From positions 27,281,053 through 27,345,052 of the forward strand of contig NC_089274.1 in NCBI RefSeq assembly GCF_963678975.1: a stretch of 64,000 nucleotides of DNA. Direction: 5' to 3'. The notes beneath the pieces are model-generated. The model was given only the letters and a program-made list of their open reading frames with translations, did not search any database and was not told the origin of the DNA. Each line of letters begins with the position of its first letter. Position 1 is the first letter of the stretch. A program made the position numbers and the translations under genes. The DNA is from Dysidea avara. Its lineage: Eukaryota > Porifera > Demospongiae > Dictyoceratida > Dysideidae. Of this stretch, positions 1 to 64,000 are shown piece after piece.

Positions 1-610
1 TGCATTGCCAGCAATGAACATACCTGCAAAATTTAGTAGAACTTATAAACCTTATCTGATCAATATGTGATGTATTTAATCTGCATGAAGCTGACTTATA
101 TGCAGAAAGATAGCTACTTGTATGTATTACCTACCAGTTTTATAATAGACAATAGATTAAATCACATCTGCAAGTTGACATAAACAATATCTCTGCTAAC
201 ATCAGTAACATGCACATCCCTTCCTTCACAATGGTATTGAAAACTGGAATGGCTCTCTGTTAACAACCCTGATCTCATTTCATATTGACTAACAACCACA
301 GTGGCAGGAAACACCTTAGTACACAGTCGACTGATCTGGATACATCCATGGTCTTCATTGTGTATGCCAGGATTGTTATATATGAAATGTTTACTTGCGA
401 GTTATGCAAAGATGTTTAGTGGGTCAACTGAACAAGCAGAATCATATTATGTGAGCTGATCTTTGAAAAGTTACACCTAGTAGCTAGTTACTAACCAGTA
501 CTGACATACATGTTTTTTAGACAAGCTGCATAATTATTTGTCCTGAAGCTAATGCTGGGAACTACTTTCTTTGCAAAAGTGTGCTTATAGTTTGTAGCCC
601 TTCTACATGG
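1..610. other. no gene recognised
   Basis: AT-rich sequence with stops in all frames. I see no conserved protein segment, RNA gene or clear repeat structure here. Confidence 0.5.
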
Positions 611-681
611 TTAACCCGTTTCATCATTAACCCGTTTCATCATTAACCCGTTTCATCATTAACCCGTTTCATCATTAACCC
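611..681. repeat. 16-bp tandem repeat, 4.4 copies
   Basis: Four identical copies of the 16-mer ttaacccgtttcatca run back to back, followed by a partial fifth copy. There are no spacers, so this is a simple minisatellite. Confidence 0.95.
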
Positions 682-1270
682 ATGCAGTCATGTACTGTCA
701 CTTGTGGCTGCGAGTAGAGCCTAAATTGCTGGTCAACACTAAAAAAGATTCCGAGATAGATTCTCAGATCACTTGTGTGGCTCCAGTGATGGAAGCTTTT
801 GACCATTAATGCACTCAGCTTGGGCTGTAAAATTCTAGAGATTGGCAGCCGAACCAGTGCCAGATCAAGTTATTTGGGCCTTAAATCACTTCTGTTATGT
901 TCCAATTAATAATATCGTGTAATTCAATGCGTCCATAATTTACGGAAATATACGGAGTTTTACGATTTTCGTTTTCAAAAAGTGTGATTTCTGATTTCTT
1001 TTGAGTGTGTGATTTCATGATTTCAAATGAGATTTCTGACGAAGCGTACAAGATTTCAAGAGTATCGGACCCCTCACACAACGGTGCATAATTTAAGATT
1101 GCCCTGTAATTTGAATAAAGCCAGGGCAATAAGAGGATATAGGGCTAAAATGACTCAGCAACATTGTATTTTATTATGAGTAAAGATGCAGTATGATTTA
1201 TTGTACCTATTACTAAACACCTCATACAGGCTCTGCCTTCTGTATTCGTCCTCCAGTGCCTAACTGGTAA
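682..1270. other. no gene recognised
   Basis: Only short unconvincing ORFs. A segment near 1145 (ctaaaatgactcag) recurs near 21332 inside the MITE that splits the hydrolase pseudogene, so part of this stretch is probably old repeat. Confidence 0.4.
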
Positions 1271-1679
1271 GGCCCCTATTTGATGATTATTAGTTTCTCA
1301 TCCACCGCCCGCATCCTTCTTAGGCTATCGCATGGTAAGCCATTATTTACTCTGTGCATGCTCAGAAGAACACGTGATACCAAACCGTCATAGATGACGT
1401 TTTTTTAATTAACGCTACAGTGTGCCAGTATTTCCTTGGCAAATTACTGCAGTGGATTCTATTTTCGACTTTTTCAAGTCAACTGAAATCCTGCTAGCTC
1501 GATAGAGCAGGATTGCAACTAAAACCAATGTTAATTTGTAGGAGGAAAGAAGGAGAACTTGGACAAGGTCTGTACATCAGTGTATTAATATTATAATGCC
1601 CTAATGATAATGCCCTCCTGCCTGCATCATAATAAATAGAAAGACTGGATGAGAAACTAATAATCACCAAATAGGGGCC
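1271..1679. mobile_element. PIF/Harbinger-like MITE (TIR, TSD TAA)
   Basis: The ends are a roughly 32-bp terminal inverted repeat: ggcccctatttgatgatta on the left and its reverse complement, with one mismatch, on the right. TAA lies directly outside both ends (1268-1270 and 1680-1682), the target duplication expected of PIF/Harbinger. The 409-bp body has no ORF. A related element sits at about 21230-21500. Confidence 0.85.
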
Positions 1680-1682
1680 TAA

Positions 1683-2236
1683 AGAGTTGACAATAAATAC
1701 AAGTAAATATTTTGTGGGAACTGTAAAATAGCGTTACATTGCAATGGTTATTTTTGTTTGACATGGTTGAACGTCATCGGCTTTATATAATAGCATGGAA
1801 TTTCAGTGCTAAAACCTGTTATACCTTACCATAATTAGTGGCAACACCACAGTTCTTACTCTCATCATGCCGATGCTGATTTCATTTTTGAGCCAGTCTT
1901 TGTGGTTGCGTGTAACCGAGGTTTTTCAAGCATATAGAATATAGATGAGTTGCCTAATGAAGGCATGGCAATAATTACGTATGCAATCCTATGCAACTCT
2001 ATTTCAGTTTCCAGAGGGCGAGTTACAATAGAGCGATTAAATGGGATATAACTGGATGCCTAATGGGCATAGTAGGTTATGCCAATTGCATTTCATTTCT
2101 GGAAGACCATCTCGTTTCCCTAACAATCTTGACTATGTGCCTTCTTGGTTTGGTTTAAATCAACTTTAGCTGTTCTAAAGAAAAGCAATACAGATAAATA
2201 CAAAAGATTGCAAGCCAGCAGATGAAACCAATTACA
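1683..2236. other. no gene recognised
   Basis: No conserved ORF or clear repeat seen. Confidence 0.4.
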
Positions 2237-2745
2237 GTATCACTCTGAACACCAAAAACAAGGTTAAGAAAATTGTGAAGCTGGCTCAGAAGTACAGCAA
2301 ATACCAGGTAATGTTGCAGATTCATATACTGGAGAACCGAGCCATTATGTTGATGCCTCAAATCATAATGCTGAGCTGCCTAGTAATGATATGGAATTGT
2401 CAGCAGTAAAGTATAACTGCCAGCCAATGATGTGGAACTGCCATCCGATAATGTGGAACTGCCGGCTGATAATGTGGAGCTGCAATGATGTCGAGCATGA
2501 TATTGAGTGTTGAACTTCTAGAACTTGTTGAGGTAAAAGAAAAGCTGTTTCATACAGAAAGTGTACTAAATAACACAAAAGGATTCAATGAGAAAATCAT
2601 CGTTTTAGCAAAATGTTTAAAATCAGCCACTGATGCAAAATATGAAGTGTTTGAAAAGTTTCAGAGGAGAAACTTTATTGATGAGATAAAAGTGCCAAAT
2701 GTCAAACATAACATTGAAGATCCAAAATGGATGGAAAAAAACCTT

Positions 2746-2940
2746 ATGGGGGGGCTACCCTCTTGTGGTGTTTTTTTAAACCAGGCGCACCCACAGCCGG
2801 CCTTCGGCCAGCTGTGGGCACGCGCCTGGTTTACTGAAATTGTTTTCGTAAAAGTGTGTGTGTGTGTACCTATCTATGTTTGTCTGTACACACCCACATG
2901 AGCAAAATCGTTTAATAACGGTAAAAGCAGCTTTTACGTA
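2746..2940. repeat. hairpin-bearing repeat, inverted copy at 54090-54250
   Basis: Positions 2778-2832 form a strong hairpin (aaaccaggcgc against gcgcctggttt, with a ggccttcggcc core). The flanking gt-rich part and the motif tacctatctatgtttgtctg recur in reverse complement near 54155. The repeat interrupts the transposase relic. Confidence 0.75.
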
Positions 2941-3227
2941 AGAAGTGAAATGAAGTCTGTATTAAACTTCTGCACAGGTGAACTTTGCTCTGAGGTGGTT
3001 TCTTCTCGGCAGACTGAAATACGGGTGTGGTGACTTTCCTCAGACTACCTTCCCCTTGAGGTTTTCAGGCATTTATTAACTGAAAAACAATGGTGCAGGC
3101 GTCGTACAGTACCAGGAATAGCCTATCGCTTTGAGTTGAAAGGGGGCATAGCCCTTACGTACACGAACGAAAATGAAGAGCAGCTTTGAGGCTTTGTCAA
3201 GAGAATTTGTAGGAAAAAATACATTAG

Positions 3228-3540
3228 TCACACTATAAAACAGTTTAGAAGATAGTTCTGTGGGTAATATGTGTTGGTAAAAGTGGTTTGTTTAACAAAC
3301 GCTTCCTTAGCATTGCATAACAACGTAATTGAACAAATTATGAATATTTCACGAATTACAAAATACGAGAATTAGCTAATAATGTTATTGCACTACCCAA
3401 AACTACCCTATTGTAAAGTAGTAATACATAGATGGTCAATTCATAGTAGTATATACTGTCTATGGTTAATTCCAGATGAGTTAGCTAGCTGCATGGCGCC
3501 TGGTTTTTTAGAAGTAGCACAATATCAACTTGTTTTCTAA
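3228..3540. repeat. dispersed repeat, direct copy at about 55600-55870
   Basis: Both copies begin with cacactataaaacagtt and end with a version of agtagcacaatatcaacttg. In between they keep order but have drifted. Confidence 0.7.
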
Positions 3541-4273
3541 GCTTGTAACATACCTCACACCACTTGCAACTAAGGAAAAGGGTCTTGATGCAGGGATTGA
3601 TGAGCTGTTGGTAACATTGATGAAATCACGACTCCCAAGCACTAACAAATGAGCTCATTGGAAGTATATTTGATGTGCACCACACACAGTCATGCCAAAT
3701 TGCTTTAAATCACGTTATGCTAAAGCTGTGTGCATAATAGACTGCTTTGAAGTATTTATTCAGCACCCTACATGTTTGACAGCCAGAGACCAGACCTACT
3801 CTAACTACAAGAACCATAACAATTATGTTCCTTGTTGCTATCACTCCAATAGTACCCTTTGTTTCAAAATGTTGGAGGCTGTGTTTCTGATCGACATCTT
3901 ACTGTACAGGGTGGCTTCCTCAGACATTTAAATTATGGGGACTTGGATATTAGCCAACAGGGGCTTTGATGACAGCTGTCTAAGTTGCTTTGGAAGAATG
4001 GAATATCCTAAAATTCTCCATGCAACTTTGCTGATAAACCCGATCAAGCAAGACTACAAAACTGACTTTGCCGCAATTGATACAGTATGATCTTTGTGTG
4101 GTACCATGTTTGCATCCATAATTTCTGTACATTGCTGTTGTATGAATAATACATATTACCATATAGGGGGAAGTTTCAATGGGTAAAACTTTCGTGGTTG
4201 TGGACAATCAAGCTTATTCATGGTTAAACTTAAACTTTTGTGGTAGAGCAAAGAATGGCAGCGCCCACTGAAA

Positions 4274-4644
4274 GTGCTCTGCCCGTTTGGGTGTAAACAA
4301 GTTGCTGCCGTGTATACCAGTAAGTTTTCACTGTACATCGATTACGCTGTTATCATCTGTGCTACTATTTTCATCTTGCTTTTTGGGTTTCACGTATACA
4401 GTGCAATATGGGAGCCATTTATTGGAGAAGAGCTGCAGTGCACTAGGGATGAAGATGATGACCATGATTGATACATGTGATTGTACTATGTCTTCTCAAA
4501 TGCACTAGATATAGAAAGGGGCATGTGTCCAACAATCTGTCTTCATTTGATCATGCTCACAGTGTGTACGGTAACAGGTAGCCGAGAGTACTCCTCTGAT
4601 CTTGATCAAGGTGGGTTGCAGATTCCTTGTACTCTGTGCTTCTG
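4274..4644 (+). pseudogene. decayed repetitive ORF, HIRAN-like fragment
   Basis: One frame reads GFHVYSAIWEPFIGEELQC and, after stops, CTVTGSREYSSDLDQGG. From memory of the family, these match two blocks of a short ORF that is abundant in sponge and cnidarian repeats and resembles a HIRAN-type fold (entry GFHVY..W.P..GE.L.C, exit CTVTG.R.YS.DL.QGG.) Stops lie between the blocks, so it is not functional. It is probably part of the same mobile DNA as its neighbours. Confidence 0.5.
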
Positions 4645-4684
4645 ATGATAAGAATTGGCTAGAGAAATTGGTGAGGTTATTTGT

Positions 4685-5290
4685 GGCAAGATTTTACACA
4701 GCCGATCCATCAGGCAAAATCAAACTAACACCACCAGTGGATAGCTACTGCTAGTTTTGACCCTCGGTACTACTCAAACTACTTTTTAAACAGCTGTCTT
4801 TTCTGGGTGGTGTGTAGAGCTCAAATGGAAGTTTCTGGCCTTGTGGAGGGCCTGGCTTGGCAAGAACCAGTGCTTTACTGGTGGATGGCCTGATATGTTG
4901 GCCAGATGTTTATTGTTGTTGTTGATTTTGCTACATATTAGCCACTAAAAATCCAGCACAGCCCTGTAATCTTGTGTTTGGACTCCAATTGTGGTCTGCC
5001 TTCATTTTGAAGTCTATCTCTTCATCACCCCCATCCTCCACCCCTTTGTGAGCGCTCGTGATACTACTCCGCATGTCCAACTGCTCAGATTTTCTATCTT
5101 ATTTGATGGGAAACTCTACAAACAGTTACAAGTGCTGGAAGTGGTCTGAAAGGTAATAGATTGATGCATCTTTTGTGTGTAAATTTCATACACATGCCTG
5201 CTATCCTTTGTGCTGTCTTGAATTCTTTAAAACCGTTTATCTTGAAGTTTCTAATGTGCAATTTGGATCATTTTTCCAAAATCCAGTCAC
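4685..5290. repeat. dispersed repeat, direct copy at 43210-43860
   Basis: About 600 bp align end to end with 43210-43860 at roughly 80 percent by eye. Shared anchors are catcaggcaaaatcaaacta, gacctggcttggcaagaa and aaggtaatagattgat. No intact ORF. Confidence 0.85.
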
Positions 5291-5621
5291 ATTTAACTGT
5301 GGTAAGCAGCTTGATGGTGCAGATAGCTCCAGTTCTGTGAAACTTGAGCTGGTTGAGCTTGAATGTGAGCCTGTCAGCAATTAGAGATAATTGCCACAGC
5401 AGACATTTAAGCAAGCAGCAACAACTTAAAGTGGTGTATGAACTGACAAGCAAATACAACATAGAAACACTATGTTCCACTTTGCTACAGAGCCGCCAGA
5501 AGGGTAGACTACCAGAGAATTAGTTACAGCTAATTTTGCAGTTCCAGGCACCACTGGATATTAGCTTCAAACATTACTTGCAAAAAGTAGTGAACATCTA
5601 TAATTCACTCTTTACTTCCTT
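5291..5621. other. decayed coding-like sequence, unidentified
   Basis: One frame holds SSSSVKLELVELECEPVSN then stops. It probably belongs to the same mobile element as the flanks. Confidence 0.3.
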
Positions 5622-5860
5622 AGATGAGGAAACCCTGGCTACAATTCACAGATATTTTAGTGAGCAAGGAAATTCAGATGCAAAATATAAAATGTTCAGA
5701 TGCAAAAGGTGACAAAAGATTATGGGATGTTTACAGTAGCTTTCCTTACCTCTTTGGCGTACAACCTGGATCCTACAGATGGTCCAATTCAATATTGCCA
5801 GGACCAGTTTAAGAAGTCATTTATGTGACTGTCTGACTAGAGGGAAACTTGTATGATTTC
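5622..5860 (+). pseudogene. decayed Ulp1-like protease fragment from a transposon
   Basis: Frame one reads DEETLATIHRYFSEQGNSDA. After a frameshift, the sequence reads DYGMFTVAFLTSLAYNLDPT. This resembles the C-terminal part of Ulp1/C48-type proteases carried by some DNA transposons, where the canonical form is (G)xDCGxFAxAFATxL with a catalytic Cys. Here that Cys position reads Tyr, and stops follow. Dead relic; assignment rests on a short match. Confidence 0.4.
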
Positions 5861-5968
5861 CCACATGCACTGTTACCTAGCTAGCAGCATCCTGGAGTGA
5901 ACATTTAACCTAGACAGTCTTTTGTATATAGCACATCATGATTGTAGCTTACTGTTTATGAGCTATAC

Positions 5969-6425
5969 CAAGAGTTCATAATATATATACTAAGGAGAGT
6001 ATCCTACTCTCATATACCCCTGTAGAAAGGCGTATCGTGAAGTTATGACGTAACACTTCTGAGTTCGCCCGTTTTTCTTTGTATAATTAATGATGTCATT
6101 AGTTGAACATGGTATCGATTGAACGCGTGCCTGCCAACGTCGCTAGCAACCAAATTAACTCCAGCTCTAAGCATTTCTCACCCAACTACAATCGTTCCTT
6201 AATGGGTTAAGACCGCTTCGTAGGCGTTTCTTACTAGGCCATTCGCGAATACGGCTATCCTGAACGTCGCAAGTGTGAAACAGTGCTAACGATTCTTGCA
6301 CTTTACGGCTTCCTGTACGTCACAGACCACAACATCTTGTCATTACGTCATAACTTCACGATACGCCTTTCTACAGGGGTATATGAGAGTAGGATACTCT
6401 CCTTAGTATATATTATGAACTCTTG
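5969..6425. mobile_element. 457-bp MITE, ~85-bp TIRs, 7-bp TSD
   Basis: Left and right ends are inverted repeats of roughly 85 bp (from caagagttcataatatatat through ggcgtatcgtgaagttatga). The direct repeat gctatac flanks both sides (5962-5968 and 6426-6432). The centre is unique sequence without ORF. A 51-bp relative with the same terminus lies at 12948-12998. Confidence 0.9.
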
Positions 6426-6432
6426 GCTATAC

Positions 6433-7259
6433 ATAATAATGTACCCTATAGTCATCACACTCGTCAATGTTTCATCACAATTCCAGCAGCCTGAAATCCA
6501 TTAATGATTATAGTTGGGTTGGCTAGAAGGTGATCAGCTACGCCCATTATTCGTTGTGAGATTTCATTTCCTTAAGGTTACGGTATAGTCATGGGCAATC
6601 GTTCAAAATTTTGAATGCCTATCAATACTTTTTGAGAAGCCCATAAAACCAGTCTAGCAACGTAAAAAGTTTTAAATGAATGTGAAGCCCTTCATATTTA
6701 ATGTTTTTATGTAGCTACAGTGTAGTTTGAGGCAGGTGGAACACTACAATTTGTTGTAGTAACACAAGTAAGCCAGCCAGTACATTGCTCAGCTCCAGCT
6801 GTCACTACCATGTTTTTCCGCCAGCTGTCGCTACCATGTTTTTCCGCCGCCAAATACAGCAAAAGTTGTAGGCTCTATTGGCTTTTCTGGGGCATAGTGA
6901 TATTGTATATTAAATTTATTAGGTCCTGTAGAAGCGTTTTTGGCGTGTTTCTTCCCAGTGACTCAGATACATGCCTTCAAAGAGCTTGTTTCACTCGAAA
7001 AAACTACTAAAAGTTCAATAAAACGTCTATACAACCAGTAACTTAAAAAATCGCTTCCACAGGACCTAGATATTTAAATTGTTTAGCCACTTGTGTTGAA
7101 ATTATAAGGATTCAGTAATCTGTTAGTCTGGTTTTTGGCATTAGTAAAAACAAACAAGCACAATTAGTTGTATTGCTAACACAACACAGTTGTTGAAATT
7201 ATTTATCCCTGCTTGGTTTAAAGCAGGTTTTGTAATTTGTTCTGCCCACGCATTTTAAA
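6433..7259. other. no gene recognised
   Basis: No conserved ORF seen. At 6790-6850 a 26-bp unit (caccatgtttttccgccagctgtcg and its neighbour) is nearly duplicated in tandem. Confidence 0.4.
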
Positions 7260-8283
7260 CTATTCCGTAACCTTAAGTGGAAAAGATGTTGTAGGTCTAA
7301 TGTAGTCACCATCCTCTTTTTGCTCTACGATTTGGGTGGTATACCACTCTTGAGATTTCTGCTTAATGAAGTCTTTCACAGGTTTATTAACACTTAATTC
7401 TAAGGGCTGAGGTACTTCAATGCAGTTAGCTAGAACATACACAATGTCTAGTATATATGGATCATCCATCACACTAGAAAAGTGAAAGTACAGTACTTAA
7501 ACAAGGGCAATCCCCACTTTAGTCATGCTGGTTTATCGCTAATTAGCTACATTAAATTTGCATTTCAGATGATCTTGCTTCAATTGTTGGAGGAGTGTAA
7601 GTAATCCACTTGACAGAATAACTTGAAGATTGGTCTGTACATGAAGTTACTATCGTAGTGTAAATCTTTTTTGATTTGAAAGTACTGAGAGTATTAGCTA
7701 AGGAGATATAAAGCAAAATCAAATATGACATTGTGAAAAAAAGTGTGATTAAAATGTTGGGAAAAATTCCCCAGGTTTTGAGCCAGTGACCTCCACACCT
7801 ATGTACCCAAACCCTTACCACTCTGCCACTGTTGTCTATTGCTCACCTCAGTGAATTTATACCCTATAAACGAAAGTTCCAGTTTGGTACACTAGAATGA
7901 CAACTCGTAGATCTATCAGTGGAAATTCTAGAACATTCTATATGTGTTGTATTGAAGTGCTTAGAAAAGAATGTGTGCTCTATTAGAGTACTACAAATAG
8001 CCTATATCAAGTGTGTTGTGTGACCAAGTACAGCCAGTGTGGGCAGGTGACATACTCGTTTACGGAAGCAAAAATGCCATTTTCATGTATCCATAGCTTG
8101 ATAGTGCTTGAATGGTAATTAATCATTTCTGCTGTGGAAACTTCCACAGGGTAGGGCATCTCCCATGAGTCAAATCTGCCCAGCTATCTTTACGCCTTCA
8201 AAATTCATTTCTTTGTAAGTACATATAGCCAAGCAGTCTTCGATGATTCCTTTAGTAAAGTTCAAAGGCAAATTAAAAGTAGG
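7260..8283 (-). pseudogene. unidentified exon-like segments, probably a broken gene
   Basis: Three minus-strand blocks look coding but do not join. Block one (about 8283-8025) reads IIEDCLAICTYKEMNFEG and, after a one-base shift, DSWEMPYPVEVSTAEMINYH. Block two (about 7632-7551) follows a good acceptor and reads TNLQVILSSGLLTLLQQLKQ. Block three (7469-7260) follows tttcacttttctag and runs from MDDPYILDIVYVLANC to a stop. A tRNA-type SINE lies between blocks one and two, and a hAT MITE abuts block one at 8280. I do not recognise the protein. Block three could be the last exon of a live gene, but the phases I can find do not connect. Confidence 0.35.
7740..7840 (-). mobile_element. tRNA-derived SINE head
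   Basis: On the minus strand, TGGCAGAGTGGTAAGG (A-box-like, 7813-7828) is followed 29 bp later by GGCTCAAAACC (B-box-like, 7774-7784). This is the spacing of an RNA polymerase III tRNA promoter. Flanks do not fold as a tRNA, so I call a SINE and not a tRNA gene. Confidence 0.6.
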
Positions 8284-9099
8284 GCTGAGCGATACTACCG
8301 TTTTAGCAATATATTGCGATAGTTTGAAAGTATCGATATCGCGGTATTTTGTTATTAACTATCGTGATACCATACCTGTACATTACTGTCATTAAAAAAC
8401 CATTTGTTATGCAGTACTTGGCTAAGAATCCTTGTAACTGATAAAGTCCACCCATCTGGTTTCCCCTGCAGAGAGGTGTGAGCACCACATCAACCTCAAA
8501 GCATGTGTTACAATAACTGTTACTGTAAACAAGGATAATAGTGGCTAGTTTGGGTAGTGTCTAATCACTGGACTGGACTACTGGAATGGACTACTGGACT
8601 GACATTTTTTTTAAATTACACATTTTTAAGGATGGGGTTACTGCAGAGGAGGTTGGTCACTTGTCATCATTCATCTCGTGATCTCAAAGGAAGGGTTGAA
8701 CTAATTTAACCTTCACACTTCTTAATATTCTAAGGAAGGATTGCATATCCGTAACAGCGTCCCAGTGATATTACAAGCCTTCTCAGTACAATTTGCTGCT
8801 TTCCTAGCTGCTAAACAAACCTTAACACATAGAACAATGCTTGGTTGCATAATTTCGCATCATAGGAATAATTATGGCACGTGACCAGCCTCCTTTGGGG
8901 TTACTGTATATTTGGGTGACTTGTGACAACATTTCAGTACTGAGTAGTGACTAAAAAGTAGTTGTGATATGCCATATGGATTAAATTAAACATATTCTAT
9001 TTGCTGCTGGACAGTATCTACTCTACTGTATAGCAGATACTGACATGTAGGTATACCCAAAAATATTTCTCTCTTATAGGCACATGTGATTATTGTAAT

Positions 9100-9890
9100 T
9101 AAGACACACGATAGTGTGTCATGCGGCCCAAGAAGTCGGCGGGCCACACCGTGAGTATATTAACAGGAAGAAGAAAACGCAATTTTCACACCTATGTAGC
9201 TCTGTGATCCCTTATCCGATTGGAACCAAATTTGCTAGAGATGTGTCACCCAGTTAGGGGAGCCTACATACCAAATTTGAAGAAAATCACTCCAGCCATT
9301 TCCGAGATACTAGTGAACAAAATTTCGTTTTAATTTCTTCGTTTTTTCTTCATCATCTTTATTTCGCACACTTCGCAAAATTCGCCATACAACACGAATG
9401 CGTGCTTGGATTGGGCTGAAATTTGGCACACTTAAAGGGCTCATTAAGGCGGATCTCCGTACCAACTTTGGTAGGAATCCAATGAACATTCACGGAGTTA
9501 TGACCGATTATGTGCGTAAAATAAGGTTGAAGGTCTGTCACGCCTACAGGGTAAACCCCTTGGAGGAATCAGTTGAAAATTGATATGTAGATGGAGCAAC
9601 CATCGTAGGAGTGCCTTTTTGTGGTTTGAAAGGAATCAGGATAAAGACCATGGAGATAAGACACAAAACCCAACCTGTGTCAAAATTATGCGATCGATTT
9701 TTATGAATAAAAAAAACTATTAGTTTTCGTGTCTACCAGGCAAACCGCTTAGAGCAACGAGCTGACAATCAGTATGTAGCTGGAATAATCATCATAGAAA
9801 GTCCTTGCAGTAGTACAGAAGAATTGGAATACTAATCACTGAGTTATGATTCGAAAGGCAACTACATGCAGCAAATGTGAGATCAAGATA
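9100..9890. repeat. array-leader repeat, related copies at 56570-57650
   Basis: The order cacacgatagtgtgtcatgc, agtatattaacaggaagaag, then two segments ending in a version of cagggtaaaccccttggagg, recurs upstream of the second minisatellite at 57690. A fragment (9722-9815) also recurs in reverse complement at 16777-16860. Confidence 0.75.
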
Positions 9891-9959
9891 CTCTAATAGA
9901 ACAGTCACCCTAATAAAGCATTCAGCTGCATTTATAATTTACTCAGTTATATTACATTG

Positions 9960-11985
9960 CAAGTTATTCTGTAGGGAATTCAGCTACAAACAAGTCACCC
10001 TGTAGTCAGATCAGGTAGAAGAAGGTACCTAATAGAGAGTTCAGCTACAAAGAAGCCATCATGTAGAGAGTTCAGCTCAAATAAATCACCCTGTAGAGAA
10101 TTCATCTACAAACAAATTGCCCTGTAGAGAGATCAGCTAGAAGAAGTTACCTTGTAGAGGGTTCAGTTTAGGGCTGAGCGATACTGCCATTTTAGTATCA
10201 CGATCGATACTAAAGCCACTATTCACGATACTGAATAGTTCACAATACTTACAAATAAGTCAATCATAGCTGGTGCCACATAGTGTATTGCTCAGCATTC
10301 CTGCAGGAAGTCCTTACAGGTGATAGCAAACTACTATCATCCTTGTTTACAGTAACAGTTATTGTAACACATGCTTTGAGGTTGTTATGGTGTTCACACC
10401 TCTCTGCAGGGAAACCAGATGGGTGGACTTTATCATTTACAAGGATTCTTAGCCTAGTACTGCATAACAAATGGATTTTTAATGACAATAATGTACAGGC
10501 ATGGTATCACAATAGTTAATAACAAAATATTGCGATATCGATACTTTCAAAATATCACGATATATCGCTAGAACGGTAGTATCGCTCAGCCCTAGTTCAG
10601 TTACAAAGAAACAATCATGCAAAGAGTTTAGCTGCAAACAAATCATCCAGTAGAAAGTTCCGCTATGAACAAATCACACTGTAGAGAGTTCAGTTAGAAA
10701 CAAGTCATCTTGTAGAGAGACCAGCTAGAAGAAGTCACCTTGTAGAGAGTTCAGTTACAAAGAAACAATGGAGTTTAGTTGCAAACAAATCACCCAGTAG
10801 AAAGTTCTGCTATGAACAGATCACACTGTAGAGAGTTCAGTTAGAAACAAGTCATCTTGTAGATACATGTAGATCAGCTAGAAGAAGTCACTTTGTAGAG
10901 AGTTCAGCTACAAAGAAACCACCATGTAAGAGAGTTCAGCTGCAAACAAACCACCTGTATAGAGTTCAGCTAGGAACAAGTCACCCTGTGCAGAGATCAG
11001 CTGGAAACAAGTCATCCTGTAGAGAGTTCAGCTAGAAGAAGTGCATTGTAGAGAGTTCAGCTACAAAGAAACTACCATGTAGAAAGTTCAGCTGCAAACA
11101 AATCGCCCTGTAGAGAATTCAGCTACAAAAAAATCAGCTAGAAGAAGTTACCTTGTAGAGAGTTCAGCTACAAACAAATCACCCTATAGAGAGTTCAGCT
11201 AGAAACAAGTCACCCTGTAGAGAGATCAGCTAGAAACAAGCCACCCGTAGAGAGTTCAGCTAGAAGAAGTTACATTGTAGAGAGTTTAGCTACAAAGAAA
11301 CTACCATGTAGAGAGTTCAGCTGCAAACAAATCGCCCTGTAGAGAATTCAGCTACAAACAAATCACCCTGTAGAAAGATCAGTTAGAAGAAGTTACCTTG
11401 TAGAGAGTTCAGCTACAAACAAATCACCCTGTAGAGAGTTCAGCTAGAAACAAGTCACCCTGTAGAGAGATCAGCTAGAAACAAGCCACCCGTAGAGAGT
11501 TCAGCTAGAAGAAGTTACCTTGTAGAGAGTTCAGCTACAAACAAATCACCCTGTAGAGAGTTCAGCTACAAACAAGTCACCCTGTAGAGAGTTCAGCTAG
11601 AAGAAGTTACATTGTAGAGAGTTCAGCTACAAAGAAACTACCATGTAGAGAGTTCAGCTACAAACAAATTGCCCTGTAGAGAATTCAACTACAAACAAAT
11701 CACCCTGTAGAAAGATCAGCTAGAAACAAGCCACCCATAGAGAATTCAGCTAGAAGAAGTTACATTGTAGAGAGTTCAGCAGTTTAGCTGCAAACAAATC
11801 GCCCTGTAGAGAATTCAGCTACAAACAAATCATCCTGTAGAAAGATCAGCTAGAAGAAGTTACCTTGTAGAGAGTTCAGCTACAGACAAATCACCCTGTA
11901 GAGAGTTCAGCTACAAACAAGTCATCCGGTAGAGAGATCAGCTAGAAGGATTACCTTGAAGAGAAGTCAGCTACAAAGAAATCAC
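9960..11985. repeat. 31-bp minisatellite array
   Basis: Dozens of copies of a unit built on ctgtagagagttcagctaca plus a variable aaacaaatcaccc-like tail, period about 31 bp. Unit variants alternate (ttcagctac / atcagctag; acaaatcac / agaagttac), giving a higher-order pattern in 11040-11900. A MITE (10169-10594) interrupts it. No unique spacers. Confidence 0.92.
10169..10594. mobile_element. intact 426-bp hAT-like MITE
   Basis: Termini tagggctgagcgatactgcc and ggtagtatcgctcagcccta. The exact 8-bp target duplication gttcagtt (10161-10168 and 10595-10602) is cut from the minisatellite unit. It is the same family as the split element at 8280-12871. Confidence 0.93.
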
Positions 11986-12095
11986 CCTGCTTCATCTTTT
12001 CTTCTTCCTGTAGTAAAGAAAAAAATGATAGGTTAAAAAGCCCTAAAGCCAACCATAGGCCGGATTTGGGGTATACAAATACAAAAAGAAGTGAA

Positions 12096-12425
12096 ATCTA
12101 ATCCAAAACAGCCAAGCTGTAAAAAAAAGAGTGCGGCCCTGAGAAAGGCTATGGTGAAAAAAGATGTGAAATCCAAGGTGGCAGCCAAGAAATGGCTGTG
12201 ATGGTAGGTTAATGGTAAAAATTTTAATAACGGCAATTCAGGTGAATTTTGTGCCAAGACCAAACGGCACCAAATTCACCTGAATTGTTGTTATTAAAAT
12301 TTTTACCATTAACCTACCATCACAGCCATTTCTTGGTCGCCACCTTGGATTTCACATCTTTTTTCACCATAGCCTTTCTCAGGGCCGCACTCTTTTTTTA
12401 CAGCTTGGCTGTTTTGGATTAGATA
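12096..12425. repeat. near-perfect palindrome, two 160-bp arms
   Basis: Arms 12096-12255 and 12266-12425 are inverse copies with only a few differences, around a 10-bp loop. A transcript would fold into a roughly 150-bp hairpin. The single-arm version lies at 58385-58500 after the second minisatellite, and a decayed one at 12890-13130. Confidence 0.92.
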
Positions 12426-12871
12426 CAACTTTCTATAACATATATATGTATATTGTGAATTGGTGACTAGAGAGAAACATTTTTGGGTATACCAGTACAT
12501 CTACTATACAATAGAGTAGATACTGTCAAGCAGTGCATTTAACTGAACCCTTTTGACTACATTTTGTATTATATTCACCACTCAGTGCTGAAATGTTGTC
12601 ACAAGTCACCCAAATGTACAGTAACCCCACCCTTAAAAATGTGTAAAACCAAAAAAAGTCAGTACAGTAGTCCATTCCAGTATTCCAGTCCAGTAGTCCA
12701 GTCCAGTGATTAGACACTACCGCTAGTTTGCTATCACCTATAAGGATTTCCTTTAGGAATGCTGAGCAATACACTATGTGGCACCAGCTATGATTGACTT
12801 ATTTGTAAGTATCGTGAATAGTGGCTTTAGTATCGATCATGATACTAAAATGGCAGTATCGCTCAGCCCTA

Positions 12872-13361
12872 GTTAAAAGGTAGTGTCAAGGCCAACCATA
12901 GGCTGGATTTGGAACTTGCAATTACAAAAAGAAGTGATATCTAAAATCAAGAGTTCATAATATAAAGAGGGCCTCCCTCTCTATATTATGAACTCTTGCT
13001 AAAATTTATTAGCATTAACATCATTGCAGCCATTTCTTGGCCACCACTTTTCAGTGATTTCAGTTTTTTTTACCCAGACTTTTTAAGGCCTCACCTTTTT
13101 TCACAGCTTGTTTGTTTTTGTGCGGATTTTAAAAATTTCATAGCAACTTATTGGAAGCATGTAATACAGGTTACATTGAAGGCACTTTTGGCTTGCTTAT
13201 GTCTAAACAATACTGCTAATGCACCATGAAGGTATTGTGAGGTTAGTATCAAACCTTCATGATCCTTACTAATACTACCACCATACTATATGATAAAGCT
13301 TCAAGTGTATGTATTACAGTATCTGTTCTTATTCACATAAATTTTAACCTTGTAGTAAAAG
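12872..13361. other. intergenic; decayed palindrome-family sequence and 5' flank of the hydrolase gene
   Basis: 12890-13130 resembles the palindrome family (caaccataggctggatttgg, cagccatttcttgg). 13131-13361 precedes the hydrolase start. There is a possible 5'-UTR acceptor (ttaaccttgtag) ending at 13355. Confidence 0.45.
12948..12998. mobile_element. 51-bp mini-element with 7-bp TSD
   Basis: Ends are caagagttcataatata and tatattatgaactcttg, the terminus of the 457-bp MITE at 5969. The direct repeat ctaaaat flanks both sides (12941-12947 and 12999-13005). Almost the whole element is a palindrome. Confidence 0.85.
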
Positions 13362-15194
13362 ATGGCTACGGCGTCCGATCCACAACTAGACAACTCATTC
13401 TCAGAGTATTCCATTCAAACACTAGCCCAGCTGTACTTTGCGATAGATGAAGCTCCCCCAGTCAATCAGTTTTATACCAACTTTTCATGGAACGTGGTTG
13501 ACACTGTTGCAGTTGATGGAAATACAAAAGTAATTAAAATGGAGACAAAGGGCATGGCCGTTGTATCTTCTAAGTTTTTCAAACGAGGATACAGAGTTGT
13601 TGCAGAACGTGAATCTAACCACAAAGTTGTTTTGCTGTGTGAAGGAGAAAATAGTCGTGCAGGCAAGCAGAAAATAGAAGCATACTGGGGAGATATTCAA
13701 GGTGCTCTGCAACGTTCACTAGTGATTAAGAGTGCTATTCAAACTATTGAGCACAGAGAAATGGGTTACTATCAAGAGCCAACATCCGTTGTTGCTGGTT
13801 TTGATTCCATTCAAGGCCAAGCTAGCAGCGAGTTCTACCAGACCATTCATTATGGCACAATCAGAAAAAGGGGAAATACTGATAAAGTCTCAGAATTTTA
13901 CTTCAATGATGCAGATAAAATCCCAAATCTTCATGTAGGTGTTGCACAATGTGCAATTCCGTACCAAAAATTCTTAACCAAGGGGACACTACCTCGTCCA
14001 AAAGGCTTTGTCTCCAAGTTATTTGAAAATAATAAGAAAAAAATGATGCCAATGAGAGTCAATTACATTAATGAAATGGAAATGGATGAGTTTAGGAGGT
14101 CTCTAGCAAAGAATGTCAACGATTGTTACCTCAGTTACTTGCGATACTTGCATGGCAGTGTTGAAAATATGGCTGATGTTGTTTACAGTGAAGAAGACAG
14201 CATTGCCATTAAGAAAACACTTGTTGAAGATCTTTCTCGAAAATTTTACACAACACAGCCCGAACATATGAAAATCCTGCAGGATAAAATAGACACATTG
14301 ACTGACAATGAAAAAGAATATTTGGATGTGCTCAAGCAGTTTGAAGAAAAATTGTGTAACCCTCCTGAAAACCAAAATCAAGATGTTCTACTCTACATTC
14401 ATGGGTTTAACAACTCAGTTGAAGAGTGCCTCTTACGTGCATCTCAAATTGCCTGTGATATTGGCTTTGGTGGAAGATTGGCTGTGTTTAGCTGGCCCTC
14501 ACTTGAAAGTGCTGTTCGGTATTTCCAGGATAAAGATCAAATAGACCTAGCTGTTCGCAAATTTCTTGATTTTCTTGTAATGTTATGCCGCAGTGCAAGG
14601 AAGGTACACATAATTGCACACAGTGCTGCTAACTTACTGTTCACCAGGTCTGCTTTAGCTGCCAGTGCAATTCTAGCACAGTGCAAAGGTAAAATAGGTC
14701 AACTGATTTGTGCCCATGCTGATGTCAAGGTTGAGTTTTTCCTAGAAGTGTTCAAGGATTCTGATACGGTTGCAGGAATCGAGAGTATTGTGGATAACGT
14801 CACTGTCTACTACCATCAACGTGACAAAGCACTGTGGTGGGCTTCTGCCATATGTGGCATTGGAGACAGGATTGGTAGACAAGAGACGAGGCAACTTCCA
14901 AATGAAAAGAAACTAGAAAACATCAACATAGGAGAAATGTCCATTGCCAAAGAAACTTTCCTTTACTTTGTTGGTAGCATATCGTCCATCAAGCACAATG
15001 TTTATGCTGAAAATCCACTTGTTTTGGAAGACATGAGTGAAGTAATTAACAAAGGTTTTAAAGCTCATCAACGCAGTCATATCAATGTGGCTTGTTCTTG
15101 TTTTATTGTAAAAGCCCATGATGTCACCACTAAACCAGTCTGTCATCTGTGTGGTGAAAAGTATGAATATGTTCTTGACTCCTTTGTTCTGTAA
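13362..15194 (+). CDS. DUF900-type alpha/beta hydrolase, intronless
   Basis: A 610-aa protein in one exon. The hydrolase core lies at about residues 338-550: LLYIHGFNN (oxyanion loop, H347-G348), VHIIAHSAAN (nucleophile elbow, Ser421), an Asp at 454 in AHADVKVEFF and a His at 545 in SIKHNVYAENP, which together give a plausible triad. This is the layout of DUF900, a family best known from bacteria with unknown substrate. The elbow is AHSAA rather than the common GxSxG or AHSMG. The N-terminal 330 residues match nothing I know. The C-terminus has paired Cys (CSC, then CHLC), a possible metal knuckle. No signal peptide or membrane helix is apparent. The first ATG is used; it follows taaaag. A broken paralogue lies 5.8 kb downstream. 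The enzymatic role is inferred from motifs only. Confidence 0.85.
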   Translation: MATASDPQLDNSFSEYSIQTLAQLYFAIDEAPPVNQFYTNFSWNVVDTVAVDGNTKVIKMETKGMAVVSSKFFKRGYRVVAERESNHKVVLLCEGENSRAGKQKIEAYWGDIQGALQRSLVIKSAIQTIEHREMGYYQEPTSVVAGFDSIQGQASSEFYQTIHYGTIRKRGNTDKVSEFYFNDADKIPNLHVGVAQCAIPYQKFLTKGTLPRPKGFVSKLFENNKKKMMPMRVNYINEMEMDEFRRSLAKNVNDCYLSYLRYLHGSVENMADVVYSEEDSIAIKKTLVEDLSRKFYTTQPEHMKILQDKIDTLTDNEKEYLDVLKQFEEKLCNPPENQNQDVLLYIHGFNNSVEECLLRASQIACDIGFGGRLAVFSWPSLESAVRYFQDKDQIDLAVRKFLDFLVMLCRSARKVHIIAHSAANLLFTRSALAASAILAQCKGKIGQLICAHADVKVEFFLEVFKDSDTVAGIESIVDNVTVYYHQRDKALWWASAICGIGDRIGRQETRQLPNEKKLENINIGEMSIAKETFLYFVGSISSIKHNVYAENPLVLEDMSEVINKGFKAHQRSHINVACSCFIVKAHDVTTKPVCHLCGEKYEYVLDSFVL

Positions 15195-15401
15195 GTGTTA
15201 GCCTGTAGATGTTATTTTACTTTATATTGGATTTTTTACATTTCACTCCATTGTTTTGTAATTATTCACATTGTCCTTTCTGTAGTACAATTGCAATAAT
15301 ATAGTTTCTGTAAAGTTGTATTGCACAGGGTGTATACCAATAACATTGGCAGCTGTATAATGTACTAGCTTACTGGCTTATACAGTGCGATAGTACTGTA
15401 T
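15195..15401. other. 3' flank of the hydrolase gene
   Basis: AT-rich 3' UTR-like sequence. No canonical aataaa is seen; aataat occurs at about 15296. Confidence 0.4.
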
Positions 15402-16014
15402 AGTAGGGACCACAAAGGTTTGGGCATGGCACACAAAAAAATCACCCAAAAACTAGCCTCAGTATTCCCTGATGACAATGAGGCAGTATTGGTTAGGTAA
15501 AACTAAGCCCCAAACAAGATCGACCTGAAATGCTTTCAACTAGTTGCTATGGATTTTTCTTTTAATTTAATAATTAAATAGAATTTTTTTAGTGACTGAC
15601 TGAGCAACTGATCGATGCCTTCAGACAAGCATAACTTGATAACGGCTAAGGCTACAGGCTTGATATTTTCACTGTTTGATGTTGCTTCAGATGGACACGT
15701 GCCTTTTGGCATATCACAGTATGTACAATGCATTCTTCATGGACTTACCAGTGTCCTCCTTTGTGTCCCGTGTCCCATCCATCTTTGCTGACAGCAAAAG
15801 GTGTCGATTTGGGGGTAGCATGTGATGGCTTCCCTTTGTAATGGAAATCGTCTGTATTTTTTCATAGTGGTTACTTTGATTGCAATGCTGTGTAACAGGT
15901 TGAATATAGCTGACATGGATACTCCACTTTTTAGATGATAATTGATAGCCGGTATGCGTGGGTTTTCACCAGTCTTGTTTCAGTACTTTTTATCGATGTG
16001 CTATGGTCCCTACT
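15402..16014. mobile_element. dispersed repeat family A, copy 1
   Basis: Begins agtagggacca and ends tggtccctact, short inverted ends. The interior anchors ccttttggcatatcacagta, catggacttacc and ggtgtcgatttg recur in 42208-43030. Other partial copies are at 44700-45560 and 47275-47652, and a left end at about 55095. No ORF. Confidence 0.75.
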
Positions 16015-16776
16015 CTCTTTGAAAATTCCAAATGTTATTGTGTACTTGTCATTTATTCATGTATAACAGTATTTCTATAGTGCATCTTCATTTAAAATAT
16101 CACACATATCAATTGAAGGTTACATGATTACCATATTGTGCATTCAACCTAAGTTTTAATAAGTGAGTGCACGGCTATCTAAATTCCTACCCACTCAGGT
16201 AGTAACTGAACTTATAGGATCAGAGACACTCACTAGTTGGAGTGTCCAAGCTAATATTAAATTGACAACAATTCAAGTATATTATATGTGTATCTGAAAA
16301 AATACAGCCATGTAGCAATCAAATGCATGCATAAATCTATATAGAGGAGTAATAATTGCAAGCATTAATGTGACATCAGTGCTTGGAATCAGTAGCATTA
16401 TGCCTCCAGCATTAACCTTTAGTCTCAGTGATATATATATAGACCCGAGCCATTTAACACCATCTGGCACAACAGGTTTGTTTAAATAGTATTAGCTACT
16501 AAAGAAAGTTACCATTCATCAGCTATATCATTGTAGTACCTTTATAGTTTATATTATACGCTAATACACTTGCAGAAGTCTACGTTATTACTTCATCGTT
16601 ACATTTTCACCAGAGTGCCACACACTGACTGTGTCCCAGGGGAATTTGCCTGCACAAGGCTCAAGCACCTGAGTGGTACACAGGAATCTCAGAGCTGGTT
16701 CACTGGACAGCAGTAGCTATAGTGTAGTGTAGCACTAGTGTTGTGATGTAATCCCAGCCACTATTATAACATTCTT
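16015..16776. other. no gene recognised
   Basis: Between 16436 and 16560 the sequence caccatctggcacaacag plus tactaaagaaagt resembles 18410-18470. It may be an old local duplication. No gene can be supported. Confidence 0.35.
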
Positions 16777-16860
16777 CTGTACTACTGCAAGGCCTTTCTA
16801 TGAAGATTATTCCAGCTATACACCGATTTTCAGCTCATTGCTCTAAGTGGTTTGCCCATG
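16777..16860. repeat. fragment of the array-leader repeat, inverted
   Basis: Reverse complement of 9722-9815: shared anchors are gattattccagctatac and cattgctctaagtggtttg. Confidence 0.7.
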
Positions 16861-17194
16861 AAAGTATATCTGTGTAGATTGTTAGCCAATGCATGGAAGT
16901 CACTGTACCTATTAAAAACTTTACGCTCAATTATGGGCATGTATAATAGGCCAAATTTGGATCATGTGTTTGAATAAAGATAATTACAAATGATGTATAG
17001 CTACTATCATTCTTATTTCTTGTTTCATCACTGGACTCTTTTTTCCATCATTTGTAATTATCTTTATTCAAAACACATGATCCAAATTTGGCCTATTATA
17101 CATGCCCATAATTGAGCTTGAAGTTTTTAATAGGTACATGTACAGTGACTTCCATGCATGCATTGGCTAACAATCTACACAGATATACTTTCAT
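16858..17194. repeat. long inverted repeat, arms ~140 bp, loop 51 bp
   Basis: Left arm 16858-16994 and right arm 17046-17194 are near-exact inverse copies with small gaps (a 4-bp gain, gcat, in the right arm). No ORF. Confidence 0.9.
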
Positions 17195-20100
17195 GATAGG
17201 TTGTCTTATTGTTATTGTGGTGTGCTGTGTAGCTTTTCCTGCTGTAAGGGTTATGGCAACCAATAAATTCATTGTACAGCATGCTTGAAGTGCTAAAAGT
17301 AAAGTTGGTAGTGTGATGACACTATGGGATCAAAGAGGGACTTGCATGCACTAATACATAGTTTGTCTCAATAGCCCAGTATTGTAAAAGCTGATCTTGG
17401 GTAAACTAAAACACATACTATATAAGAGTGTAACTGATACATGTATTACTAGTTTTGTAGCTGTAGGCCAGGTCATAAATTTCGGTAGGCTTGCAGTGTT
17501 GTATGATAGCTGATGTGCATTCAGCACATGTTTGTTGATAGAATATAATATACATAACTGAACAGTCACACTTTACCATATTAAGTGGCACACATGCCAC
17601 TATTAGTGCAATGATTGTCAACATTTTTGGCATATGTATGTGTTACTACTGAACTCACCATGATGTTGATGCTACATAAAAGCAAAATCCTTTGGTAGTG
17701 TAGTTTTCTCCTGGAATGTATCTGAGAAATAGGAGTAAGATGGATGAGGTCACATGCATGGGGCCATGGGCAGTTTCAGAAAGTTGGTGACTGCCAGGCT
17801 TTTGTGATGGCAGGGCCTATATAGCTAAACTTTAATACCCCTGATTAGCATACACTGGAAAATTAATGCAAAGCATGCAATCTATAGGCAGTCTGGGGGC
17901 ATACTCTCCCAGGTTGAAGTTAAATCCTTATCTATGAAGTTGAATTTGAGAGTGATTTCAGCAGTTTATCATCTACTACTGTATTACTAAATGCTTGATT
18001 GTTGCCTTACGGTGACTGCTCTGTTTGGGTATCTTGATCTTGTTTGATCGATCAGTTTTTAGAAACCTTAGATTTGTTCCTCCCTTGAGTTAGTATGTAT
18101 CATTATTATATAGCTATACTGAAATAGCCAAGCTAGGAAAAAAGCTCCCCTCCATAAAAAAGGTGAGGTAGTTAACGCGCTCATGTCACGTGATAAGGAG
18201 GTAGTTTCACACGTGACAGCTTAAGGCTGTGGACACAAAGTAATATAATATGTAATATTATTATAGTTACTTTATTTTATGGGTAATATGTAACTGTAAC
18301 TAAATAGTTTTGTTGCAAGTAATTATGTAATTAGTTACTTTAAAAAGTAACTTGCCCAACACTGTGTGTTTGTAACTAGAACCGCCTGGAGTATGCTATG
18401 GAGCAGGTTTGGTGCCATCTGGTATAATCTGTTTGTGTAGAAAATACTATTACTAAAGAAAGTAATTGTACCCATTGTCTCCTGTATAATACAGTACCTT
18501 TAGAAAATGGTCTTTGATACATTTTTAAGTCTAAGACAAATTGGGGTGATTGTGAATATCACTTGAATGTATGAATGTGACTGGTTTCTATCCCAGTGCA
18601 AATTTTAGCTTGTACACCACTTACAAGTATATATTTTGCTGGTGAGGGTGAGGCCAATTACCATCTTGTGTGAAAGAATTGGCTTCTCCTCCCTTGGCTA
18701 GTAGAGCACCACAGCTCAAATGAAATTTTTGCTCAACCCATCCACAGAAAACCAACCTCCATGAAAGACATGGATAAGTTTACTCACTTCTATATGTACA
18801 TGGTTTGGTAGGGTGAAGTCACACTTAAAATGTGGGAGCTCTGGACATCTTCCTTGGAGCACATGAAATTTAAGAAAAAAATAATCATGATGTCATGCAA
18901 TCACGTAGGATATTAAACTGAATACACATCCCTCTCCAAGGAACATAGTTCCAAACCAAGGGTGGTAGTAACATACTAGGATAGCCAGGGATTTGCTTCA
19001 TTTTTCAAGTTGCAGACCTTATCTTGAATAAAATAACCTTGCCAATGACATGTACAGCAGCCTGGAGCTTGATTTGGGTACTACCACTATTGTAGTACCA
19101 GATAAATTGCTTTATAAAAACACGCATGCATATGCAGCCACCTGTTGAATTGCAAGAAATGCTGAAGCCTCTGTACAAGCCACTTGTGAGTTTGTTGTTA
19201 TAGAAAATGGATTGTTTAGCCTCTAGCCTATCAGACAAGCTGTAAAAAGCAATAATATAATTCAATCTTGGTGTGTTCTTGTAAGGGTTTTATTAGATTT
19301 AATGCTCTACAATATAGATACACACCCAAAAAGCTTTTACCATGAAGGGAAGGGGAGTACCATTATGCATTTAATTAGTTGTATGGGGATCCACAGTATT
19401 ATCATACTGCAATACATATACTAATCCACCAGGCCATGGTACATAATAATATATTAATTATTATAGACCAGGAGCTGGAAAGGGGAGGGGCACAAACAGA
19501 CTAAGTACAACTTATCCTGTCTCCCCTTATAGTGGTTGGGGAGAGCCAGATCAGTTCTCTTGTTAGGTACTGCATTTGTAAGCAGCAAATAATCACTTCT
19601 TAGTAGTGTCTCACTGTTGATTTTTACCATTTTGGCCTTTGCAGATGGTTGTGAAGTCTTAAAAGGCTATGAATGTCTTAAACAACGGCAGCACGATAAA
19701 TATTTTAGAGGTGCTTAGTACGCATGAAGGTGCTGGGGGACAATTTCTCAGTTAGTTTCAGTTGGATTTGTAATGCTACTAAAATGTGGCATATTTTCAT
19801 GAGTTATAAAATGATATTGGCCTGACATAATGTTTAGTATTTTAATCAGAACATAGATAATCAAGTGGTAATATCTATGATCAGAAGTATGGTTCCTCCC
19901 ATTTGAGTATTATACAACATTAAGCTGTGAGGTATGCTAGAACAATGATGACATAAGGTACTTCACCTCATGGTAAGAGAATTATTAGTCTTTCCTGGAA
20001 TAAAAGGTTTCCATGAATGTACACAAAAGACAGTGGTTAGAAAAGTGGAGCCATTTGATCACAGTATAAGTAGCCTGCATGCTCTACTAAAATTTGTGTG

Positions 20101-20996
20101 TTGTATATTATAGTGCCTAAACTTTTAAAAGTAAATTGAACATGTAACTACCTTAATTACTTAACTACTTCCCCTTTTTCTTTTTGTACAATTATACTCA
20201 ATTTTGAGTTTGTACATATGACGTGTTGCAATCTAGGATGTGGTAATCTAAAAAATCATTTGTGCACAATAAGAGATAATAAAAATTTAAATAAAAAAAC
20301 AGTATTTCTGTGAAGTTATATTATTTTTTACTTCCTCAAAATAAAACTAACATTCTTTTATGATTAGGTAATAAGCATGAGTGTTGTGACAGTATAAAAT
20401 TTCTGAACTGAAGGTTGCACCATTGCAGCCTCCACAGAGTTGTACGTGATATCAAATGTGAAAATGGCTGCAGTGATGTATATTTGAAACAGTTAGCTTT
20501 ATTGTACACAGCCTCTTCTTTATGTCACCATCTTTGATTTCATACCAACAACTGTTTGTAGGCTGCATCCTTATATCCATTGTTCAGGTTTAGATTTTGC
20601 ATCAAGCCTAAAGCTGGCTTGTATACACTTTGGAGCTATAGGATTCATTTAATACAATTTAGTCACTCTGATGATTTCTAATACCATTAAACTAGAACCT
20701 TTGCTTACAAGGCAGAAACTAAGGAAAGAAAGAGACCAGAAGAATAGCTGTCAGCAGTGGTTGTAACTATACATGTAGGCACAGAAATCACAGGTTTGAA
20801 TCCACATGTTCTATTCATGCTAACACATGTTTGGTTTTTATTTCCAACTTAGGTTTGCTGATTGATATAACAGATAGCTTGTTGAGCTCCACAACCCCTG
20901 TGTAAATATAGTTGTCTGTTGTGCAGCAACACCAGTTTGACATATCTTGATACAGCTATGATGCATCGTTCTATATCTAGGGTGACGGCAAGCTAG
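17195..20996. other. intergenic; scattered repeats, no gene recognised
   Basis: 18245-18365 is a run of variants of gtaattagttactt, also seen at 24030-24125 and 36075-36440. 19949-20080 matches 29573-29731 (agtggagccatttgatcaca). The rest has no supportable exon. Confidence 0.5.
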
Positions 20997-21852
20997 ATGG
21001 CTTCTTGTGGAGTTGTTGATGCAGAGTGTCAGGTAGCATCATTTGAAGACCACACTATTCAGAGTCTCCCACAACTTCATCGCATAATAGAACACTCTCC
21101 AAAGATAACAAATTTTTTTCTGATCACTTCTGGAATGAAAAAGATGCACCGCTAACAATTGATGGAATAAAAATTTCTGTAGTTGAAACCTCATTTTTGC
21201 TGTGCTATTTCTCAATTGAGGATATAGGGTAATAACATTAGTTTCTCATCCTCCTGTACTCAAAAAAAAGTGTTGCAAGAGGACAGATTTTTATTTTATT
21301 TTTTACTGACTAGATGGCTGAATTAGCTAGCTAAAATGACTCAGAATGCAGTTGTATTAAGACTACTCTAACAAGGTATCAACTTTAGAAGGTGCTGCTG
21401 GATAGCTGCACTCAGCCATCAGTGGCAAAAAATCCTTGATGAGGTAAGAAAAACAGCCATGCAGGTGGGGATGAGAAACTAATAATTAAGTTTATGTGGC
21501 CTTAGAGAAAAAGTGAAATCACTTCCAAGTCAGATTAATGAAATGGATTTTGATGAGTTCACAAAATATATCACAAACAGCGATGTTGCACCTGTTATGT
21601 TCCGTAGTAGTGTTGAGTAATTCTACAGTGAAAATGGAGTTGTTATATGTAAAACACTTATCCAAGATCTCCTAGAAAAATATAGAAAAGCTAATGTGGA
21701 TGAACTAGAAATGCTGGCTACAAGAGTATACAGATAAAAATTTAGAGTCAAGTGAAAAAGATTACTCTAGATAATATCAGGGACTTTGAAATGAGACTAA
21801 AAGTTCCTCCCAAAAATCAGAATGAGGATATCCTACTATTTATCCATGTGGT
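20997..21852 (+). pseudogene. broken paralogue of the DUF900 hydrolase
   Basis: ATG at 20997 opens MASCGVVDAECQVASF, then HTIQSLPQLHRIIEHSP, matching the intact protein's start (SIQTLAQLYFAIDEAP). A frameshift follows, then a MITE. Coding resumes at about 21508 with SQINEMDFDEFTKYIT (intact: YINEMEMDEFRRSLAK), has a stop inside YSENGVV context, a frameshift near 21735, and ends with PPKNQNEDILLFIH, where the intact gene has PPENQNQDVLLYIHGF. So it stops at the oxyanion loop, before the nucleophile Ser. Intact residues of about 75-230 have no counterpart, so they were lost when or after the MITE arrived. It abuts the 3' end of TMEM70. Confidence 0.9.
21230..21500. mobile_element. MITE inside the hydrolase pseudogene
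   Basis: Inverted ends attagtttctcatcctcc and ggggatgagaaactaataat match the inner TIR of the PIF/Harbinger-like MITE at 1271-1679. Outer ends are worn, so boundaries are approximate. Confidence 0.65.
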
Positions 21853-21889
21853 TGCTGATCTAAGTCATGTATCGTAAAACTACAAAACA

Positions 21890-22429
21890 TTAAACATAAG
21901 TTCCTAATAACTTAGCTAGTAACACTTTATGTTTGAACACCTCAGTATGTACAAAGAATGGTTTATTGTTCACTTGAAAGTTAGCAAACCCAATCGACCC
22001 TTCATAAACACGAGCATCTCTTACATGAAATACATGTGTTTTTCTTCTTGAGAATAATGACAGTGTTTCTACAGTAACCATCTCACGTGTTGCATCATAA
22101 AACATTCTAGTAACATAAGACTTCAGGCACCAGTGACACATAGCAGTTGTACCCAGTCCAAATGTCATCAATAAACCACTCAGAGCTATCCTGGCAGCAA
22201 TAGGCACGTCAGTATTACCATACGCCACTAGTACTGGGGTACCCACTATCACTCCTACACTTGTAGCTATTGATACCACCTTCAGTGGTAGGATCGCCTT
22301 AGCGTATGGAGCCTCGTACACAAGTCTTCCTGCAGGATTCTTCTTGCTAGCAGCAGCAGCATATCCTCGCTGTAATGTTATTGGGCACCTTAGATATACA
22401 CATCTTATCCATCTACTGATCAAGATCAT
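21890..22429 (-). CDS. TMEM70: TMEM70 homologue, mitochondrial ATP synthase assembly
   Basis: A 179-aa protein in one exon. An Arg-rich start (MILISRWIRCVYLR) suits a mitochondrial presequence. GRLVYEAPYAKAILPLKVVS at about 34-53 and KSYVTRMFYDATRE at about 103-116 match the signature blocks of TMEM70, as does the C-terminal block PFFVHTEVFKHKVLLAKLLG. Two hydrophobic segments lie at about 51-70 and 77-102, the hairpin expected for this inner-membrane protein. In animals TMEM70 helps assemble the c-ring of ATP synthase. TMEM186 and TMEM223 share the superfamily but fit less well. It is head to head with TMEM220, 230 bp apart. Confidence 0.88.
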   Translation of the reverse strand: MILISRWIRCVYLRCPITLQRGYAAAASKKNPAGRLVYEAPYAKAILPLKVVSIATSVGVIVGTPVLVAYGNTDVPIAARIALSGLLMTFGLGTTAMCHWCLKSYVTRMFYDATREMVTVETLSLFSRRKTHVFHVRDARVYEGSIGFANFQVNNKPFFVHTEVFKHKVLLAKLLGTYV

Positions 22430-22659
22430 TGATAATATCTCTAGTTCGATTTATAAACTGCAGATAGTGGGGGAGCGCTAAATAGAGTAAATAACGCAGC
22501 ATTTGCTCTAAAAAGTTAGAATACTAATACGTCTAGCAGCTAAGCTGGGAGGTGAAGGTGAAGCCCAAGATGAAGCCAAAAGACACTGTTAAAGTGACGT
22601 GAGGATTGCAAACAAAGCCTTGTTTTTGTTAAATGTTTGTTTGTAGAGAAACCAGGCAG
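22430..22659. promoter_or_regulatory. probable bidirectional promoter, TMEM70 / TMEM220
   Basis: The 230 bp between the two start codons must hold both core promoters and 5' UTRs. A likely 3' splice site (gtttgtttgtag, ending 22645) suggests a 5'-UTR intron for TMEM220. No TATA box is evident. Confidence 0.5.
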
Positions 22660-25600
22660 ATGAGCTGGCCCCTTCTAGCAGCAGGTGGAGTGTTCTTTGG
22701 TTTAGCAACTGCAGCTCAGGTGAGTTATTAATATGTGTACCATGCATAATTGTATGTGTAGCTACTTTACCTCCTGGAGGAAGACTGAGTGTGGCCCCGA
22801 CTAGACATTGGGTGACCTGCAGTTTGAATCCTGGGGTTGGAGGGATTTTTTTTCCTTACTTTGGCCCCTTTTCTGTTACACCTTATCAGTCACTAAGTCA
22901 AGTCATTAAGTCTAAGTCCTTGAAATTAGGTTAGGTAATCCTAAGGCTGCAGCACATGTTGCTGTCAGACCCTCAGTGCTGGTCACTGTAAAATGTTGAT
23001 AATTTACAATTACTGTGATCCTCTGATGAATGTACATAGCATGACATATAGTCCCTGGTATGGAGAATATAGACGGGTTGCCTATTTAGGGCGTGTCCCT
23101 TGTGTAACGCAAGCAAACGCGACTTTCCGTTTTACGCATGATTACAATGTTGGTCAAGAAGTCAACAAAAAAAACCATTTTTTAAAAATAGTTTGACAAA
23201 CGTTTTTGATTCTTCAAAGGTACAAGGTGAGTTAAAATCATCCAGCCTATCATTCTAAGTAGTAGCAAAGTCTTACAAAGAATGTTTTCAGCGAGTTTTA
23301 TCGCTTTCTAAAAACCCGAAATTGAGAGAAAAGCATCTTCTCGTTCAGCCTTCACCTTACACGCTAGATATGTTATAGCTCGAACCTTTCTCTATAACAT
23401 ACTTTCTGTTCTGAAGGCTGGCTAACTCCTGCTTGCTAAAGTTAACCGAAACGTTCATTTTCTCCATTAGCCGTAATACATTTTTGACTTAGCGAACTCG
23501 AAAAGTATGTTTGGAAAATTTACGGTAAAATGACCACGCCTTCAAAAGGCAATCCGTCTATACTATCCATGCCTTACAAAATGACAATTATATTGATCAT
23601 TATTAATGTTTAAAAGTATTCATCACCATGTGCATACTTGTACTGGACATGCACACACTTACACATGTTTCTCCTCATCTTCTTGTTGTTTGTAGTTCAA
23701 TGATCCAGATCCTGAACTATGGATGGTTAGTCTAGTGTTGTATGTGTAGTAGTTTCTGTGTCTTGCAGTACAGATTACTCGTCTATAGTATGTACAGTAC
23801 AGTATATGTATGTGTGAAATTGAATTATGTAGTGATTGTTGTCACATAGCCGATCTATGGTGTTCCTTGTGTCTTAACTAGTTTGGCACTGATAGCTCCT
23901 ACTGTCACTGGTGAGTTATTGTAGTATATTAGTACAGGTGTATTGTTTGTGTATGTGTATGAAGGTGGTCGTTTACAATATAACCAATAATAGTCTTGAG
24001 TGTTTGAACTATCAGTACATAATTATCAGTGTTGGGGTCGTTACTTTTAAAAAGTCATTACTACGTACCAGCAAAGGTAATGCATTACAGTTACATATTA
24101 CTGTAGTAACTAGTAACATTATGATATCTGCAGCTCATAAGAAGTATTACCTACACCATAGCATGAACAGCCATTGAGAGGCGATCATGGACAGCCATTG
24201 AGAGGTGATCATGAGAAACGTAGTTATACAAAATAACTCTACTTGGACAGCACGATTAATCACATGCGTGACATTGTAAATTGCTAAAACCAAACTACTG
24301 GTTTGTTCTACAAATACTTACTGATAGTCTGATTGTAAAAAATTGAAGCAGTTTAGGTACTTGAGATAAATGCTCCAAGTAGGACAACCCAGGAAGTACT
24401 GTATATATAAACACTACCTATGCTTGTGTATGAAAAATACAGCACTCAAGGAGTGTGTTGAGACTAACACAGCACTCAGCTTTGTCTACAATTAGCCAGT
24501 CTCCTTGTGCTGTATCTATACACACACACACACATGGTTGTGCTTTAACTATAACGTACAATGCAATTGTACTATTGCATGTATATTGCCAGTGTTTTTG
24601 GCTTGGACAAAATTATTTGTACATAGCATTGTATCTACTGTATATTTAGAAGACATCACTTTGAAATTTGTTGTACATGGTACATGAATAGTTTTGAATG
24701 TTGTACACACTGTTACTATCATTCCCATAGAGAGCCTCACATGGATGTTAGTCATTATATTAGACATGTTCAGTACCTTACTACTGTTCGTATACACAAT
24801 GTGGTCTGGTGGAGTTAGTGATGTTACCAGTGGATTACACAATGAGGCTGGACGGTAAGCTATACTATATCATGATTCTGTGTTGATCATGTGTATCATA
24901 CTAGTGAACTGGCTGGTCTAGTTATACTCAACATCTGGCTGTTTATACTACTACTGCATAGCCCATGGTATGGTTTAGCTAAGATATGTACGTACTTGCA
25001 CATAATCTGTATCAATTATGATTTCTGGATCCATCCAGTCAGATTGATGTGTACATGTGTATTAAATCCACATGAACTTGGTGGATCATCGTAAGTCCTC
25101 AAATGTGTAGCTACTACATGTGTTTTTCACTAGGGGTGAAACGAATATCAAATTTTAAGAATCTGAATATTCTTCAAATTAACAAACAAATTATTCTTTA
25201 AGAATTTTCAGTATAACTAGGTGCTCAAAAAGGACAAAATCATTTTTGATTGCTACTACAATTTATTACATGCATGTTTGTCTTTAAAAGATGATGGATT
25301 AGTTTTAAAATGACAGCTTTCAGTTTTTAGAAGCCTTTTAAGATTAAATGTGTAATTGTCTGATTAGCAAATATTAAATAACAAATATTTCTATTCTTTT
25401 CAGTAATTTTACAAGGGAGGAGGTGGGGTTACAATGGCTTGGGTATTCTAGATCTTACAGGTTGCTGTGGTAGCATACATAATAGAGGTTATCCGTTTAA
25501 TGTCATATTAAATATTTTCTGTATAATCACAGGTTATGTACAAGGCATATTACTTTTTTTTATCCTCAGGTTTTTGAGTTCAAGATGGAGTACCCTCCGC

Positions 25601-25702
25601 ATGTTCTTGTTAACAATCATCTTATCAATAGTTGGTGTTGGTATTGTGTACTATGTGTATGTTGTGAGTGAGGATGAGAAGTGTTCACCACATGTCATCT
25701 GA
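22660..25702 (+). CDS. TMEM220: TMEM220 homologue, six exons
   Basis: Exons 22660-22719, 23696-23725, 23850-23910, 24731-24854, 24905-24967 and 25570-25702 join in phase to 156 aa, close to the roughly 160 aa of vertebrate TMEM220. All introns are GT-AG. Signature segments: AAQFNDPDPELWMPIYGVP (family form AVQVNDPDxxxW), ELAGLVILNIWL, and a final helix WSTLRMFLLTIILSIVGVGI. Four to five membrane helices are predicted by eye, with a short polar C-terminus ending EKCSPHVI. Function in the family is unknown. Its 3' end meets the RADIL-like gene tail to tail, 527 bp apart. Confidence 0.88.
22770..22990 (+). mobile_element. tRNA-derived SINE in TMEM220 intron 1
   Basis: A B-box-like gtttgaatcc at 22822-22831 follows an A-box-like segment (agtgtggccccgactagac). 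A pyrimidine-rich body with ctaagtc repeats follows. Confidence 0.5.
24030..24125. repeat. gttactttt-type dispersed repeat
   Basis: Starts cagtgttggggtcgttactt and continues as variants of gtaactagtaac. Related runs lie at 18245-18365 and 36075-36440. Confidence 0.6.
24290..24500. repeat. fold-back repeat, inverted copy at 63250-63500
   Basis: Shared anchors in opposite orientation: gatagtctgattg, attgaagcagttta, caggaagtactgtata, and tacagcactcaaggagtgtg with an internal hairpin. Confidence 0.6.
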
Positions 25703-26229
25703 TGTGACCTGAGATGTAGACATGTTTAGTAATGAGGGATGAAAATATCACACATACATACATGATTCCAGCAGCTGCAGACTTCACCCAAGTCTAGATA
25801 GGCTATTATTTGTTGTCTAATTTTGTGTAAATGTTGAATTGTAATGCTAATGTTCCAACATGTTGTAAGACTGGATTTCCAGTAACGTACTTGTTTAAAT
25901 TAATTCTATAGTGTAACAGTCACTGAAACATTGATTGTTGCTGGGTAATTCCCTTAGTTTTCCAACCAGCATCAGATATTAATTTACAAATTTAAACATA
26001 TACCACAATAGTGTTGATGACACATTATCAATACATCAATCATTGTACAATATATGAATGTTGTAACTATATTATTAAATAATGTCTCAAATATGTTTAC
26101 TCTTTCCATGAAAAAAACCATAATACTATATGTAAGCTACAAAAAAAAACGTGAGGGTATGTACTGTTGTATGGTTGTCGTCGAATTTTTGAATACAAAC
26201 AGAAATAACTACAAATCTGAAATAACAAT
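25703..26229. other. shared 3' intergenic region, TMEM220 and RADIL-like gene
   Basis: Convergent 3' UTRs. A plus-strand attaaa near 26076 is a possible poly(A) signal for TMEM220. No other feature. Confidence 0.4.
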
Positions 26230-29200
26230 CTAGAGAAGTCTGTCTTTGGGTAGAACAGTCAACATTACTTCATCCTCAGCATTTTTTAGGTATCCAAATG
26301 CTCTGGAATGAGACAATCATGTACAATAGTGTATGATTGTTGTGCACTCACATTTTGTAATCGGCTCCATCTAAATTCTGTCCATCTATTGCTAGGATTT
26401 GATCACCAACTGAAATCTTTTTGCACTAAATTGTGAAAGTGAATGTTTTTTTATAGTTAATGAGGTCAGTTTGTTTGGAACATTATACACTAACTACTGG
26501 CAACTGTGTTTATGAATATGTGACTAGCTGAGTGAAAGCCAGCCGTTTTCACAAAATTTGGCTTTTTTTTTTCCCCCACAAAATTTCTACTTTGCTATAA
26601 ATAGTATTGCATCAAGTGGGTAAAAATATGTGTGCCACATAAAAAAAATTATGCACATTTTAATCGCTTCAGTACACACTGAAACAGCTCAAGCAATAAA
26701 ACCGATATATACATTAACGGATTCACCTAAGAAACTCTGTTTAGAGTTTGTACAGTAAAAGGCATGTGGTGTTCGTTTACAATGCAGTTGAATAAAGTTT
26801 ACTGTCGTAATTTCTTTGTTGGAATTGCCTTCTTCGTCTACACAGAGGAGTACAGGAAGAGCACTACACCTTGATGGATTTGTCAGTTCACGGTGAATAG
26901 TTTGAGCCAAGTCTCATATTCGTAGTTTGTTTCAGTCATCAGTTATAATCGATTATTTAAGTGCCTATTTATTATTTACTATATTTTACTGTGCAAATCA
27001 CATTTATTGTTGTTCCAACTGTCTATGTAGTGTGGCATTCATCATAAAAGGCTGAAACTTCGGCTGAGCACTCCTATGTTACTATAGATAACAGAGAAAC
27101 AATAAAATGAAATTCAAGGAATGTGTAGTTTTTGCTCAGCAGGTCACATAATTATTATAAAATTCATACAGAGTGTGTGTGTGTGTGTGTTAGTTCTATT
27201 AATGGAATATGGATATAGCATCATTTCGGGTTCAAGTATTCACATGTGGCATGTCCAAACATGTTCTATCACACAATACCACTACCCTCACCTCAGCTGC
27301 TGTACTGCCTGACACTAGTGACTGCACAAAGATACCAGGTCTGGGATTCCCATCTTCTCCATGCTACACACAGTAATACATAGTATACATGTACACTATA
27401 CACACATAAGCTACAACAATTCACTATACATGTAATTTACTACATAACTCACTTGTCCTTCCACTAGGAATATTCCAAAGCCTTTGTGGCCTCGAGGAAT
27501 CAATACGTTATGGGACCTGGGGTCCCTAGAGGCATGAAATGATTTGATGCTGCTGGTGGAATCCTGAGACATGCGACTACTAGTTGGTTCATCATAACTA
27601 TTATCCAGTCCAGTTTCTACTGCTAAATGATTCTTCTTCCCAACGTCTACAACTTGTACGGAATAATCAGGAGTAGCACAGTTGACAAAATGTACTGGTG
27701 AGTCTACATAGCTCCTGCTCCCAATTAGATGGCTAGTGCTGTTCTTTCTTTTACCAGTTGTTTGCTTCTCTGGATTAGAAACATGGTTGGTGTGCTTGGT
27801 CAAATCTGAACCATCAGTATGACTGTCTTTGGTAATAGAACTAAGTTCCTCGTCCGATCCAGCAAGGTTAGAATCTTGTAGCATGTCTTCATGAGACTCT
27901 GTATGGCTACCAGTGGACATTGCTTGAAGGTTAGGTTGTAGGTCTGCATTCATTGAAGAAGATAGGACATCTTCCTTGGAAGGTACTCGGCCGGTAGACT
28001 CTGTCTCACTGTTGCGTCGCAGTAGCCTATGTCTGGGGTGAATCGGTGTGGAAAAGTCTGCATTGTTAGAAGACGACTGATCCAGGGCTCCATCAATTTG
28101 GCTACAAAAAAGAAACAGCAATTTTATTCCAAAGGTTACACAAAATATACTGTACTCAACATACTTACCTCATAGTGTTTTCTTCGGCTGTAAAAAGAGA
28201 AAAGCAGTTAACTTCAAGAACTATACACAGTTGTTAATAAGACACTACACCACACACACATACACTCACAGCACACTGTGGTTATGTACAGTAACAGAAA
28301 ACACTTCACTGTTAGACTCACCATCATACGATAGCAGAAGTGTCTTCATGTATGAGATAAATGAGTAGTAGCTGTCTGACTCTGGTGGGTCCCCGGTCAG
28401 GTTGAGGTAGAGGTTCCTACTGGGTATAGCAAATGATGGGTGGTCCTGGAAGTTCTCCGACAACAAGTCTTTTGAAACAGAACAAAGGTCATTAACACAA
28501 ACACCAACAACTAACACATCTACTGCACATACATACACAGCATGTATATGGATTAATTGAAACCAAGGCATATACCAAGAGCTACATTGTAGAAGGAAAT
28601 GGATTGATATGGAAGAAAGCTTGACTTGTCAACTATCACATTTACCACAAAAAGTTAACTGACATGCTTTACAAAACACATGAATTTACCTCAAAAACTT
28701 TAAACAGATACACTGTATGTGTACAAACTATGAGGGCAGGGTATTAAGGATAAGGGACACACAGTGCACACCTGCATTTTTTCAGGTTTATTAATTGAAA
28801 GTTTGAGCTAATACTATATCATTTCTACTTATTATCACACCATTGTGATAGCACTTTCAACATTATATAACACAAAAATTGTTGACAGTTTCATTTGCAC
28901 ACAGTTTTATTGTATCAATACCACATTCTAAACGATGCAAAACTTGATTTGTAAATTATAGGGTGTGTTATGGATAATACTGGTATCCACAGTAAGATAC
29001 TCCACTGTACACAACACAGTCAGAAATACCGAGGTTGTAGGCCTCTTCTTCATCACCATCTGATGGCGTCCAGTGGTCAGGACGTGATACTGATAACTTG
29101 TAGTGCTCCAGTAGGTAGTGTAGTTGTGCTGAATTGAGCATCGGGAACACTTCTCTTAGTGAACACCAATCCATCTGTAGTGTAGTACAGTGTAATATAC

Positions 29201-32200
29201 ACTTCAATATTCTGTTAAACATGACAGCTACAGCTGTACATGTACATGCATACACCTGTACATGTACATACACATACACATAAACAAATGCATTGCATAT
29301 ACATATACATCCCTTGGAAAAAGGACACCCTGAAATGTGAACACCTTGATAATCAAGAGATTTGTCCATGATCCCTTTATGTATGTACATTGTATTCCTC
29401 AAATCAGATAAGAGTTCCTCTGTATATTTGCATATATACTCTTGTATGTAAAATAAAGACACACCCACATCCACAACAATCAGGTGTGGTTAGAAAGCAA
29501 AAGCTAACATTGAAAGCCACAATACACATCAACAACCAGTTGTGAGGTTTTCAATTATTCTAGAACAATTATATGACATAAGGTACTCCACCTGATGGTA
29601 ATATAATGTAAGGGAATTATTTTTTTTAGCTTTTCCTGGAATAAAGGTTTCCTGGAATGCCCAGAAAAGTCCATATTAGTTAATAGTGGTTAGAAGTGTG
29701 GAGCCATTTGATCACAGTATAAATAGCATGCAGTCACATTGCTGTGCATTTGCACAGGTGGTAGGAGGAATTGGGGTTGTGTATTAATGTTGAAATGGCA
29801 AATACTAAGAAACTAATACCAATGAAAACAGTGGTGTTTCTGTGAAATAGTAATTCTCAGAAACTCTCTAGGGCATATAAAAGCAGCTCACTGAAAAGTA
29901 AGTGATAAATTAGATAAGTGGCAGGAAAATAAATGCAGTTATTTTATTGTAGAGAGGAGGGTCGGGCTGTGAGGCTACAGGTTGGCCTTGGTCAGCAAAC
30001 AAAACGTGTGGTGTTTCTACATCACCGTTTGCCTACCAAGTCCAACCTTTAGGCTCATGGCTCAATGAAAGATTCCTACACTAGCAAATAGCACTTGATG
30101 TGTGAAGATCACTCTTCTGGTAAGAGCAGCAAAATAAAACGTGTTGTGTACAATGAAGTACACAACACGATGGTAAGTGGATGCAACTACATGTATACAC
30201 AAGATGAAACAAAAGTTCAAAAGTACCTTCAGCCAAATATTTGAAAAGATGATTATTATTTTGCATAGAGAACACATCACTACCAGCATGCACGTTGATC
30301 AGCGTTACACAATGGATACGCAAATTTGTATCAACAGAGATGAAGGCTGCAGCCGCACAGTCATCAGTTTAAGAAGCAAACATTCAACATGTATATGTAT
30401 GCAATTAAATTTTTTTTTTTTTATGAATCAAAAAAAAACAACTAAAACATAATCAGGATTATTAAGCTACGTCACATGCATCTGCAATAAACAGTGGTTA
30501 TAGTTTCCCTGTACATGTCAAATGAATAATATTAATATGAAAGCATACAGTATACAACATTGTGCAGTAAAAATAAATTCATACAATTCTGAAATAACAT
30601 ACTACAGTACTAGTACATAGAGCCTTTTAAAACAAGCACAATACCAGTGTTTTCCCACCAGGAAAGAGTGCTACAACTGATCTAATTAAAACCCAAACCA
30701 TCAACAGTACAAAACGATATGTACTCTAATACAGCACACAACGTGTGGGTACAAGATGTTGTTGCTCATCATTCACAATAACAAGATTACAAATAGACCA
30801 CAAATTACGTACATCCTCATACTTGTGTGCAAAGAATATTATAGTACCTTGAAAACATATTAGGTTACACCTTGTGGTTAACAAGCCATCAATGTATGAT
30901 AGAGGAGTGTGAAAGCTACACAAAACTTGCGTACGTACGTACACACACACACACACGCGCACGCACGCACGCGCACACACAACAGACACTACACATACCA
31001 TACATGCATTACTAACTTGTACAAGTTCAGCTTCTTCAGTTGCTAGCAGGTCAACAGCAGCAGACAGGTGGGCAAGGTTCTTCAACACCTCTTCTTTAAG
31101 ACCAACTCCACACGCCCATCCTTCAAGCATGTTCAAATGTGCCCGCACAATTGGCCCACTATGACTGGCCACAAAATGCTGATCCTTAATCATCTCCATG
31201 AGGGAGCTCAGTAATGAGCTGTCTATGAAGTAGAAGACATTGGAGTAGAACTGTGATATGATGCTGTTGTTGACCCAGTGGTCATTGAGTAGGTCAAGGA
31301 TTGACTGTAAGAGGTCGATGACTATTTCCATCACCCAACCACATGACTCTCTGTTACCACCACTACTGGAGGATAGGTCATCATCCAGTATTGCCAGTAT
31401 TGTCTTGTAGACAATCTATTTGGAAATCATAATGTAACTACCATACAGTATGTGTGTGTGTGTGCTGTCAGTGAATACTGTGCAATGTGTGTGCATGCAA
31501 ATTTATTGTGCATAGCATTGAATTCTCTATTGTTTACTCTTGAGTAGTATGTATGCATATATGCACAGATTTACATACATAATTATGTAAGCGCATATGC
31601 AGTAATCACAGATGTACAGTGTAATACATACAAGGGCACAGGTTGTACACTGAGAGACACTTACCTTCCCCACTGGAAAAAAACTCTGCTGGAAAGCATA
31701 AGCAATAGAGTTGCTTAGCACTGTCAGAGAATCTTGAATGCTCTGGTCTTGTAAATCTTCACAGCAACACACATTTAATACCTTATACTATCTAATACAC
31801 ACACTCACCAAGCCGTATGGATAACTTGCGAATATGATGGTAGAGTTCATTAGTGTTGGCTATCCAGTACACTACTGGTTGTAGCATGGCCAGTGTTTTA
31901 TCCATAACAGGTATTGCTTTCTCCATTCTACAAGGTGAATATGACATGTATGGTAAGCATGCAGTTATTGTGTGTGTGTGTGCGTGTGTGTGTGTGTGTG
32001 CGCGCGCACGCGCAGCACACTACAAGTCTACACAAGTAGTGTTACGTACATTTCTACATCAGGATCCCAATCACTGAGGTGCTTAGCAGTATTCTACAAA
32101 GACACAACATTCACAAAGTGTCACAAATCATCTCATACAGATACATACCCAAATCACTTGTTGAATTTTATCACCAGTCTTCTGTATCACATTCACACAT

Positions 32201-35200
32201 AATTCTCTGCTGTGATGCTTTGTCGCATAATGAAGTGCTGATGCAATCACATATGCAGACAACAGTTTACATTCAGTGTCTCTATCATCAAGTTTACTGA
32301 TCACACTATTGAGCAAAGTGTCTTGATGATGTGTGGCAAATGGGATACAAAGGCCAGCTGGCACTACACTGTAGGTAACTCCGTTTGTAGGTGATGTGAT
32401 TGATTGCTCTGTGCTCGAGAACACCGACCATCTATAGGAATCACTTGGCATTGTGGGGTTGATATACATGAACAAATGCTGTTGTTTTCCCACTTCAATT
32501 ATGTCACCGCTACATAACTCATACGCTCTGCACTGGGACACAAGGAATCCATTAAGAGTGATCTCCAAATTTGAGCCATTCTCTACAAACAATTCGGCAC
32601 CATACGAACCGTCAGTATTCCGATGACAGTGCAACTGGAAAACATGCGTTGTGGAGAGATCAAGTTCTTTGGTGAAGTTGAGATCTAGTTTGGATGAATC
32701 ATTTTCTGTTGTCAATTTTACACAAAGCACTCCTGGGCCAAAAGGGTTCAGCAAGCCACTGCCATTCAAGTGAGGCTTTAGGTTGATCAAGTATGGGATC
32801 TCCTTTGGACATGATACATCAGAATAGTATGATGACCTTGCATCTCCGTGACTAGAAACAAGTGTAGCTTGTGATACTTGCCTAGAGCTTTCTGCTGACT
32901 CTACGTAGGAGCCATTACGGTATGTAGTCATCCCTCGATGCATCAACATGTCATCTAAATCATCCACACTGGAACCATCAGAGAGATAATTCTCACTGTC
33001 GCCTGAAGTTCTTTTACTAGAACAAGAAGGACTAGTATAGTACATGTCTCGGATTAATCGTAATTCAAACCGGCGATCATATCCAGAAGGTGGTGCCCAG
33101 TATTGCTCGACAGTTATGGGACACTCGTTGTCACGCAAAACTCTCATGTGGTAAACACTGAAGCCTCCTTCATTGATTGAACCTGAATTATTGAAGCTAG
33201 TGTTAAGCCTGTTGTCATCCACAGTAGCTACATCTTCATACTTCCCTACCACATCACAAAGACAGTACTCGCCAACATTGCTGGGAGAAATATCGTATCT
33301 TTCTAATGCTTCTTTTATTACCTCTACTGTAGTGGACAACTCTGAGATTAGGACACTCTTGTAAATTGAGGCCTTCCCTAAAGATGCTCCATATACTTGA
33401 AGTAGTTTAGCTTCCACAAATTCTTTGTGAGCTAGTACTGGTGACAACAAACCTTTGACAGACGAAACTGTAGATTCTTCACTGTCCATGTTTCCATGAC
33501 TTTGCCGTTTCTTTTTAGCCTTGACACTGCGGCTCAAGTTTCCAACAAAAGAATTCATTATAGATATTGGACGATCCTTTAATTTAAGGGATCTCTGATG
33601 AAATCCTGGACTTTCAGTGCCATCAAAAGATCGTGAGTAACTGTGTATAGGGGTAGCAGCACTGGTGCTCTTGGAACGTCTGCTGTGTTTTGGGCTACCA
33701 CCCTGCTTGTAGTCCTTGAATTTGGACTTGGTGTTGAAAGAGCTGTTTAAAAAGTCACCACTATCTGTGTAGTGTTGGTAAGACATACGCTTCGGTATAA
33801 CTGGGGAAGCTGGAGTTCTAAACCCAGTGCACTTGAATGTGAAGCGTGGTGGAAATGGTGACTTGAGTGAGTCAAGGGCAATCTGAAGTGGTGTCTCATG
33901 TAGCTCCAACTCTCTTTCAACTACAAAACAGTAACAATACAATACAACTATAACTCACACACTGTCCACATATGTACAACATGCACACTACATGCATGAA
34001 CGTACGCACACATGCATACTCACTCACTACAGTAATACACATAAATTACCACTATATCAATGGCAGAATAATGCATAGGTATATGCTTTCCCCAAATATT
34101 GACACACTGTTTATAAACAATTACAATCAAGTCGCGTTCCATTAAACAGTGGTTTCTCCATAATTTATCCCAATGGTCACAAACCATGTACTTGTATGTA
34201 CCGTGTGTGCACAAATATCTTTATAAAAGGAATGCAAAAATTTCACACAACACAAAATAATTTGACACAGTTTATAAATTTGCAACACTTATCCATTGCT
34301 AGCATGTGTACACATGAAACCAATAACATAATCAGTCATAAAACATCTTATGGTCTGAATTGGTGTAGAAAGTGAAGCTGTCTATTATGAAATGCCAATT
34401 CATCCTGCATATACATGTAGAATATTTAATAATCAAATATGTCATGTTCAATAGCCAGGGACCACATATACGCACACACATACAGAGACTGACGCTTCAA
34501 TGATCAACTATGTTAATAGTCCAATGGTTTATGTGATATGGTGATTTGTATCTAGTCATGTTATCCAATATTCATTTAGCTAGTGCCACCGTCATGTTGT
34601 AGTGAACACTAATAAGTCCTTTGATCACAAGTAATACGTGGTGTGCAATGAAGTGGGACATACAAAGTCAGAGAGAAATGTGTTAGAAGCAGTAAAGGTA
34701 TGAATGTTGTACTACAAAGAAGAGCTGTCATTTAGCATGTGCTATGTGTAGCATCCTTTCACTGTATGTACATGTACAGTATGTATACATGCATGTACTG
34801 TACATCTGTGAATTGGCCCATTGGTACACACACGCACAACACTCACACACAACAAGCTGCTGCATTTTCAGATACAGTTTAACACTACTGCATTTATAAA
34901 AATACATTTTTAGATGCTTGAGGTAAGGACGGTACACCTCAAATTCTATCACACAGACTTTACCATATAGTAGAGACCACAGATAACTGATCTACAGTGC
35001 ACCAAGTATGTAATCACACTAATAAGCACAATGAATATTGTTATTTTATTATTACACATGATGCCAGTATTTGTGTAGGTCTACAATCCTCCCCCAACCA
35101 CCAACACCATCACCAGCCAGCTAGTAATAAGTGCAACACTTTGGAATGTGTACAGTTTAGATATGTAGACACATGCAAGGGTCAGTCATGACAAAATCCA

Positions 35201-38200
35201 CACTCAAACTCCAGTGTTTTTTAACAAAAACATTATCAGGAGCTCTGTTTTCAAGAGCCTCCTATGGGTGGCCTTGTCAGCCACTTTTAAGGATCCCCGG
35301 ATTACATTAAATCAACATATGATATCAGTCTTGGAAGCCACATGTGGATACCATGAATACGTTGTGTCCACCCACTACACAACACACATTTGATACTACA
35401 ATACACTGGAATAGTGTGTGTAGTACAGTGGTTCATGTAATCTTACTTGGTTCTGTAATTAAGCAATTGACATATCTCTGCATACATTTTGTGGTATGTA
35501 CATATGCGACTTGGAAATAAATGATAATGTCTCTCCACCTTTTAATATCTTCTTTGCATACGAATGTACATGAGCTTCACACAAATAGACAGACACCCTT
35601 TAGTGCTTATAAGCTCCTAATATAAACAAACAAATAAATGCACCCATGCACACTAACTACACACACTCACAGTATTATCAACTCTTGGTATTGCATTGTT
35701 AACATTTACAACCAACACCAACACCAACAAAACAAATTCAATTTAACAAACATCACATGTAGTGATGTGATCATACTGTGTGTACAGGATAGTTGCTATA
35801 AATATTTACCTAACTCAGCACCTTAGTGAGCTATGCTAGTATAGCAAATAGGTAGAAATTTTGTAACTACGGTACATAAAAAAAAAACAATAACACATCA
35901 CGTAACACACTGCTATGTGATGTACCAAATTCCTTGCAGTTCTCATTTATTACTTGATAGACATATGAATATAACCGCTACTAAACGTACACACACACAC
36001 ACATAACTTATTGGATATTCATACAACAAAAAATGCGAAAATTGTCCTACACAGATTACTAAAACAAACCCAGAGTTGGGGTAGTTACTCAATTATTTTA
36101 TCCCATGTAATTTACCAGGTAACTAGTGGATAAGTTACTAGTTACTTTCATATACTTGTTCGCTAACTTTTGTAACACGTTCTCAAGATTATTATACTCA
36201 GATATGCTTTAATTAGGAAGAGAACTGTACTAATTCTGTTGCCATTTCAGCTCAGTTTCAAGCATTGGCATTAAAACTGAAGCTTGAATCGAAGAGTGAA
36301 TTGTGATATACTAATAGTTACTATGTAGCTAGTTGCTATTGTAACTTAGTTACTATTTGGACAGTTATTCCTAGTTACAAGGTTATATTACTAGTTAATT
36401 TAAATGTAATACATTACGTAACTTAGTTACACAGCTCAAATATCAGTTCTAGAGCTGACACAAATACGCCTAAACTAAACGTATGGCTGTATGTTTAATA
36501 CCTGATCAGAGTTCAACAAAAACACAAAATTGAAATAATAGCAAACATACATTATTACACTTGTACCTACTGCACATAATATGGGTGAAATTTAAAAACA
36601 GGTATCACTTACCACCATCTAATATCATCACCATGTAATGGCTATTGTAATCTGGTGAATCTTTTGAGCTCCTTGATTCTGGCTTGAATTTGTCAATCAA
36701 CATTGGTATCAATTCTGATACGGTCGTGTTGTTGGTAATCCTCAGGGCCCTCATGTTCTCCTCTATACCATTGTGATAATGTACTCTCAGGGCTCCCTCA
36801 TAGTTCAAACCCTGTGGAGACAGTCATCTTTGTTAGTATGGTCAACTACTACATGTAATAGATATATGTGCTGTATGATTGGATCAGGTTGTCTGTTGGC
36901 GCTTAGCAATTCTGCTTGCACAAACTCAGAAATGGATTGACATATTTGTAAGTATATTTGACAGCCATCAAGTCTTTGCATGTCATGAGCATGCATGTAT
37001 TATCCATTCTAGCTGCTGGCTATTCTGAATAGTTCTCATGGTTCAATAACACACCCTCATAAACTCGTAGCATTTATTTAACTGGTTACCATTGTGACTT
37101 AGTCCAAAAATTGTAACTGAACAATAGATAACCAATTAGCTTTACATACATAGCTACTGCATGTACTGTACATACAGGTGTGCGTACAAGTACAATATAC
37201 ATATGCACATAGCCAATGAAAAATTATAACAACATCTTCTAATACACATACATGGTAGAAAAAGCTAAACGAGCATTTTGTATACAAGTCTATTCAACTG
37301 GATATTCTGAAATAATTCAACAATAAGCCAACCTCAATCTTGAATGTTAGGCCAATGTACAGCTTGTATGCAGGGTACTTAATGGTGGCAGGAAAGGAAT
37401 GTTTCTAATTTTAACTGCAGGAAGGATCATACAAACATATTCAATTACAACAAAATGTTGTCAAGTTGTATACTATAAGATCAAATCATTCCAATTGAGC
37501 AGTGGTATGCTTTGTGTAAAGAATTCTAAACTGATGTATCGTTGATAACACATTAAAATTACAATGTTTATAGATCATTATAACCAATGGGATGCCTCCA
37601 TACCGTAGTACAGATCATGTCAAGTCCTTCACAATCATGTCTACAGATTATTGAAGGACTGATATGGAATCTCTATGTACTTTTTTGTGTGCATGTACAC
37701 TGTATGCATTTGTGCATGTACACTGTATGCATTTGTGCATACACTGTATTATGTAAGAGTATGTCGGAATATGTCTGCAAATAAACTAATTCATTATTGA
37801 CAACCCACTGGAACAGTACTTGATTAAGCGAGTGCATATACACACCTGCTTGTATTTTGTAGGTTTTCAATGTCATTTTGTGAAAGTCACATTTTGTAAC
37901 AAATCATAATGTGTGAAGTCACCAGGGAATATAGACCCTGCACTTTTGACACTATTAAAATTTGGCTATGAATATACTGTACACCCTTGTATGCTGCTAC
38001 AGTTTGCCAATACCTTATGTTCTTGACTTTCACATAACAATGCTTTAACATTTGTTATACTAACCACTCAAAATCATATGACAACAATTTAATGACATTG
38101 AAGCCATGAGTATTTGCATTTGTCAGTAGTAAACAATAAAATTTGTATAATACAATTGTTAAAATGAACCAAATAAGCCATGTAAAGAATACACACTACA

Positions 38201-39215
38201 AAACAATGTTTATAATGCTCGGACAACACAGAATCAATGGGAGAACAATGGAGGGATCTCCATACCATTCTATCCAAATGGAGAACACAAAAGCCACATT
38301 ACACACACTACTACCTCTTTCACACAACCTACACATCTATGTACACAGACTATTTTGTTGCTCTACAGTGTATTATGGTCAAACCTGCTAATAATTATAA
38401 TGCGGAGGCACTCAAAATGAGGACATCTACATAATCCAGGTACTTGGTTGAGGTCCCATGTAAAAGTGACCACACCTGACCACCATAACAATGGGTGCTC
38501 GGGTTCCAATGTATTAAGAGTGCACATTAAAGACAAACTGAACACACTACACTCAATATAAAGCACACTATTTCTACACATAAGGAATACGTTACTACAC
38601 AGAGAATTACATAGAACACAAAATTCTCCACAAGTCACCAGTGACTAGAGAAATGTAACACAAAGGCTTAACATACACCCTAGCAGCAGCCAACCAGGAG
38701 GTCCATGCCATTGAATAGGAGGCCAGAGTGTACATGCTACTGTGTTGTCTACAAGTGCAGGTACATGGCAAGACATCAATACAATTTCACCATTGAAATT
38801 CCACCATAACCCAGTGATTTAATATCATAAATGAGGTGGGGGGACAGCAACTCCTTTGCTTTCATTATGTTTAGACAGACGCTGGTTACAACCTCAAGAA
38901 TTCTATTGAACAATAGATGATAGGTTTCTGGTGTGAATTAACTTTTCCAACGTGTACAATTGTGCTGATAATCACACGACAAATGTAGGACACTTAAAAC
39001 TGGCTTTAAGGACTGTAAGTGTATGTGCTTAGCAATGTTTATACCTCTCTGAGCTGTAGGCGAAACAATTCCGCGTCGATTTGTTTGTTGTAATTGTATA
39101 TTTTTCTTCCAAGCAAAACTTTCGGGTCTTGTTCGTGGTCCTCTTCAACAGTTTCATCTTCTTCGCTATCCACAAGGCCTGGTTTATCCTCTACCTTTGT
39201 GTTAGTCGCTTCCAT
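26230..39215 (-). CDS. RADIL: RADIL/RASIP1/afadin-family scaffold, RA-RA-FHA-DIL-PDZ, 14 exons
   Basis: Exons from 5': 39045-39215, 36613-36811, 32149-33920, 32050-32093, 31809-31927, 31665-31756, 31017-31415, 29030-29174, 28322-28468, 28169-28187, 27453-28101, 27292-27363, 26352-26425, 26230-26302. They join in phase to 1324 aa. Domains: first RA at about 60-155 (GALRVHYHNG), second RA at about 294-413 (YKSVLIS, KEALERYDIS, YCLCDVVGKYED), FHA-like at about 500-613, DIL (dilute) at about 647-935, PDZ at about 1230-1320 (GFGIFLVEG, VGDQILAIDG). From RA2 onward it tracks vertebrate RADIL, a Rap1/Ras effector in cell adhesion, for example SAQLHYLLEHYKL. The extra first RA and the N-terminus (LLGRKIYNYNKQIDAELF) resemble afadin. 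The start is the ATG at 39215; the upstream GTG is not used. A 19-nt exon and a 1.77-kb exon are unusual. Confidence 0.9.
29573..29731. repeat. dispersed repeat, copy at 19949-20080
   Basis: Shared segments gacataaggtact, tttcctggaataaa and gagccatttgatcacagtat. Lies in an intron of the RADIL-like gene. Confidence 0.75.
29735..31016. other. remainder of a RADIL-like intron
   Basis: No second gene seen. 30937-30980 is a mixed CA/CG microsatellite. A poly-T/poly-A pair sits at 30410-30440. Confidence 0.5.
31966..32014. repeat. GT/CG microsatellite
   Basis: Alternating purine-pyrimidine run, tgtgtg then cgcgcgcacgcg, in a 122-bp intron of the RADIL-like gene. Potential Z-DNA sequence by composition. 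Confidence 0.8.
33921..36612. other. RADIL-like intron 2
   Basis: Contains the 36075-36440 dispersed repeat and short CA runs. No exon-like segment that joins in phase was found. Confidence 0.45.
36075..36440. repeat. gttactagt-type dispersed repeat
   Basis: Begins gagttggggtagttactc and ends in a series of ttactagtta variants. Same family as 24030-24125. Confidence 0.6.
36812..39044. other. RADIL-like intron 1
   Basis: No gene or strong repeat. 37680-37745 holds a near-tandem of tgtgcatgtacactgtatgc. Confidence 0.45.
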
Positions 39216-40210
39216 GCCTTCAGCGCTGGTTAACACATGGGGTCACTTTAGGGCGACATGCATAAATTCCAGTCTAGGCCGTAAACCTAACCAATTTCCG
39301 GTCTACTCCGCATACTATTCGATACCGGAAGCCAAACTCTTATAGTCCACAAGAGCATACTGTATTCATATTTCCGTAGCATGTAAGCACAATAACAGCT
39401 CAATCATCACATCATATCTCTTCCTGAATTATAAAATATAAAATAATTGACAGAAAAAAATATATTGCAAGGGTTTCTGCCAGCTATGTTGGAATGTAAA
39501 CACATTGGGGGTACTAATTTTCATCAATTACAATTACATTGTACAAGATTTGAAATCACAAATTATTGTAGCAGTCAGAAGTCATTCTTGCCACACACAA
39601 ACACACATGTACAGCTACGCAGTACAAATGCAAACTAGCTACAGACAGCAACACTGAAGTTATCATCGTGTACTAGCAGCATTAGGTTGACTACACCACT
39701 TCACTTCTGGGTACAGTAGGCAGTGATATGATAAGAACCTGTTTGAGCAGAGACCAGTTAGCATGACTAATAGTTTGTAGCACAGCTACACTCAACAACA
39801 TGTGAACTGCTACATTCCTTACAAGTATCTCTGACATCAGCAACATAGTTAGAAATAGTTAGGACATGTGTCTAACATTATACTCATTACACTATACACA
39901 GGTAATCATTTGTAAAATTTGTCCATACAAGGTTAAAACTAACTTCATAGGATTGTGAGGTTTCTAAACCGAACATCTCTAATGTTACTGAATTTAATTC
40001 ATGGTAAAAATTAGCTACAGACATACTGTGGCATGCAGCTTTGAATATTTGCGTACATCTTCCTGTGGTTGTACTAACTATTTTGGTTATGTGTTACTAC
40101 TTGTCACTTGGAGACGTTCACTTGCAACTTTACTGGAAAGAGATGAAAGGCTGCAGTTACCCCCAATAATGGATGGCATGCAAAGTTAGTTAGCCACACT
40201 TCTTGGTATA
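39216..40210. other. intergenic, 5' flank of the RADIL-like gene and 3' flank of Fringe
   Basis: The promoter of the RADIL-like gene should lie just above 39215. GC content is higher at 39240-39330 than around it. No other feature. Confidence 0.4.
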
Positions 40211-43200
40211 TCAATACCAGCTGTCCCATATAGGCCACATAAACAGAAACAGCTCTTTCATCCAGATTTTGTAGTGTAGAGAACTTGCACCTCCAGCATG
40301 ATGTACAAAAAGCACATTATCTACACATGCACACCAACACACCCTGAAGTGTCATTCTTGATTTCTTGTGGTAACTTTATCCTGTTATTTTTGCCACCAT
40401 AACTCACTGAAATCTAAAACAGAATACAACATTATGATTTTTGCAATATACCACATACATATATGTACATGCTAAAACTATGTGGGATAAATGGTATGGT
40501 TTGTTATTCATTACAAAAAAAGTTATGGTCACTTGCATCACAGTACACACATATATGTACTCATTGATGGCAGTCTGAACTTATATGTATGTTATAACAT
40601 GTTCCATATTAGCAACATGCACAATCCAATAGCTACAATGAAAAATTGTACACAGCACGTACAAAAGTGTATGTACAACATGGTATGTAATCAAATTATC
40701 CCTCCTTACCAGATTGACAAGGTCTGCAGGTTTTATGTTAGACAAAGACTGCAAATGAGTTTTGATATTTGAAACATCAGTCAAATTAAATCCAAGTATC
40801 ACTTCTGCAATAGTGTAGTCAAAACAATGTACCAGAACAAGATCAAATCTTACCAATAACCATCCCAATTATCATATCATCAGTTAACATGAACTGGTTA
40901 CATGTAGCTTCAAAATTATTACCACTATTAAAATGTTTTGTACAAATAATACATATATTGGAGAACGTACTTAAAGAAATTTATTAACTTCCTCAAGAGT
41001 GGCCGGCTAATACAATATGTGCCACCAGTAGCGAATGAAAATTTAGTCCTTTTCTAAACATCAACATCAATTATTAATGTGCAAATAAATAAAGGGGCTA
41101 CCCACAGGATTCTTTATAGATTTTAATCTGTAGGAGTCCAACTACAAAAACATAAAACAAAAATATTCTGTAATTATGTATGGGTGCATTGTATGTACCT
41201 CAAAGGGCTTGCCAGCTGCAAGAGGGTAGTAACCGATATACCATGACAGGTTGTGGTTGTGGTTGGCTAAATATTTGGCTAACACCTTAGTGTTGAGGTA
41301 CATATCATCGTCAAGGTGACAAAACCAACTAAGAGACATATCAGTAGTAATAACTTGTTAAGTCAACTTTCCCAACATGGAATACATGTCACATGTAGGT
41401 GGAGAGATTTACGTACATATTTGTAAATTAATATGAATATTTCTTAATTTACCTGTAATTCTCCATCACTCGGTAGTATAGGCTGAATTCTACACCAGTC
41501 TTACAACATAGTGAAGCCCTAAAGATGGTAATATGTCAATATACAATCACAATCTCCCTGGTTTATCCCTAGAGCTTATTGTTCAACTATGTGTTGGTGT
41601 AAAAAATTATAATTCTACGGAAGAATCTTTAGCACAAGAACAACGCATTCAGCAATGGCTCCAATGAGACAGCTGGCACACAGAAGAAGAAAGCATATCT
41701 CATGTGTACTGAACTTATAAGTTATCATCAATAGTGATAACACTATTTTTATCAGTTGGGCCAAAAACTTACACTACAATGCGTGATCAGTTTGTCCTGA
41801 AACAATATTCCAGTAGTAACAAACTCTCTTTATAGAAGTGTAAGGAAAAAATATTAGAGCCATATTTTACATTTGAATCAGTAGAGATCAAAAAGCAATG
41901 AAACAATAATGAACATTTAACTCCTACTTAAGTCATACATAGCCTTTCAATAATATAGCCATGACTAAAAGTAGGGGTCAAATGTTCACTAATGTAGCTA
42001 CAGGTGTATATGATTCATTACTTTTATTTCTATGTTCCTTACTCAGCTGTAAATTTTCTTTATTACAATCATTATTATTTTGGTGAACCAGCGCATACTA
42101 CAACAGAGGAAATAATGGAGCCAAAGACATTATAATAATTAATTGTGTGGACTATATATGCCCTGACTATCAATGGCTATCCTGTTTTGGTTCCACTTGT
42201 TATCATACAGTACGTATATTAGGATCATGGAGATTTGGGTTTTCCTAGCTAAACAATTCACCCAAAAACCAGCTTCACAACTCCATCCTGGCACCTTGGC
42301 AGTATTGGTTACAAGCCCAAAAGTACCGTCAGCATGATCCTAAAGGCTTCCAATAAATTGTCACAAAATTAAAAAAAAAAAATTTAATGGAATTTTCTGC
42401 CTGCCTGCCTGCCTGCCTTCAGGCAAGTGTAACTCAATAATGGCTAAGGTTTTGGGCTTGATTTTCACTGTTCAACGTTGCTTCGTCCTGAGATGCGCCT
42501 TTTGGCATACAGCAGTACGTACAATGCACACATCATGGACTTACCTTTGTCCTCCTTTGAGTCCCATTTCTTTTTGCTGACAGCCCAAAGTGTCGATTCG
42601 CGGTAGCATGATGCATGGCTTCCCTACAGTACGTCTGTAATCAGGAATCGTTCATATTTTCCATGGTGACTGGATTGATTGCAGAGACAATTCTAACACT
42701 TTTCTTCGCTTGTAACGCTGTGTATAACGGGCTGAAAATAGTTGAAAGCGAAGCGTAATGGCGGCTACACTTTTGAGACAGTAATTGACAGTTGGGAGCA
42801 AGCAAATCGTATTTTCGTGGTGACTGGAGTGTTGCAGAGGCACTTCTTCTACTGTTTTTCATCTGTAGCACTGTGTAACAGGCTGAACATAGCTGAAAGC
42901 GAAGCGTAACGGCCACTGTACTTTAGAAGCAGTATTTGATAGCTGGGGCAAGCGCCATTCAGACGAAAACATTAATTCTGGTGCTATCCTTTCTTTTGAT
43001 GTAATATGAGTGGGTTCACCAGTCTATAATAATGTTACAGAAAAAGTAAACAAACAAGTTTAAGAAAAATTAGGAATTTTAAGTTTTATTAGGGATGATA
43101 GAAAAAAAAGTAGGGAAACAAGGGAGGTCGCCTACACCTGCAGATATACTAATGAACATTTAATCCCTAATTCTGTCTTGGTCTTGGGGGTATGGACTAA

Positions 43201-46200
43201 ATTAGGATTAAATGTGACCAGATTTTACAAAACTGATCCAAATTGCACATCAGGCAAAATCAAACTAACACCTTCAGTGGATAGCTATACTATCGTACTA
43301 CTAGTTTTGACCCTCAGTACTACTCAAACTACTTGAGGCTGGTTTCATCAGACGTCTTTCTGGGTAGTGTGTAGAGCTTGAATGGTGGTCTCTGGTCTTG
43401 TGAAGGACCTGGCTTGGCAAGAATCACTGGTTTACTGATGGACAGCCTTGTAATGTTGGCTAGACATTTTTTGTGTGTTGATTTTGCTACATGTCAGCCA
43501 CTAAGTACCCAGCATGGCCCTGTAATCTCGTGTTTGGACTCCAATCGTGGTCTGCCTCCATTTTGATGTCTATCCCTTGCCCATCCCACCACCCCCCACC
43601 CCTTTGTGAGCACTCGTGATACTACTTCGCTTGTCCAACTGCTTAGATTTTCTATCTTATTTGGTGGGAAACTTTACAAGCAGGTACAAGTAGTGGAAGT
43701 AGCCTGAAAGGTAATAGATTGATACATCTTTTGTGTAAATTTCATACACATGTTTGCTATCCTTGGCAAGTTATGCTGACTTGACTTCTTTAAAACCGTT
43801 TATCTCAAAACTTCTAGTGTGCGATTTGGATGGTTTTTCCAAAATCCAGTCACAAATGTTCACTAGTATATCTGCAGGTGTAGGTGACCTCCCTGATTTG
43901 GTTGATTTGATTTATTATTTATCCTCTAGGTAATCGGCATAAGCCGTTCTTCCTTACCAGAGTAACTAAGTACATATACAACACACAGAGCAAAACACAA
44001 ACAAATTATACAAAAACAAACAAACAAACAAAAAACATATAATAACTACACAACACAGGACACGTAGCTACAAATTTAACACTCATAATTACTTGGCTAA
44101 GTTAAAATTCCTTAAACTTAAAAGTGAAAAACAGAACTAGAAGCGCCTCTAAAATCAATCCACTGTGAAATTACATAGGATTCTTGTGATAGCCACCACT
44201 AAAGCCATAATGTGATTAACAATACATGGTAGATAGATAGTGCATGATGCATGCATTGTAACAGTTTTTATGAAATTCATAAAATCTTTTATTCAATGAC
44301 TTGACTGTCTGACTGACTAACTGATGCCTTCAGGCAGAACTTGACTATAGTTAAGAATATGAGCTTGGTTCAATGTCACTTCGACCTGATTTTGCCTACC
44401 ACAACACATCAATTGGTCATGCATTAGAAAATTTGGCATTCAGGCTTGATTTTGTCTAACCAATACTCATAAAGGAAATGTGACTCTGGTTTTCATATTT
44501 TATGGCAGGAAAGTGCCAATCTTCATCATCCTTACTAGCGTACTATTACAGTATGATATCTAAGTAGGTCAGACCCTAAAACATTTTACACTGGATTGTG
44601 CTTGATAACAATAAAGTGACTGTATATCCTCATATGTACATTGTATTGACTTATGGAGTTTTAAAGAGTGTCATTGCTGGTGATTTGATTTAGAGGAATC
44701 ATACAGTACGATAGTATAGTATGAATAATGAAGGTTTGGGTTTTCCTGTACAAAATTCTTTCACAACAGCTCAGCAGTATTGGGTAGGCATAATCAAACT
44801 CAAAAATGCTTTCAGAACAACCCCAAACCCTTCCAACGCCTTCAGCAATCATAACTTGACTGTAGTTAATGCTACGAGCTTAAGGCCCGAAATGTGCCTT
44901 TTTACCTACCTACAATATATGCATCGGTGTTGTAAGTGGGTCAGTACTGTTGACCCGTTTGACCCGAATAGTAATCTGGATGGGACATGGATCTGACCTG
45001 GTTTAATTAAAATAGAGTTAGAGGTGTGCCCCACTAATCAGCCCTACATTTTTTTACACTATAAAAAAAATTGTTTGCAAGAAGTGAGTAACTATGTATT
45101 ATCAAGTGGGGGTGGTTCCACGTAAGTTTACATGTAGCTACAGAATTTCCAGAAGTTAGTTACCTACATTTTAAGTAGCAACACGGATCTGGTGATGCAT
45201 GCAGCACAGCTGGTACAATTCCAATAAGTGGGCATGGCTCTACATACCCCACACAGACAGCAAAGCATATCCTGAATGGTGGGTGTGGCTCCACATAAGT
45301 TTCTTGAGTGTTTACTACTGCATTTCCATCAATACAATCGAGCTTGTTAACTTATAGTTACACGTGATCTCATCCGGCAGATATTCAGTGAAGTGGATAG
45401 GACCCACTTTTCCCGGACGAAATGTGACCCAAATGACCCGGATAATCCGGATGACCTGGCCCACTTACAACGCTGATATACATCATGGACTTAACTTCAT
45501 TCTCTTTCATAGTAAGTGGGTTGGTGTCAGCAGTGGTACATTCTAGCTATGTTAACTATGATAAATGGACAAACCCTAGAAATATCATGGAGAATTCGGT
45601 TATGTAAGTTTAATGTTTTAATTAGGGATATTGAATTAATTATGGCATAAATTACACAGTTTATTAAAGGCCTAGCTTGATTGTAGAGTGGTTATTTTGC
45701 GCAGAGTAGTAATTTCATGGTATCAGTAATGTGGGTGTGGTCCATATTCAAAAATGCACAGAAACACTTGCTACCACTATATAGTTCCCAATGTTTTTCA
45801 ACTCATAGGATAGCGAGGATAACAAAACGCCTTCCATCTGAAATCAATCCCAATGATCGATTTTGGCCTTGATGTGTATATAATAGCTGCCCAGTTGTAG
45901 CCTGGGCTACATTTTAGATGTAGCCTGGCAAAGTCGTCAACTGAGCTACATTGCAAATGCAACCCAGGTAGCTATTTTGATCTGGGGTGTGAAAGTGATA
46001 TATTAAATTACACTTTGAGCTTAGCGTAGATAACTACAAAATGCAGGTGGTGTCAAGCTTCTTAGTTGATGGCTTTCTTTTATTCTTTAAGAAACTTGCA
46101 TAAGCACCACCATGTGCCTATGCACAATTCCACAATTGCATAATTCCAGGCTGGCAGTAAACTCATGCAATCATGTGTAGGATTGGTATGTGTTAGAAGG

Positions 46201-49200
46201 GTTGTAATCAGACTAGATGATCCAGATAACCCAGATGACTGGGTCGAGCAAGTCTTAATTTAAGTATAAAAATTTTATAGGAATCATAGAAACAAAGAGC
46301 TATGAAACAAGGGTGGTTGGCAGTTATACTACAGTAGAAAAGAATGGTGCAAGACTAATTATAAAATTAATTGCCTGACTGAATATACACACTGACTATC
46401 AATTAATGAAAGAGACATGGCTATACATATCCAGATGTGTTCTGCACATTACACAGCATTACAGACGAAGAACAGTATGAAAAATGCCTCCACAATATAA
46501 TAAAACATTTCATGCATGCATATGTAATACATCTAGTGGTTATTATTGGCTTGGGTGATTACCTGGCATATGCTATTAGTAGTAATGTGCAATATATTGA
46601 TTATCGTGATATATTAATTTTTATATTGTAATCGTGATAAAAAATTAATATTGTTATATCGTGATATATGATGGTGTAGCAATTTCATCAGAAAATGATG
46701 TTCAAGACAGTATTAATTTCTTTATAACAGACTTACTTGCAGAGGAATATGCTTGTTAGGGACTATTTTACATGGCTTATACTCAAATACTAGCAATTTA
46801 TTACCATGACTTCATGCAATTTGGATAATTTATTGTATCGTGATAAAAGAAGAGAGTAATAATCGTGATAGGCGATATACAAAATTTGCCATATCGCATA
46901 ACACTAGCTATTAGCCTGATACGGATGGGAAATGTTACATATTAGCTATAACACAGGCATTCAAGCTTTTCACCTGATGTGTATGCCTTCATGCCCATGT
47001 TACAACTGTTACTAATTCCCTTGACTTGCTATGTTATTATAACCAAGAGTAAATCAGTTGTACATGCATTAGCTAAATAAAATGTTGAACAGCAATTATT
47101 TCTAGACAAAAACACTTGCTGCTTACCTTTTGTGGTTTTGAGGACATGATGACACAGTTACATTGTATCCTAGAGAAAAGTAAATTAATTGAAGACTGAC
47201 ATTTAAACATCTGCATACAGAAATAAGTAAATGGCATCAACTCTGTCATTTGTTCATCAGACTATATATGATTATCATACAGTACAGTAGTACTGTATAG
47301 TATAGGGATCAGGTTTGCACTGTTCCATGATAGAATACTGACGAGAAACCAGCCTCACAATACATTCATGGCACCTTGGCAGTAATGGATAGACATGATC
47401 AAGCCATAAAGTGCTTTCAACGTGATCCAAAATGCTTCCAATATGTTGCTACAAAAGAAAAATATTTAGTGGAATTTTCTGACTGATTGACGTACCTATT
47501 AATTCCTTCAGGCAACCACAAATCAGGCTGAGCACTTGACATTTTCACTGTTAGATACCACCCAACATGTATATTTTGCAGTATGTATAATGCACACATC
47601 ATGGCCTTACCTTTGTGTTCCATTTCCTTTCTCTGAATGTTGATGATTTGTGTAGAGCTGAGTGATAGTACAATTATCACTATCACGATTGATAGAAACT
47701 TTTATATCACGATAACGATAGTATCATGATAGTTATTAGCAGTTATTAGAGACACTCAACTTCACATATAAAACACATGATTACTCCAATTACATACACA
47801 CCACACATCTGCTTTTCTAACACTCCGCTAAAAATTGTTATTGTCAGTACAGTTGTTATCTTTGTTGTGCACGTTCAAACTACTAGTCATTTATAGTTTT
47901 CTGAACTTCAATGCTATCATGTTTGCTTTTGTTATCCATATTTTTGACTAAGCACAGATATGGATAAGTAATCTTGATAGCACAATAGTATACTATCAAG
48001 ATCACGATTGTTAATAACTATCATGATAATCGATTGATCGCCACTATCGCTCAGCTCTAGATTTGCGACATTCATAACATGTATTAAAAAATAAACAAAA
48101 ATCTCTTGTGCCATGCCTCCAACAGTCAAAGTAAGCATATTGTTTTTTAGGCTATAGTTCACATATCGTTCCCCATGTGTATAGGGTTGTGTAATGGGAA
48201 GAACATACATAGCCAAAACCATGCTAAATAGCTTTATTGATTTGCATAATTATTATAGGAGCACTTTTGTTGTATACTACAGCCTCATATCGTTCTTCCT
48301 TTGATGTGATGTTGTAGAAGTTCACTAATGATGAACTGCAAAGACTTAACAGACAAGTTTGAGGATTTTTATAAGATAGCAAGACCATTATAATAATAAA
48401 ATGTATTTCAAAAAGATAATATTATTTGGAATTGTATGACCCAATATCATTGGTTGTAAATAATTCAGACAAAACAACACAATGATCACATGCATGCACA
48501 TACATACATGTAGCTACTTACAGCATACACAGTACAACATGCATGCATGCTGTATAGCTACATTATATTATTGCCAGGTTGACATCACTGAGCAGTATTA
48601 TTAATAATAACAATATTTTCCCAGAGCATTTTATTTTCTAGCGTTTAATTCAGTAAGTACAGTACTTTAACGATTAAACTGTTCTGCATCAATAGTCGTT
48701 CAGTTAGTATACAAACCACTTTCAAACCACTGGGGTTCAGCTTTTGATTGGCATCTAGACACCCACCTAAAGTAGCTTCTTAAATTGCTCTACACTAAAA
48801 TAAATACTGTATTAACACATTTGGTTTTGTGGTGTCTGTGTATAATTAATGGGAGAGGCTTGTGGGTAGTCATGTTTACTGTTTATAAATTACAAGCAGA
48901 TGACAGTTAGCTGAGACATTCTGTGCAATCATGATTAGTTATTAAGGTTAATAGTTTATTTGGTCCCAAGGGTTGTAGCAGCTATAACAATAGATTTGCT
49001 TGCCCAATAATTGCAGTAGCACATGGTCTAGTGTAGTTGTCAAAGTGAACCTCAAACAAATATGATCATTCAACAAGTATACACGTAAAATTCATTTTTA
49101 ATGGTTGCTATGTTAGACGCATGGCCTCAACTAAAGAACAGTTCCATATAACTCTTCTATATGTAGCTATTTATTATTATTATTACAGCTTTACAGTGGC

Positions 49201-49824
49201 CAGCACTTAACGTCTGACAGCAAAAAACAGGTACCAAATATGGTAACTATAAGTTTAGGTTTCTGCTGTCTATATAGTAGCTAAAATGCAGCCAGTAGAT
49301 TGGCTGTTATTTCAGCTACACACACTCCATTGAAGATCATTAACATACAACATAATGTCAGCAACACCCCCTGTACATGCCTTCACTGGTTAACATTTTC
49401 ACCACACTGTTATTCTGCAGCCCATCAGTCACTATATGCAGCTGTAGTTGAAGCAAAACACAGCAGATGAGACCTATGGCTTCAACTACAAGCTATTTAC
49501 CTGATCAGCCGGTAAGGCTTGCAGCCAGGTTAGTAACAATAGTGATAGCCTACTGGTATGGTAAACTTGAGTTGTTCTCAATGAAATGTACACGTCCTCA
49601 GGTAAATATCGCTTCACTGGCTGCAGTGTTTTACCAAATATTAGTGGGTGACTGGCTGGAGTGATGTGACGGTCTAGACCTTGTAGTCCCAGGGAGTTCT
49701 TTCTCGTAGACGACCTGAAAAACTCTCCAGATCGTCCATAATGTAATAATCCAAACAATAAGATTGTTATAGAAACGCCTAGCAATGCTACTCGCTTCAG
49801 CTTTATTGTAGATGACTTGATCAT
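40211..49824 (-). CDS. Fringe, O-fucosylpeptide 3-beta-N-acetylglucosaminyltransferase
   Basis: Exons from 5': 49501-49824, 49387-49441, 47127-47169, 41453-41518, 41199-41328, 41106-41141, 40971-41053, 40854-40924, 40710-40804, 40343-40413 and 40211-40283; joined in phase, 348 aa. Type II Golgi topology: membrane helix at about 12-29. Motifs in family order: DVYISLRTT (77-85), VTDG, SWFCHLDDDMYL with metal-binding DDD at 169-171, FATGGTYCISR (225-235) and LTDDMIIG (259-266) with the likely catalytic Asp. Fringe adds GlcNAc to O-fucose on EGF repeats, tuning Notch signalling. It fits better than C1GALT1, which lacks WFCH and has EDV near the end. The last exon is less sure: without the 59-bp final intron the frame stops at 40321. 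With it, NDTSGSLHYKIW matches the family's DPTRFxSLHC block. Confidence 0.87.
41519..42207. other. start of the 5.6-kb Fringe intron
   Basis: 41930-42075 resembles the repeat at 53771-53990 (aaaagtaggg, ttactcagctgtaa). No exon. Confidence 0.4.
42208..43030. mobile_element. dispersed repeat family A, copy 2
   Basis: Collinear with 15402-16014: gccttttggcatacagcag, catggacttacctttgtcc, aaagtgtcgattcgcgg. Two internal copies of a unit around gctgaaaatagttgaaagcg (42730 and 42880) form a tandem duplication. Confidence 0.75.
43121..43900. mobile_element. ~780-bp element with ~38-bp TIRs
   Basis: gggaggtcgcctacacctgc (43122) is inverted at 43879-43898 (gcaggtgtaggtgacctccc). The TIR continues through gatatactaatgaacattt. 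The interior equals the repeat at 4685-5290. Confidence 0.75.
43901..44699. other. Fringe intron, no gene
   Basis: 44025-44045 is a short caaa/aaac run. 44280-44400 is a fragment of family A (gatgccttcaggcagaactt). Confidence 0.4.
44700..45560. mobile_element. dispersed repeat family A, copy 3, split by a MITE
   Basis: The left part (44700-44924) and right part (45484-45560, catcatggacttaacttcat) align to family A on either side of the insertion at 44925-45475. Confidence 0.65.
44925..45475. mobile_element. 551-bp hAT-like MITE nested in family A
   Basis: Ends cggtgttgtaagtgggtca and tggcccacttacaacgctg. 8-bp flanks atatgcat (44917-44924) and atatacat (45476-45483), one mismatch. Confidence 0.8.
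45561..46579. other. Fringe intron, no gene
   Basis: 45885-45970 holds a small inverted pair (gcctgggctaca, tgcaacccagg). Otherwise nothing recognised. Confidence 0.4.
46580..46906. mobile_element. 327-bp hAT-like MITE
   Basis: Ends tagtaatgtgcaatat and atatcgcataacacta, AT-rich body with tatcgtgata motifs. The exact 8-bp target duplication gctattag lies at 46572-46579 and 46907-46914. Confidence 0.85.
47275..47652. mobile_element. dispersed repeat family A, copy 4 (partial)
   Basis: Begins cagtacagtagtactgtata and keeps ccttggcagta, catcatggccttacctttg. Ends where the next MITE starts. Confidence 0.6.
47653..48059. mobile_element. 407-bp hAT-like MITE
   Basis: Ends tagagctgagtgatag and ctatcgctcagctcta, close to the 10169-10594 family. 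8-bp flanks gatttgtg (47645-47652) and gatttgcg (48060-48067), one mismatch. Confidence 0.85.
48068..49386. other. Fringe intron 2, remainder
   Basis: No gene recognised; short gcatgcatgc runs near 48490 and 48540. Confidence 0.45.
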
Positions 49825-49933
49825 CGACCAGCTACAGAGCTACGAACAAACCTGTATTTAAGATTTCAGAAATACTACGAATTTTACGCTAAGCTATGAG
49901 AAATATATGAAATACTTTATATTATTCTAAACA
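49825..49933. promoter_or_regulatory. probable bidirectional promoter, Fringe / BRIX1
   Basis: Only 109 bp separate the two start codons, so both core promoters are compact here or overlap the first exons. No TATA box at a usual spacing is clear. Confidence 0.55.
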
Positions 49934-63197
<13,264 letters not shown>

Positions 63198-63249
63198 GTA
63201 TCATCATTGTCATGTAATATGTATGTTGGGTATATCACTCAATATATGT

Positions 63250-63500
63250 TACAGTTAAAGCACTACCGCACATGTGTATGGAAAATACAGCGTGAGGGGG
63301 GCGTGTTGAGAGGTTAATGCAGCATGAGGCGAAGCCGAGTACTGTATTTACCTCGAGACACCCCTCGATTGCTGTATTTTCTTGTGCACACAAGCATAGG
63401 CAGTACTCCAAGTGCTATACTGCACTTCCTGGTCTTCTTGCTTGAAGCATTCATCTTGCGTGCCTGAACCGCTTCAATTTTCAATGATCAGACTATCAGT
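63250..63500. repeat. fold-back repeat, inverted copy of 24290-24500
   Basis: A hairpin (aatacagcgtgagggg, inverse ccctcgattgctgtatt at 63365-63381) followed by gcagtactccaag and attttcaatgatcagac, the inverse of the 24290 copy. Confidence 0.65.
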
Positions 63501-64000
63501 ATTAATGTCCATGTATCATATACGTACAAATTTTTGAGGTACATAATGTTTTTGCGGATCAGGATTTTTGCTGTTTCATTTTTGAGGGTCACTTGTTTTT
63601 CACTTGGGGTTACCTATTAGAAAGCATAAAGCTAACCCCTAAATGAAAATTTTGTGGACAACCAAGCAACCACGAAATCTGCGAATTTTACATTCCTCAA
63701 AAATTTTTACTAATATGATAATCTATTTCTTGTTGTAGAACATACTGGTAGGACTAGTATTAGCGGCTTGCAATGCCAACCACATGATCAATCATCTGTC
63801 TAAATGGGATTGTTTTCTTGTCATTCCTTACATAACTGCATAACTGTACTGTATTTGCCCAAGTGTACTGTATTTGCCCAATGGACAAATTTCATAATAA
63901 TGAAAAAAATCAACCGTTGCCCCTAGCAACCTAAATTTTACATTATTTGTAGGTGTCAATGTCTTATATCACCTCTCCAAGTTTTAAAAGGATAGCATAT
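63501..64000. other. BRIX1 intron, no exon found
   Basis: The next BRIX1 exon (expected family block IGPRFVLNL) is not present before the window ends. Confidence 0.5.

Follow-up and report, generated by a model that had tools for sequence, protein, structure and literature searches.

Genes in the analysed window, a 64,000-nucleotide stretch of Dysidea avara DNA, look animal; one carries RA and DIL domains and is presumably afadin-like. Positions 8272–13124 hold a nest of mobile elements. Such stacks of nested jumping elements are common. The features, with predicted element types, are as follows (target duplications are given without strand):

8272–8279, left target duplication of the outer MITE, ATTAAAAG, 7/8 match to the right copy
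8280–8552, plus strand, left part of the outer, apparently older, hAT-type MITE, with the later target GCTAGTTTG present once
8544–8552, left 9-bp target duplication of the foldback element, GCTAGTTTG
8553–9098, plus strand, left arm of the Mutator/foldback-type element, with a 13-bp tandem motif near its tip
8644–8897, plus strand, 254-bp inverted-repeat element in the foldback left arm, with ends CAGAGGAGGTTGGTCAC / CAAAGGAGGCTGGTCAC
9099–12423, plus strand, non-autonomous Helitron-like element, inserted without duplication and bordered by A (9098) and T (12424)
9103–9120, plus strand, 5' terminal hairpin GACACAC-GATA-GTGTGTC
9969–10168, plus strand, 31-bp minisatellite, first part
10161–10168, left target duplication of the inner MITE, GTTCAGTT, 8/8 match
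10169–10594, minus strand, inner, apparently younger, hAT-type MITE, in the minisatellite
10595–10602, right target duplication of the inner MITE, GTTCAGTT, 8/8 match
10603–11989, plus strand, 31-bp minisatellite, second part
12122–12399, plus strand, palindrome with 134-bp arms near the Helitron-like 3' end
12400–12412, plus strand, 3' hairpin ACAGC-TTG-GCTGT; the terminal 11 bases, TTTGGATTAGA (12413–12423), come after it
12424–12721, plus strand, right arm of the Mutator/foldback-type element
12722–12730, right 9-bp target duplication of the foldback element, GCTAGTTTG
12731–12871, plus strand, right part of the outer MITE
12872–12879, right target duplication of the outer MITE, GTTAAAAG, 7/8 match to the left copy
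12880–13124, plus strand, decayed 3' remnant of a Helitron-like element, probable landing site of the outer MITE

Comparison copies were taken from elsewhere in the same genome (550.8 Mb, with fifteen contigs making up 99.8%). Because the targets of most layers are repeated genome-wide, uninterrupted copies act as empty sites; boundaries, duplications or their absence, intact targets and membership in repeated families could be read directly without a second genome. The nest is real, and it is deeper and more mixed than the three hAT-like layers described in an initial annotation. The layer count did not hold: the 254-bp element and the Helitron-like element both lie inside the middle element, and a probable Helitron-like remnant lies outside.

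The outer MITE is split by a 4.17-kb element, as that annotation proposed: its ends (TAGGGCTGAGCG...CGCTCAGCCCTA) lie at 8280 and 12871, with a 7/8 duplication outside them. A second copy, inverted relative to the outer one and 90% identical to its joined halves, splits the minisatellite at 10169–10594 within an 8/8 duplication, again in agreement with the earlier reading. Pairing 8-mers of this window at random 200,000 times gave 8/8 matches at a frequency of 8.5e-5 and matches of at least 7/8 at 7e-4. When the inner MITE and one GTTCAGTT were removed, the minisatellite unit was restored with 52 of 60 matches, compared with 37–42 of 60 when a duplication of 5–7 or 9–11 bp was assumed. Family ends carry TAGGGCTGAGCGATAC, and exact left ends number 339 genome-wide. 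Across 20 loci drawn from the best matches, duplications matched 8/8 in 18 and 7/8 in 2; 20 further loci selected by exact left end gave 8/8 in 15, 7/8 in 2, none in 1 and no right end in 2 (pooled over the 40 loci: 33, 4, 1 and 2, respectively). Left flanks followed nTnnnnAn, with T at position 2 in 29/38 and A at position 7 in 30/38, counting one locus with no matching right flank (L133) and two that look like one duplicated locus (L143/L144). An 8-bp duplication of this form is described for hAT elements with a Hermes-like target (PMC2803484, in part), which supports the outer and inner elements being two copies of one hAT-type MITE. Unlike those elements, the MITE here is non-autonomous and has no autonomous partner tied to it: no hAT hit out of 58 on contigs 1–3 came within 10 kb of any of 99 MITE ends (the best 150 of 1,875 candidate hAT domains were scored).

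The 4.17-kb element has GCTAGTTT at both edges, previously taken as an 8-bp duplication. We rejected this reading, as it results in unequal ends and the family disagrees with it. Under the 9-bp reading, GCTAGTTTG, the element's two 28-base ends are identical; uninterrupted MITE copies contain a single GCTAGTTTG, and in all 20 other MITE copies compared the sequence continues across the insertion point. Both ends were present in 33 family members. Clear duplications, with no more than one mismatch, flanked 22 of these: 9 bp in 12 cases, 10 bp in 10 and 8 bp in none; three members had weak duplications and eight had none. The count covers ends whose sequence departs from the tip, and treats the stretch L121 as two elements. 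The arms are long and internally repetitive, the right aligning inverted to the left with indels, and both end in GGTAGTGTCTAATC; a genome-wide search for family ends (GGTAGTGTCTAATCACTGG) gave 107 exact matches. Because all 22 clear duplications of the family are of 9 or 10 bp, the middle element is not hAT-like. Its duplications and its long, internally repetitive inverted arms point to a Mutator/foldback type, with no transposase tied to it. Duplications of 8–11 bp are described for MULEs (PMC6446971, in part), and of 8–10 bp, mostly 9, for Tm1, a Mutator/Foldback element of root-knot nematodes (PMC3169594, in part). By description, not sequence, our element resembles Tm1 in its foldback-like arms, which vary in length and carry tandem motifs of 13–15 bp, in its MITE-like members and in duplications within the 8–10 bp range; in contrast to Tm1, whose 7-bp tips are asymmetric, it has the same tip in both arms, and no transposase-bearing member was found among its copies. 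Coding frames in six foldback stretches (L121 with its two elements among them) did not exceed 110 amino acids, save for one run through masked bases.

Merlin is another superfamily with long duplications, and it, or a P-type foldback like Galileo, could have moved the 4.17-kb element in place of Mutator. When 150 MULE hits were compared with 100 of the 107 exact foldback ends, no pair lay within 15 kb, where chance alone would give 0.8, and foldback structure is common to unrelated transposases according to the Tm1 paper (PMC3169594, in part); both points speak for such a mover. However, 9–10 bp duplications combined with tandem-motif arms fit Mutator/foldback elements, and MULE domains are plentiful in the genome (the best 150 of 410 candidates were scored), so we regard a non-Mutator superfamily as unlikely. 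Far less credible still is a nest of three hAT-like layers, each with an 8-bp duplication. It is right for both MITE copies, and GCTAGTTT does border the middle element on each side, but the middle family duplicates 9–10 bp in 22 of 22 clear cases and the minisatellite is explained by an inserted Helitron-like element.

The minisatellite does lie inside the 4.17-kb element, as annotated, but it is not that element's own: it belongs to the 3.3-kb Helitron-like element at 9099–12423, in the foldback left arm. The uninterrupted target, TTGTRATACAAC, was present in 6/6 foldback copies examined. Family ends are TCAAGACACACG... at the 5' side, of which the exact 31-base form occurs 6,345 times genome-wide, and ...GGATTAGA at the 3' side. 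A is followed by TC at the 5' end in 20/20 other copies; the window copy starts with TT, not TC. Of 19 loci inspected for the 3' end, 7 were set aside as readings of the inner palindrome arm, and T directly follows all 12 genuine ends. The insertion site is A^T, with AC next in 9/12. A short duplication for this module was considered and dropped, as copies show A/TC...GA/T. The 3' hairpin was equalled by 2 of 200 shuffles, and the 5' hairpin of the older window copy was reached by 20 of 200. An 8–9 bp subterminal inverted match (GTGCGGCCC / GGGCCGCAC) occurred in 3/3 copies. A match at C8:24460064 was discarded as a sharer of the right junction, being a copy (L091) without foldback arms.

The family shares with canonical Helitrons (Helitron1) the 5' TC (20/20), A-T insertion without duplication and a hairpin 11 nt from the 3' end, where 10–12 nt is described (PMC4067079, PMC5148889, both in part). 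It differs from them in that GGATTAGA replaces the 3' CTRR and in having a 5' hairpin too. Hairpins at both ends recall Helitron2/Helentron (HINE) elements, although these insert at T-rich or TT sites and have subterminal matches of 11–15 bp in the papers. Cg_HINE of the Pacific oyster, a Helentron-type element with central satellite-like repeats (PMC7492417, in part), is likewise non-autonomous, with no duplication, central tandem repeats, a 3' hairpin and many dispersed copies. Unlike our family, it uses oligo-T sites rather than A^T, has subterminal repeats of normally 11–12 bp rather than an 8–9 bp match, and has monomers mostly of 140–180 bp rather than 31 bp. Around Helitron Rep domains (the best 150 of 230 candidates were scored), two stretches of 9–10 kb gave best matches to the family ends with 6 errors; four Rep and family-end pairs lay within 15 kb, compared with 0.6 expected, two of them at one end. 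Distance searches around foldback, MITE and Helitron-like ends tied no autonomous partner to any layer. The element is very abundant, oddly ended and rolling-circle-like. We suggest only tentatively that the family might be an undescribed group, mixing Helitron1 marks (5' TC, A^T) with Helitron2 hairpins at both ends, with a GGATTAGA end behind a palindrome of 134-bp arms, a 31-bp minisatellite, more than 6,000 copies in the sponge genome and a preference for A^TAC so marked that the same foldback nucleotide was hit twice.

The 254-bp element is flanked on both sides by GGGTTACTG (8635–8643 and 8898–8906), and its flanking repeats vary by locus (8 bp, 9 bp or none). It occupies the identical site in another foldback copy, L030/L059 (96%), and most likely arrived as cargo of the foldback element. 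Because an inner element can arrive as cargo, nesting alone does not prove the order of the two MITEs; the foldback element could have brought the Helitron-like element and inner MITE with it when it landed, and both MITEs could then predate its move. Cargo evidently travels, as the 254-bp element illustrates, and L111, another copy of the foldback element, carries a Helitron-like element at exactly the same nucleotide. However, the L111 copy falls in another clade (68% identity to the window copy, 84–87% to two clade mates, support 1.0). We therefore rejected shared descent of the two insertions; the one in L111 is most likely independent. In addition, L030/L059, the closest foldback relative found, keeps an uninterrupted Helitron-like site, and only L111 and the window span the foldback/Helitron-like junction among 40 matches scored of 1,282 candidates. 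The junction between inner MITE and minisatellite is spanned, besides the window, by only two of the 40 matches scored of 1,954; both are other insertions with a different duplication, GTAGAGAG. Arrival of a preloaded element is thus improbable, and we infer that the Helitron-like element and inner MITE inserted at the locus itself rather than in a parent copy.

Nesting by itself does not establish the earlier claim of MITE-family activity both before and after the move of the larger element, but divergence still favours that claim. The suggested comparison of the two copies found the outer one more diverged (17/414 substitutions compared with 8/426, one-sided p = 0.046), using 18 of 20 copies chosen by exact left end and including L133, which has no duplication, and the twin pair L143/L144. 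In a first sample, the first 20 MITE copies, the counts were 17 and 10 (p = 0.11); this sample was biased towards the outer copy because its members were best matches to the outer left half. The joined copy originally proposed (8280–8551 plus 12722–12871) counts 8 bp of duplicated target twice, because the middle duplication is 9 bp, at 8544–8552 and 12722–12730. By divergence, the outer MITE would be the older of the two and the inner one the younger.

Taken together, the locus is very probably a stack of separate insertions of four transposon kinds, all non-autonomous here, in the following most likely order. An old Helitron-like 3' remnant would already have been present, and the outer MITE probably sits in this decayed end. 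The remnant's extension to the left side is suggested by a modest match of the left flank, its score reached by 0.8%, 5.7% and 59% of shuffles for three targets. The outer MITE would have entered the remnant via a hAT transposase, duplicating 8 bp. The long-armed foldback element, with its 254-bp inverted-repeat cargo, would have followed into the outer MITE via a Mutator-type transposase, duplicating 9 bp. The minisatellite-bearing Helitron-like element would then have entered the foldback left arm between A and T by rolling-circle transfer. Finally, in a younger burst, the hAT MITE family of the outer copy would have placed another copy in the minisatellite, duplicating 8 bp. The enzyme assigned to each step is our inference.

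As a nest the locus is mostly ordinary, and the 254-bp cargo element illustrates that the order of nesting, taken by itself, can mislead. What stands out is the Helitron-like family, which spreads a minisatellite through the genome in thousands of copies. A narrow literature search returned no sponge Helitrons by title or abstract start, which does not disprove their existence. A route from mobile element to tandem repeat has been described in oysters (PMC7492417, in part) and flies, and would here reach a sponge.

Stacked insertions occupy window positions 8272–12879 and the right flank of that region. Every layer has copies elsewhere in the 550.8-Mb assembly, in which the window sits in contig 3. 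In each copy search the best 40 of 936 to 2,497 candidates were scored, which makes family sizes minimum estimates and skews the samples to the window copy; exact-pattern counts are exempt. Nests of this kind are frequent in animal genomes. The present one is genuine and instructive, its useful results being a correction to the middle layer and the discovery of an abundant Helitron-like family.

Features of the nest (the first three read from the sequence)
8280 and 12871: ends of the outer MITE
8553–12721: insert separating the outer MITE halves
10169–10594, inverted: second (inner) MITE copy
8644–8897: 254-bp element, ends CAGAGGAGGTTGGTCAC and CAAAGGAGGCTGGTCAC

The insertion point of the 4.17-kb middle element is uninterrupted in 20/20 other MITE copies, which read GTGGCTAGTTTGCTATC or a variant differing by one base; the inner window MITE has four bases missing at the matching position. 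Given these uninterrupted targets, the filled site holds a 9-bp duplication, GCTAGTTTG, flanking element ends that are identical over 28 bases. We then scored the 33 family members showing both ends in the stretches examined, with flank-sharing L124–L127 counted singly. Duplications were of 9 bp in 12 members (5 perfect, 7 with one mismatch), of 10 bp in 10 (7 perfect, 3 with one mismatch), weak in three (L043 and L123, 7/10; L128, 7/9) and absent in eight (L032, L038, L056, L124–L127 and L130). None of the 22 members with a clear duplication had one of 8 bp, and all 22 had 9 or 10 bp, which corrects the initial annotation of a hAT-like element with an 8-bp TSD. The arms are mutually inverted, with indels between them, and contain 13-bp tandem motifs; exact 25-base ends occur 107 times (control pattern, 0). 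Arms and duplications fit the Tm1 Mutator/foldback elements (PMC3169594), and PMC6446971 gives 8–11 bp for MULE target duplications. The sequence is consistent with a Mutator/foldback type, but no transposase turned up: none of 150 scored MULE domains lay less than 15 kb from any of the 100 listed ends, where chance predicts 0.8. Four foldback copies (L124, L125, L126 and L127) share flanks, so the element also rides inside a larger repeat, and L121 holds two foldback elements separated by 49 bp, both flanked by separate 9-bp duplications (8/9).

The 254-bp element has many relatives among the best matches scored. It occupies the identical place in L030/L059, another foldback copy, with 96% identity along the arm concerned, and most likely arrived inside the foldback element.

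A further module, at 9099–12423, is absent from the six foldback copies covered by the empty-site check (L030, L031, L032, L039, L049 and L058), where the site reads TTGTRATACAAC. Of 20 other copies, all 20 begin with TCAAGACACACG, directly preceded by A, and 12/12 genuine 3′ ends read GGATTAGA followed by T, a count leaving out seven further loci where the inner palindrome arm was read. Together, the empty sites and these bordering bases indicate insertion between A and T without duplication. TAC follows the 3′ end in 9 of the 12. Hairpins are present at both ends (in the window copy, 1 and 2 of 200 shuffles fold equally well; in a second window copy, at 56884, 20/200 reach the 5′ hairpin), the three copies examined share a short inverted match, GTGCGGCCC/GGGCCGCAC, close to their two ends, and the palindrome's other arm gives a second, inverted match in 40/40 scored 3′ matches. 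Exact matches to the 31-base 5′ end number 6,345 (control pattern, 0); the 31-base pattern contains the leading A, so the count is no test of that base. Structurally, the module is built like a rolling-circle element. Tests for CTRR, a diagnostic mark of canonical Helitrons, and for the TT site, one of the marks of Helentrons, found neither, hence the name Helitron-like. Helitron Rep domains lie less than 15 kb from a Helitron-like end at C6:25065668, C11:17988994, C11:17993102 and C3:35237666 (contig:position), four pairs against 0.6 expected by chance. The second window copy (56566–58507) is of a different clade, with its own minisatellite, a 176-bp tandem duplication near its 3′ end and a partial additional 5′ start at 56566; an inverted 86-bp fragment at 16771–16856 is 91% identical to 9739–9824 of the element.

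In another foldback copy (L111, 1018–3168, reverse complement), precisely the A^T that is occupied in the window also holds a Helitron-like element. That element is 68% identical to the window copy and 84–87% to its own relatives, and falls in a different clade (support 1.0 in a nine-copy tree over about 430 bases). Two independent insertions are the most likely explanation; the A^TAC of the doubly hit site agrees with the preference at other 3′ flanks.

For the MITE, the best matches (set 1) gave the same ends at 20 loci, with 8-bp duplications identical in 18 and 7/8 in two. In set 2, 20 loci picked by exact left end, duplications were identical in 15, 7/8 in two (L143 and L144, with matching flanks, probably duplicates of each other) and absent in one; the right end was missing from the stretch at two. 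Flanks match nTnnnnAn (T in 29/38, A in 30/38), the Hermes target pattern (PMC2803484), and exact left ends number 339 (reversed control, 0). We assigned the family to hAT on these sequence characters; comparing scored hAT domains with MITE ends by distance found no autonomous partner. Removing the inner MITE with one GTTCAGTT restores the minisatellite unit. Similar minisatellites at other loci carry MITEs with different duplications (GTACAGGG at L016, GTAGAGAG at L112 and L113, GTTTGTAG at L114), so the inner insertion is a separate event of its own.

The outer MITE is more diverged from the family consensus than the inner (17/414 versus 8/426 substitutions; p = 0.046, set 2); the biased set 1 gave 17 versus 10 (p = 0.11). 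Set 2 distances form a young group (0.014–0.024, 8 copies), which includes the inner MITE (0.019), and an older group (0.042–0.117, 10 copies), with the outer at its edge (0.042). These divergences agree, with modest statistics, with the earlier proposal that the family was active in two periods.

To the right of the outer MITE, 12880–13124 aligns to Helitron-like 3′ regions and is likely a remnant of such an element. Of three targets compared, one aligns in register with the left flank (0.8% of shuffles reach the score; 5.7% and 59% for the others); this flank may also be part of the remnant.

Adjoining the nest, 13359–15194 is a single 611-codon open frame with a DUF900 alpha/beta hydrolase domain. 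On the minus strand lie a TMEM70/TMEM186/TMEM223-family gene (21890–22450) and, at 30726–33954, afadin-like open frames that encode Ras-association and DIL domains. Long CA/TG arrays occupy 52197–52539, with a regular 54-bp higher-order unit, and 62433–62728.
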